Notes under the pieces: model-generated
What the model was told of the DNA's origin: nothing
Database searches by the model: none
The model's input: only the letters and a program-made list of their open reading frames with translations
NCBI GenBank assembly: GCA_920105625.2
Contig: OV050031.1
Coordinates: 2,025,501-2,089,500 of the forward strand
From: Clusia tigrina
Taxonomy: Eukaryota; Arthropoda; Insecta; Diptera; Clusiidae
Direction: 5' to 3'
Length of the DNA stretch: 64,000 bases
Part shown: positions 1 to 64,000 of the stretch, piece by piece
Position numbering within the stretch: position 1 is the stretch's first letter
Layout: the number at the start of each line of letters is the position of its first letter
Position numbers and translations under genes: made by a program

Positions 1-1850
<1,850 letters not shown>

Positions 1851-1948
1851 TTTAATTTAATGCAATTTAATAGATGTTCGAATCTATGTTTTCAATCTAT
1901 TGGTGACACAATTAATTAAGTAAACCCAATTCATAATCCTTAATTGGA

Positions 1949-1954
1949 AATAAA
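1949..1954 (+). terminator. poly(A) signal of RIOK2
   Basis: AATAAA lies about 100 nt after the RIOK2 stop codon in AT-rich DNA, a normal position for a dipteran cleavage/polyadenylation signal. Confidence 0.6.
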
Positions 1955-2755
1955 TGGTTGTATATAGTCGCCTAACAATAAGTGCCAAAATATTTTATTT
2001 TGTGGAACCATTTAATTGAATTGAATTAACAGGTGAGCATCTACGTATCGGTGGTTCTTTCTTAGGCTTAAGTGGGACTCATATTTGGCTGTGACTGACT
2101 GTGAGTTCCTTTGAGAGAGAGGAGAATATATGCAAGTTACTTATAATTCTTATCTTTCAGAAGACATCATATAATATGTTGGAGCTTGAGAAACCGGAAT
2201 AGTTCCAGCATTGCCATTGGAAGTTATCGATATAAATATTCTTTTGGGATTAAGGTTTATACACAGCTTAAATTTGCATAAGACTGAACTTGTCGATAGT
2301 TAGTCTGACTACATTTTCACTACCATAAATTTGTTATTTCGGTGAGTTAAGCTTTTGGTTGGTGGTTTTCTGTATAATTAGCGCACTTAGTTTTTACCTT
2401 TCCAATTGTGTAAACAGTGCTAAAGGCATGGATGAAGCTTCCTTCTAAACTATAAAGTTATTGTTCACTTCAAACTCTCACTCTCTGCTCCGCGGTTGTA
2501 CACAGAAGAGTTAAAGAAAAGATTAATCGGAATCTGAGAATCTGTTCTTTTCGTGGTCGTGAACTTTTGTCAGCCAAGAAAACTAAGAACGACCAACTTC
2601 AACTTATTCACTTCGTTCATCTTACGGAATATATTGAACAAATTACTTCGGACACTCGAGCGAGCTAAGGAGATTCTATGATTTCTGGAATTTAAAAACT
2701 GTTCTGATTTTCGTTGCTCTTATTTGCTGTAATTTGCATAATTGTTTAAAAAAGT
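1955..2755. other. RIOK2/EcKL-1 intergenic region
   Basis: Spacer between the convergent RIOK2 and EcKL-1 genes. I see no ORF with family resemblance, repeat or RNA gene in it. Confidence 0.5.
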
Positions 2756-4087
2756 TCATTCGGTTACGTCCAGCAATCCTCTTCGATCGAATATGGGCAG
2801 CAAAGCTTTCATATTCTCCTGCACAGTTTTGTTGGTGTACAGGAGTCTTCGAAATTTGCGTCCACTTTCGTTTTCAGATATAAGATTATTAATAGTAGCG
2901 TCATCAGTTTTGTCATTAATCATCAAAGGCTGGCTAACTAAGGCGGAAGTTACAGCTAAAAGAAGAAACACAAGATCATAACTGCAATTTCGTGAAAAAA
3001 TCAAATCCCTTTTACCAAAAAAACGCCCTGCTTCCAGCTGCACACACAATTCATGCAGCGTTGGTATGTGTGCCGAAAACTTGAGCTGTTGCAAGGTTTG
3101 TGCCAAAATTCGATGGTAATACTGCACTAACACGTCCTGCTGGTGCATACGTAGCTCACCCTCTAAGGATGTGTTGAAGAAGTAATGCAGATCGACAGCC
3201 GGCGAAGTCCAGCAACTGAACTGAAAGTCTATTATCATAAGATCGTTGATCGCTTTCTTATTGTTTGGCGCTGCATGGTCGGCATATGTCATCATGACGT
3301 TGTTTATCCAAAAGTCCCCATGGTTGAGTGTATGGAAGTGACCTGCGTGCTGGTCGTACACTCGGGTGGAGTACTCGGCTACGTGCGATCGAAGTTTCAG
3401 CAGCTTCTGCTTGTAATAATCACCCAGTTCCTTGCAACCGCCAGCAAAATTGCCACATATTCAAACCATGTCCTCGAAAAATGGCGCAAAGCCTTTGGTG
3501 TAGCGATTGAAAATACCATGGTCGAATTTATTTATATTGGCGCCCGGCAACCGCTCGTTTAGCACAGCAGCTGTGGCGTGCATTTTGGCCAATTTCTTGA
3601 GAGCCAACTTGGCGTGCGCCATATCCATGCCAGCCAAACGATCGGCAACAACGAAATTCGACAACGCCAGATCTTCGAATATGATCGCTGAGTGCTCGTA
3701 GTCGACGTGTATGGTGTCTGCAAAGAGTTTGTCCTTGTCGCCGATTTCGTGGAGCAGCTCGGTCAACTGGGGCAGCACCTTCTCGTACATTAACATCTCG
3801 GTGTTGTAGGGGTCGTATGGCCCCATGATGCTGGACACAAACGGATCGCTGTCGTAGCCGTTTTTCACAATATACATGCCCTGATGTACCTCCTTGCTGC
3901 TGCTCCGAAGAAACTCCACTTTAATGCGAGTCATAATGCTGGCGTAATTCTCTCCCTTCCCAGTGGCCGGTTTTATGTCCAAGTCAGTGACTTTTAGCGA
4001 TTTATCCTTGGTGTACTTGCGCAACACTGCCTCTAAGTAGTCCACGGTTAACCATTTTGGTGCAGGATGGTAGTCGACTTCGCCCAT
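2756..4087 (-). pseudogene. EcKL-1, EcKinase/CHK-like kinase with an in-frame stop
   Basis: Two exons, 4087-3016 and 2955-2756, give 423 residue positions. The 60-bp intron is a multiple of three without stops, but its GTAAAA/TTTTAG borders match the intron position in EcKL-2 and EcKL-3. The kinase has GENY (45-48), the beta3-type Lys75, catalytic HGDFWINN (HGD 256-258), DFQ (Asp287) and the C-terminal RRGLLD tail. A TGA at 3463-3461 (codon 209) interrupts the frame after FFEDMV, upstream of the catalytic loop. The frame is otherwise intact for more than 200 codons on each side, so this is either a very recent null allele, a base-call error or readthrough. The start ATG at 4087 is the first ATG in frame and lies about 45 nt below a TATA/initiator pair; the open frame upstream to 4195 has no ATG. 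Closest relatives are EcKL-2 and EcKL-3. Confidence 0.85.
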
Positions 4088-4130
4088 TCTCAGTTCAGTT
4101 GCCTCTGTCACGTGCTGAGCGTTTATCAAC

Positions 4131-4165
4131 TGCTGCACACTCGTCCTAAACCATACCTTTTTATA
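4131..4165 (-). promoter_or_regulatory. Candidate core promoter of EcKL-1
   Basis: On the minus strand TATAAAAAGG (4165-4156) is followed by CAGCAGTT, with candidate +1 adenines at 4134 or 4131, that is 31-34 bp from the TATA start. It would give a 5' leader of about 45 nt. Confidence 0.5.
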
Positions 4166-4803
4166 GAACTCGAGGTCTCTCGTCAAATTTTGCAAGTAAT
4201 AATCTAACTCCAGTTATTATTTATTATGTTTTCTCTGTGTTAACGAGATAGTGGCGTTGTATTTACCTTTGTCTATTCCAGTTTGCCAAAACGCTATTTA
4301 ATTATCTGACTGGAACGCTCTTCATTAACGCGCGTCTGTTTTACGAGTATTTCTGAGTCAATTCATTTTTGCTTCAAATGACTTTCATATCGAAATTGTT
4401 CTGTAAACACGGGTAAATGTAAACTAATTACCGTTTTATAGGAGCCGTTCTAGTTGGCTTAAACCACTTAAAATTTCCGTGGCAAGTGGTTGAAACAATT
4501 GTGCAATATAAACTATTTTACGATCATATTCTAGAACCATGAAATTCCGAACCTAATTTCGCCGATGCAATTAGCAATACCAGAGAAAATAATAAGTGAA
4601 CCCGCGAAAACAGCTGTGGAACTCCTAATGGAAATTTTCTGCAATCTTTGAGTTGTTTGCTCGGTGTTTCTATGTGTGAACAGCTGAATTCAAAGCCTCA
4701 GATGGTACGGCGACTTTTCAAAGTGATTTCAGCGTTGAATGGGCCTCCTATTTTCTAAAATGATTTCTTGAACTTGTCCACTGATCGAAGATTTTTGGGT
4801 TGG

Positions 4804-5098
4804 CTGTTTTATGAAAGGGATATTGTCTGAGGAATCGTAGGGGGGGGGGGGGGGGTTTATATTAAAGGGAAGTGCATATTTCATGTTCCTCTGAATGATG
4901 TCCCTAAGGAATGGCAGGGGAGTCTGTTTTGTGAAAGGGATATTGTCTGAGGAATCGTAGGGGAGTCTTTTATATTAAAGGGAAGTGCATATTTCATGTT
5001 CCTCTGAATGATGTCCCTAAGGAATGGCAGGGGAGTCTGTTTTGTGAACGGGAACATCATATTTCATGTTCCATACAATGATGTCACTGAGGAATTGT
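4804..5098. repeat. Tandem repeat of about 113-120 bp, 2.5 copies
   Basis: The unit starting CTGTTTTATGAAAGGGATATT occurs at 4804 and 4924 and begins again at 5037. Copies 1 and 2 are nearly identical except that copy 1 carries a run of about 17 G at 4840-4856 where copy 2 has GGGGAGTCT. The third copy is partial and more diverged. The rest of 4196-5213 holds nothing recognisable. Confidence 0.85.
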
Positions 5099-5213
5099 GC
5101 CGTTGTTTCCTAACATAAATGAAATATAAAGTCATTGATTTTCTAGTTACTGAATTTCAAGTACCAAACGCTTAAACATTAAAACAAGATTCATTCATTT
5201 GATTTCCTTGAAC

Positions 5214-6527
5214 CTAATCACACTGGTTGGCATCTAACAGACCCCGCCTGTCGAATATGGGTAGCAGGTTCTTCAGATATGCCTGCACTTTTTTATTTTG
5301 GTATATTTGGGTTTTGAAGTTGAGTGCTCGTTGATCTTCAGCCACCAGAGCCCGAAAATCGGCGTCCGCCGCCTCCTCGTTCAGCATCACGGGTTGTGCA
5401 ATGAATGCCGAGTGTAGTGCTGTCACAAAATGTTATGGATTTTATAAATCAATCATTCTGGCATGGATGAAAGATGTCCGATACTCACCGAAAAAACGTT
5501 TTTGCTCGGCATGTGAACGGAACAGGTGCAGATTGGGCACGGGATGTGAGCGGTAATCAAGTTTCCTCAAAGTCTCGGCAAAAATTCGGTGGTAGTACTG
5601 CATTAGCATGTCCTGCTGATGCAAGCGGAGGTCCTCCTGCAGTGAGGTGTTGAAAAAGTGGTGCAAATCTAAGGTGGGCGAACCCCAAAAGGAGTACTGA
5701 AAATCGATGATGAGCACGTCCACGGGGGCGCCACTTTTCGTGTCGTATTTGAACATGACATTGTTGGTCCACACATCGCCGTGAGCCAAAACATTGACAT
5801 GGTCGGCAGTGGGCGCGAAGCAGCGTTTACCAATTTCCATATAGTTGGGGTGCAGAGCCAGCAGCTTGTTGCTATAGTAGGTGTACACCCCCTCCCACTG
5901 GCGCAACAATCGACTGCACGCCAGCAAATTGCCCAGGAAGTAGGTGCTGTAATTGTCCGTGTAGCGATTGAAAAATCCGCGGTCATATTTCTCCAGCACG
6001 CCTTCGGAGCGCTCATTCAAAACCGCCGATGTGGCATGCATTTTGGCCAATTTACGCAGGATCAGCGTTACATGCTGCACGTCCAATCCCAGCGTCCGAT
6101 CTGCCATTACGTAGCCTTGTTCGCTAAGATCCTCAAAGATGAGCGCTTGACGCTCATAGTCCACATGCACTGCCCTGGGACATAGCTGCTCATCATCAAG
6201 GACTTCTGCTAAAATCTGATGTAACTTTGGCACCACGTGCTCGTAAATGGAGATTTCACGATTGAAGATGTCGTACGGCTTCATGGTACCTGCAACGAAT
6301 TCATCGCCTTCAAACTCGCTCTTCACTATAAAACTCCTCTGCTGTGGCTCTGCATTGTGCGAGAGCAGGTACTTAGCTCTCACTCTCAGTAGTATGCCCC
6401 CGAAGTTCTCCCCCTTGCCCAGAGCCGGGTTTATGTGCAATTCTGCTATTTTCAAGCCACCGTCTTGGCAGTACTTGCGCAAAACCGCTTCCAAGTATTC
6501 CTCCGTAAGCCACCGTGGGGTGTCCAT
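5214..6527 (-). CDS. EcKL-2, EcKinase/CHK-like kinase
   Basis: Intact two-exon gene, 6527-5489 and 5419-5214, with a 69-bp phase-1 intron placed exactly as in EcKL-1 and EcKL-3 (after RFF, splitting the next codon). The 414 aa are normal for the family. It has the N-terminal motif PRWLTEEYLEAVL, GENF loop (39-42), Lys69, acidic helix C residue Glu91, LIFEDLSEQGY hinge, LAKMHATSAVL, catalytic HGDVWTNN (HGD 249-251), Asp275 of DFQ and the RRGLLD tail. The family is thought to transfer phosphate from ATP to hydroxyl groups of small molecules such as ecdysteroids; the substrate here is unknown. No signal peptide or membrane segment, so cytosolic. The start at 6527 is supported by a canonical TATA/initiator just upstream. 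It lies head to head with close paralog EcKL-3. Confidence 0.93.
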
Positions 6528-6564
6528 ATTTATGTAAGTGTGTGTGCGTGTTTAACTGGGCGAC

Positions 6565-6596
6565 TGCCTTTTAAGCCCGCTACGCTCGCTTTTATA
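6565..6596 (-). promoter_or_regulatory. TATA/initiator core promoter of EcKL-2
   Basis: TATAAAAG on the minus strand (6596-6589) and an initiator-like GCAGTC with its adenine at 6565, exactly 31 bp apart, the standard arthropod spacing. The resulting leader to the ATG at 6527 is about 38 nt. Confidence 0.65.
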
Positions 6597-6929
6597 GCAA
6601 ACATGGATGTATGCGTATCTACGTGAATGCCAGCGGCAAAGTCATTTCCATCCACGTCTTGCAATAAAATTTAGTTTATCACGGTTTATTGCCACTTGCC
6701 TAAATGTCTGTGCCCGTGCTGCTCAGACGATTGCTCTATTAATCAATGGGATGCTTGCTTGCCTGATTTAAATCTATTTGCTCTCGGGGTAATCTTGTTG
6801 GATCTGGGTAAACTTGACGCGGCTCGAGGCGACGCTTTAATTGTGCACATTTGTGCATCTGCACATTTTCTTAATTTAGGCGTTATTCTTATTTACTGGT
6901 TGCAACTGCTGACGTAGTTGCTGAATCTT

Positions 6930-7850
6930 GGCTACATTGATATAAATTTTTAGTAGTTGGGTAGTTCCAGGCTTAAACCGCATATTTTTGTAAAAGTCAT
7001 AGAAAATGCATATAGAGTTGTCACAGGTGCTTAGAGCAATTAAAGCACATGTGACAACTCTATATGCTACGGTACATTGATATTAATTTTAAGTAGTTTG
7101 GTAGTTCCAAGCTTAAACCGCATATTTTTGTAAAAGTCACAGAAAATGCATATAGAGTTGTCACATGTGCTTAGAGCAATTAAAGCACTTGTGACAACTC
7201 TATATGCTACGGTACATTGAAGTCAATTTTAAGTAGTTGGGTAGTTCCAAGCTTAAACCGCATATTTTTGTAAAAGTCACAGAAAATGCATATAGAGTTG
7301 TCACATGTGCTTAGAGCAATTAAAGCACTTGTGACAACTCTATATGCTACGGTACATTGAAGTCAATTTTAAGTAGTTGGGTATAGTTCCAAGCTTAAAC
7401 CGCAATTTTTTGTAAAGGTCACAGAAAATGCATATAGAGTTGTCACATGTGCTTAGAGCAATTAAAGCACTTGTGACAACTCTATATGCTACGGTACATT
7501 GAAATCAATTTTAAGTAGTTGGGTATAGTTCCAAGCTTAAACCGCAATTTTTTGTAAAGGTCATAGAGAATGCATATAGAGTTGTCACATGTGCTTAGAG
7601 CAATTAAAGCACTTGTGACAACTCTATATGCTACGGTACATTGAAATCAATTTTAAGTAGTTGGGTATAGTTCCAAGCTTAAACCGCAATTTTTTGTAAA
7701 GGTCATAGAGAATGCATATAGAGTTGCCACATGTGAGAGTGGTAGAGCAATTAAAGCACTTGTGACCACTCTATATGTATTTTCTGCGGCAGTATATTAG
7801 ATACTTCCCCTACACATGTGACAACTCTATATGTATTTTCTGTGGAGGTA
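6930..7850. repeat. Hairpin-containing satellite, 140-142 bp units
   Basis: Six tandem units with period 140 (first three) and 142 bp (rest); the landmark GCATATAGAGTTGTCACA starts at 7008, 7148, 7288, 7430, 7572 and 7714. Each unit contains a near-perfect inverted repeat of about 24 nt arms around a short AT-rich loop (TAGAGCAATTAA), so each strand could fold into a long hairpin. Single arms ending in TCTATATGTATTTTCTG recur at 7770-7790 and 7815-7845. This suggests that the array grew from a small element with terminal inverted repeats. It occupies the shared upstream region of divergent EcKL-2 and EcKL-3. Confidence 0.93.
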
Positions 7851-8283
7851 TATCCCAGAGTTCCCCTTCTTAGGATACTATAGAAATAATCTCAACTCTT
7901 GCATCGGTGATATTCCAACTCACACACGTTCATCACGTGTAAACATCAGTCGGCTTATATACAGAACACTTCGCTATCATCACGTGTGGCCGTGTGCCGT
8001 ATACCTATTGTACAACTCCTGCTGCAGTCGGAGCCCCGCTCCCAAGACCTCACACAGCGTTACAAATTGCGGAATTTTCGGTCGTTTGAATTTTCGCAAA
8101 AAACACGTCCACGAAATTATTTTGTACCGTGTACGAGCTGCAAACGCGCCCGTCAAATTTGCATCTTATAATTTAAAAGCGAGTGCTTCCTTCCCAAAGA
8201 ATCTTATTTACAAACTAATAAATCACGTTTCTGCGAGCAATAACGCTCCACAATGAGCGCGAACCACCTCGCAGCAGCTTCAA

Positions 8284-8318
8284 TATAAAAATGCTTTTCA
8301 TGCACTTATATCGCGTCA
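8284..8318 (+). promoter_or_regulatory. Candidate core promoter of EcKL-3
   Basis: TATAAAAAT at 8284-8292 is followed by GTCATTAG, an arthropod initiator-like site, with adenine at 8318 (34 bp from the TATA start). The leader to the ATG at 8405 would be about 87 nt. Confidence 0.45.
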
Positions 8319-8404
8319 TTAGTGGCGGTAACCTTCCGAAGGTGATACGAAAAGCGCAGCTGTGGAAGATTAAGTAACACCGCGAAAGGAAGCAAAGTTT
8401 GGAC

Positions 8405-9798
8405 ATGTCGGCGCCACATCTAATCAATCCCACGGCCGGGCCTCTGCTGAAATTGGCCGATATGACACTTGTCGACACTGATTGTAATGCCAACGTTGAG
8501 TCCAGTTTGCTTGATGCACCGGCCTGGCTGACGAGGGATTATCTGGAGAGTTGTTTGAGGACCCATCACGGAGATAACAAACTGAGAATTTATGAAATGT
8601 TTGCTGAGCCCGCCTTGGGCAAGGGTGAAAATTATGGCGGAGTTTTGACTCGTATTAAGGCTAAGTACGAAACGGGAAGCAGGAGTGCGAAAACAGGACA
8701 TTACATAGTAAAGACTTCGTTTGAAAGCGATGACTTTGCGCGGGAGACCATGGCTCCTTACGACATCTTTAATCGGGAAATGTCCATATATGAACACGTG
8801 CTGCCAAAGCTCAAGGCTTTTTTGCAAGCAATTGGCGATGAAGAGCAAATCTTTGCCGATACCATGGTAGTGGATTATGAGAAATCCACGCTGATATTCG
8901 AGGATCTCAGTGTGCGCGGTTTCCGTATGCCGGATCGCACCCAAGGCCTCGATATGCAGCTGACGAAACTGGTGCTACGGAAATTGGCCAAAATGCACGC
9001 CACATCTGCGATTCTGAATGAGCGTGAACGGGGCTCCTTGGAGGGCTACGACCGTGGCATGTTCAATCGACATACCGATAATTATGCGCCCTGTTTTGTG
9101 GGTCTGCTGGAAGCGTGTGGACGGCTCGTGAACCAATGGGAAGATTACAAGCACTACGGCAAGAAGTTGACTGATTTAATACCGATGTACTTGGAACTGG
9201 CTAAACGTGTGTTCGACCCGATAAAAGGACACGTCAATGTGCTGGCACATGGTGACCTTTGGACTAATAATGTCATGGTTAAGTATGATGAAACGAGCGG
9301 CGAACCGTTGGATGTGATTATAATCGACTTTCAATATGCGGTTTGGGGTTCGCCGGCGATCGATTTGTACTACTTCTTCAACACGTCGCTCAAGGAGGAG
9401 ATGCATATGTACAAGCAGGACGAGCTATCCAGTTACTATTACTACATCCTGGCTGACACGCTACGTAAGTTGGCCTACACAGCTAACATACCCAGTTTAC
9501 ACAACTTCCAATTGCACTTGGAGGAGAAGGAGTTCTACGGTGAGTGCAACAAAGTATGAGGAATATAAGAAAGGATTACGTTCGAATTCATCTTTCAGCT
9601 TTCAACGCCACCTGCATTGTGCAGCCCGTTCAACGTAACGAGGAAACGGAAGATGCCGACTTTCATGCGCTGATGAAGCAAGATGAGCGGGGGCTCCGGT
9701 TCAAAAACACCTGCTATCGCAATCCTTACTGCCAGAGAATGATCAGACAACTGCTGCCGGTGTACGAGCGGAGAGGGCTACTGGACTTGGATCAGTAG
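8405..9798 (+). CDS. EcKL-3, EcKinase/CHK-like kinase (only plus-strand copy)
   Basis: Exons 8405-9539 and 9599-9798, with a 59-bp phase-1 intron (TACG|GTGAGT ... TTTCAG|CTTTC), encode 444 aa. The first in-frame ATG is at 8405. Motifs: WLTRDYLESCL, GENY (74-77), Lys103, LIFEDLSVRGF, LAKMHATSAIL, catalytic HGDLWTNN (HGD 282-284), Asp308 of DFQ, DLYYFFNTSL and the C-terminal RRGLLDLDQ. The N-terminus is some 30 residues longer than in EcKL-2. The middle of the protein (for example KYDRG/GYDRG, FNRxTDNY) is very close to EcKL-2, so the two are recent sister copies in inverted orientation. Cytosolic small-molecule kinase is the family-based expectation; the substrate is not known. Confidence 0.93.
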
Positions 9799-11253
9799 TG
9801 GTGGTTTTGGCTCAAATTATTTGACAAAGTAGGAGTAGGGCGTAGTTTATTGTATAGTAAAAGCAAAGCTTTATAAATTCTATGGAATCATAAAATGCAG
9901 TTTAGTAAGTGTGGCCTAGGCAGGTCATGGCGTGAAGTCTGGGTTCTCATTTATGACAGTTTCTATAATGTCAGAATAATCTTTTGGAATTATGAAGGAC
10001 TTAATTTAATTATCGGAGCATTTTTTGTATATCACTTTGGAGTGTACTTGACAAGATGGAGCCGCAGTAGGTATACATATGCATATAATTATATATACGA
10101 ATATAGTTGTGTGTATATAATTTGTGTATAAGATATATATTGATCTAATTAAATTTCCTGACTCAATTCTCTGTCTTAGTTGCTGTCGTCCCTTGTGGGA
10201 CATGGAGCCTGACTCAATTAGCCTCGTCCAAAGCTATCCCTACATTATAATGTGACCGTGAACAGGTATGGAGCGGCAATTGAAGACGAATGTTTCAACA
10301 TCAATTAGCTATATAGGGCTGGTAGGACTACTAACACCCCCACCTTCGATGCGGTTTTATTCTTGAAGGGAGTATATCTCAAGAACCCAATGAACGGTTT
10401 CGCCGAAATTTTATTTGAATTTGAGCACTCGAGCAGTGTTGTATAAAATACATCCCACTTTCTATAAGCATATATCCCTGAAATGTGAGCTAGGAACACG
10501 CCCACACTTCTGTTTCCTTGTAGATGCCATTCGTAGTGTTGGTCTGGATACCAAATTGGTCTCTAAATTTGAATTTTTATATCTTAGAATAGATAGAATA
10601 GAATACTAACGAAAATTCATAGGCGCGTGTGCTTGTAGCAGTCAGTACGACCGACCATAAATATTCTTGGCTTGCTAAGTGTCAACATTTAAATGGCAGA
10701 GTGGTCTTCACATGACTGAAGCTTTCAGAATGCGAAATTGTAGTATTTTTTCGTGACGCAAAAAGTTTTATTTGCCTTTTTCTTAACACAATTAAAAGCA
10801 AATAATTTATAAAATAATCGTACGAGTGACTGCAGGAATTGTTTGAGTTCTTGAGATAGGAAATTTGGTATTAAGATAAGATAATCCCCACTTGGTCTGT
10901 AGTAGCCTCACAATTCAGAGACTGATAAGTTCAGGACGTCGTAAATTATGCCCGGATTGCTACTTTAAACTGCCCTAAAAATAGCACCAGAGCCAAAACA
11001 AAGAGCTATAAAATAAATTCCAGTCATGGTGGGTTCACTCAATCGCGTGGCCACATGGCTGAAAGTGGCTCGGTTCTTCCCGCTTCAAGAGTTATTGGAA
11101 ACAGTCTAAAAATGTTTTATTTCACAATTAAAAGTCGTGTGTTGAATACTTGAGACAAAACATCGCTCAGATTTAATACTTTAAGCTTTGGGAACACAGT
11201 TGACCCTTCAGGTTTATTGGATGCGGACCTACGTTCTATTAAATGGAATTGTC
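9799..11253. other. Intergenic region between EcKL-3 and EcKL-4
   Basis: AT-rich spacer between two convergent genes. It contains a short run of TA/CATA repeats near 10070-10140; I see no conserved ORF or complete mobile element. Confidence 0.4.
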
Positions 11254-12712
11254 TCAAATGTCCAAAAAGCCACACAATTCGAACTCTTTCAGAGTACGCT
11301 GCAGAAAGGCTCGATATTTTGGGTTCTCCACGTTCTGGCGCCTTAATTTGTCACCTTCTTCGGTGCGTGTGAATAAGTTCTCCACATCTTCGACGGCTTC
11401 CGCTTCCATAAATATAAGTGGAGTGAGGCAGGTGGCTGCTATGACACCTGATAATGATACATCTCGTTATTTGTGGCCAGGGAGCAGGAGCAATTCAAAT
11501 ATTTCCACTTACCTTGCAAACTGCTTCTGATGAGTTCGATGTTAATCTCCTTCAGCGTGGGAATGGCGCCTTCGTAGTTCAGTTTCTCTAAAGTCAGCTT
11601 CAATGTGCGGTGGTACTCGCGGACAATGAACTTGAAATGTACTTTGCGCACATTTTCGTTCAGTGAACCGAACAGAAAGTAGTTGAGATCCACTGCCGGG
11701 GATCCATAGTAAGCCAGTTGGTAATCGAGCTGTGAATGACAAATCAGAGAATTAATTTTTCAATAGTTCGTTCTCGCAAACGTCCTGGTCCTAAGAACAT
11801 ACCATGACCACGTCATCTGGCTCCCCTAGTTCGTTGTTGATGTGGAACAACAAATTGTTGATCCACAAATCGGCCAAGTTGAAGACCCGGAAGCCGTTCT
11901 CGTGCGATTCGTACATTTCAACCGAACGCTGGAGCACATTCTCCGCCAATTTGTACATCTTTTCCGTGATCTCCTCGTAGCCTTTCCAGTGGGTGAGCTC
12001 TTCGGCCACACAACGCACGTTCACGGGGAAGAAGACCAAGAAATCTTTGCGTTCAGGATTACGTGATATCGGCGCCTCCTTGAAGGTTTCCATGATTTTT
12101 GGATTTTCAGCTGCAATCACAGCGGAACAGGCGTGCAGTTTGGCCAACTTTTGCACCGTTGGTAGAACGTAGTCCAAGTTGAGCAAACGTCCTTTCTCGA
12201 AGTTTTGAAAATCGGTCACCTGCATGTCCTCCAGAATGAGGAAGGGCTCTGGCGACTCCGTGGTGTAATAGCAGGCAGGTGCTATTTTCGTGTTGTCTCC
12301 AATCGATGCGAGTAATTCCTCCACCCGTGGCAGTATTTCCTTGTAGGCTACGATTTCGCGTTTGAATAGATTGCCCTTATGTGCAATGGCGCCTTTGATG
12401 CCTTTAGGGTGGTCCTGGAGAATGGAGGAAATTAATTGTCGTAGGACACCTTTTCCCTATCCAGCTTACAACGTTCGTGCTTACCTTGACAATGACTGAG
12501 AATTTTCCAGCCACATCCTTGCGCACCAGGTTGAAGGTGGCGCGATGCATTTCGCTGGCATAACCGTTCCCTTTACCGCCATTGGTGGCACTCCTTACTA
12601 CAATGTCGCTGACTTGCAGAGTATCATCCTTGAAGTACTCTTTCAGCACATCTTGCAGGAAATCGACCGTAACCCAATCGGGCGCTTGATAGTTTGCAGG
12701 TCCAGTGCCCAT
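11254..12712 (-). CDS. EcKL-4, divergent EcKinase-like protein lacking His-Gly of HGD
   Basis: Four exons, 12712-12485, 12414-11803, 11729-11513 and 11447-11254, give 416 aa with continuous frame. Intron phases are 0, 0 and 1, and introns 1 and 2 are at positions not used elsewhere in the array: directly after the beta3 lysine (FSVIVK, Lys76) and just before LDYQLAYYGSP. The fold is clear: PDWVTVDFLQDVL, GKGNGYAS loop, FLILEDMQVTDF, KLAKLHACSAV, LDYQ metal-site Asp, GSPAVDLNYF. The catalytic loop reads FNLADLWINN instead of xxHGDxWxNN; the catalytic Asp (258) stays but His and Gly have become Leu256 and Ala257. The GENY loop is also altered (GNGY). The reading frame is intact, so it is probably a functional protein with changed or lost catalysis. 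Confidence 0.9.
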
Positions 12713-13390
12713 ATTCGGAAGAAATGCGGTCCTTCAAGAAAGTGGAATCAGTTTTCCCACTCGCAACTAAAGCAGCAAAATTTTAATACAAAAACTCAGC
12801 AAGTCACCTGATTCAAATTAACCACTGAACGCGAAAGCTACGGTCGTCTATTATGAAGCGCTCTCAACGTTGCTCTCGGGGGCATGTTGTGTGTTTGTTG
12901 TTGTTGGGAAGAGAGTTAACTTTGTTGTTGTGTTATCATGGCACCATCACGGAACGCGGGTGTATTTACCCGCTCCGACAGAATGTTGCCAGGTTGTGTC
13001 AGTCACAGGCGGTGGTCACTGATAAGAAAAAGCTCGTATGCCGTAAATGTGTCAAATCAGCTGATAATCGAAAGCTTCTGATTCACAGTGGGCCGCAGCC
13101 GCGATCTCGTCATCAAAATTCGAATTCGTTCGGTCGGGTTAGAAAATCGGTTTAAGCCTTGGAGTTTTCAGCATCGCTGAAACATTTGATGGCAAAAGAT
13201 TTATATTTTATTTTGAAACAAAATTAGTGTTTTAACTAAATTAATCATAATTATAAATATAGCAACAATAGCAACAATAGCTTTCAGCTGCTTATGGGCA
13301 AAGGGAGTGAGTCAACGAGGGAGGATGGAATTAGGCAATATAATTTGGATGTTTTTAAAAACATTTTCAGGATTTCTTCAATATCTGTTG
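12713..13390. other. Intergenic DNA upstream of EcKL-4
   Basis: Upstream flank of EcKL-4. I see no gene, mobile element or convincing TATA/initiator pair here. Confidence 0.4.
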
Positions 13391-13618
13391 GGGAGGGGGT
13401 AGAGAGAAGGGACAGGGGTTAGAGATAAGGGACAGGGGTTAGAGAGAAGGGACAGGGGTTAGAGATAAGGGACAGGGGTTAGAGATAAGGGACAGGGGTT
13501 AGAGATAAGGGACAGGGGTTAGAGATAAAGGACAGGGGTTAGAGATAAAGGACAGGGGTTAGAGAGAAGGAACAGGAGTTAGAGAGAAGGGACAGTGGTT
13601 AGAGAGAAGGGATAGAGG
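13391..13618. repeat. 20-bp minisatellite, about 11 units
   Basis: Head-to-tail copies of AGAGATAAGGGACAGGGGTT, alternating with GAGAAGG variants. Units line up in 20-base steps with few substitutions. It directly abuts the 3' side of the LINE relic at 13620-14220 (minus strand), so it may be the expanded 3' end of that element. Confidence 0.9.
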
Positions 13619-13619
13619 A

Positions 13620-14220
13620 TCATCATGGTGAAAGGCATAATATCTTAAGCGGTTCAGTTCTGGACATTCACGTAGGTAATGTATTAGGATACTATTAGGA
13701 GTTAGCATAATGCCCTTGCATAAGGAGGTGGGTTCAATACTCATCAGGTGTCCGTGAGAAATTTTTGAATGACCTCATCAGAGGCTTAGTATTTTGATGT
13801 TATCCAGTCTACTGATTGTGTCTGTGGTTCGAGTTAAATAATCGACAAGAGAAATTCGATTTGTGTTAATGTCTTTATACCAGGTCGTGGTAGCGTTTCA
13901 AATCTGCTCATTTATGTCGGTGTGGTATTTTTTCAGGAAGTGTTTGATGTCGGAGAAGTTGTAGTTAGAAGTCACAGGAGCAGCACAAGCGTATTTAGCT
14001 GTGATCCGCGAATTCATTACCTTCTATTTGATGGCCTGGAAACCAAATTAGGGCAATTTTTTGGTGTTTTGCCATCAAAATGGATCTAATGTGTGTAGTA
14101 TAGAATTCATTGTTCTGAGAATTATGTAGATATGGCGTGTAGGGAGGAGAGGGAATCGGTACATATGGCATAGTTGCCGTATCTGGATCTGGAATATTTT
14201 ATGGCTTAAGTTATACTATT
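13620..14220 (-). mobile_element. Relic of a non-LTR retrotransposon (RNase H and zinc-knuckle-like tail)
   Basis: Broken minus-strand frames read CTDSLSSLHAIS (about 14190), WFPGHQIEGNEFADH (about 14000) and a terminal LCKGIMLTPNSILIHYL followed by ECPELNRLRYYAF (about 13640-13720). These match the RNase H domain and the C-terminal Cys/His segment of I/R1/LOA-type LINE ORF2 proteins. Several stops and frameshifts show it is dead. The reverse transcriptase and 5' parts are absent. Confidence 0.75.
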
Positions 14221-15901
14221 TTTTTTGGCTCAAAGTTTTTATAATATTTTTTGTCCATCTGACGTTTTTGTTGTCTTCTACCTGGTCATAAATGGCCTTG
14301 GCTCTTAAATATTTATTTTTCTAATCAAGTTTTCTACAAATGGGGGAGCTTTAAATGCTTTTTGAGCCGTATTGGTAAGCTTTGATTGGGTTTTTAGACC
14401 TATTGGAAAGCTTTGTCAACAACTCGCTACCAGACTATTACTTGGGGAGGAAATGGAGGGGAAGTGGGGAAGCTACTCGTATGTAGATCATCGTTTATTT
14501 GATGTACTTACAGCAGGGCTTACTTGTCATACATTGGGGGCCACTCTCTCCAACTCGTATGATATTTTCAAGGCTTATATCTAATTCTGAGATCAAATTT
14601 TTATTATTGTAGTTATTATTGTTTATTATTTGTTTATTTATAATAAAAAAATTAAATTTTTCGTAAATTCGTTCTTCAATGCGAGGGCGGGTCGAAAGGA
14701 TTCTTCAATTTGTATGAAAGTAATCATTTTAGTATTTTTCAGTATTTCTTCCTAAATTGAATATACCTTCAAAATCTAAGCTTGCGCTTCCAGGCCAATT
14801 TCAGGCTGTGGTTATTCTGGAGACAATTTTCGGCCGCTGATGCCGCCTTTATTGGAATTATATCAGGAATGTTTGAGCTTTGCAAACAAGGGAGAGTCCG
14901 CTGGTGATAGGGTGAAGTCTCAATTGGTACAGTTTAAGAGTTACCAGCAACTTTATTTAGACGATGGAACATATTTTATTTCTGTCTAAGCTGAAACGTT
15001 TCTCTATAATATATTCTCCGGTTGTTTCAGACGTAATGCAAATGGTAAATCGCCATTCACCGTTTTTCTCTTTATAGAGACTCAATACTGAAAATGGTTT
15101 CGCATCCGAAAATACTGAAGCTACAATCTTCCTGGCGGATGCAGTTTTATTTGTGGTGTGTAGTGATGCACCCAGTCATCAACCATGGTGACCAATCGCT
15201 ACTCGCTTCTACTTAATTTCCTTCAAAGAATGCTTTTGTTAAAAAGTGGCTCTTGTTATCTTCGAATTCGATCAATTGGCCCCGAACTTAAATGACAGGA
15301 CATTTTATATTTAACATATAGAATAAAGATATGATTTTGATGTGATATCTATATATATTTTTCCGATACAAACAACTTTTCCTTCTGCCAATATAAAAAT
15401 GTTTAGTACTTAAAATTGAACCTCATTTGAGAGGTTTGCTTCTGACATCCTGTTCGAAATTGTGCTTTAGGAACAGGGTAATCAGATATATCTCTGAAAT
15501 TCTTCCCTGATAATCATTGAATGCAGCACATATTGAATTCTCTATGATCTACACACCCTAGGGTAGTATCTTTCATATCAGCATGAACGCTTTCAAGGGC
15601 TGGACTGACGCACACAAATTGATTCGGTATCGATATCTTGCAAAAAATTGGTAGATGGCATGGTTTACATTAGGCTCTTGCTAATAGTTCGATCACTGGA
15701 TTGTCTCAGGTAACACAAAACCTTCGTTTGATAATTTGGCATTAATTAAAGTGGTTAAATTTAACTTAACAATCACTCAGTTAACAAAGTTTAATTAACA
15801 ACAACAACAGCTTAAAAAATACCTCCTCCAATAAGACGACTTATCACTGACTTTATTGCCCCTGCCCCTATTTGAGAATAGTCAAATATAATTTTCATTT
15901 G
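14221..15901. other. Intergenic DNA, no gene seen
   Basis: AT-rich spacer between the LINE relic and EcKL-5. No ORF with recognisable conservation and no structured repeat was found. Confidence 0.4.
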
Positions 15902-15907
15902 TTTATT
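15902..15907 (-). terminator. poly(A) signal of EcKL-5
   Basis: AATAAA on the minus strand about 21 nt after the EcKL-5 stop codon, implying a very short 3' UTR. Confidence 0.5.
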
Positions 15908-15927
15908 TTGAATATTCAAAATTGAAG

Positions 15928-17403
15928 TCAAAAGTCAAATATGCCGCGCCTGTAAAAAAATGGAAATATGTCCAGCATCGCCCGCACATACAAAGGGTTG
16001 GTATACGCCTTGTGGCGAAATGCATCCCCTTCGGCGCCCGGCTGTAAGAGTTTCAGAAGGCACGCTTCCTTGTCAGATGGCAGCAGTATCAGCACCAAGT
16101 GCGTAAATGTAGTAAAGTAACCTATTAAAGAGAGAAATTACAGCGTTATCCCCTGTATAAATCGCTGCTCATCATGAGTTCGTACCCCAGAAGCCACGCT
16201 TCAGCATACTGATGTGCAGTTCCCTCAACTTGGGCATGGGCTTCGTGTATCCGAACAGTTTGAGGCATTTCAGCAGCTGCGAGTGGTAAATGCGAATGAA
16301 GTGCTCGAATTCCCGTATGCGTAAATTGCTTTCCGCTGAGCAGATGATCAGTTCCCACAGGTCCTGTGCGGGACTGCCCCATTTGCACATTTGAAAGTCC
16401 ACGAAGCGTATTTGGTTGATGTCGCCGTCGGAGGTGTAATTCAGCATGATGTTGCTGGACCAAAAGTCGCCATGATTCAGTACCTTGAATTCGTGCGGAT
16501 CTGTATTGAAGCAGCGCATGGCAGCATTCACAAATTGTTCAGCGCTCGGCTACAAACAGGAATCCAGGCTATTAAATAAATATACTCGAAGGCTGAAAGG
16601 GGTTTCTGGCTTCACTTACAATACATTCGGCATACTTTTCGTGTTCCTCGAGACCCCATGTCGCCATGGCAGTCTTGTAACTGTCCACACGAGCCTGATA
16701 CGATTTGGACTTCTGATAATTCGACGGCAAATAGCTCTTCTGGAATTCTTCCGGATATGGGCCATTGCGCTCTTGCCAGATGACGCTGATGGCATGGAAC
16801 TCGGCCAGTTTGTCCAGCACGCGCCTCATGTGCGGCATATCGAAACCCTTGAGCCGGTTTATGTTCTTGAACTTTTTCGTGTGCAAATCTTCCAGTACGA
16901 GTGTTATGCGGCCCGATTTGTCCTCGATCCAATGGCACGTCGGCGCCAATTTCACCTTCTTGTCGATTTCGTGATACAGCTGCTCCAGTTGCGGTAGCAC
17001 TTGCTCGTACATGTACTTCTCCTTGGGAAACAAATTGAGTGTGTTTATGAATGTGCCGCCCTTATCGTCGTCCAGCATGGTCTTCATGACGTACGACTTC
17101 TGCTGCGTGAACCCATCTGAAAGTACAATTGAAATGCATCTCAATTAATGTACACAACTTCGGCTGACGCGAGCACCACTGTGCCCGTTCCGCACCCTTC
17201 AGTTCAATGTCCATCAGTATGCGCATCATGAGCGAGGTGTAGTTCTCGCCCGGCGGTGTGGCGGCTATGGGCGTGAATTTCAATATTTTGCCGAAATTTG
17301 GCAACTCTCTCTGCAGTATCTGCTCAAAGTACTTCGCATTGATCCATTTGGGTATCTCCAGATGAACGTTGTGCGGGTTGAATTTGGTGCTGTTATCGGG
17401 CAT
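15928..17403 (-). CDS. EcKL-5, EcKinase/CHK-like kinase
   Basis: Four exons, 17403-17196, 17116-16620, 16549-16186 and 16121-15928 (intron phases 1, 0, 1), give 420 aa. Motifs: IPKWINAKYFEQIL, GENY (52-55), SYVMKTMLDDD with the beta3 lysine, FPKEKYMYEQVLPQLEQLY (helix C), LVLEDLHTKKF, LAEFHAISV, catalytic HGDFWSSN (HGD 261-263), VDFQMCKWGSPAQDLWE and a RRGIFDF tail. In the catalytic loop the usual Asn-Asn is Ser-Asn, shared with EcKL-6. Intron 1 has a weak donor (G|GTGCGG). ATG 17403 is the first in frame; the open frame above it runs through an apparent 5' UTR splice (donor at 17581, acceptor before 17450). Sister of EcKL-6 and EcKL-7. Confidence 0.92.
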
Positions 17404-17450
17404 TGCGGTCTCGTCGATCGTCGTGGCAATAGGGTGCCAGATGTAATTAG

Positions 17451-17581
17451 CTGAAATGCAAAAGGTCTCTTGTGCTACGCGGTCTACATGCAACTGGTTG
17501 CCTCTTAACTTTCTCGCTATCACCGCTAAATTGAATTCTACGAACGAGTGCTCTGAGCCCCGGAAGGCTTTCAGTACTCAC
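17451..17581 (-). other. Possible 5' UTR intron of EcKL-5
   Basis: On the minus strand GATG|GTGAGTACTG (from 17581) and a TTTCAG acceptor (ending 17451) bracket 131 bp upstream of the start codon. Both sites match consensus well; no transcript evidence is available. The spliced leader would contain an out-of-frame ATG at the junction. Confidence 0.4.
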
Positions 17582-17647
17582 CATCGCACTTGTTCGCTTT
17601 CTTGTTTTAGCTTTTGCGTGTTCTACACAAGTGAAATATGACCACAC

Positions 17648-17648
17648 C

Positions 17649-17679
<31 letters not shown>

Positions 17680-17682
17680 GCA
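17648..17682. repeat. (AAC)n microsatellite
   Basis: About eleven AAC/CAA units upstream of EcKL-5. The remaining DNA between EcKL-5 and EcKL-6 (to 17987) shows nothing else. Confidence 0.9.
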
Positions 17683-17987
17683 ACACTGTTTACGAACATT
17701 TTTTATTAATATTTGTAAATGTTTCTGTGAGGTAAGTAGATAGCAATATTTGTTAGTCGCTCGTTCCCCCGATTTTGTTTCTAGTATATTAGATACTCTG
17801 CCACTGAACGAGCAGTGGCCGCATTTCATTTGTGTGCGGGAGTAAGTTCATTAAATATGCACACTAACGGTTAACAAGATAGTCTAAAGAAGATAGTCTA
17901 ACATGACAGCCTGAAGGGATAGGATGGAAGGAGCCGGAGAGCTCGCTGGCTAATTCTACGCAGTTGCTTGGTATCTTCCAAGTAGCA

Positions 17988-19484
17988 TCAATCGTCGAAG
18001 TCTTCGAAATTGAAGAGACCGCGGTGATGGAAGAAGGGAAATAGATCCCTCATAGCTTCCGCATATAATGGATTGCTGAAGGCGCGCAGCCTGAATTGCT
18101 CTCCAAACTCATCCTCGCGCATGGTTGAATGAATGCTGCTGTCCTTATCGGTGGGCAGGAGTAGCACGACCAAATGGTTGTAGACGGCGAAAAATGCTTA
18201 AAGAGAGAACAATTTGGTCAGGTTGGTTAAAGAGAATTATTTGGAAAGTTGCCATTGAAGAATATTGAACCGCAACTCACCGTAAAACGTGACATTTTCC
18301 TGGTACATGGATATCTGTAATTCCCGCAGTTTCGGTAACGGTTTCTTGTATTTCAACAACTTGAGGCACTGTATCAAATGTTCATGGTAAATTTCCACAA
18401 AATAATCAAATTTCGCAATACGAATATCCTTGGACGCTGATATGATTATGACGAATAATAAATCGGCGGCAGGACTGCCCCACTTGCAAATTTGAAAGTC
18501 CAGAAAAACCAACTCATCGACAGCACCATCCGGCAGATAATTGAACATGAAGTTACTGGACCAGAAGTCGCCATGTGCGAGCACATTGAATGCACTCGGG
18601 TCGTGGTCAATTGTGCGCAAACCGCAATTCCAGAATTGCTCAAAGGTGGGCTTAAGCAGAGAACAAGTTGATCAGCTGGATGAGTGAATTTATGAAATGT
18701 TCCCAGCACTTACGAACTTTCGTATGTATTTGTCTGCGTCTTCCAAGCCCCACAGTGACATGGCCTCTTTGTAGGCCTTGAGTTTCGTGTAGTATGAGGT
18801 TTTGAAGAACTCGCGACAATCGCCCGTCCTAACAAAACCGTGGTTAAACTCCTCCGGATAAGCGCCATTCTGCTCCGCGTAGACAGCAGAAGCGGCATGG
18901 AATTCTGCCAATTTCTGTAGGACGCGCCTCATGTGAGGCATGTCGAGACCTTCTAAGCGATCCTTAATTTGAAAATGCCGGATCTTTAAGTCCTCAAATA
19001 CTATGTTTATACGGCCATTGCACACCTCGGAGAGCAGGCACTTGGGCGCCAGTTGCACGTCTCTGCCGGCATCTTTGTAGAGGGCCTCAAATGCGTGAAT
19101 ATAGCGTCGGTACATTTCCATTTCCTTGGGAAAGAAAGAGAGTTGCTTGACAATGGTGCCGCCTTTGTCATCGTCCAACATGGTTTTCAACACATACGTT
19201 TTATGCTTACTGGAGCCATCTGCAATTTGATATCAAATGCTCACCAAACTGAAACCACAATTTCGCGCACCTCACTGACCTTTCATTTCCAAGTCCATGT
19301 GTATACGCAGCATAACCGATGTGAAATTCTCTCCTGGCGGTATGGCCGCAATCGGTGTGAACTTGCTCACCCTGACATGGTTGGGCTCATCTTCAGCCAG
19401 AATACCCTTGAAGTAGTCTGCGTTGATCCACTCCGGAATTTTCAGATGCTCATTTGGATTAACGATCTCATCGCCAGGCGGCAT
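17988..19484 (-). CDS. EcKL-6, EcKinase/CHK-like kinase
   Basis: Four exons, 19484-19280, 19219-18714, 18650-18281 and 18196-17988 (phases 1, 0, 1), encode 429 aa. Motifs: IPEWINADYFKGIL, PPGENFTS loop, YVLKTMLDDD, FPKEMEMYRRY helix C, FEDLKIRHF, LAEFHAASAVY, catalytic HGDFWSSN (HGD 263-265), FLDFQICKWGSPAADL, and HHRGLFNF near the C-terminus. Exon borders correspond one for one to EcKL-5, with the same SSN catalytic-loop change, so the two arose by tandem duplication. Core promoter: TATAAAAG at 19614-19607 on the minus strand with TTCAGTTT below it. Substrate unknown; a cytosolic small-molecule kinase is the family expectation. Confidence 0.93.
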
Positions 19485-19586
19485 GTTTCGGTTTTCTACT
19501 GCGGTTTATGTGCCTGCCACCAACTCAATTTCCAATCGGCAACTGGCAGAGAATTACCACAACGATAGTTTCAGCGTAACTAAAAC

Positions 19587-19614
19587 TGAAGCATTCTCTA
19601 GCGGAGCTTTTATA
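19587..19614 (-). promoter_or_regulatory. Candidate core promoter of EcKL-6
   Basis: TATAAAAG (19614-19607, minus strand) followed by TTCAGTTT with adenine at 19587, 27 bp from the TATA start, slightly tight but acceptable. The leader to ATG 19484 would be about 100 nt. Confidence 0.5.
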
Positions 19615-19619
19615 GTTTT

Positions 19620-20845
19620 CCAGCTTATGAGACGTTAGATTAAATGAGCCTCGCGAATAGTTCTGAAATACAATCTTATCGCACAGAGGCGGTATCTGTT
19701 CTAATGGAGTGGGCAATATTATTGTCAGACGTGGAAGAATGAACGTATGTTTTGTTAACTAAATGAATTTGCAAAAAATACTTTAATTACTTATCTATAA
19801 AATTTAAAATAGTCCCTCTAAACAAACACAGCCGAGAAATCGGAAGGTTTAATTGAAGCGAGATCAAGTGCACGGGAAGTGAAAGGAGATTAAGCTTGGT
19901 CACAAGCCGATGGCATCATCTCCCATACTGTAGTGGACAAACCTATATAACTACAGTGAATATTGTGATACAATTTCATATATACTAATGAACTATATCT
20001 CCCAGATGAGGTGTGTAGTAATTGAAGCGCGCCTGGAACTCGGAAAAAATACTCGGTATCTTTAGTTATAAACTGGAATTTTATCATCATGAGTCTTACA
20101 ACGATGCTGCGTGAGGAATTCTCATTCAATTATCGTGTATTCTCTTCTTGTTTTGTCAAGAATCTGCATTCTAAAGCAAATCTACCCAATGAATCCAATC
20201 AAATCATCTCAACGAATTTTCCCGCGACCCTGAATTGTTTTTGCAGCTAATTAGAAATGAGAAGCTCGCTTGTGGGGTCTCATCCAGCAGCTTTATTTTG
20301 GCTCAGCTTGATTAAATTGGAAGCTTTGCTGGCATGTATCAAAAAGCTCCCGGCTCAATTGAAATTTTTATATTCTTATAAATGAATATTCATGTAGTCT
20401 ATAATAAAAGAGGTAATCATATAATTTAGATATCTAAAAATTTGCTTTCATAAAAAACTCTTGTAGGACGTGGCTGGAGTAACAGAATAAGGGGTCATTT
20501 GGGCCCCATCGTCAATCAGGGCCCATTATTCAGTCCAATAATATGATGCTCATCCAAGTACCCTTTTGAATTCCATTACAAGTCATTCAGAAATCAGTGG
20601 CAACTTTTCCTGGCAACACTGTGACAGGCTGTGTTAAAGGACTTGAGAGGGTTTGAGTTTTTTCGAGGTGCTTTGAATTGTTTTTGGCCCATTTGCTTCC
20701 AATTTCAGCGGGCATTTCGGCCATGGCCCAGTTCGTGGGTATAAGTGGCTTCAAAATAGTTTGCCTTTGTTCTTACGCATATATCTTTGGAGTCAATGAG
20801 GTGATAAATCGTACGACTCCAAAGCTTATCCATAGTATTCTCTGT
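19620..20845. other. Intergenic DNA, no gene seen
   Basis: AT-rich spacer upstream of EcKL-6. No conserved ORF, RNA gene or structured repeat noticed. Confidence 0.4.
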
Positions 20846-20853
20846 GCTTCGAG

Positions 20854-21002
20854 CAGGGTATACAGAGTAAATAAACTTAAACGTCAAACGGCAAAGCAAC
20901 GAAATAAGCAGCCGGACGTTGTACATGAATCCACTCAAAATCGCGGTGTGTCCGCTACGGATGCTGGCAGCGAAAAAGAGTTTCTTTTCTCTGTGTTCTC
21001 TG
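20854..21002 (+). mobile_element. hAT-type miniature element, copy 1 (149 bp)
   Basis: The right end reads TTCTCTGTGTTCTCTG and the left end is diverged (CAGGGTATACAGAG). It shares the core CTTAAACGTCAAACGGCAAAG and GCTGGCAGCGAAAAAG with copies 2-4. Flanking 8-mers GCTTCGAG (20846-20853) and GCTTTGAG (21003-21010) are a 7/8 target duplication. Only about one internal 21-bp repeat is left. No coding capacity. Confidence 0.8.
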
Positions 21003-21304
21003 GCTTTGAGTGAGTTACTTTACATGGTTTATAGCTTGAGTACTTTCCCTCCATGAAAGAAAAAGTACGATAATTATAGTTTAGAATCAAAAGCGGCCAC
21101 AAGCTCCATGGAACTAGTGATGGGAATTATCGACTAAAAATGATAAAATCACTCGATAATACTTCTATTCATTTAATCGATAGTTTTGAGTGATTCACTC
21201 ATTGAGTGATTTTTGGTGGAACTGGAACGCCTTACCACTATACACACCTTATCCCAAGTGGTTCAGTTTCTGCGTCTGCTTCTAGGTCTAGGGATGGTAT
21301 AGAC

Positions 21305-21517
21305 CAGAGAACACAGAGAAGGGAAAGTCTTTTTCGCTGCCAGCGTCCGTAGCGAACACACCACGATTTTGAGTGGATTCACCACGATTCTGAGTGGATT
21401 CACCACGATTCTGAGCGGATTCACCTCTATTTTTGGTGGATTCGTGTACAATGTCCGTCTGCTTTATTTCGCTACTTTGCCGTTTGATGTTTAAGTTTCT
21501 TTTCTCTGTGTTCTCTG
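21305..21517 (-). mobile_element. hAT-type miniature element, copy 2 (213 bp)
   Basis: Terminal inverted repeats CAGAGAACACAGAGAA / TTTCTCTGTGTTCTCTG, flanked by GTATAGAC (21297-21304) and ATATAGAC (21518-21525), 7/8 identical. It is inverted relative to copies 1, 3 and 4. Contains about four copies of the internal 21-bp unit (ATTCTGAGTGGATTCACCAC in this orientation). Confidence 0.88.
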
Positions 21518-21738
21518 ATATAGACGACCAATTTTTTCTCGGTTGCCACCAATGGTGGAACTAAAATTCGGCAAGATTGGAGAAGCTTCGTACACTCCTA
21601 CTAAATAAAGTCGTATATCCTTATTCCAGTGTATAAATTATGAAATGATTTGAACAACTTTTTGTAATAAATAGTTTTTTATTATTGCTTTTGTTGTACC
21701 ATATTCTGTCTGCTTTATTCATTAATATTAGTTCATAA

Positions 21739-23157
21739 TTAAGATGAGGGAGTAAAGTCCAAAATGCCCTTATTTTCGAGGAATGGATACAATTGGGAGG
21801 CCGCCCTCGCGTAGTACGGATTAACGAAAGTTTTGTATCGTAATTCATCGCCTTCGGCGCCGGGCTTTATCATGTTCTCTATGCTGGAATCTTTGTCCGA
21901 TGGCAAGAGGATGGCGCTTAAAACACCGTTTGTAGTGAAGAAACCTGCATTAAAAGAGAGAAGTAGAGAGTGGTTCTACATTTCTTTAGGTCACAACTCA
22001 CCCCAAAAGCCATATTTCAGCATCATCACATGAAGATCCTTCAATGTTGGTATGGGTTTCGAGTACTTCAGCATCTTCAGACACTCCACTAAATGGTCGT
22101 GATATATGTAGATGAAATGATCGAACTCCTTCAACTTAATATCCAAGCTGGCAGACGATGCTATGAAGTACCACAAGTCCTGAGCTGGTGTGCCCCATTT
22201 GCCCATTTGAAAGTCAACGAAGAGCGTTTCGTCGATATCACCATTCTCCTTATATTTGAACATGATATTATTGACCCAACAATCACCATGATTGAGCACA
22301 TTAAACTCCTCGGGATCAACGTCATTTACGCGCAAAGCCTCGTCGAAAAATTTGTTGTTGTCGGGCATTTTGGCGATGTAGTGCTCCACGTTCTCCAGGC
22401 CCCACTGACGCATAGCTTTGATAAACACTTTGTGTCTATCCGCAGCCATAGCTTCATACATGGCACGATTGGCTTCCGCAAAAAAGCTCAGTTTATACTT
22501 GGCGTCGTAGGGTCCATTTAACTCCTGGTATACAGCTGAGGCAGCATGCAACTCTGCAAGTTTACGCAACACCTGGTCCATCTGTGCCTTGTTCAATCCC
22601 TTCAAGCGATCTGCGTTTTCGAAATGTTTGGTTTTCAAGTCCTCCATAACGAGAGTTATGCGTTCGGGTGTGTTCTCAACTGTCAGACAACGGGGCCCCA
22701 GTTGTATCACCGCACCAGCTTCCTTGTAAAGCTGCTCAAACTGGGGAATCATGGTTTGGTACATTTGCTGCTCTTTGGGGAACAAATTCATGGAGGTGAC
22801 AAATGCAGCTCCTTGGTCTGTAGACTCCAATGCGGTTTTTAGTATATAGGATACTTGTTTTGTATTGCCATCTATTGGGAGAAGTATAAGAACAGATTGG
22901 AAGGTTATATTTATTTTTTTTAGTTATACCAATGCTGCAGAACCTTTCAATTCGATGTCCATGACCACCCGCACCATTATCGACGTGTAGTTTTCACCTG
23001 GAGCTGTCGCCGCCACAGGTGTAAACTTGATTATCCTGACATAGTCCGGCACATCCTTGCTTATGATTTCCTGAAAATAGTCTTCATTGACCCATTTCGG
23101 TATTTCCAGGTACACATTTGGATTGGTGGGATTGTCAGAGGTTGAATTGGGTGCCAT
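21739..23157 (-). CDS. EcKL-7, EcKinase/CHK-like kinase
   Basis: Three exons, 23157-22944, 22871-22002 and 21944-21739, encode 429 aa. The phase-0 middle intron of EcKL-5 and EcKL-6 is missing here, so the coding stretch across the catalytic loop is continuous; this is a clean intron loss. Motifs: IPKWVNEDYFQEII, APGENYTS loop, SYILKTALEST, FPKEQQMYQTMIPQFEQLY, LVMEDLKTKHF, LAELHAASAVY, catalytic HGDCWVNN (HGD 266-268), VDFQMGKWGTPAQDLWYF, and a short tail ending LDFTPSS. The first intron donor is GTTCTG, weak but placed as in all relatives; the strong-looking GTATAA 14 nt later would break the frame. Third member of the EcKL-5/6/7 group. Confidence 0.92.
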
Positions 23158-23550
23158 TTGGTAAAGTCTGAGGTAGAGAATGAAAACGATCCATTATTAG
23201 GAATTGTTCTTAGTTCCACATTTTGTGGTATATACAGTTTGTGCTCTTATATGTCAGGCCGAAGAAAGGGCGCGTCACTTATAGTGTTTATGCATGCTAT
23301 GAACTATAAAACCGTTATCTAATTTTATGGGGTGATTACATAAAAGAACATTCGAAGATGAAGAAATCGGAAGACATGTGGATATAGAAAAATTGTTTAC
23401 TCGCAGTTCGCTGACATGGAATGCACATCCATCAATTATGGAGCATCCTTCATAGATGGATGGAAAATGGACCCTGTAGTCGCCTTAGCTGACAGTGAAA
23501 ATCAAACGTCAAGAACTGAGTGAGAATAGAAGAGGATGGAAAACGGAAAA
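23158..23550. other. Upstream flank of EcKL-7
   Basis: Minus-strand CATATAAG near 23250 is a possible TATA box for EcKL-7, without a clear initiator. Nothing else is seen. Confidence 0.3.
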
Positions 23551-23721
23551 CAGAGAACACAGAGAAAGGAAACTTAAACGTCAAACGGCAAAGCAGCGAA
23601 ATAAAGCAGGCGGAAGTTGTACACGAATCCACTGAAAATCGTGGTGAATCCACTCAAACTCGTGGTGTGACCGCTACGGACGCTGGCAGCGAAAAAGTCT
23701 TTTCTTTCTCTGTGTTTTCTG
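23551..23721 (+). mobile_element. hAT-type miniature element, copy 3 (171 bp)
   Basis: Starts CAGAGAACACAGAGAAAGG and ends TTTCTCTGTGTTTTCTG. Flanks ACGGAAAA (23543-23550) and GCGGAAAA (23722-23729) form a 7/8 target duplication. Two to three internal 21-bp units (GAATCCACTCAAACTCGTGG). Confidence 0.88.
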
Positions 23722-24805
23722 GCGGAAAACAAAGAAGCAGAAGAGCGGAGGTAGTGGACGCGAGAGACTAAGCACCCTTATTGAGAGCCTGCCACACCTT
23801 ATTGTTATTGTATTGACAGTATTGACAGCTGCGTGGACCGCACTCTGAGTGGTCTGCGCCAACTCCATCACAAGTTTGACACTTAGTTAATGGAGCAGTT
23901 ATAATCAAACGTTCAATTATGGAGCACACTCAAGCGACTAAGTAGCTAATGCAATTCCTTGTGTTCTCCTTCTAGAAGTCCCAATGTGCGCCTATTCTTA
24001 AGTGTGGATTTTAAGATAAGGCGCCATATTCATTACTTGAATTGGTTTCTGATCTTCAAATTGAATTCAAACTATTCGCAAAATATCGTAATTGGAAATT
24101 ATGCAAATGCATTTTTTGTAAAGACAATAAGTGAATATATAATTGGATTCAGGTATTTCCGATGTGGTACCCCTGTCTACGTGATGTTTGTAAGACAATA
24201 ACAACAACATTGTGCTCTGAATACTAATTTTGATTGTTATAATTATGTACAAATGTTTCTTAGAATGCCTTTTGTACAATATTTCTTTGTTTGTTTACTT
24301 TTCTTTGTTATTTTTCAGAAACAAGTTGTTTGTCAATGTTAATGTTTCATTCTACAGAATACAATATGCCTTGGTAGAAAGGTGCCAAAGCCAGCCAAGT
24401 TTGGGAACAACAATTACAACAACATCACAACTCACGCTTATGAACAATGCGGAGTCAAAACTGGTGGGTAAGAGAAAGGCCGTAAATCTCACAAGAAGTT
24501 TTTTGAGACTTTCACAGAACCAAACATAGTTAATCGATGTATTGGCTTTGTTTCCAGACTTTCACTGCGATTCTAAAATATTTCGTGGCGGCCAGAACAC
24601 AGAGGAGTTTAATGAAGTTTGAAGTGGGGGAGGGGTTTACAAATTATGATTTGTGGCACCAAGATTTTGTGAGATATTGTGTACGAAGAGAACAAACAAC
24701 CGGGTAACCGGTATGTATAGAATTTCTAGGAATTGTTTGTTGTGTAAACACAGAGGAAATAGCTCAAATGGCGGTGACTGACACCAACTGGTCTTCCATG
24801 GCTTT

Positions 24806-24956
24806 GTAGGTTAGGTTAGGTTAGGTAGGAGTGGCCGCCCAGTTTGCCAAAAGCACACTTGAGCACACATAGTGGCCCATTGTGATACCATGTTCAAGCA
24901 CTGACTAAAAATTTCCCTTACTTGGGATGGTGATAGTCAGCGCAAGGATGGCTTAG
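24806..24956 (+). repeat. Dispersed repeat with TTAGG-type tail, copy a
   Basis: Begins with GTTAGGTTAGGTTAGGTAGG, then GAGTGGCCGCCCAGTTTGCC, and ends near GATAGTCAGCGCAAGGA. A well-conserved copy lies in inverse orientation at 43491-43654. Similar TAGGT-tailed segments with a CCATTGTGATACC core are, from memory, common in higher flies, probably the 3' end of a retroposon. Confidence 0.7.
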
Positions 24957-27256
24957 TAGATAATCAAAGTTGTGTATGACTTCCAAGGCGCAGATGTGCT
25001 TTTGCTAACTCATTTTCAGGTTTGATACTTGTGCAACATATGCAACAATAAGTTCGAAATTCTCTTTTGTCTGAAATGTGTTTCTCGATTTCCACGGCAG
25101 ATTTTATAAGAACATTTTGCGATGAAGTTGAATAGATTTTTATGTACTGCAACTACTTCCAAGTGACTTGAAAATACGATTGCCTTTTACCTCTACAAAC
25201 ACCGGTCAGACCGAAAAGTTTCTCTTTTGACATAATACCAACACAGTTTGCTACCAAATAAGGTTCTTTATGTAGTTTGCTTTGGAACTATTCTTGGACA
25301 CTTCACTGCAAGGACACAAAATACTATTAGTATGATGCGGTTCTGGTTTAAAGTCGGAAACATATCAGTCTAGTCAGGACGAAAATGACTTTCTGTTGTT
25401 ACTTTAATTTAAAAGTTGTGTAACTGAGTAACGATGTCTTGCAATAGGAAAATAGCTACTAAAACTGGGTGCTGATGTTTTAGTCTGATCGAACCATATG
25501 AACTGGGAGTGTGTCCAAATGAACAGGCTATGATTCAATGCGTTCTGACTGATGATTCATATTGTTTTTTTAACATGTATTTTTACTTATTTAGCTTGTC
25601 GAGGTACTCAATATCAGATTTTATCCTTGGCCACTGATTCGGGTCATACCAAAATACTAAACTGAAAGTGACGGAGCCTGAGAAGTGATACTAAAATACT
25701 AAACTGTATGCAACGGACTATAGAAGTCACATATACACTTTTGTAATACCAGCGAAGTACCGATTACTCAACCATCTTCTCATCACTAGAGTAATTAAAC
25801 CTTGCATTATTGCTGCTATTAGTAAAACAGACCGTATAAAAATGAGTTCACAGTGCAAAATTTCCCATGTTCAACGTAATTAAATATTTAATTGTTTCTG
25901 CCCAGATCCGTATCCATTACTTGGAATAGCAATTGCTTCTGAGAACAATGAGTCTACCGGTTTCAGTTGACCAGAACACACAATTTCCATTTATTAGTCT
26001 ATATTTGCCTGTGCATGGAAACTTGCCCTCCACTTGGTTATGCCACCAATAAATTAAACGATTGTTGGAACATGTGTGGGGGCTCAGCAAGGAAATTGCA
26101 TTAAACGAATGGAAAGTCAATAGTGTTAATTAAACCAAATAGATAAAAAGGATGAGGATTCAACAACACTTTATTCTGGTTAATTGCTTCGGTTTAATCA
26201 CTGCCAGCATAAAAGAAAAGTAACAACGTAAGAAGCGACCACAGCAGATTTCGAAACTTAACCGGCTAAGAATGGGTTGGAATTGATCTCAAACAATATT
26301 GAGTTTTTTTAGAAAGCGAACTGGTTATTTTCAAGTAAATTTCAATTTCACAACGCAGGACGAAGTTTCAAATTCCAATCAAGGAAGATCACGTCAATAA
26401 ATACAACTTTTCCAGAACTACGAGTAATTTACGAGGATAACGCATCCTTTCTTTAGAATTATGTACCGTCATTTGCTTTTGCTTTTCTTAGCACTGAAGA
26501 ATGTTTATTAATCCTGTCGTTAGGCTTACTAATCCTGTGTGATTAAGGATACTCACAGTATAAGAAATTGTGTTGCGACTTTAGTGTAATTGATTTCGAC
26601 GGAAGCTAAAATTTATTTATTCACTCAGGCTTAGTTTCTCGTCTACACGACCGACCACAACCTGTTAGCGTGGACCGTAAATAGTATACTGAAATATGAC
26701 TAAAAAGAACCGATCAAATGTGCGAGTATACTCACACAACAACAACAACAACTAAAACAACAACAATAGCATATATTTTGTCAAATTTAATCAGTAGAAA
26801 TCTCAGTTCGGAACAGCGCTCCGTACTAATTAATCTCCAATGCTGGTGTTACAGTTGCCAACAGCAATTTGTGTTGTTATTGTTTCCTAGAAAGAATGGG
26901 GAAATTGGCATATGAAGTAAGGCAGTTGGACTACCTGCACAACTAAGCCACCTACCCTACTAATATGCTTATCTAATCTAACTCTAATCACTAAAAACTA
27001 TCAAGACTCTGCTGTCAAACTCAGGAGGGAGTAAACTTGGCACACACATGGTAATGTCAGAACAATATTCTTTGGTAATGTCTTCGGCCTTTGTGAGATC
27101 TTGACAAAGGGAGTGCTCTCCCTATTTCCACTTCCAAGTAGGGTAGTTTCACCATAGACAATACCAAATTTCTCATATCAGAGAGAGAGAGCTCAGTTTT
27201 GGCCCTGGATGGTTTGTGTAAGTTATTGCCTAGCTGAGACCAATGTCATCTAACTG

Positions 27257-27370
27257 GAGGTAGGTAGGTAGGTAGGTAGGTAGGTAGGTAGGTAGGTAGG
27301 TAGGGCAGCCGCATCATCAATATCCAGTGATGCCACTTAGACCACTAGTTGGGTCCGTTGTGAGCCGCGG
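27257..27370 (+). repeat. (TAGG)n and related dispersed repeat
   Basis: About eleven TAGG units followed by GGCAGCCGC and TTGGGTCCGTTGTGAGCCGCGG. The layout (TAGG tail, CCGC, then a TTGTGA core) resembles the 24806 and 43491 repeats at lower identity. Confidence 0.6.
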
Positions 27371-29027
27371 ACGTAACTGGAGGTAGTGGAAACAAGTTAT
27401 GGTGGTGTATACAAAGACAGAGCAAGAAGTCTGAGTTGATGTAATGAAATCTAACAGAACCATTATATAGAATACAACAAGTTTAAGCATTACCACAGAG
27501 AGAGAGAAAGAGAGAGATAGTGCTTGAAGATAGCTCAGGCATCGGGTAGATACGCTTTTAGCTGGTGAAGAGCGAGATCTACTTTAATGGAAAGCATTCT
27601 AAATATGCATCTATAATGCTGTATACGCACATTATTTGTATATGCGTAGTTCAAACTAACCCAATCACAATGTTGTACAATAGTGTCATCATACAGTGAG
27701 GTATCCTCAGAGGGGCTCTCTTTTTATGTCATTGGGGACCCACAATTTATATAGGAAAGAGAGAAAAAAAGAAAATGTCTGTCAAAATATGCTAAGAACT
27801 TTTTATTAGAATAAGTTTTCGTTCTGAACCCAGATCAGTTGCTCTATACGCTAAATGTTATACATACCTTCTGATCTTATCTGTCACCTGTCATACATCG
27901 ATTCTGAAGGTAATCTCCATCAAACTCGGGGAACAATTCTCTTAATAATTCCTTGTCAGACAAGTCAAGAACTAATTTTAGGTGGCTCCAATGCCAGTGA
28001 AAATGCTTCCAAACATGTCAAATAGGAAACATTGTTCACACTGCACCATTTACATACACACTCGTAAACCATTGCTCAGCGATTTTCATCATTGTTCAGC
28101 GATTTTCAAGGCCAGGTTCGCCTCCTCGGATTCAAGACCCATTGCCATTGGCATGCTTTCCATTGAAGTGGACATGGTTTTGTGCTGGTGTCAAATTTAA
28201 ATTAAATGTAATTGATTTCACTCCATTGCCATTCACAAGGCTGGGTACCCAGAGACCGCACGAGTCTCGTCTGAGATAATTTTGAGTTTTAGCGGTGGCA
28301 CGGTCCATCGGCGAGAGAGGGGTCTGTGTGCCAATTCTGCGCTCGCTCACATTCACATTGAACTTAATTGAAGCGCGGGGCTCGTTAATGACTATTATCG
28401 TAGAGTTCTCAATTGAAGAGAACTTAATTGCTGCCACACACATTATTAAAATGAACAGAAAGTGATTAAAAACACATTTGAATGGTGAAATGTTTGCCAT
28501 TCTTATCTTATTCTCAGTTTTAGATATTTTAAATTGCTGCCCTGGAGAGAGTGGCACGCGTACAGATAAATTTATTGGATTTGTGGGGTTAGATTTGAGT
28601 GTTATCAGCTTGAACTTTATCATAGTTCAGGTTGAACTTTGGTTTCTTTGGAAACCTAAACTAAGATATACAAAGTGTGTCCTTTGTGTACTTCATTCTT
28701 GGAGAGTGAGGCCCAAATGTCACTTGTAGCTATATCTGAAGAATTATCTCCATTGACTACTTAATGGGTCTTTGTCTTCGAATTCCCCTTCTACTCTGTA
28801 CCCCTCAACATAATTTTGCACCTTAACATGGAGTTCTATTTATGGTATTTCCAGCATCTCCACGAGTGAGTCGGCATTTTTGTTTTCTTCGATTTGTTAA
28901 TAGCACAGCGTAACAAGAAACCGCAAGTCATCTTCTTATTAACAATTTACTAGCCAGATTTCAAAGTTCGCCTGGTGATTTTTCGCGCGTGTGTTTGTGA
29001 GTTTTGCTAAATTTACTCGATTACATA

Positions 29028-29555
29028 CGAGGGTGGATTCGAAAGTATTCGGCCCGGGCAATAGATGGTATTCCACTATCGAATGTTGTTTATTATTAAT
29101 CATATGCTTCAAAGGATTGCTTTCAAATTTTCAGTCATTCACTGTTTCGATGGCATTGAAAGGGAAAAACTTAACTTATTAAAAAGGTTCTCCTCCACTG
29201 TCGTCATGGGAAAGTTATGTGTATAGCTCTACGAATTGGTGGTTTATACAACATATTCTCCAGATTTGACGCCATTCAATATTTACACTTGAAAAAATGA
29301 TTCTTTGGAAGAAATGTTTCCACTTGAAGAAATCGTTCGTTGGAAAGAAGTTTGGGTCGAATGAAGAGGTAATCACTAAGACGGATGCCTATTTTGAAGG
29401 CTTCGACGAATCGTATTATTCGAAGGGGCTTGAAAAATTGGAGAGACGTTGGATAATATATATCGAGCTAAAAGCAGAGAATGTTGAGAAATATATAGAA
29501 TTTCCTCCAAAGTAGTGCTTTTTGCGTAGGCCGATTACTTTTGAGTCTACCCTCG
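29028..29555 (+). mobile_element. Internally deleted mariner element
   Basis: Terminal inverted repeats of 27 bp with four mismatches (CGAGGGTGGATTCGAAAG left; inverse of CTTTTGAGTCTACCCTCG right), flanked by TA on both sides. The interior keeps fragments of mariner transposase: YSPDLTPFNIYT and, at 29360-29515, EEVITKTDAYFEGFDESYYS then KGLEKLERRW, the typical C-terminus. Most of the catalytic domain is missing, so it is non-autonomous. Confidence 0.88.
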
Positions 29556-30239
29556 TAATTGCATATTAAAACTTGTTTAACGATCATCTTCATTAAAGTT
29601 CCGAACACTGGGTAGTAAATTATAATTAATAAGTACTAAAAATTTAAATAAATCAAATGACTAACAATAATTCAGTTGGTGGAGACTTGAGGACCATGTT
29701 TTACATTCATCTGAAATCATTCCGCATGAACCTCTAAACCATTTAAGAACTGCGGACACCATTCGTCCACAAATTTCCATTTCACTTTGGTTTACATTCG
29801 CTATACAAGTAAATAAAAGAGATTTCTTGTGGTGTTTGTTGGGAAGTAAATAGGTCGGAAGGCAAGAACCTGTTTATATGCGGAATTTCGTTTTTAAAAT
29901 TAGCGTAAATGGTACTTCGTTCGCTTTCGGACTGAGGGAATTCCCAAATTCAGTCACAGTGAAGACAGCTTGCAAGACGGCATTTCAATGTGGCTGTGTA
30001 CCTTTCATGAGAACAGGTTTATAGGTCTTCAAGATATGTTTTATGTTTAAAGTTTGGTTTCCTTTGAGTGCTTACATTTAAAATTTCTGGGAGACCTTCT
30101 CAATTCTGGATCTTCTCAATTTGGCATCTATCGATGTGAGGCAACTTTTGCTTATGTTGAGGAAATGGAATCAGAATTTCATGTGTGAATTGAATCATAC
30201 TTTTTGAAAGAAAAAAACATCTCTTAAACTAAAGTAAAG

Positions 30240-31010
30240 CTTGATAAAAAATATGGAGACTCTGCGCCATGAAATCAATGATTCAGAAATCGATTCGATG
30301 AATTTCATTGTGGTCGAACAATCTCCGCTGACGCCGAAATGAGGTCCTCATACCAAAATTTATGGAAAAAATCCATGATTGAAAGTGCGCGAGATTGAGA
30401 AATCATACAATTTTGACGGTTCATTTTGAGTAAGCTCTCCACATCAGACGAAGGTTTAGCGATATTCCAATGTGGTCCGGATTGATAAGATATGAATCCA
30501 ATTTGGTTCTGACATAAATCTCCACGAATCGTGTACCCTTCATTTTACACCACAGACTAAGGAACAGTCAAAATAGTAGAGAGAGCCAGGCTTAGATGGT
30601 CAAATAGAAGCAAAAGACAGGCGACACTATTTTGGAAATGCATGTGGGTTAACCCACATTGATTACCTCCAAAAGGGCAAAACGATTAATGGCGAATATG
30701 ATTGAAACTTATTGGATGCTGTGAATAACTTTTTGAGAAAAGACCGCATTTGACGGAGAAGAAAATTCGTTTCCTTCAAGACAATGCGGGTATGTCGTTT
30801 CCATAGCAAATTTAAACGAATTGAAGTACGAATGACTTCCTCATTCCCCCAACCCTCAAGATCTAGGGATCTGTGGTTAGTTTCTATTTCACAGTTCAAA
30901 GAAATGTTGCATTGTAAAAAGGCTCTAACGATGAGGTTATCGATGGAACAACACCCTATTTGAGACCTGGAGATATTCTATTATGTGGAAGGGATAAATC
31001 AATGGGGGAA
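30240..31010 (+). mobile_element. Degenerate mariner transposase relic
   Basis: Broken plus-strand frames read ATLFWKCMWVN, YLQKGKTIN, FEKRPHLTEKKIRFLQDNAG and ISQFKEMLHCKKAL, the order seen in mariner transposases (catalytic Asp region to C-terminus). Many frameshifts and stops; terminal repeats were not found. Distinct from the 29028 element. Confidence 0.7.
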
Positions 31011-31039
31011 AGCTGTATGATGAAGCTCTCAGCTTACAT

Positions 31040-31520
31040 GGCGTGGTCGACATAACAACGGAATAATAAAAATATTTAACTCCAACGTGAAGTCCACTCT
31101 TATGTACGGTTGCGAAACCTGGAACCTTGCAGCCTCTGACTTCCAAACGCTGCAGATTTTCATTAATCGTTGTCTTCGTAAAATATTGAGAATTTTCTGA
31201 CCCGATACGATCTCAAACACTGACCTGTGGAATCGCTGTAACCAGACACCAATGCGCCTGGAAATCCTGAATAGGAAATGGGGCTGGCTCGGGCACGTGT
31301 AAGAAGAGACCAAACCGACATCACCCGCAGCGCAATCGACTGGAACCCTCAAGGCAGCCGTCGCAGTGGCAGGTCAGCACTGACCTGGAGGCGGAATCTG
31401 GAAGCTGACGTATTCAGGACCAACAAAACCTGGAGCGAAATCAAGAGGTTGGCGCATGACAGAGGGAAATGGAGGAACCTTGTTGCCGCTCTTTGCTCCC
31501 CCGCGGAGCCATAGGACCAT
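31040..31520 (+). mobile_element. 3' fragment of a non-LTR retrotransposon (reverse transcriptase C-terminus)
   Basis: Frames read STLMYGCETWNLAASDFQT, FINRCLRKILRIF, RKWGWLGHV, DITRSAIDWNPQGSRRSGR and TWSEIKRLAHDRGKWRNLVA then ALCSP, the C-terminal part of RTE/CR1-like LINE ORF2. It contains stops at 31198 and 31302 and lacks the upstream domains. A (TA)n run follows. Confidence 0.78.
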
Positions 31521-31531
31521 ATAGGAGTATG

Positions 31532-31536
<5 letters not shown>

Positions 31537-31592
<56 letters not shown>
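31537..31592. repeat. (TA)n microsatellite
   Basis: About 28 TA units directly after the LINE fragment at 31040-31520, possibly grown from its 3' tail. Confidence 0.95.
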
Positions 31593-31601
<9 letters not shown>

Positions 31602-32208
31602 AAACAGAATTAAATACACAAGTTAAACTAGGACTATCCTTAGATAGTTGCCCATCCTGGCTTTGTATGTTGATTAGTGTTCCTCATGTCCACACTGATA
31701 CTTCTGAATACAGCTTGCCCGGAAGCAACGCATTGTTATGGAACGAGAATTTGAAATAAGGTTGAGACAGATTTGCTCACCACATCCACAACTATGGAGG
31801 AGTCAACTTAAATCAATTCAAAGGCCATGTTATCTAATCATTGAAGCATTCATTCATACAGCCTCCTCTGCCGACGCATGCAACTTGCGCGTAGGTTATT
31901 GTCATTCCACAAAATTGTCCCACACGTGAATACCGAAAAACCGCAAACAAATTTTAAATAAAAAATTAAATTTAAATAAATTAACAAAAAAACCAAGACA
32001 CACGCTATTCGTAAATATATAATATATTCTCAATTATCATTGCGTCATATCTGTTTATTTGTGTGCTTGATACTTCAGCTCCATCAATCATAATTAACTG
32101 CTAAACGCACCGCACGGAATTGTCTGTTTTTAATGAAACACATTATTAACTTTTTCAATATTACGCTAATTGGTAGTGATTATTTTCTAATAAGCGGATG
32201 GGAGCACA
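31593..32208. other. Spacer before EcKL-8, no gene seen
   Basis: AT-rich downstream flank of EcKL-8. No recognisable gene or structured repeat. Confidence 0.4.
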
Positions 32209-34744
32209 TCATTTCCAGTCCAGCAGACCGCGATTAGCCAACCATGGCATCAACTCGGACATCATCTGTACATATTTGGGATTCGCGTACATGGCTTGCT
32301 TCATTTTGGTCTCATCTTCCAACTTTGCGGCATCCTTGTCGAGCATGATCACAGGAAGAACCTTAGTAGCAACCATATAAGCTGGGAAATATGAAAGTTT
32401 TCTATAATTAATTTGTTTTAAATTTATAACTTCAGAAGTCTCAAGGGTTGGGAGGAAGGTATTTCAAATGTCAGAAAGATCGCAGCCCAGATTTTGACGA
32501 ATTCAGTCAAAGATGTTCTGTGATCAGTGTTTTGAATTGCCTTCTTTTTTTTGTTAATTTATAACATCGGAAGTCTCAAGGGTTGGGAGGAAGGTATTTG
32601 AAATGTGAGAAACATCGCAGCCCAGATTTTGACGAATTCAGTCAGAGATGTTCTGTGATCAGTGTTTTGAATTGCCTTCTTTTTTTTGTTAATTTATAAC
32701 TTCAGAAGTCTAAAGGGTTGGGAGGAAGGTATTTCAAATGTCAGAAACATCGCAGCCCAGATTTTGACGAATTCAGTCAGAGATGTTCTGTGATCAGTGT
32801 TTTGAATTGCCTTCTTTTTTTTGTTAATTTATAACTTCAGAAGTCTCAAGGGTTGGGAGGAAGGTATTTCAAATGTCAGAAACATCGCAGCCCAGATTTT
32901 GACGAATTCAGTCAGAGATGTTCTGTGATCAGTGTTTTGAATTGCCTTCTTTTTTTTGTTAATTTATAACTTCGGAAGTCTCAAGGGTTGGGAGGAAGGT
33001 ATTTGAAATGTGAGAAACATCGCAGCCCAGATTTTGACGAATTCAGTCAGACATGTTCTGTGATCAGTGTTTTGAATTGCCTTCTTTTTTTTGTTAATTT
33101 ATAACTTCAGAAGTCTCAAGGGTTGGGAGGAAGGTATTTCAAATGTCAGATACATCGCAGCCCAGATTTTGACGAATTCAGTCAGAGGTGCTCTGCGATC
33201 AGTGTTTTGATTTGCCGTTTTTTTGTTATTGGTTCCTTGTCCGTTGGAAAGTCTAGACCTATGTCGCTTGGTGAAAAGGTTATCGAAAGCCTTAATATAG
33301 TGTTTGAAAGGAATTCGTTGGAAGACTTTTTTTTTATATTAGAGTCAAACCAAAGTTGGAAACCTCCTTCATAAAATTCAACAGTCATTAATTTATTGAT
33401 TTTTCTCCCGAAATATATAATAACGCCCAAAAAATAGTCACTACGTGTTCCCCAGGTATTTGAGAGTGATGGACACTACAATTCCCTCATTTCCTCATAC
33501 CCTCATATCCACCTTTAATACTTCCCCGCCTCGGTTTGTGTGGACATATTTATATATTATATACTCACCGCTCAGGCCATTCCTTAGCAGTGCAGAATGC
33601 AAGCTCTTCAGCTTCGGTAAAGGTCGGTGATACTGCAAAAATTTCAGATTCTCCACCAATCTCTCATAGTAGAACCGCACGAAGTAGTCAAACTGCGTCA
33701 GCTTGATGTCAGGGTTGGCTGAGGATAGTATCAGGTAATATAGATCATTGGCTGGCGAACCATATTTGGTCACCTGGAAGTCAACGAATAGGGTATCTTT
33801 TATTTTGCCCTCATTATCGTATTGGAACATAACATTATCGGACCAACAGTCGCCATGATTGAGTACGTTGAATTCGCGCGGATTGACTCTGTGTCTCTCT
33901 AAGAGGCATTCAACAAGATAATCATCACTTTTGGCCTGAAAATTACCAAATAAGTGATATAAATATTTTAGAATTCCCACCACTCCATTTTCTCCTCACC
34001 AACTTTCCATAATACTCTTGCCCATTTTTCCACTTCTTCAGTTGAGCCAAAAACACGCTCGATTCGGTGAATTCCTCGTACAAATATTGGTTGTAACAAT
34101 TGTATATGCCCACGGTGAGTTCCTCATCATAACACCCGAAATGCTCCACATAACAAGCTGAAGCGGCATGAAATTCTGCCAACTTGGAGAGCGTCTGCTG
34201 CATGTGCTGCATATCGAAGCCAGTGGCACTGTTGGCATTTTTGTAATCTCGTACATGCAAATCTTCCAACAGCACATAATGCTCCTCTGTGTCCTGATCA
34301 AATTTGTACGCTTCGGGCGAGAATTTGACAGTCTTGCCAGCGTCCTTGTAGATTTGCTCCAATTTTGGTATGATGGTGTAGTAGACAAGCGTCTCTCTAG
34401 GGATGAGCCGCAACTTTAAGATCGTAATGCCAGTGAAAAAGTTGTCATTCTGGCCTTTTAGCACGAAGGATACGGTGCTCGTGCTCCCATCTGCGGTAAA
34501 TTAAGCGTTTGTTACTAAGTAAGTAAGTAAGTGTTAAGCTGACCTTACCTTTCAGTTCCACCTCGGCCTTAATGCGAAACATCAGCGACAAATTGCTATT
34601 TCCAGTAGTCGAGCCTTGTTCTATGTTGACCGTGAGTATTTTCTCATAGTCCCCCAGAGAGGTGTGCACAGCTCGGTCGAGGGTCATGTTTTGCAGCCAG
34701 GCGAATGGACTGCAAGCATCCTCGCCATTTGCTAATCGTGCCAT
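32209..34744 (-). CDS. EcKL-8, EcKinase-like protein with degenerate nucleotide loop
   Basis: Four exons, 34744-34549, 34490-34000, 33935-33569 and 32381-32209 (phases 1, 0, 1), give 408 aa. The last intron is 1187 bp, against 55-95 bp elsewhere in the array, because it is filled by a 135-bp satellite. The C-lobe is standard: LLEDLHVRDYKNAN, LAEFHAASACY, catalytic HGDCWSDN (HGD 256-258), VDFQVTKYGSPANDLYYL, ANRGLLDWK at the end. The N-lobe is unusual: the family's PxWhxxxxFxxxL opening is replaced by CSPFAWLQNM, and the GENY loop by GNSNLS; the lysine in SFVLKGQ is kept. Catalysis may therefore be altered. Belongs with EcKL-9 to 13. Confidence 0.9.
32421..33225. repeat. 135-bp satellite inside EcKL-8 intron 3, about 6 copies
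   Basis: GGAGGAAGGT recurs at 32451, 32586, 32721, 32856, 32991 and 33126, an exact 135-bp period. Copies differ by only a few bases; the last is the most diverged. The units are entirely intronic. Confidence 0.95.
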
Positions 34745-34903
34745 GGTGCTCTGTGGATGTATATAATTACAGGGTATATAAGATTAGATGATTTGCTGAA
34801 GATTGCTAGAGATTTTTGAAAAGGTTTCTGCTTTGGAAAGAATCCACGTCTGTATAAATAGTTAATCATATTAAGAAATGTTGAAATGACGCGTGATCTT
34901 AAC

Positions 34904-35065
34904 CAGAGAACCAGATCACAAAAAGGGGAATCCACTCAAACTCAACGTGAATCCACTCAAAATTGTGATGAATCCACTCAAAATTGTGATGAATCCACTC
35001 AAAATCGTGGTGTATCCGCACGGACGCTGGCAGCGAAAAAGACTTTCCTTTCTCTGTCTTCTCTG
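34904..35065 (+). mobile_element. hAT-type miniature element, copy 4 (162 bp)
   Basis: Begins CAGAGAACCAGATCAC and ends TTTCTCTGTCTTCTCTG. It is flanked by a perfect 8-bp target duplication, ATCTTAAC (34896-34903 and 35066-35073), so it is the youngest of the four. Carries about four 21-bp units (GAATCCACTCAAAATTGTGA) and lacks the CTTAAACGTC segment of the other copies. Inserted about 160 bp upstream of EcKL-8. Confidence 0.9.
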
Positions 35066-35073
35066 ATCTTAAC

Positions 35074-36839
35074 ATCACAGACCATCAAGACCGTTGACGA
35101 TATATCGAACCAAAAGTGATAGTATAATGGAGCTACAAATATCATTCGACACGCGGTACACTCAGAGAGTATTGGAAGAAAAGTTTCCATGCGACTTTTT
35201 AATAATTAAATGAAAGTTTGGTAGCCTTGGCCGTGGATCATTGGTTTAGGAAAGAGTATTCACAGAATTTCTTCTTCTTTAGTTTTTAATGAAGAAAGAG
35301 TATTCACAGAATTCCTGTTTCAGTTTTTAATGAACATTAAATCACCGCAATTGAGTTGAGTTGTTGACAATCGACATTTTTGTACTTGAACCCATTTCAT
35401 GAACCCATCAGCCGCCTTGACTCATAGATGGCACTGCCTTGAAGGGGCGGAGCTAACAATTTAGGGGTTGCAGGCTTGTCTCGTGACTTTATTGATTTTG
35501 CCCTGTTTCCGGTTGCCTTCAAATTTGTTCTTGCGAGGTTAGGGGAAGGAATTTTCACCACTTTGCCACACTTGCACGGTTATCATTTGCCCGATAAGAG
35601 CACGGAATTGGAAGTGTTCAAACATTTGATACGAGTAATTTGTAACTTAGGCACTATCTTTATACTTTTATACTTCTTTAGTGACACTTTCGTTTTAGTT
35701 CGAGTTGCTTGGAATTAATTAAAATATGCGAATTTAGTGTTATCATCACTGGAATGGTTCTTTAGATTCGTTGAAGTAGATTCAGTCCAACAGCAAATTA
35801 TTGTACTCGTAATTGTGATATTTTATTTCCCTTATTATGTAATCCCGTGGAACAATCGAAGCAAATTCGATGTTTATAAAGTCAGATTCAGTTACTTTTT
35901 ACTTCACTGTCCTTATCGAACTTAAGATATATTTTTATTGTATAAATTGTTACCATTTGTTAAATTTTAGTTTGAAATTCCCAAAGCAAACCAGTCCAGA
36001 CACTTCGCCAACCGCTGGCAACTTAATTAGCCGTTTAAGTTTCCGCATTTTGGAGTAATTCGCTTTAAACCTCAAATATAAAAATTGTTTTCCGCTTATC
36101 GTAATTTGTTTATATAAATTTATAACATTTCCAACTTGCCCACGTACACACAACGCACAAAATGGGAGACGGGGGAGCAAGGAGTGTTCATACCCGTATC
36201 TCAATCACTTGTTTGATTGATAAGTTCTTCTACGAGTGTATGTTTTTATAGCTTTTGTACTTTTTTTTAGTATTCCAAACAGTTAATGAGAATGCAACCT
36301 GCTGACATGTGACATGGCACTAGCACACCCACCTTGAATAGTGAGTAAGGCCTTTAAAGCCTTAGTGTGTGTGTGATTGGGTGAGTAATCTAATTCTCAG
36401 TTGCATAAAAGTTGACTTGCTGCACAGTCGAGTGCGTTGATTGAATAACCAACACGAATGTGAGCTTATTTTCAATAGTTACTATAGCCGACCTGGTTTA
36501 CAGGGCAATTAAACAAGCGAAATCACTTAAACTACCCCCCCGTCAATATAAGGGTAATTGCCCCCTTACCTACAGTGCCTTCTTTCTGTAAAGTGCCTTC
36601 TTCCACTATGAAGGACTTTTACCCAAGCAACGATTTGATTTTATTTCATAGAAGCTTAAATCACTCCTGTGTGCATTGTTTGGCATATGTTTTCATACAA
36701 TTTCACCACACCATCATATGACTGCTCCAATGTCCTGTTACAGGGTGGTATTTCAAGCAGGGTTGCATCTTAAAAGCAGTGACAAAAATTGCGTTTTTCC
36801 TTTGTTGAACAATGAATTTGCCGGAGCAAAAGCAGACAT
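35074..36839. other. Intergenic DNA, no gene seen
   Basis: AT-rich upstream flank of EcKL-8. ORFs of 60-80 codons occur but none has conservation I recognise. Confidence 0.4.
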
Positions 36840-38020
36840 CTAAGTTGTATCTTACACGAGTCCTGGGCTTAGTGGAGCAAAAATAGAGCCTAAGTCTTAA
36901 TAAAGCAATAACAGGAGTCGAGGAAGATGTTGTATCTAAGTAGAGTCTGAATCTGAGTCTTAGTGGAGCTATAGTAGGAATCGAAGTCGCAGTTGTATCT
37001 AATACGAATCTCAGTCTTAGTTGAGTAATAATAGGAGTCGATGAAGACGTTCTTTCTAGCACGAGTTTCAGTCTTAGTGGAGCAATAATAGGAGTCGAAG
37101 AAGACGTTCTTTCTAGCACGAGTTTCAGTCTTAGTGGCGCAATAATAGGAGTCGAAGAAGACGTTGCATTTAACAAGAGTCTGAGTCTTAGTTGAGCAAT
37201 AATAGGAGTCGAAGAAGATGTATCTAAGTAGAGTCTGAATTTAATCTTAGTGGAGCTATAATAGGAATCGAAGTCGTCATTGTATTTAACATGAGTCTGA
37301 GTCTTAGTGGAGCAATAATGGGGTTCAAACAAGACATTGCATCTTAGTAGAGTCTGAGTCTTAGTGGATCAATAATAAGAGTCGAAGAATTCGTTCTTTC
37401 TAACGCGAGTCTCAGTCTTAGTGGAGCAATAATAGCACTCGAAAAAGATGTTGTATCTAAGTAGAGTCTGAATCTGAGTCCTAGTGGAGTTATTATAGGA
37501 GTTGTATCTAACACGAATCTCAGACTTAGTACAGCAATAATAGGGTTCGAACAAGACATTGTATCTAAGTGGAGTCTCACTCTTAGTGGATCAATAATAG
37601 GAGTCGAATAAGACATTGGATTTAATACGAGTCTGAGTCTTAGTGGAGCAATAATAGCAGTCGAAGTCGACACTATATCTAACTAGAGTCTGAATCTTAG
37701 TGGATCCATAATAGGAGTCGAAGAAGGCGTTTTTTCTAACACGAGTCTGAGTCTTGGTGGAGCAAGAATAGGTGTCGAAGAAGACGATCGTTCTAACACG
37801 AGTCTCAGTCTTACTGGAGCGATAATAAGAGTCGAGGAAGATGCTGTATCTAAGTACAGTCTGAATCTGAGTCTTAGTACAGCAATAATAGGGTTCGAAC
37901 AAGACATTGTATCTAACTAGAGTCTGAGTCTTAGTGGAGCTATAATAGTAGTCGACTAAAAAGTCATATCTAACAATAGTCTGGAGTCCCAGTGGAGCAA
38001 TTGTGTTCATCACAATCGAC
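36840..38020. repeat. 57-bp minisatellite, about 20 copies
   Basis: Diverged tandem units around GTCTTAGTGGAGCAATAATA and GGAGTCGAAGAAGACGTT; the period measured between 37071 and 37128 is 57 bp, with occasional short insertions and deletions. As 57 is 19 codons, one minus-strand frame stays open for long stretches (36703-37332 and 37591-38013), producing a protein-like repeat (SSSTPIIAPLRLRLVLERT). Confidence 0.92.
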
Positions 38021-38289
38021 GTTCTTTCTAAGACAAGTCAGTGTGATATAATTTTCCAACATCTCCGCAGCCCTTACTACTAAAATATGCGACAGTGCTA
38101 ATAAATTATTTTCAACTGCACATTCTCCGTAATTATAATATTTGATAGAAAAAACCCCAACTGATTATCACAAATTTTATTTAATACTTTTCCCATTCAA
38201 CTCTTAATACTCCTAAATAAAAACTCAGATAAAATCATTTCGCTATAAATTTGTCATCAACTAATCTCCAAACTGATCAATCATATATA
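38021..38289. other. Downstream flank of EcKL-9
   Basis: Short AT-rich spacer without recognisable features. Confidence 0.4.
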
Positions 38290-39734
38290 TCAGTCCAGTG
38301 CTCCGCGATGATGCAACCACGGTAAAATTGCCTCAATGTGCTTCTTGTATCTGGCATTGGAGAACATGAGCTTTTTGAAGCTGTTGCCAGCGTCGCTGTC
38401 GCTAAGGAAGTTGTCTATGGAGGCATTTTCGTTCGGTTCCAGTAGAAGGGCCCCCATGACGCTCGTCACTGTCCAGTAGCCTAGAAAATAGACGACAATT
38501 AAATTACCAAGAAAATTTTACCTTCTTTTGTAAGTATTTACCCCAGACGCCGTATTTGTACAAATCGATGTGGATGTCCTTCAGAGTGGGGATCTTTTTG
38601 GGATATTTCAACAGGGTCAAACATTCGCTTAGGTTGTCGTGGTAGTATTTGATTAAGTAATCGAACTGTTTCAACTTCAATTCCAACTTGGGGGAGGACA
38701 GTATGAAGTACAGCAGGTCCTGGGCTGGCGTGCCATATTTCGATATTTGGTAGTCCACAAAATAGGTTTCTTTCACATTTCCCTGCTCGTCATATTGGAA
38801 CATAATATTGTTAGTCCAACAGTCGCCGTGATTCAGTACATTGAACTCCTCTGGATTCGGATTCCCCATTTTGTACAGTTCATCCACCACCTTCTTTTGC
38901 AAGTTTTCCTGGTGAAGTTGAAAGAAATTGTAAAACGAAGGAAAAGAAAGTCAATTTTATTCTGTATTTCTCCACTAAACGTCATGCATACCACACTCTT
39001 AACATAAGATTCATGTCCCTCGTAGAATTTCATGCACTTCTCGAACGCTTTCCAGGTACTCTCGTGCATTTGGTCTACAATGGGACGATGCAAATCCGTG
39101 TAGAAGCCAACAGTGAAAATGGGTGCATACACGCCTTTAGTTTGCACCCGTGTCGCTGAGGCGGCATGCCACTGAGCCAACTTCTTTAAAACGCATTTTG
39201 TGTGCTCCAAGTCGAGCCCTTCCAAGCGATTGGCATTCTTGAAGCCCCGCGGACGTAAGTCTTCGAGCAGCACAGCATCCTCGCTGATCGGCAACTTGTA
39301 GCATTGCGGACCGAATTGCACCTCCAGACCCACCTCGCGGTACATGCTCTCCAACTCCGGCACCAATTCCAGGTACATGGTGTTTTCGACCTCGAATATG
39401 TTGAATTCCTTCGACATCTCGGTCATGATGCCGCTTTGGATGGGCACTTTCATCATATATGTCAGCGATTTCGTGTCACCAGCTGCGGAATACTGAGCGT
39501 ACTTTCACCGATACTTGGTAATTAATATTACTTACACTCCAAGTCGACGTCTATTTCCACTCGCAGCATTATCGTCGCATAGTTCTCGCCCGCAGTCAGA
39601 GCAGGACGCGCTTTAAAGTTCCGTATTTGCTTGTAGCCCGCCACGTGCTCCTTCAACAGGTCGTGAAAAACCGCGCCATCTATCCACTTGGGCAACAGGG
39701 GGCCCGCTTCCGCATTTGCTGGCTCTGCCGACAT
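38290..39734 (-). CDS. EcKL-9, EcKinase/CHK-like kinase
   Basis: Four exons, 39734-39536, 39482-38992, 38908-38542 and 38480-38290 (phases 1, 0, 1), encode 415 aa. Motifs: LPKWIDGAVFHDLL, AGENYATIMLR loop, TYMMKVPIQSG, AVLLEDLRPRGFKNANRLEG, LAQWHAASATR, catalytic HGDCWTNN (HGD 257-259), VDYQISKYGTPAQDLLYF, and the tail LPWLHHRGALD. The first splice junction makes a Ser instead of the usual Asp/Gly codon. Very close to EcKL-10 (RPRGFKNANRLEGLD, PWLHxRGAL), so the two are a recent tandem pair. Confidence 0.94.
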
Positions 39735-40497
39735 ATCTGTGCCGATGTGCGCGTAGTGTGCGAATGAGCGACCTTAAACTTGAACGAACTGTTGCGCTCG
39801 ACTCTCGGCGCTGAACTAAACTGTTTGATTTGGCAACTCGTCTCTGCTGTGTTTTGTATTCTTATTTACACTTCAATTGAAATTTGTTTTGGCCTTTTGT
39901 TTGCTTTTTTTGTTGGTTTTTCGCGCTGGTCAATTATTGAACAAAACTGGAATTCTGGTTAAACTGCGCCGAGAGGGAAACTTTACACCAACTACAATTG
40001 TGAAATAGCTGCTGGCGCATGGCGTGGAGCGGCGCGGAGCTTTCTGCTGAAGCTTTTGTGAATTTACGCTCGTCATTAGTCACTTGTCGCGACCAGCGCT
40101 CGTGCAGGCGCAGTCAAGTCGTAGATTTTGAGAAAATTCCACTAATATCCCCTCCCACTCCCTGGCCTATTTCTATTCTTCCCATGGACTTTCATTTGCC
40201 GACTGACTGCTGAGTTCATTTCTCCGTCTCCGTAGTGGGACACTCAATTATCAATTAATTTCGAATAAATACACAATGAATTTATGATAAGAGTGTGGAC
40301 ATGTAAAAATAGTTTAGAGACAACACAATCAGGGGCAGAAGCCGAAACCTTCATTCATAAGAACAGGACAGATAATCACAGTTCATCCGTTGGGCATTCC
40401 TGGTTAACAACTTCCTGCACCTACAAATTTGCTATCTCGGCTAGAAATCGTAACACGCCTCACCAATTGAATCAATGCAAAGAAATCATTTTGAACT

Positions 40498-40503
40498 TTT
40501 ATT
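40498..40503 (-). terminator. poly(A) signal of EcKL-10
   Basis: AATAAA on the minus strand 14 nt after the EcKL-10 stop codon; implies a very short 3' UTR. The spacer 39735-40497 otherwise shows nothing. Confidence 0.45.
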
Positions 40504-40516
40504 ATCAAATATATTT

Positions 40517-41960
40517 TCACAGCTCGAGGGCGCCGCGGTTGTGCAGCCACGGCATTACGGCTTCGATGTGCTTCCGATATCTGGCATTTGAGTACATGAG
40601 CACTTTTAAGTCGGCCGCTTGCGTTTGGTCGTTGTCCACAAAATTGTCATAAGTAGCGATGTCGGTGGGATCCAGTAAAACCGCCGACATAACTCCCGTA
40701 GCTGTAATATAACCTGAAATAACGGAAGTATCAAAATTAGTGACTCCGTTTCTGGCTCTCCCAGACAGTGTTCCACCTACCCATTAAGCCGTATTTGTAC
40801 AAAGCGATGTGGATGTCCTTCAAAGTGGGCAGTTTTTTGGTGTACTTCAGCAGCGTCAGGTTCTCAATGAGGTTTTCGTGGTAGAATTTAATGAAGTATT
40901 CAAATTGCTTCAATTTCACTTCGTACGCGGTGGAAGAGAGAAGGAAGTAGAGCAAGTCAATGACCGGCGAGCCATACCTCGGCAGTTGGTAGTCCACGAA
41001 GTAGGTCTCTTTGATCTTGCCAAACGCGTCGTACTGGAACATCACATTGTTCGACCAGCAATCGCCGTGATTCAAAACGTTGAATTCATTTGGGTCCAGT
41101 TTTACGAGTTTGTAGAGTTCGTCCGTGAGCCTGGGCTGGATCTTTTCCTACATATCCAAGTAAGTATAATGCACAATAAACAGTCTTCGACACTCCCACA
41201 CTTACCACGAATCCTATGTAGTCTTCATGCCCTTTGTAGGTTTTCATGCACTGCAGCAGTGCCCCTCCCATAGCTTCACACATTTGCTTCATTATGGGCT
41301 TTTGTGTCTCGGTAAAGAATCCATAGGCATACACGTTCGGATATTTCCCTACGGTTTCCACGCGCTTCGCCGATGCCGCATGCCACTGGGCTAGCTTCTT
41401 TAAGACGCACTTAGTGTGGACCATGTCGAGACCCTCCAAGCGGTTTGCGTTTTTGAACCCCCGTGGTCGCAGATCCTCAAGCAGGACATAATTGGTTTCC
41501 TCAGGTAAGGGCAGTTTAAGGCATTGAGGGCCAAACTTGACCTCAACACCAGCCTCACGGTATATTTGCTCAAATTCTGGCACCACATCCGTATACATCC
41601 CCGTCTCAACGGCGAAAATGTTGTGGGTCTTCAAGAGTTCCTGGGCCATGGGTAGTTGGTGAGGTACTTTCAACACATACGGTACGGTTTTTGTTTTACC
41701 ATCTGTGAGCAAGGGATGTTAAATACAATTGGAGTCTTTGCTTATTCTAACTAACCTTCCAAATCCACCTCCAATTCCACACGCAATATAATGGTAGCAT
41801 AGTTCTCGCCCACGGTGAGAGCAGGATTTGCTTTAAAGCATTTGATCTGCTTATAGCCTGGAAACTTTTCTTTTATGATGTCTGCAAAAAGACTGGCTTC
41901 CAACCAGTTGGGAGCTTGAGATGGGGCTAATGAGTCACCGTTAACTTGGGTTGTGGCCAT
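40517..41960 (-). CDS. EcKL-10, EcKinase/CHK-like kinase
   Basis: Four exons, 41960-41756, 41702-41206, 41147-40781 and 40713-40517 (phases 1, 0, 1), encode 421 aa. Motifs: APNWLEASLFADII, VGENYATIILR, PYVLKVPHQLP with the lysine, FAVETGMYTDVVPEFEQIY helix C, YVLLEDLRPRGFKNAN, LAQWHAASAKR, catalytic HGDCWSNN (HGD 261-263), VDYQLPRYGSPVIDLLYF, LPWLHNRGALEL-type end (MPWLHNRGALEL). All splice sites are canonical. Sister gene of EcKL-9. No signal peptide or membrane segment, so cytosolic by expectation. Confidence 0.94.
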
Positions 41961-43490
41961 TTCTAGTGAACTGCTGGGTGTATTGCTTCAGACCGCTACC
42001 AAATGTCAACTGCTTCGCTTGATTTCCAGCCGCACACTGTGCGTAACATTTTCACTCACTTCACTTTCGCAGGAGTCAACATGAAGGTCGCTTTATTGCA
42101 CAGATACGGTATTCGAATATTAGCCGGAATTTATCGTTGTTTACTACTTGAGCAGATAACACAAAAATAGACTCGATTGCTGGAGCGCAGCGCATGCGAA
42201 CGGTTTCCTGCAAGCGAACTCACTGCCGGATTGGTTGACTTATGTGTGGGGGGATTTTGCATATCTAGTCGCACCTTATCTTAATGATTAATTACCTGAT
42301 TGACTGAGACGTCTTAGCACTTGCTGAACAGAGTGGCCGTATAAGGCGCGTTGGAGCCACAATTGGTACAAACCACTCAAGATTGAGTCACGCACGCAGA
42401 TTGACCAATATGGAAGCTATCAATATCTTGATCGTCATTCGATAACAATAATCTGCAGGTGTGGTTCGATTTATGACAAGGCATATTTTTATCGCTAGTT
42501 TGGGATTGAGATGTAATCACCAATATATTGCCAAGGTTGCCATGAAGAGAAGAAAGGCCAGCTGAGTCTCGTGATTGCCATTAAAGATCTGCTGAGCAAT
42601 TATAGTTGAGTGTTGGCTTCAGAACACTTTCAGTAGATGCATAAAGTCCATTGACCGTCTGGGTGCTTCATAGCTTCATTTAAGTCTTAAAGTATCTTCG
42701 ACGTGAATACTTCTCATTGGTGTACAATGTCTATAGCAGAGAACACTACTCTGGTCTAAGAACACTACTCTGGTCTAAGAACACTACTCTGGTCTATAGT
42801 CTATGATCATCATGTTAGAACACAGGAATTCCGCAGTGCGCAATTTCACGACTTGAACTCGCCCCCTTCTGTCCATGTGTGCTAAGCGTACTTATAACGA
42901 AACATGCCACTTATAACGCAGATGTGTAGAATTTCAAGCTTTCAACAATAAAATCTAGGCATCACATTCCATTAAATTTCATGAATTCATTCAACAGGTC
43001 ATTAGCCCACCACCCCTCGCCGATTATTCCCCTACAGTGACTATTCGACTGGCAAAAAGCAAGCTCCAAAATAGGTTTCGAAAATTACGCGTCTATTTAC
43101 TTTTTACTACAGTTGGTGAGGGCACACAACGAATCATTGTTTTTACTTAAACAACAATTTGCGTTTGTTAATTTGGATTATTAATTTATTCACTTGCCTG
43201 ACACTTGAATTTGTTTATGTTCGTTTTGCGTTCTTCGCATGCTGAGGCTGAGCGTGAGAGCAAAACACATTTTTGATTATTGCTTACAAAGCTTTGGTGG
43301 CTAGTTTGACAGTGAGTGCAAAAAGTTATCGTTCATCAACAGTATATAAGAATGATGTCGTATTATATTGACTACGAAATTCACTGTTCGTTCAGATCAT
43401 TACAGCCTTATAAAGAAATTTATATTAGGGACATAGCAAGGTTCATCAAAGTATCAGAATGGTTTCCTGCAACATGACGGGGGAGTCGTG
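41961..43490. other. Upstream region of EcKL-10
   Basis: AT-rich DNA with no gene recognised. It contains the small tandem/hAT-like footprint at 42737-42791. Confidence 0.4.
42737..42791. mobile_element. Possible 55-bp hAT remnant with 8-bp duplication
   Basis: Starts CAGAGAACAC and ends CACTACTCTG, flanked on both sides by GTCTATAG (42729-42736 and 42792-42799). Inside are repeats of GAACACTACTCTGGTCTAA. The ends and duplication length fit a hAT remnant, but local tandem duplication could imitate this. Confidence 0.4.
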
Positions 43491-43654
43491 CCGTTCCGTG
43501 CTGTCCTTGCGCTGACTATCACCATCCCAAGTAAGGGAACTTTTTAGTCAGTGCTTGAAAGGCGCCACACCGTGGTATCACAATGGGCCATTATGTGTGC
43601 TCAAGTGTGCTTTTGGCAAACTGGGCGGCCACTCCTACCTACCTACCTACCTAT
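43491..43654 (-). repeat. Dispersed repeat with TAGG-type tail, copy b (inverted)
   Basis: Reverse complement of the 24806-24956 repeat: CTTGCGCTGACTATCACCAT, then CACTTGAGCACACATAATGG (minus-strand sense) and a terminal run of CTAC units. High identity over about 145 bp. Confidence 0.75.
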
Positions 43655-44540
43655 AAAGAAAGTGGGCGTTGAACTATGTTAGGAGTTATGGTATCCATAT
43701 AACCTAATACTAGGCATTGCTATAGGTAAAACCGTTTTTCTTATTATAAAATTGCACATGGGATAGGTAGGATGGGTAGGCGTGGTACACCCACATTGAT
43801 CAGGAAGTTTCTTACTCTCTTTTTATACCATTGTGCATTATTTTGTTGATAAACCTTGTATAGATCCCTAGTCCTGTAAAGGATGTTTTAACTGGAGCTT
43901 AGAATTGAATACTAGATCTCTGTGAAAGCTAACCAACTGATATTTAGCATCTGGGAATATCACCCATTGGTTCTATACTCAAGCCTTCCACGAGAGATCG
44001 ATATATATTAATTGTTGATAGTTGGATACCTATTTTTCGTGCTAAATCATATTCAGCCCTGAGGCTCACATTGACCTGATTGGGTACGTAAATAAACACA
44101 ATTGTTGCATTTGAGTTATGGACATGTTTGGGCCATTCTCGAACAATCAATACTTCCACAAACGCTCAATTCTTTAAGGACGTGGGACCCTTTTGTTCCA
44201 GTAATGTTTTATGTTTAATGTTAATATCTGAACATTTTATTGAAGTAAAAATATTACCAGTGATTTGTTTAAAATTTCAAATTGTCTCCAATGATATATA
44301 TCGAAATAGGTGGCACCAATATCTGGCTGCATATTTTTTGATGACACTGTAATCCATTTTATACAATTTCCCTTATTTGGGATAAATTGTTATTAGGCTC
44401 CGCATTGTCTTCAACGCCAGTTGAGGCACGAGAATTGTGAATTGTGAGCGCGTAGGTATCATATTTTGGGTGTAGAAGGTAACCACCTGAGAGATCTCTT
44501 AGAAACCTGAAGTTTATAGCTTGATTCAAATCCTATGAAA
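43655..44540. other. Intergenic DNA, no gene seen
   Basis: AT-rich spacer between the inverted dispersed repeat and the LINE fragment. Nothing recognisable. Confidence 0.35.
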
Positions 44541-44975
44541 GTTCCGACATAGATAGATAGATAGATAGATATATTTAAGGGTGTTATACACTGCGACCTG
44601 AAAGATCTATTTATTTGAAAGATGAGGAAGTCTCATCTACAGATCTTCTGTCAGGTTAATTTCCGACAGGAATTCATATATTTTGGAGGAATCAAGTTGA
44701 GGGATCTTGCTCATATCTAAGATATATTCTCCAAAACACCTGAGTCTATTGTGTGCCAATGGTCTGCAGTCTGTGATCAGGTGCAGTGAGGTTTCGTCTC
44801 TTTCTCCACAGAATCGACAGATGGCATCTGAAGATATACCCAACTTGTTCATATGGTAGTTGAGTCTACAATGTCCGCTTAAAATGCCTGTGATGAAGGT
44901 TCCGAAATACTGGCTGACAAATTTGTGTTTTGGAAAGACGAACATATTCTTTCGCACCTGCGTCACCCTCGTCAC
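44541..44975 (-). mobile_element. 5'-truncated LINE fragment, RNase H/CCHC end with (TATC)n tail
   Basis: The minus-strand frame (44975-44637) reads GHCRLNYHMNKLGI, then CRFCGERDETSLHLITDC and AHNRLRCFGEYI. This is the post-RNase H Cys/His segment of I/R1/LOA-like ORF2, with no stop inside. After the stop comes a 3' UTR of about 80 bp and a GATA/TATC microsatellite (44550-44571), typical of a LINE 3' end produced by target-primed reverse transcription. Lies just downstream of EcKL-11. Confidence 0.82.
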
Positions 44976-45178
44976 ACTTGACTACGCTGGTAATGCTGAT
45001 GATTATAATTCTCGTAGTTGAAAGAACCTGCATGGATGTGGATCCATCCAGTGGTCAAACATTTTATACTCTTAAACTCTCCTTGGAATAATGTAGCCTT
45101 CTTTGTCTCTCGTCTACTGAAAAGCTGATCACACTGAACTGCAATCATGTGCGTGAATTTAATATACAATAAAATTTT

Positions 45179-45184
45179 TTTATT
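45179..45184 (-). terminator. poly(A) signal of EcKL-11
   Basis: AATAAA on the minus strand 38 nt after the EcKL-11 stop, in an AT-rich stretch. Confidence 0.5.
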
Positions 45185-45221
45185 CAAATAAAATTTCCTC
45201 CAACACGGTTCAACTTTTGCT

Positions 45222-46665
45222 TTAAGTACACTGTAAATAATTGTGCTCAATTAGCCAAGGTAGAATCTGTTCGATTTGCTTCACATATGCGGGATTGCTG
45301 AACATGCGCTTCCTGAATGCCACACCCTCGTCGCTGTTGCTCATGAACGATTCTATATTCGCAGTTTCGCTGGATTCATAGAGGGCCACTGCGAGCAGGC
45401 GCTGAACACACACGAAACCTTCGAAGCAAAAATGGAGAACAAATTAGTAATTACCCCAGGTAAATCACACGCGGTATCATACTCCACAACCCGTCTCGCT
45501 TCAGGGTCTGCTGTAAATCACTTAGTTGCGGCAGCGGGCGCTGATAATTTAATAATTGCAGATTTAGCACCAATTTCGCGTGATAAAAAGCGATGAAATC
45601 ATCAAATTTGCCAAGTTTCAATGCCATTTTGGGGGACGTCATCAGCAGGCAGTGCAAATCTTGCGCGGGCGTGCCATACTTGGGCAGCTGGAAGTCCACG
45701 AACAAGACGTCCTTGATGCTAGCCTCGTCACCGGTCTGATATTGAAACATGAAGTTATTCAACCAGCAATCGCCGTGATTGAGCACATTGAAGCCGCTCT
45801 CCTCCACTTGCCCGAATTGGAAATACAACTCCGTCAGCCTTTGCATGTAGTTGCGCTGCCACATGAAATTAAAGGCGACTATATAAAGAGGATACACTGT
45901 CTAAGAGTACATTAGTACTTCTACGCTTGGCTTACAATTAACACTTTTTGCTCATGTTGCAGCTTAGATTTCTCCAAACATTCCAGAAATGGCACACTGA
46001 AGGCTGCATTCATGTCATCGATCATTTGCCGCTGTTCCTCCGCAAAGTAGCTCTGCGTGTATGCAGGTGGATAAGCGCCATGAGCTTCCACTCGTTTGGC
46101 CGATGCTGCATGCCATTGTGCCAACTTTTCCAGCACACACTTCATGTGTGTCTCATCGAGTCCCACCAAGCGATTGCCATTGCTGAAGCCTCGGCACTGC
46201 AAATCTTCCATTAATATGTAGTCGCTCACCGGCGCCCTGGGGAACCGGAAGTGCTGCGGTTTGAACTGTACGCGGTGTCCAGCATCTGCGTGTAGCTTTT
46301 CCAATTCGGGTATTATGTTGGCGTGCATGTCTGCCTCCGCCACGAACAGTGCGTGGAACTCATGCTCCGCACTGCTGGCACCTGCCAGCGGTATCTTCAG
46401 TATGAACTTGACACACTTCTCGCTGCCATCTGTAATTAATGCATACAAATGAGCACAAATTGTTCGCAGCTCTGAGCAATATCGAAGTGCATTCTTTACC
46501 CTGTAGTCGCACATCGATCTTTACCCTGAGCACGGTCGTTAGGTAGTTTTCGCCGTGGGTTAAGGCCGGATCAGCGTTAAAATCTATAATTTCTCTAAAA
46601 TCGTCCTCAATTTGTAGCAAAAGATCTTTGAATAGTTCTCCATTTACCCAATCGGTGGCTGACAT
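45222..46665 (-). CDS. EcKL-11, EcKinase/CHK-like kinase
   Basis: Four exons, 46665-46500, 46429-45936, 45855-45483 and 45418-45222 (phases 1, 0, 1), encode 409 aa. The N-terminus is the shortest of the group (MSATDWVNGELFKDLL). Motifs: HGENYLTTVLR, CVKFILKIPLA, YILMEDLQCRGFSNGNRLVG, LAQWHAASAKR, catalytic HGDCWLNN (HGD 247-249), VDFQLPKYGTPAQDLHCL, and the tail LPWLIEHNYLQCT in which the family's RRGLLD is replaced. I chose the exon 3 acceptor GTGGCAG at 45856 because it aligns residue for residue with EcKL-9 (ENLQKKVVDEL against RNYMQRLTEL). Confidence 0.92.
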
Positions 46666-47280
46666 TTGTTTTATTGTTCGTATTCTTTATGTAAACAAAT
46701 TTTTATTTAATTGTCTTATCAAGTGCGATCTGAGCACTGAACTGAGCACTGCACTGAGTACTGAACCATTTGCTGAAACTGCAGTCTTGAAACTGTGGAC
46801 TGTGCAATGGATCATTGAGTACGGCCGTAAATGTCACTCCGCCAGTGCATTGTTGCACTTCCAAACCACTCACCCATAAATTGCTCTGTCGAACAGGTAT
46901 TCGCGGTTCTCTCAAGTTGCATGCGAAACTCGCTTTCGCTGGATGCGCCAACTGCATAATCTGGCAGTTGCACTCGTATTGCGATTATGCACAAACCCAC
47001 TGCGCTCGTTCGGAGCGCTCGACACGTAATCTGAGTAATTGTTACATCGCTGAGATTTGTTTATAATGTTTATGTAATTAGAAATAAATTAAAGAGACTA
47101 TTTATAAGCAAACGCACCAACTCAACCTTCACGCATCAACACAACCTTCGCTGTTAGCAATCGCTAAAATATGAATTTGAATGGAATCCTTCTAATAGTC
47201 AGACAACCATGAACGGAGGCCACAATGGGGGCCAATTACACAGGATTTTTTTTAAATTTTAGTGTATATTAAATTTGGGC
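46666..47280. other. Upstream flank of EcKL-11
   Basis: Contains repeated CACTGA(A)CTGAG motifs near 46733-46770 (short imperfect repeats) and nothing else recognised. Confidence 0.35.
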
Positions 47281-47640
47281 ACATTATTATTATTATTATT
47301 GTGTGTAGGGGATTTAAGCACCGCGACCTTTCGATCTATTGTGCCCCCCCCATCAGAGGTTCAAAGTACATCTTTGAGTCCTATCCTCTGGATAAATGTG
47401 ATGACAAGTTTTGGCTCCAGAGGTTTCACATCACTGGCAGAGCCCTGGAAAACTCCCAAGTATTTCCTGCGGGTGTGCATGAGAGCCGGACATTCTATCA
47501 ACACATGCAACGATATCTCCTCTTCCTCCATACAGAATCTGCAGGAGCCTTCCGAGGTGACCCCCATTCTCACCATATGTGATTTTAGTTTACAGTGTCC
47601 TGTGAGTAGGCCTGTCATCATCCTAGCATTATTTTTAGAG
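47281..47640 (-). mobile_element. Second 5'-truncated LINE fragment with (TAA)n tail
   Basis: Minus-strand frame 47621-47361 reads GLLTGHCKLKSHMVRMGV, then CRFCMEEEEISLHVLIEC, the same post-RNase H segment as at 44637-44975 but from a different element. The 3' side ends in (ATA/TAA)n at 47283-47300, the tail type seen in I-like LINEs. Confidence 0.82.
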
Positions 47641-47864
47641 AGATTGATGAGTGATTCATTACATTATCATGAAATCACCATGATCTGAATAAACGCAAGA
47701 TTCAAACAAATTGTGTCCAGATCATTCGATGAGCGTTTCTCTTATATGCCATTTTGTCCTGCCTAATGCTATTTGTACTTAGTATTTGGTCGTTAGTCCT
47801 GTAGTCTAATTATATCATACCTTGAGACATAAACGATGTTGTTATCGCTAATTTACATAGACTC

Positions 47865-47932
47865 TACTCTCTACTATATACTCTATAGTATAGAGTATAT
47901 ATAGTAGAGAGTAGAGTCTATAGTATAGACGA
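47865..47932. repeat. Near-perfect 68-bp palindrome
   Basis: TAGACTCTACTCTCTACTAT and following bases to ACTCTATAG are mirrored by an inverted arm of 30-32 nt with a 2-nt difference and no real spacer. It could extrude as a cruciform or give a long hairpin RNA. Confidence 0.9.
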
Positions 47933-49465
47933 TAACATTCTGAGTTTAAAACCAGTGAAGAAATCGGGAGTCGGGTTAGACCGACTGCGAAATGCCCTGT
48001 ACTCTTACATGTGCGTGCGAGTTCAACCATGGCGATGCACAGTTTATCATATATCATCATTAGGAGCTTATCTTGGGATATCCACACCAAATATTTCCCT
48101 AGATAAGCTTGTGATTATATGGGAGGGAGGAGTGGTCCATGTCTAATGTCAACCACACTTCTTATGTATGACTTTATAGCGTCATTATACTTTTTCACAT
48201 AAGATTTGAAAAAAAATTTGTACAGGTTCTAAGTTGTAAACATATGTAATTAGTGGGCGTGGCTGTGAAATTTAATTGGTGTTTTTGCTAGTGCTCTGAA
48301 CCCTCGTATGCAATTTCGTTTATGAATGTTTTATAGGGACACGGTAATGATTATTGGTTAGATGTGGGCGTGGCAGTAGTAGTAAAGTAAGTAAGAAAAT
48401 GAGCAAGCGCCAGGATGTACCGAATGTATTTTAATTAGTATTCAGTCGGATTACACTTCTTATGAAGCTCGAAAGGACATATTGAGGGGAAATTATATGA
48501 AGGTGAGTTTAGGCACACATAATCTGTATCATTTGGGAGTAGATTGGGCCACATACAGACTCAAACAAGGACGAAAACTTAACGGAATCAGAAAGTGATT
48601 CTCATCATTTATATGCATATATTATTATATGTCCATACCAGCCACTCCTTCTTATGGAAGATAAGGAGGATAAATGCAGGGAACATATTATTAATGTTGC
48701 CTTGTGGACTGTGTTATTCATCTCGCCTAATGTTCCCTTTGAATTTAGCTGGGAAACAACGACATTTTTCAATGACAGCATTCAATTGCTAGACCAGCCC
48801 CTTACTTACTTGGGTCGAGCCACAAAACTCAAGGTTTTAAGCTGTGTTACAATACTTCCATTATCTACTTCAAATTGCAGTATATATTTATCTGCAGTAT
48901 TTTCATAATATTCCGTGTTTGAATGACATTTATTCAATTGCCGACTTGTATTTATTCAATTGGTGCACTTATCGCGCAAAGAACAAAACAAACTTTTAAT
49001 TGCATTTGTATATAACACTGGGACGACTCGACAGTGTCGCTAATCGCCCACACAATTCTCATTATCAATTCGTATATAACCTTCATTAATTGACCCTTAT
49101 GTAGAACCAGCCATAAAACTATAATAAACAGATATAGTAAAGTTGATAATAGCGAAAAAGGGCTCCCATTGATTTCGGACAGAAGTTTAGAAGTGCTCTC
49201 GTATATAACATAATAAACATTTATTTAAAATTGTGCTAAGTCAGATTTAAACAATAGTTTTCCGATTGATTTGACTTTTCTTTTTGGTTTTGTTTTTGTT
49301 ATAAAAATTGTTGAACATCTGTGATGATGAGTGGGCAGGTGCTCTGCCTACATGGAAAATTCCGGCAGGTTGCTTGGGGAACTAACATAATTATTTGGAT
49401 ATATTCTTTAAAAGAATTTGCATTCCACAATTCCTTGTAAAGGCCTCTACCTTCTGCTTTAGCGT
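47933..49465. other. Intergenic DNA, no gene seen
   Basis: AT-rich downstream flank of the triple-kinase gene. GTGGGCGTGG motifs near 48255 and 48365 look like parts of dispersed repeats; no gene found. Confidence 0.35.
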
Positions 49466-50936
49466 TCAAAGATCTAGTAAGCCACGCCTATTAAGCCACG
49501 TCAATACTGTTCCAGCATGTGCCTTGTACCGAGGGTTCAGGTACATGTCTCTGAAGAACACCACGGATTCGTCAGTTGCAGCTGTGAATATATCCAAAGT
49601 GGCATTTTCACTCGGCTCCAGCAGACATATCGTGGTCACACCAATAAGTGTAGCGAAACCTATGACCAGGACATATTTGTAATATTTTTAGGGATTTCAA
49701 GAGCTTCTCTTACCCCAATAGCCGTAATTCAACAGGCTGGTATGCAGCTCCTTTAGAGTGGGCACCTTTCCTGTGTATTTCAACAAACTTAAGCTCTCGA
49801 CCAAATTCTCATGATAGTACTTAATGAAGCAATCGAACTGCTCCACTTTTATGTCCAACTGCGTGGAGGACAAAATGAAGTAATACAAATCCTGTGCGGG
49901 TGGACCGTATTTGCAGGTTTGAAAGTCAATTAGCAGAGTCTCCTGAATATTACCCTCGGCGTCATATTGGAACATGATGTTGTTCACCCAATTATCGCCA
50001 TGGTTCAAGACATTAAACTCAGCGGGATCAATTGGGTTGTGGGATATGGCAACCGAGACGAAGTTGTCGATCAGTAGTTGCTGAATGGGAGTGAGTAGCT
50101 TAAGTAGTGAATGGAATTCGTGCGAACAATATTTTGCATGACTTACCATCTTCTGCTCATACTCCTCGTGTCCTTCATATTCACGTATACAGTTCATGAA
50201 TTGTGGCACTGAAGTTTTACCCATGTCGTCGAAAATGACTTTCGACTTCTCGGTGTACAAGGTGTCGTTAAACATATCGGGGTAGGCTCCTTTCAATTCG
50301 ACTTGCTTCACGGAAGCAGCGTGGAACTGCGCTAACTTCCGGAGCACACTTTTTGTGTGGGCCATGTCCAACCCCACAAGACGATCAGCATTTCTATATC
50401 CCTGCTTGGACAGGTCTTCCAGCAGCACATATTCACAGCTGGGGGAATTTTTTAGATTGTACGATTTGGGTGCGAACACCAAGTCGCAGCCAACATCTTT
50501 ATACATGCGCTCGAATTGCGGCAGGTACTCGGTGTACATGCTTCCTTCCTTTGGGAAGAAGTCCCAGATGGCCAGTATGTCATCCGCATTATTGGAAACG
50601 GGTGGTATCTTCAACATATAGGAGGTGTTTTCCTTGTTACCATCTGCGAGTAAAAATGGAAAAATTTTGTGGCTAAATCTGCATTCTAATTATTGAGGTA
50701 AAAAGCCACCCACCTTTGAGCTCCACCTCGATTTCCACTCTCAACAACACTGACAAATAATTGTCGCCAGCTTTTGTTGCCGGAACTGCACTTATTTTGG
50801 AAAATTTCGAAAAGCCTTTCACCTGCTCCGCTACAACATCAACAAAGTGAGCCTCATCCACCCAATCAGGCACGCTTGATGTAGGTGCTTTTTGTGGGGA
50901 TGCGCTCCCGCTGTGAAGATCAGAATGGAAATGCAT
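49466..50936 (-). other. EcKL-12 kinase module 3 (C-terminal)
   Basis: Exons 50910-50714, 50643-50147, 50080-49714 and 49659-49466. If separate it could start at ATG 50936 (MHFHSDLH), but that ATG lies in the module 2/3 intron. Motifs: VPDWVDEAHFVDVV, AGDNYLSVLLR (GDNY in place of GENY), SYMLKIPPVSN, YVLLEDLSKQGYRNADRLVG, LAQFHAASVKQ, HGDNWVNN, IDFQTCKYGPPAQDLYYF, and the ordinary C-terminus NRRGLLDL. The short intron 50146-50081 is open in frame; I remove it because GTAAGT and CATTCAG borders match the phase-0 intron of all relatives. Confidence 0.92.
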
Positions 50937-53900
50937 TTGAAATGGAAACCTGAGTGGTCTAAGTCGGTGCCATTAAAAGCTGACTTCCTCAGTGTCCTTA
51001 CGTACCTTTTTGGTTCAAGGTGCTCTGGGTCTAGTAAACCACGTCTGTTTAGCCACGTCAATATAGCACTGGCATGGTTGCAGTACTGGGGGTGTGCGTA
51101 CATTTCTGTAGTGTCCTTGTGAGCTTTATCTTTGGTATCCAGGAACACAGCTGGCAGCACTTTTGCGACCGTGTAGAAACCTGATCATAATTTTTTAGCT
51201 AGAATTAAAATATTTTTGAGTAAAATGAACAGATATACCCCAAGTGCCATAGTGCAATAAGTCCTGATGCAGCTGCTTTAACGTGGGTATATCTTTGGGA
51301 TAGTTCAGCAACACCAAATTCCTGACCAGATTATCATGGTAAAAGCGCACCAAGGAGTCAAAGTGTTCCAGCTTCAGGTCCAAACTAGGTGACGACAGCA
51401 GGAAGTAATACAGATCGTGTGCCGGTGAGCCGTACTTGGCCAGTTGGTAGTCAACGAAGTAGGTGCTCTTAACTTTGCCATCATCATCGTATTGGAACAT
51501 GATGTTGTCGGTCCAACAATCGCCATGATTCAACACATTGAAACCGCTCTCGTCAATTTCGTTGACTGCGACCATGATATCACAGTACAGATCTTTATGC
51601 TGGGCCTGTACAAATTTGAAAACAGTACTTGAATGTGTTCTCTCTTTAAGAGGATGCTCAACCTACGATTTTCTGCACGTACTCCTGACTGCCTTCATGA
51701 GACTGTACGGTCTCAAAGAATATGTCAAAGAAGTCGTTGCGCTGCTTCTCCACCAATGCCACGAATTCTGGAGCAAACTCATTTTTGGAAAATATCTTCA
51801 GGGATGTGCTATTCGCGGCAGAGAAACACGCCGACACAGCATGCAATTCTGCCAGCTTGGCAAGTACACATTTGGTGTGCTCCATGTCCAATCCACTTAA
51901 GGTGTGGGCATGTTTTGCCCCATTTACGCACAGATTTTCCAGGAGGCAACTATCGTTGTGAATTTCTGTGGATAAGTTGAAACTCTTCGGGCCGAATGTG
52001 ACTCTGGAGCCAGCGTCGCTGTACATCTGCTCAAATTGTGGCAAAAATTCAGTGTAAAACTCTTTCTCCCTGGTGTACTTGGTTAGAAGGTTCTTCAAAG
52101 CCTCCGGAGCCACTTTCAGTATATAAGATTGAGACTCGGTGGTGCCAGCTGGAAGAGAATTTGTTGTTAGGAAGAGAATTAGATGTCATCTTTCAACATT
52201 AAAGCCATTTTTGATACCTTCGAGCTCTACTTCAATGTCCAGTTGCAGCAGTGGGGTAGCAATGCTACTGTCGATGCTCCTTGTTTTAGGCACCTCCACG
52301 TAGTTGAATTTTTTTATCCCTCTGAAGTTGCCAATGTGGTTCCTTAGTATGTCAGCGAAGTGCTGTTCAGTGACCCAATCGGGAATTGCGTTTAGTGGAG
52401 CGGTTCTGTCCTCTGATATGAGATCGTCTTCAGGCAATTCGACCTCGACTGCTTCCTGCTCACTGTAATAACTCATTTTAGTTAAAGGACTTTTTTAATT
52501 AGAGGAGTTATATTCACCTGTCTTCCTGGTGGTCCTCTGGTATCTTTACCTCGGCTGCTTCCTGCTCACTGTAATAACTCATTTTAGTTAAAGGATTATT
52601 TTAAATAGAGGAGTTATATTCACCTGTCTTCCTGGTGGTCCTCTGGTATCTTTACCTCGACTGTTGCCTCCACCTGCACACTGTGATTTGTAATTTAAGG
52701 AAGAGGGTTTTTTACTGATATCAATTTTATTCACCTGGCTTCCAGTAGTCCCCGATTGTACAACCAGGGCAGGATTTCGCTGATGTACTCAATATATCTC
52801 TCGCTGGTGAATAAGTTGTTCTTGAACGCCACTCCCCCCTCATTGTCCGACAAGAAATTCTCAAAGTTGGCATTCTTCGTGTTCTCCAACAGCACAACTG
52901 GCAGCGTTATAATGGTGGGGAAGGCGGCAAAGACCCCATACTTGAATAGTTGTGTGTGCAGTTCGCGTAAAGTCGGCACCTTTTTTGAATATTGCAGCAA
53001 TTTCAAGTTCGCGATAAGATTGTCGTGATAGTAGCGTATAAAGTAATCAAAGCGTTTCAGTTTGTGCTCAATGTTGGTCGACGTTAGCAGGAAGTAATAC
53101 AAGTCCTGCGCTGGCGACCCGTATTTCGTGCACTGGAAGTCCACAAGCTGAGCGTCTAAGACGTGACCGTCGGCCGCAGTTTGAAAGAGCACATTGTTGG
53201 TCCAGCAATCGCCGTGGTTTAGCACATTAAACTCCTCCGGATTGCAGCTTACTGCACTCATGAATTCCTCGGTGAGCTTTTCAAAATAAGCGCTCTGCAA
53301 TAAAGTAAATAAATGAGTTGACGGGAGCCCACTCCTTACTCAGTCACTTACCACTGGCTCGTAGTACTTATCGCCATCTCGATATCTTTTGATATTCTCC
53401 AGGAATAAAGTTTTGAAGGACTTCAGCATGGTTTCTATTACCGCGCCACCGCTTTTGCCGAACAAACCGTTCATGAGCATATCGGAAAATGGTCCTCTTG
53501 TGGCCACACGATACGCAGAAGCGGCATGCAGCTGCGCCAACTTCCTCAAAACCCACTCAGTCTGCTCCACATTCAAGCCAGCCAAACGGTCAGCGTTTTT
53601 GAAACCAAGCGGTCCCAAATCTTTCAATAGAACATTGGCACATTCGGGATCCTTGATGAATTTATACGATTTAGGCGCGAGGCAGATGTCCGCTCCAGCA
53701 GCCTTGTACAGTGCCTCTAGCTCGGGTATAACATCGCAGTACACATTATTCTCCATGGCGAAAATATTCGTCATCATACCACCGAAGTCGTCCTTCAGTG
53801 CCGGCGTGTCGTGTGGCACCTTCAACATGTAAGACACATGCTGAGTGGTCTTATCTGAAACAACATTTGCATTAAGTCTAATTTACAATACACGGGTGCC

Positions 53901-54261
53901 GAGACAGACCTTTCAGTTCTATGTCAATGCCTACGCGCAGCATAAGCGTAGCGTAATTTTCGCCCGCGCTCATCGCTGGATACGCCTTGAAACTTTGTAT
54001 GCGCTCAAAGTGGGGACACTCTGAGCGGAGTATATCAATGAAGTGCTCTTCGTTGACCCAAGCGGGCACGCGACGTGTGTCTATTTGCGCAGTTTCAACC
54101 TTGTCCGGCACAACCAAGTCCGGACTTAGTACGTTGCTGGCGGCAGCCACAGAAGCGTTCCGTGTGACCTGGCTGCCATTTCTGTACTGAAAGTCTTTGC
54201 CCGATACCACGGGCGCCACATCGTAGCTCGTTTTGTTTAGTTTCGACTTGCGCTGACCCAT
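49466..54261 (-). CDS. EcKL-12, fused protein with three EcKinase domains (about 1348 aa)
   Basis: Thirteen exons: 54261-53910, 53854-53352, 53294-52735, 52680-52624, 52568-52518, 52462-52218, 52148-51667, 51605-51239, 51180-51006, 50910-50714, 50643-50147, 50080-49714, 49659-49466. They total 4047 nt, in frame throughout. Domain 1 covers about residues 66-470, a linker 472-507, domain 2 about 520-928, domain 3 about 945-1348. Each has its own HGD loop (312-314, 777-779, 1189-1191). The module 2/3 join is strong: module 2 has no stop, and AAAAG|GTACGTAAG to TTCACAG|CGGG runs in frame across a 95-bp intron with no room for a promoter. The module 1/2 join is weaker because the exon can also end at a TGA overlapping its donor. 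The start ATG 54261 (MGQRKSK) is the first in frame and fits N-myristoylation. Alternative: two or three separate kinases. Confidence 0.7.
51006..52476 (-). other. EcKL-12 kinase module 2 (middle, degenerate N-lobe)
   Basis: Exons 52462-52218, 52148-51667, 51605-51239 and 51180-51006. If translated alone it would start at ATG 52476 (MSYYSEQEAVEV). The catalytic loop HGDCWTDN and VDYQLAKYGSPAHDLYYF are intact, but where relatives have xGENYxTxxLR it reads RSIDSSIATPLLQL, and the hinge is LLENLCVNGAKHAH instead of LLEDLxxxGFKNA. After NRRGLLDPEHLEPK the frame stays open to 50831, overlapping module 3 out of frame, so a normal stop is lacking and splicing onward is needed. Confidence 0.9.
52480..52690 (-). 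repeat. Tandemly duplicated linker exon unit (106-bp period)
   Basis: The block containing GAGGAGTTATATTCACCTGT and CCTCTGGTATCTTTACCTC occurs at 52502 and again at 52608. Each copy carries an exon-like segment (52568-52518 and 52680-52624) coding VEVKIPEDHQED or AEVKIPEDHQED between TTACAG/CACAG and GTGAAT splice signals, with 54-55 bp introns. A third, partial copy forms the start of module 2 (SEQEAVEVELPEDD). Confidence 0.8.
52731..54261 (-). other. EcKL-12 kinase module 1
   Basis: Exons 54261-53910, 53854-53352 and 53294-52735. A 65-residue N-terminal extension precedes VPAWVNEEHFIDIL. Motifs: AGENYATLMLR (GENY 100-103), SYMLKVPHDTP, VLLKDLGPLGFKNADRLAG (hinge Glu replaced by Lys), LAQLHAASAYR, HGDCWTNN, VDFQCTKYGSPAQDLYYF, and YNRGLLEA. 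The usual last intron is missing, so exon 3 is continuous through KYGVFAAFP. If the splice to the linker is not used, translation ends at TGA 52733-52731 after GLLEAR, giving a stand-alone kinase of 472 aa. Confidence 0.9.
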
Positions 54262-55184
54262 CTTCTCATGCGCTCTGACGCTGCTGCGAGTGTGAACTGA
54301 GAAACGCTCCGGAGCAAATGAACACAAAACAACGTTCGCAGTCTACAAACTGCTCCCAACTGAATTTCAAGATTCGTATTTCGGTCGCTCTCAACACGAA
54401 TTTTTGCACGAATTTTCAGAACACCGCCTCTAGTCAACTGGCACGGTCGGTTTGTTTTATTATATTGATAAGTTTGTTATTTTATCTACAAATCGCTGTG
54501 CTTAGTTGTGAATACACTGTAAAGATTACAGTTTCTCCGTGTTTGAGGTTGTTTTGTTTTCTGTGCGTCGCTCACAAATTATTCGTGCTAATATTTACGG
54601 CCAATAGCGGGCAAACAGACTCATGCAGTTGGAAAATACTTGTATGCCAGACAAGTACGAGTAATTTCACCATTCAGTCGCTTATTTGGGAATGCGCATT
54701 GCCTACAAGCTGAGGTATTATTAGCAACTATGACGCGATCACCAGAACAACAGCGATTTCGACTTGATTCCATTTTCCTACTGCGATAACATGGTTAATA
54801 ACTATTGTGTTTCAGAGTACTCGTATCTGCCGGGGGCGATAAGAGGCCATAGAAACTGATTGGACTGTGCCGAATTAGATTCTTCGTAGAGCTTTTCACT
54901 TTATCAAGCTTTGCACAGTAATTAAATATATGAGCACCCAAACTATCAGAGGGATGAGTACGGGCTAACAAGGGCTTCCAGGAGAAGAGCAAGAAGAACG
55001 GACCCTAGACGATAGAGTCCACTACCGCCCGTGGTTCGCAGCTAGCACTACCAGGATACTGAGAGTGGGTCAGTATTATTAATTATACGAGTGTATTTCG
55101 TGTTTCGATAATTATTTCACAATTTTACTATTATCGTTGGCTTCCTTCCAACATATTTTCAAATCTTATTCTTACAGAAAAGCA
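54262..55184. other. Upstream region of EcKL-12
   Basis: AT-rich DNA above the MGQRKSK start. No clear TATA/initiator pair and no other gene seen. Confidence 0.4.
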
Positions 55185-57075
55185 ACGAGTGAACATTTTG
55201 TAGATCTTCAGATCCTTTTCTGAAGTGTGGACTGAATATTTTGTTCGTAGATATTCTGACCTTTTTCTGAAGTCACTCCACATCCTCATCAGAAATATCT
55301 TTTAGGAAGACAACAACCTGTGAGTGAGTGATCATTTTGTTGATAGATCTTCAGACCCTTTTCTGAAGTCACCCCACATCCTCATCAGAAATATCTATTA
55401 GGAACACAACAACCTGTGAGTGAGTGATCATTTTGTTGGTAGATCTTCAGACCCTTTTCTGAAGTCACCCCACATCCTCATCAGAAATATCTATTAGGAA
55501 CACAACAACCTGTGAGTGAGTGATCATTTTGTTGGTAGATCTTCAGACCCTTTTCTGAAGTCACCCCACGTCCTCATCGAAAATATCTATTAGGAACACA
55601 ACAACCTGTGAGTGAGTGATAATTTTGTTGGTAGATCTTCAGACCCTTTTCTGATGTGACCCCACATCCTCATCAGAAATATCTTTTAGGAAGACAACAA
55701 CCTGTGAGTGAGTGATCATTTTGTTGGTAGATCTTCAGACCCTTTTCTGAAGTCACCCCACATCCTCATCGGAAATATCTATTAGGAACACAACAACCTG
55801 TCAGTGAGTGATCATTTTGTTGATAGATCTTCAGACCCTTTTCTGATGTGACCCCACATCCTCATCAGAAATATCTTTTAGGAAGACAACAAAATGTGAG
55901 TGAGTGATAATTTTGTTGGTAGATCTTCAGACCCTTTTCTTAAGTCACCCCACATCCTCATCAGAAATATCTTTTAGGAAGACAACAACCTGTGAGTGAG
56001 TGATCATTTTGTTGATAGATCTTCAGACCCTTTTCTGAAGTCACCCCACATTCTCATCGGAAATATCTATTAGGAACACAACAACCTGTGAGTGACTGAT
56101 CATTTTGTTGGTAGATCTTCAGACCCTTTTCTGAAGTCACCCCACATCCTCATCAGAAATATCTTTTAGGAAGACAACAACCTGTGAGTGAGTGATCATT
56201 TTGTTGGTGGTTCTTCAGACCCTTTTCTGAAGTCACCCCACATCCTCATCAGAAATATCTATTAGGAACACAACAACCTGTGAGTGAGTGATCATTTTGT
56301 TGGTAGATCTTCAGACCCTTTTCTGAAGTCACCCCACATCCTCATCGAAAATATCTATTAGGAACACAACAACCTGTGAGTGAGTGATAATTTTGTTGGT
56401 AGATCTTCAGACCCTTTTCTGAAGTCACCCCACATCTTCATCAGAAATATCTTTTAGGAAGACAACAAAATGTGAGTGAGTGATAATTTTGTTGGTAGAT
56501 CTTCAGACCCTTTTCTGATGTGACTCCACATCCTCATCAGAAATATCTTTTAGGAAGACAACAAAATGTGAGTGAGTGATAATTTTGTTGGTAGATCTTC
56601 AGACCCTTTTCTGATGTGACCCCACATCCTCATCAGAAATATCTTTTAGGAAGACAACAACCTGTGAGTGAGTGATCATTTTGTTGGTGGTTCTTCAGAC
56701 CCTTTTCTGAAGTCACCCCACATCCTCATCGAAAATATCTATTAGGAACACAACAACCTGTCAGTGAGTGATCATTTTGTTGATAGATCTTCAGACCCTT
56801 TTCTGAAGTCACCCCACATCCTCATCAGAAATATCTTTTAGGAACACAACAACCTGTGAGTGAGTGATAATTTTGTTGGTAGATCTTCAGACCCTTTTCT
56901 GAAGTGACCCCACTTCCTCATCAGAAATATTCTTTAGGAAGACAACAACCTGTGAGTGAGGGACCATTTTGTTGGTAGATATTCTGATCTTTTTCTGAAG
57001 TCATCCCACATCCTCATCAGAAATATCTTCTTGGCAGACAACAACTTGTGAGTGAGTGATCATTTTGTTGGTAGA
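55185..57075. repeat. 96-bp satellite, about 20 copies
   Basis: AGATCTTCAGACCCTTTTCT recurs every 96 bp (for example 55345, 55441, 55537) to about 57070. Copies fall into two mixed types marked by TCTATTAGGAACAC and TCTTTTAGGAAGAC, with a further GATGTGACCC/GAAGTCACCC variant. Each unit contains the small inverted repeat CTTCAGACCCTTTTCTGAAG. Edge units are more diverged than central ones. Confidence 0.95.
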
Positions 57076-57949
57076 TATAATGAATGACTGTTTCAGAAGT
57101 ATTCTTCAGGATGGCAACAATGCGTCTGTATATAAAACTGACATCTAACACAAAATTTACCCAATTTTTAGCAAACTCATTGGAAGTTGAGGCTTCCACA
57201 CTTTGTTATAAACAATTTCTATTATTTCCGCGCTTCAGTGAATTAAATAATTGCTGTTCTTTTTTGCATGCAAACCAACTTTCGACTTGAAAACAACATT
57301 TAAGGTCAATGTAATTTCGTATCAATACTTGAAAGCGATTCTCAACCGGGCTCTATAAATACATTGCCTATGTGAATACATTGTTTTAGCCGTGAAAGGT
57401 CAAAGGTTAATGGCAGGTTTTATAAATTTTTATTCTAAACAATATAAGTATAAAACTGTTCTCTATTATATTAGTATAGAACAACAACTCAATGAGAGAA
57501 CTTTTTGTTAGTCGATCTTATGACCTTTTTGGAGGTAACCGTAATTCTTTATCAAAGGTCTTTATTAGAAATATAACAATTTGTCTGTATGTAAATCTTC
57601 TAACCATATGGGTGGAAATTGATTCATCAATCTTCTGCCAATATAACAAAAAGTTTGTCACTGGAAGTTTCGGATTATTGTTCTACACGTTCATATACTC
57701 AGTTTTGATTAGTTCCTTGATTTCAGTGATACAAATAAATTCCTGTGGACGTTTTGAATGATTGTTCTGCACGTTTTTATACTCAGTTTTCATTAGTTCC
57801 ATACTCTCTCCATATAGTCAAATAATATAAATAAATTCCTCTGGATATTCAAAAGATTCTTCCACATTCCCATATAATCATTTTTTATTAGTTCCTTGCT
57901 TCCAGTGGGTCAGATAAGAACGGGTCTAGGAAAAATATCGTAGCGTTTT
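57076..57949. other. Intergenic DNA, no gene seen
   Basis: AT-rich spacer with a weakly duplicated TTATACTCAGTTTTGATTAG segment (about 57690 and 57775). No gene found. Confidence 0.35.
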
Positions 57950-58330
57950 TTTTTAGTAAAATTCAACTGGTTTTCTTATAGTGTGGAAATGAACTTATTT
58001 AAACCAAATATTCTGTCCATTATTATCGACAATGTTTCACCATTTTTCGGGTAGAGCCATGATGCCATCGGTGAAGAACTTCTGTGGATTCTCATTAAAA
58101 ACTGAATCAAGTGGTTTTCACAGGCTTTTTTTGAAAGCAGCACAATTCCATTGATAGAGTTCTACAGAGATCGGAACAAGTGATAGTCTGGACTATACCA
58201 TGGATGCATCAAAACCTCCCAATACATAAAATAAATTCGTCAGAGGTCTCTATAAGAAAAAATTCAGAAAGTCCCTTCACAACATTCACTTTAAAATGAC
58301 ATTTTCTGGCTGAAGCGAGTGAGAGGCATC
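57950..58330 (-). mobile_element. Third mariner transposase relic (C-terminus)
   Basis: Minus-strand frames read HPWYSPDYHLFRSL, ENHLIQFLMRI and an end segment around SWLYPKNGETLSIIMD. This is the order of the mariner C-terminus (YSPDLAPSDYHLF motif onward). Frameshifted and stop-containing; terminal repeats were not located. Its type differs from the 29028 and 30240 relics. Confidence 0.7.
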
Positions 58331-58461
58331 TACTTGCGACATTTATAGAACGAACAAACAACATAATTTTTTAATTACTCTCCGATCTACTCGTGTCTAC
58401 ACTACTTTATTTCATTCCTTGTGCAGTAATCAATTAAATTAGTAACAGTGATTAACAAATA

Positions 58462-59960
58462 TTACTGTGCTACATATTCCAGTAAACCGCGGTTATCCAT
58501 CCAAGGTAACATTCGCGACACATGCTCGACATATCGGGGGTTTGTGTACATGGCTCTTCTCAGCATGTCTGCTTTGTCAGATAGCAACGTATCAACGTTG
58601 ATATCTTCATTGGGATCCAACAGGACTACCGGCAGCAAGTTGGTAATCACTGTGTACGCTATAAAAAGGGAAGTTACAGTATTATACATATAACCGATTC
58701 TTTGGGCAAATCTCTTACCCCAATCTCCATGCTTCAATAGCGAAATGTGCAAACCCCTCAAAGTTGGCAGAGTTTTCGGGTAGTTCAGTAATTCCAAGTT
58801 CTCGATCAATTTCTTATGGTAGTAATAAATAAAATAATCAAAATGTTTGAATTTATTTTCCAAAGCGGTCGAAGATAGCAACAAGTAAGTCAAGTCCTGT
58901 GCTGGAGGGCCATAGCGGCTCTTTTGGAAATCAATGAAATAAGTATCCTTAATGCTCCCGTCCTTGTTATATTGGAACATGATGTTGTTCACCCAGCAGT
59001 CGCCATGGTTCAGTACGCTGAATTCCGTGGATGCAACAGGGGAGCGCAGTTGATATTGATCTGGCACGACAGACTTGTAAATTCTCTGAAATTAGACGCT
59101 GCATTCAGTCAAGTACGATCAATGATGAAATACCATTTTTAAACAGTACCAATTTTTCTTCCAGATAACTGGAGTTGTACAGCGGTAGGCATTCTCGAAA
59201 CAATTTCGATATCTTATCACGATATTCAGCGAACTTATCCACTTCGCTGTATAAACACTGTCTGAAAATATCCGGATATGGGGCCGCGTTCTCCAAGCGG
59301 CACGCGGAGGCGGCGTGGAACAGCGCCAGCTTCTCCAATACTGCTTCGGTGTGTTTCTTGTCCATGCCGTATTGGCGTTTAACATTCTTGAAACCTCGCT
59401 CACACAAATCTTCCATCATTAGAGCCTCCGCAGCTATTTTGGGGTTTTCCATGGGATACATTTGCGGTCCAAAGCGAACCAATTTACCCGCCTTTCTAAA
59501 TAGTTCTTCAAACGCTGGTATGTAGGAGCCATATACGAGAGCTTCCTTTTCGAAAACTCTCCAATTCCTCACTAAATTCCGCATATATTCATTGCTGGGA
59601 GAAACCTTGGTTACGAACGATCTTTGTGTGCTTCCACCATCTGAAATATTGTAAGCCACATTCAAGTGTGTTCAAGCCACATTCAAGTGTGTTCAAGCCA
59701 CTTTCAAGTGTTGTATCAATTGACTCACCTTGCAACTCAGCATCAATGACCACTCTTAGCAGAAAGGTCATGAAATTCTCTCCATTGGGCACCGCCGGCG
59801 TAACTAAAAACTTAGTGATTTTTTTAATCTCCTTCTGCTCGTTTTTTAGTACATCCGCATAGAATTCTTCGGTTAGCCACTCTGGTGTACAAATGCCGGC
59901 AGTACTTTCAGTGGTCTTCTCACTGAGCTGGTCATTGTCTGTGGCCGAGCAGTTCACCAT
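58462..59960 (-). CDS. EcKL-13, EcKinase/CHK-like kinase
   Basis: Four exons, 59960-59729, 59640-59150, 59085-58719 and 58658-58462 (phases 1, 0, 1), encode 428 aa. ATG 59960 is the first in frame; the open frame upstream to 60089 has none. Motifs: TPEWLTEEFYADVL, NGENFMTFLLR, SFVTKVSPSNE with the lysine, FEKEALVYGSYIPAFEELF, LMMEDLCERGFKNVKR, LALFHAASACR, catalytic HGDCWVNN (HGD 268-270), IDFQKSRYGPPAQDLTYL, LPWMDNRGLLEYVAQ at the end. The first intron contains three near-identical copies of a 20-21 bp repeat (TTCAAGCCACATTCAAGTGTG). It is the last gene of the array in this window. Confidence 0.94.
59655..59716. repeat. 20-21 bp tandem repeat in EcKL-13 intron 1
   Basis: Three copies of AAGCCACATTCAAGTGTGTTC, the third with ACTTTC, lying wholly within the 88-bp intron 59641-59728. 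Confidence 0.85.
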
Positions 59961-61424
59961 AATTATGTTTATTCGGTGTGGTTCAACGCGATTCGCACGT
60001 TCAGGCTGCAATTGGAAACTGCTGCTTTCTGAATACCAAGCATTGATTGTATTGTGAAAAGATTCTTGAGAGAGCAGCAGAGCGAGCAACAGAAATGAAT
60101 GACCGCGATAAGCTTAAAATCTCTTTGTTTACAATTTGCTTTTGCTCTCTTTTGCTTCTCTTTTGTGATGAGCGCCAGTGTTGCCAAGTCTAGCCTCTAA
60201 AATTTAAGTCGAAAGATGAGAAAAGTGTGTGAAACCAACAGAATATTCTTGCCACTGTAACTGCCCACGGTAAGTGATGATATACCCAAGGCTGGAGTTG
60301 AGTTCCAGCGACGTCGACCTATTCTAAACTCTAAGACATTGTACTAAAGAATGTTTCTAAGAAGTGTCATGGAAATATCTCTAAAGATAAGACGATAAGC
60401 GGCCACAGACCGTCATTCAGACATGGCTTAATCGGGTCAGGAAGCGAGTATTACGAGCTTGCTAATAGTTGGATGGGTTACTGGATTGTATCAAGTTATA
60501 CTATCAATCCTTTGTTTGATAATTTAGTTACAAAGTAGCAATTTTCTTAGATAAATAGTTTACTAAATAATCTCACAAGTTTCACTTTTTCACTTATCTT
60601 AGTTGCTTTCAGTTCACAATGGAGCTGCCGTATCTGGGAAGTGAAAACCAATAAGTGTCTCAGGAAAGGCCCAGACATCCTGTAAGAGTGAGTGAGTGAA
60701 GTCTGGTGCTCATTTTGGTCTGGTGGCGTCATAGGCTCTCATGTTTTCAAGAATGACTAAAGAGTCACTGTTACCGTCAATTCTCAGCGCTTTGACCATA
60801 TGATAACCAATACTATCCACTAAAATTCAAGATGTGCATCTGGATAATATGTGGTTCCTACCAGACGGTGGCACAAGGTACACAGCATCACTCATTTTGG
60901 CTCTATTGCAGAGAAGAGTCGTGTAATTTGAAGATTTGGTGGTTTCAACTGGTTCTCAAGATCATGGGATTTAAAGGCATTGAACCTTTTTTTGGATGCT
61001 ACAGGAAATATCGGGTTTATGTGGATACATCGCTCTCTCTGAATTTACACACTTAAACACCAACATTCGTGAAGTCGTGGCAGTAATGCCAACCGAAACA
61101 TGCCAATAAGTTATTGAAAATTACCTCAAAATGATCGAGTCCTCGAGTCTTGTGACGGTTTTGTGACGGTCTTCCCGATCATTTGGAGGTCATTGAAAAT
61201 TACCTCAAAATGATCGAGTCCTCGAGTCTTGTGACGGTTTTCCATACTTTATAGCAAGATCCAAGCAATATATTGATGCAAAATGTTCATCAAAATCTGA
61301 ATTGCAGCTGTGATTTAATTTACGTTTGAAACGACAAAATGGTTGATCCTTAGCAACTCTGGTGAATAACGAGAGTTCTGGATGTATCTTGGATACAACT
61401 TGTATTCATATTCTCAAGTACTGA
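59961..61424. other. Upstream flank of EcKL-13 and gene-free DNA
   Basis: No gene recognised. The segment ATTACCTCAAAATGATCGAG through CTTGTGACGGTTTT is duplicated in tandem (about 61119 and 61199). Confidence 0.35.
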
Positions 61425-61680
61425 CTCAAGTGGACAGAGAAGCAACAGCAGGCACACGAGTCACTAAAATACTGACGGAGGCCCCAATTCTCGCCTGTCC
61501 TGCTTTCACCCAGAAGTTCATACTGCAGACTGCCGCCAGCGACTACGAATTGGGCTCAGTCCTCACGAGGGGGTGCATCCACAATGACCGTCGTCAAGAA
61601 CAAGCGTCATATGGCCATATTAGTGAAAATCTTCGCCGAACATGAGTGCCATAAATTGATTTTTGAAATAAAGCATTTCC
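61425..61680 (+). mobile_element. Short gypsy-like retrotransposon relic
   Basis: The plus-strand frame reads VTKILTEAPILACPAFTQKF then ILQTAASDYELGSVLTRG, matching the segment joining reverse transcriptase and RNase H in Ty3/gypsy polyproteins (family pattern xPVLxxPDFxxxFxLxTDAS). The catalytic Asp of TDAS is Ala here and the frame breaks after about 60 codons. No long terminal repeats seen. Confidence 0.65.
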
Positions 61681-62537
61681 ACAACGTCAACAATTGTATT
61701 TGTCCCCTTTTTTTTACGAGTAAGTTAGGGGTCGAATTGAGCTGGAAAACCGCAAGTTGGCAACACTGGTTACACTAATTTTGTTTTGATAATTCACACA
61801 AATATCTATTTTTAATGCAAGTATCTACAGAAAAGATATCAGAATATATATATTTAATGCTAAACGATTTGACGTTGGTTGATAAAACTGAGCCATGCAA
61901 CAAAATTGTGTTAATTGGTGTGCAACTTTCGTGGGTATGTGTGAGTGTGTGCGTAATTCATAAAACTAATTAAATGTTTGTTATATATATGTAATTATAT
62001 ATATAGAGGAGAGTTATAAACAAAAGGCATTTAGTTCTTTTTGCATTCATTTCATCAAGATTCCGAAATGCTTAACTCCAAGTTTATAAAATTAACTTTT
62101 TTAACAAAGTTAGTCATCAATTTAATTTACTGTAAAGGGTGTTTTTAAGAGGGTTTCCTTTGAATGCGAATACCTTTTTTGAGTGGGATTAGCTTTGTCA
62201 CTTTACTCCTTTCTTTTCGGCGAAGTTTGACCAATCTAATTGGGGTGGCTGATCCCGGGATAAGATGTTTGAATTGGGAAAATTTATTTCCAATTCTAAA
62301 TTTTTAAATGTTCAATTGGCGTTTCACCACAAAATGTTGTTCAGCGATGTCGTTTATTTCTAAGTTAGCACGAGAAACAGTGATGCTTTGTTTAGAGTGA
62401 AAAGAATAGTTGAATAGAATAGTAAGTAATGTGAGAGAGACACCATTATAACGAGAAGTACCAAATCGGTCTCCAAAATTAAGGCACTTCTTTAAAACTG
62501 AACAGGGCAACGTATTTCCGTCACTGGTTTCCAGTAA
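61681..62537. other. Intergenic DNA, no gene seen
   Basis: AT-rich DNA, with TATATA runs near 61845 and 61985. No gene or element recognised. Confidence 0.35.
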
Positions 62538-62550
62538 TAATAGAGATTTT

Positions 62551-62764
62551 ATTATTATTAATTTTATTATAATTATATCTTATACCAAATTATGAGTACA
62601 AGGTGTTGGGGGGAATGAGTACTAGCTACTATGGCTTTCGACTCGAAGAGAAAAGAATTTTTATAGAAAGAAGCATTTTGGAGACCAAGCCCGTGGTAGG
62701 ATTTGACCCTGCGACCCTCGGGTTGTGAGTCTAGCATGCTTACCGCTAGACCACAGAGGGCGGC
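62551..62764 (-). mobile_element. tRNA-derived SINE with target site duplication
   Basis: On the minus strand the head carries polymerase III boxes: box A-like TGGTCTAGCGGTAAGCATGC (about 62756) and box B-like GGGTCAAATCC (about 62705). The body is about 214 bp and ends in a TAATAATAAT-type tail. Flanking direct repeats TAATAGAGATTTT (62538-62550 and 62765-62777) are identical over 13 bp, marking a recent insertion. The tRNA part does not close into a proper acceptor stem, so it is not a tRNA gene. Confidence 0.82.
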
Positions 62765-62777
62765 TAATAGAGATTTT

Positions 62778-64000
62778 GTTTCCAAAACTTCGAGGCATTA
62801 AAGAGAATAACATGTGGTCTTGATAGGAAGATGCCACTTGACGTACAGCTGGCGAGACCATCACTTTATTAAAAGGATAATTCAATGATACTTGCAGAAA
62901 TTCACCTGTCAATTGGCTGTTAACATCGCTTGATATGAGATTTATGGGGTTATTGGGTGGAACACATGAAGTCCTTTGTGTATGCTGAGAAATCAGAAAC
63001 AAGTGACTCTTTGAAAAACGCACTTTATGCACATTATTAACAATGTACGCACCCAGTTACTGGAAAAAGTATTCAAAACTGGGTCACTTGAATCCGCTAT
63101 GCTTTCCTTTGTATTTCCAAAATCGTACTTAAATACCTCTTAAACTATCTACCGAATAAACCAATAGACTTATATGCATATTTTGAGTTTTAAAATTCTG
63201 TTCTAATAATTGAATATTAATAATAATAATTTCATCTGTTCCCTTTAAACCAAATTCGCAAGTGAAGCTTTGTTTGAATATGATGAATTTTGCTTTTAAA
63301 TAATTTTGTAGTTTAACGCATTCAATTTTTAAGTGAAGAAGTATTTACTTACCGTTCAAGTGTTCGCCCTTATTCCGCAGATATAAAATAATATATACTC
63401 TTTGAAAATTATTCCTTGGAATCGTTGGTTAAACTATTTTTTTAGCTGTCAATTTTTTGAACTCAAAGAATGCCATCTAAGAATGACACTATCAGCTTTG
63501 GCAGCAGGTGTCAGCCAGGAACAAAAAAGTGACAGTACCCAAAAATTGTCTGGCAATTGTCGGTCCTTTGAATCTATCAGCTCCGAACAATAACCAGCGT
63601 TTTTTATATTCAAGGACTCACATTAAAATGAGCGTATAAAAATAATCACCTTTATTCAGACTGTCAATAATAGAAGGATTAATTGTTATTCCATTTCTAT
63701 GTCCACCTGTACACTTATTATTGGAAACTTTCCTCTAAACACCAATTGAAGTCCTTATAAACCACTATTCCACTGAGGATTTTCCACATCTGCGCTCTAC
63801 AATCCACGAACAACAACTGACTATGCAACAATTAAAATTCAACTAAAGAAGCAGCCAATTAATCAGTATTTACCCTCCCCATAAACAAGTGTAAATTAAA
63901 AGGCGTACGACAAAGTTTTTGGCTGAAAGGAAACAAACCACCAAGATTAACTTTCATTTGACTTAAAAGTGCGCTGAGTCTTATCAATTGTTAAGAACAG
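62778..64000. other. Right-hand end of window, no gene seen
   Basis: AT-rich DNA without recognisable gene, RNA or structured repeat. Confidence 0.35.

Follow-up and report, generated by a model that had tools for sequence, protein, structure and literature searches.

A probable three-module EcKL gene in Clusia tigrina with orthologues among multi-module kinases of other flies

The window, a 64,000-nucleotide stretch of Clusia tigrina DNA, probably contains a single gene for a membrane-tethered protein of three EcKL modules (D1, D2 and D3), orthologous to an old D1-D2-D3 fly EcKL of which CG6834 is the D1-D3 form. The first-pass annotation had read three EcKinase modules as fused in one 1348-residue frame, which was borne out by the in-frame exons, the Pfam and profile matches and the GT-AG introns. 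The exons join in frame up to the terminal stop codon without any internal stop (Table 1). All 12 introns are of the GT-AG type, measure 54-95 nt and agree in phase, and the four junctions named in that annotation (52735/52680, 52624/52568, 52518/52462 and 51006/50910) are all present in the exon model. The transcript and its splicing were inferred from the genomic sequence. Five selected plus-strand frames inside the gene, examined as candidate antisense genes, gave no Pfam match. On the mitochondrial contig, ND2 reached at most 66% identity among the 120 of 6487 matches listed, which include Amiota and hoverflies.

Table 1. Positions of the predicted gene, its exons, modules and signals in the window.
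Feature	Positions	Strand	Basis
Triple-EcKL coding region, 13 exons, 4047 nt, 1348 aa	49466..54261	-	frame, phases, GT-AG, homology
MGQRKSK, N-myristoylation-type signal (Gly2, Ser6, Lys7)	54241..54261	-	conserved start MGxxx[ST]
Exon 1: N-terminal tail and D1 start	53910..54261	-	frame/phase model
Exon 2: D1	53352..53854	-	frame/phase model
Exon 3: D1, HGDCWTNN and DFQ; donor CAG/GTGAAT adjoins in-frame TGA and AATAAA	52735..53294	-	
Exon 4: 57-nt linker mini-exon	52624..52680	-	frame/phase model
Exon 5: 51-nt linker mini-exon, copy of exon 4	52518..52568	-	frame/phase model, repeat analysis
Exon 6: linker end and D2 start	52218..52462	-	frame/phase model
Exon 7: D2	51667..52148	-	frame/phase model
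Exon 8: D2, HGDCWTDN and DYQ	51239..51605	-	frame/phase model, motif check
Exon 9: D2 end and D2-D3 linker; strong donor AAG/GTACGT, no stop at D2 end	51006..51180	-	
Exon 10: linker end and D3 start	50714..50910	-	frame/phase model
Exon 11: D3	50147..50643	-	frame/phase model
Exon 12: D3, HGDNWVNN and DFQ	49714..50080	-	frame/phase model, motif check
Exon 13: D3 end, stop TGA	49466..49659	-	frame/phase model
Tandem repeat, 106-bp unit x 2.1, 95% match, mini-exon and intron per unit	52442..52663	-	
Module D1, EcKL, all motifs kept (approximate span)	52735..54078	-	profile, tree, motifs
Module D2, EcKL, GxNY loop and hinge Arg lost (approximate span)	51017..52395	-	profile, tree, motifs
Module D3, EcKL, all motifs kept (approximate span)	49469..50882	-	profile, tree, motifs

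The Pfam EcKL model PF02958 matched the protein in three stretches (E = 1.1e-243, 806.6 bits against a cut-off of 22). A 411-position profile placed the modules at residues 62-474, 531-927 and 941-1348, each covering approximately positions 2-410; the modules themselves are among the eight sequences that seeded it, whereas the Pfam model is independent of them. Judged by sequence, the presence of three full-length EcKL modules is not due to chance. The beta-3 lysine and the helix-C glutamate, both with roles in kinases, are kept in all three modules, as are the HGDxWxxN catalytic loop and the metal-binding D[FY]Q. The GxN[YF] nucleotide loop and the hinge arginine are kept in D1 and D3 but lost in D2, where IDSSIAT and HT are found instead; the loop also deviates in three of the 12 neighbouring EcKL models (n4, n6 and n8). 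The earlier suggestion that active and inactive domains are combined thus holds in part: D1 and D3 look intact and D2 has lost loop and hinge residues, yet D2 retains HGDxWxxN and DYQ. D1 and D3 are predicted to transfer phosphate from ATP to hydroxyl groups on lipophilic compounds, possibly steroids or xenobiotics. With its catalytic aspartate kept and its nucleotide-loop residues lost in this species, D2 could have some weak activity, a regulatory role or only the function of a spacer.

The premise of single-domain EcKLs did not hold, as the databases contain many multi-module EcKLs. The homologue search returned CG6834-type doubles of Drosophila and triples from Stomoxys, Musca autumnalis and Drosophila grimshawi. 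By profile, 60 of the 61 matches carry at least two EcKL modules, a share that is no frequency among EcKLs because the search was confined to proteins 0.55-1.75 times as long as the query. Module profiles seeded with the modules of the window protein, P0004, P0005, P0006, P0026 and P0042 assigned, at margins above 100 bits, the order D1-D2-D3 to four relatives, D1-D3 to 32 and D1-D2 to eight. The architecture sought in other flies is present in four database relatives, annotated as uncharacterized. In a domain tree, window D1 grouped with the database D1 clade (support 100/100) and window D3 with the D3 clade (100/99). D2 grouped weakly with the D2 clade (91/60), and its alternative placement with D3 was not rejected (p-AU 0.26). 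Because window D1 and D3 each fall with their counterparts in database multi-module proteins, the window gene is taken as the orthologue of an old fly triple; on sequence grounds it is a new member of an annotated, uncharacterized kind of multi-module EcKL. A topology uniting all window modules in a single clade was rejected (p-AU 3e-5), and the modules thus do not stem from a recent triplication in this lineage. A sister relationship of the window D2 and D3 was likewise rejected (p-AU 0.010).

The triples of Stomoxys calcitrans (P0004), Musca autumnalis (P0005) and D. grimshawi (P0006), of 1303-1374 residues, share the D1-D2-D3 order and the MGxxxSK start with the window protein, at 40-42% identity overall. 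Their D2 keeps GDNY and NR/DR, unlike the window D2, and their D1-D2 linker measures 21-23 residues, whereas that of the window protein has 56. The linkers after D1 have 16-29 residues in the 11 relatives listed, and the 106-bp mini-exon repeat adds length to the linker of the window protein. The CG6834-type doubles (P0026 and relatives, about 890 residues) share D1, D3, their order, the MGxxxSK start and a short linker. They lack D2, whereas the window protein has D2, a longer acidic linker and a duplicated mini-exon. For D. melanogaster, the database gives the double under RE03989p, a cDNA clone name, and CG6830 is the double-module sister of CG6834 in the same species. The single-domain CHKov1 has the same Pfam domain in one module, but not the MGxxx[ST] start. 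The predicted model of CG6834 (pTM 0.52; no domain interface is claimed) has two ordered modules, with low confidence in the tail 1-43 and the linker 468-481. Its nearest PDB folds are small-molecule kinases, among them PsiK, methylthioribose kinase and choline kinase, which differ by their single module, their substrates and low similarity (11-14% identity, TM-scores of 0.44-0.50 by target length). PsiK, a 4-hydroxytryptamine kinase, also matched a 46-residue stretch of D3 in sequence (E 8e-4). The single-domain EcKLs BmEc22K and AgEcK2 are reported as characterized ecdysteroid kinases (PMC12117438).

Database proteins with four or five modules were considered as larger relatives and set aside beyond D1-D3, their extra modules falling outside the D1-D3 clades. 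D4 of Haematobia, D3-D4 of Cochliomyia and the modules of Lucilia P0003 cluster beside single-gene or other EcKLs. Several linkers of these proteins resemble translated intergenic DNA, and the Haematobia D4 is joined by a linker of 153 residues. The Haematobia D4 and Cochliomyia D3-D4 are probable false fusions, so that database annotation alone is imperfect evidence of fusion. When EcKL arrays are annotated automatically, false fusions seem to result as well as genuine ones.

Splice sites were scored with a local matrix. The donor between D2 and D3 is strong, with a score that equals or exceeds those of 85% of 39 other introns. The D1-D2 donors are weak, at the 8th percentile of these introns (a score reached by 26-28% of all GTs in the window), with the acceptors at the 21st percentile (a score reached by 17-21% of all AGs). 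Left unspliced, D1 ends in LLEAR-TGA with AATAAA directly behind. A D1-only product could thus be made, given the weakness of the adjoining donor. Rather unlikely, but the best of the alternatives, is a gene with both products, namely a D1-only protein of 472 residues from intron 3 retention/polyadenylation and the triple, its linker varied by skipping of mini-exons 4 and 5. Retention of intron 3, 4 or 5 would end the protein at 472, 491 or 508 residues, and skipping of exon 4, exon 5 or both would keep the frame (1329, 1331 and 1312 residues). The weak donors, the AATAAA and a D1-only paralogue in Stomoxys (P0059) are also in line with two products; however, the AATAAA may be a chance occurrence in an AT-rich intron, and GTGA donors often give in-frame stops.

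That the triple is an artefact of chaining three separate tandem genes across short spacers with available GT-AG sites is improbable. Such genes would fit the 12 other EcKL modules in the window, which look like separate genes, the in-frame ATG codons before D2 and before D3, the stop and AATAAA behind unspliced D1, the weak D1-D2 splice sites and the false-looking database fusions. Yet D2 runs on for 58 codons past its end without a stop, whereas all 12 neighbouring modules stop within 0-9 codons, and the D2-D3 donor is strong. Moreover, several flies have these modules fused in identical order with short linkers, and P0046, from a contig of 3712 nt, is an uninterrupted 909-residue D1-D2 frame, which is what a transcript would give. 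Least probable is a D1 gene separate from a fused D2-D3 gene, the latter begun at the in-frame ATG 22 codons upstream of the D2 start set for the stop-codon comparison. This would suit the contrast between the strong D2-D3 donor and the weak D1-D2 sites, but 45 of the 46 D1-bearing matches fuse D1 to D2 or D3 (the exception being P0059), and at margins above 100 bits none of the 61 matches came out as D2-D3 lacking D1. The fused triple is thus well supported by its orthology to fused proteins, the short linkers of the orthologues and the missing stop after D2. It probably arose when splicing came to bypass the stop codons of upstream copies and so linked tandem EcKL genes.

The start MGxxx[ST], which the first-pass annotation did not mention, was found in 45 of 46 D1-bearing proteins and in none of 120 shorter EcKL matches. 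N-myristoylation follows a rule of glycine at position 2, a small residue at position 6 and a basic one at position 7, which the window start fits. Gly2 of the triple-EcKL protein is most likely N-myristoylated, judging by the conservation of the motif. The protein would then hang at the membrane by a flexible tail, with its kinase modules joined by flexible linkers. Among the titles and abstract openings listed in literature searches, none dealt with multi-domain or myristoylated EcKLs, which is no claim of their absence from print.

A wider and rather unlikely reading is that of an ancient N-myristoylated schizophoran multi-kinase whose modules are lost or decay independently and whose linker splicing switches the product. 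Several small-molecule kinase sites would be held at the membrane. D2 would have been lost in the melanogaster lineage and may be becoming a pseudokinase in C. tigrina, and in the repleta group the triple would have split into a D1-D2 and a D1-D3 paralogue that complement each other. The weak linker splice might toggle between the D1-only and the triple-kinase product. In the repleta group, the D1-D3 protein of D. arizonae and the D1-D2 protein of D. mojavensis are unlikely to be isoforms of one gene; they are probably paralogues, since their D1 identity is 78.0%, as against 86.6% between D. mojavensis and D. navojoa.

Misexpression of CG6830 is reported to have arrested development in D. melanogaster (PMC12117438), suggesting that the CG6834/CG6830 group can act on something important. 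If the wider reading is true, enzymes that phosphorylate hydroxyl groups would be arrayed on a lipid anchor, an arrangement new to the metabolism of steroids or xenobiotics. The conserved multi-module EcKL with its lipid-anchor signal leads to the question why two or three kinase sites would be kept in one membrane-tethered chain.

The first-pass annotation had read the three EcKinase domains as one fused protein; all coordinates of its gene model were reproduced, and the joined frame is open. All 12 introns are GT-AG, 54–95 nt long and consistent in phase, and Pfam recognizes EcKL in three stretches of the protein (1.1e-243). The modules, termed D1 to D3 from the N terminus, were placed with an EcKL profile seeded with eight domain sequences, three of them from the window triple itself. 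A further ATG, at 54269, precedes the start codon by 8 nt and is out of frame with it. Downstream, at 47361–47663, there is a weak match to zf-RVT, a zinc-binding region found in reverse transcriptases (E 3e-5, below the curated cut-off), perhaps a retroelement remnant.

Coding region of the triple EcKL (window coordinates) and its modules (residues)
Feature	Position	Strand	Description
Triple-EcKL coding region	54261 to 49466	minus	13 exons, 4047 nt joined, 1348 codons + stop
Module D1	aa 62–474		EcKL profile, essentially full length
Module D2	aa 531–927		EcKL profile, essentially full length
Module D3	aa 941–1348		EcKL profile, essentially full length

Intrinsic support is unequal for the two joints. 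Scored with a small matrix whose introns were drawn from homology models, a few of them doubtful, the D2-D3 donor AAG/GTACGT reaches or exceeds 85% of 39 other introns of local EcKL genes, and its score is equalled by just 0.1–0.6% of GTs across the window; the acceptor is middling (41st percentile, with 6% of window AGs as high). Past the last exon of D2 there are 58 codons without a stop; in the neighbouring EcKL modules a stop follows 0–9 codons past the domain in 12 of 12. D2 and D3 are each preceded by an in-frame ATG, 22 codons before the module start taken in the stop check. The three D1-D2 linker donors, CAG/GTGAAT, stand only at the 8th percentile, with 26–28% of GTs scoring equally, and the acceptors at the 21st (17–21% of AGs). 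This does not amount to absent splicing, because the matrix is small, some models are doubtful and CAG/GTGAAT agrees with the general donor consensus at eight of nine positions. Unspliced, D1 terminates in LLEAR-TGA with AATAAA immediately 3'. Given this intrinsic weakness, the case for joining D1 to D2 depends mainly on comparison with relatives.

Between D1 and the next module, the 11 D1-bearing relatives listed have 16–29 aa of linker, and the linkers of the four calyptrate flies resemble each other. The linker of the window protein, at 56 aa, owes its extra length to exons 4 and 5, two copies of one mini-exon in a tandem repeat (106-bp unit, 2.1 copies, 95%); subtracting their 19 and 17 residues leaves 20 aa, the usual size. 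The last 36 nt of the two exons are identical, whereas their introns show 3 differences over 55 positions, too little divergence for a claim of selection. Skipping exon 4, exon 5 or both keeps the frame; were intron 3, 4 or 5 retained, the product would be 472, 491 or 508 aa long, respectively.

The full triple was searched against 5.8 billion proteins, among candidates of 0.55–1.75 times its length and thereby excluding single-domain proteins; of the 61 matches, 60 have at least two modules. Profiles for D1, D2 and D3, seeded with the window modules and some of the proteins they classified, assigned D1 to 46 matches (margins >100 bits). The same architecture, which the first-pass annotation had suggested seeking in related flies, was found in Stomoxys, Musca autumnalis and D. 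grimshawi, and with an extra module in Haematobia (4 of the 46). Cochliomyia has D1-D2 together with two further modules of different types (1/46), 32 Drosophila proteins including CG6834 are D1-D3, eight are D1-D2 (e.g. D. mojavensis, D. busckii, Zaprionus and P0046), and one, P0059 from Stomoxys, carries D1 as its sole EcKL module, with a low-complexity N-terminal stretch of ~350 aa. CG6830, which we take to be the double-module sister of CG6834, fits the paralogous D1-D3 proteins among these matches. The 15 matches not assigned D1 are multi-module EcKLs from different lineages, and some of their joints are probably false. P0046 runs through D1-D2 in an unbroken 909-aa frame, as expected of a transcript, and its 3712-nt contig may thus be RNA; the D. 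melanogaster double is labelled RE03989p, presumably a cDNA clone name. The D1-D2-D3 architecture and its orthologues are already in databases, as uncharacterized proteins. A literature search whose reach stopped short of the main EcKL papers yielded no description of a multi-module or myristoylated EcKL among the matches listed.

For a tree, 80 modules were taken from the window triple, its 12 neighbours (n1–n12) and 28 of the 61 matched proteins; removing 17 long-branched or distant rows left 63. Paired branch supports were 100/100 for D1, 100/99 for D3 and 91/60 for D2. Window D2 is long-branched (0.95 vs 0.44 and 0.47 for the other two window modules), and its grouping with D3 was not rejected (p-AU 0.26). 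A single clade of the three window modules was rejected (p-AU 3e-5). Together, profile assignments and tree indicate that fusion of D1 with D2 or D3 occurs in calyptrate flies, Drosophila and Clusia tigrina. A D3-profile search, which scored the 7996 candidates sharing most words and listed 120 of 314 matches, was centred on D3, so that a lone D1 or D2 could escape it. Hand-chosen, 43 of those 120 entered a second tree of 106 rows. The D3 clade took in five of these (Cochliomyia P0186, D. willistoni P0183 and three short or partial sequences, P0184, P0241 and P0281); P0182 from D. guanche, which inspection showed to be a fragmentary D1-D3 protein, was placed with D1. The remaining 37, including tephritid and Teleopsis rows, lay outside all three clades; these families may still have the gene. 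By these placements, unfused D3 exists but is apparently rare. Neighbours n9 and n10 (38293–41912) share a group with CHKov1 of D. melanogaster and with EcKLs from Teleopsis (SH-aLRT 92).

The N terminus is MGQRKSKLNKTSYDVAPVVS in the window protein and MGLRSSKHSPKSYDIAPVVS in Stomoxys. An MGxxx[ST] start is shared by 45 of 46 D1-bearing proteins, a set made up of the window protein and 45 of the 46 D1-bearing matches; the 46th match, P0059, likewise begins MGLRNSK. The counts are not phylogenetically independent, but residues 2, 6 and 7 are constant and 3–5 variable. In P0019, the sole exception, MGxxxSK comes at residue 53, and the annotated start is probably wrong. The motif begins none of the 15 remaining triple-search matches and none of the 120 listed shorter D3-profile matches; some of these shorter ones, a small number, are incomplete and perhaps lack the true start. 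We take the pattern to be a Src-like N-myristoylation pattern. A structure prediction for CG6834 (25-sequence alignment, mean pLDDT 78.4, pTM 0.52) gave two ordered kinase-like modules, with residues 1–43 and 468–481 below pLDDT 50. The nearest solved folds were PsiK, N-acetylhexosamine 1-kinase, methylthioribose kinase and choline kinase, at low TM-scores (0.42–0.50 by target).

D1 and D3 are intact in their active-site motifs (GENY/GDNY, lysine, helix-C Glu, hinge with DR, HGDxWxxN and DFQ). Window D2 retains the lysine, Glu, HGDCWTDN and DYQ; its loop reads IDSSIAT, and HT stands where DR/NR is expected. Since GDNY and the hinge Arg are present in all eight other D2 modules compared, and window D2 has the longest branch, decay of its nucleotide site appears to be confined to this lineage. 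Departures from GxN[YF] also occur in n4, n6 and n8, the n6 model being doubtful there. Neighbour n4 (11257–12691) has LAD for the catalytic HGD (FNLADLWINN), and from its sequence is possibly a pseudokinase. In n8 (32212–34699), modelled with a 1187-nt last intron, the loop TGNSNLS and the replacement of the hinge Arg by NS resemble D2 of the triple.

The triple lies in a dense tandem array: the 12 further modules span 2765–59885, with 11 minus-strand members and n3 as the single plus-strand one, and one more lies just past the right end of the window. The fusion may have arisen by splicing past the upstream module's stop, which would fit the TGA adjoining the donor at the end of D1. Among annotated Drosophila proteins found, D2 or D3 is absent except in D. 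grimshawi. Within the repleta group, the D. arizonae protein is D1-D3 and that of D. mojavensis D1-D2; their D1 modules share only 78.0% identity, consistent with paralogues that have lost complementary modules; annotation gaps are an alternative. Elsewhere in the assembly, 66 COX1 matches lie outside the mitochondrial contig, on three contigs, and represent many nuclear mitochondrial insertions; five of them, all on one contig, cover 430 or more of the profile's 436 positions.

EcKLs move phosphate from ATP onto small-molecule hydroxyls, BmEc22K and AgEcK2 act on ecdysteroids, and misexpression of CG6830 arrested development, one of two EcKLs with that effect among 13 tested (PMC12117438); CG6834 is among antennal transcripts changed alongside a UDP-glycosyltransferase and GstE9 (PMC8026347) and is simply listed in passages of PMC7041797 and PMC4014434, and passages of PMC13401236 make no mention of several domains. 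The protein would be a chain of kinase modules, putatively tethered to the membrane through its N terminus, with lipophilic hormones or xenobiotics as likely substrates. In Clusia tigrina, judging from the motifs, D1 and D3 would be active and D2 weakened.
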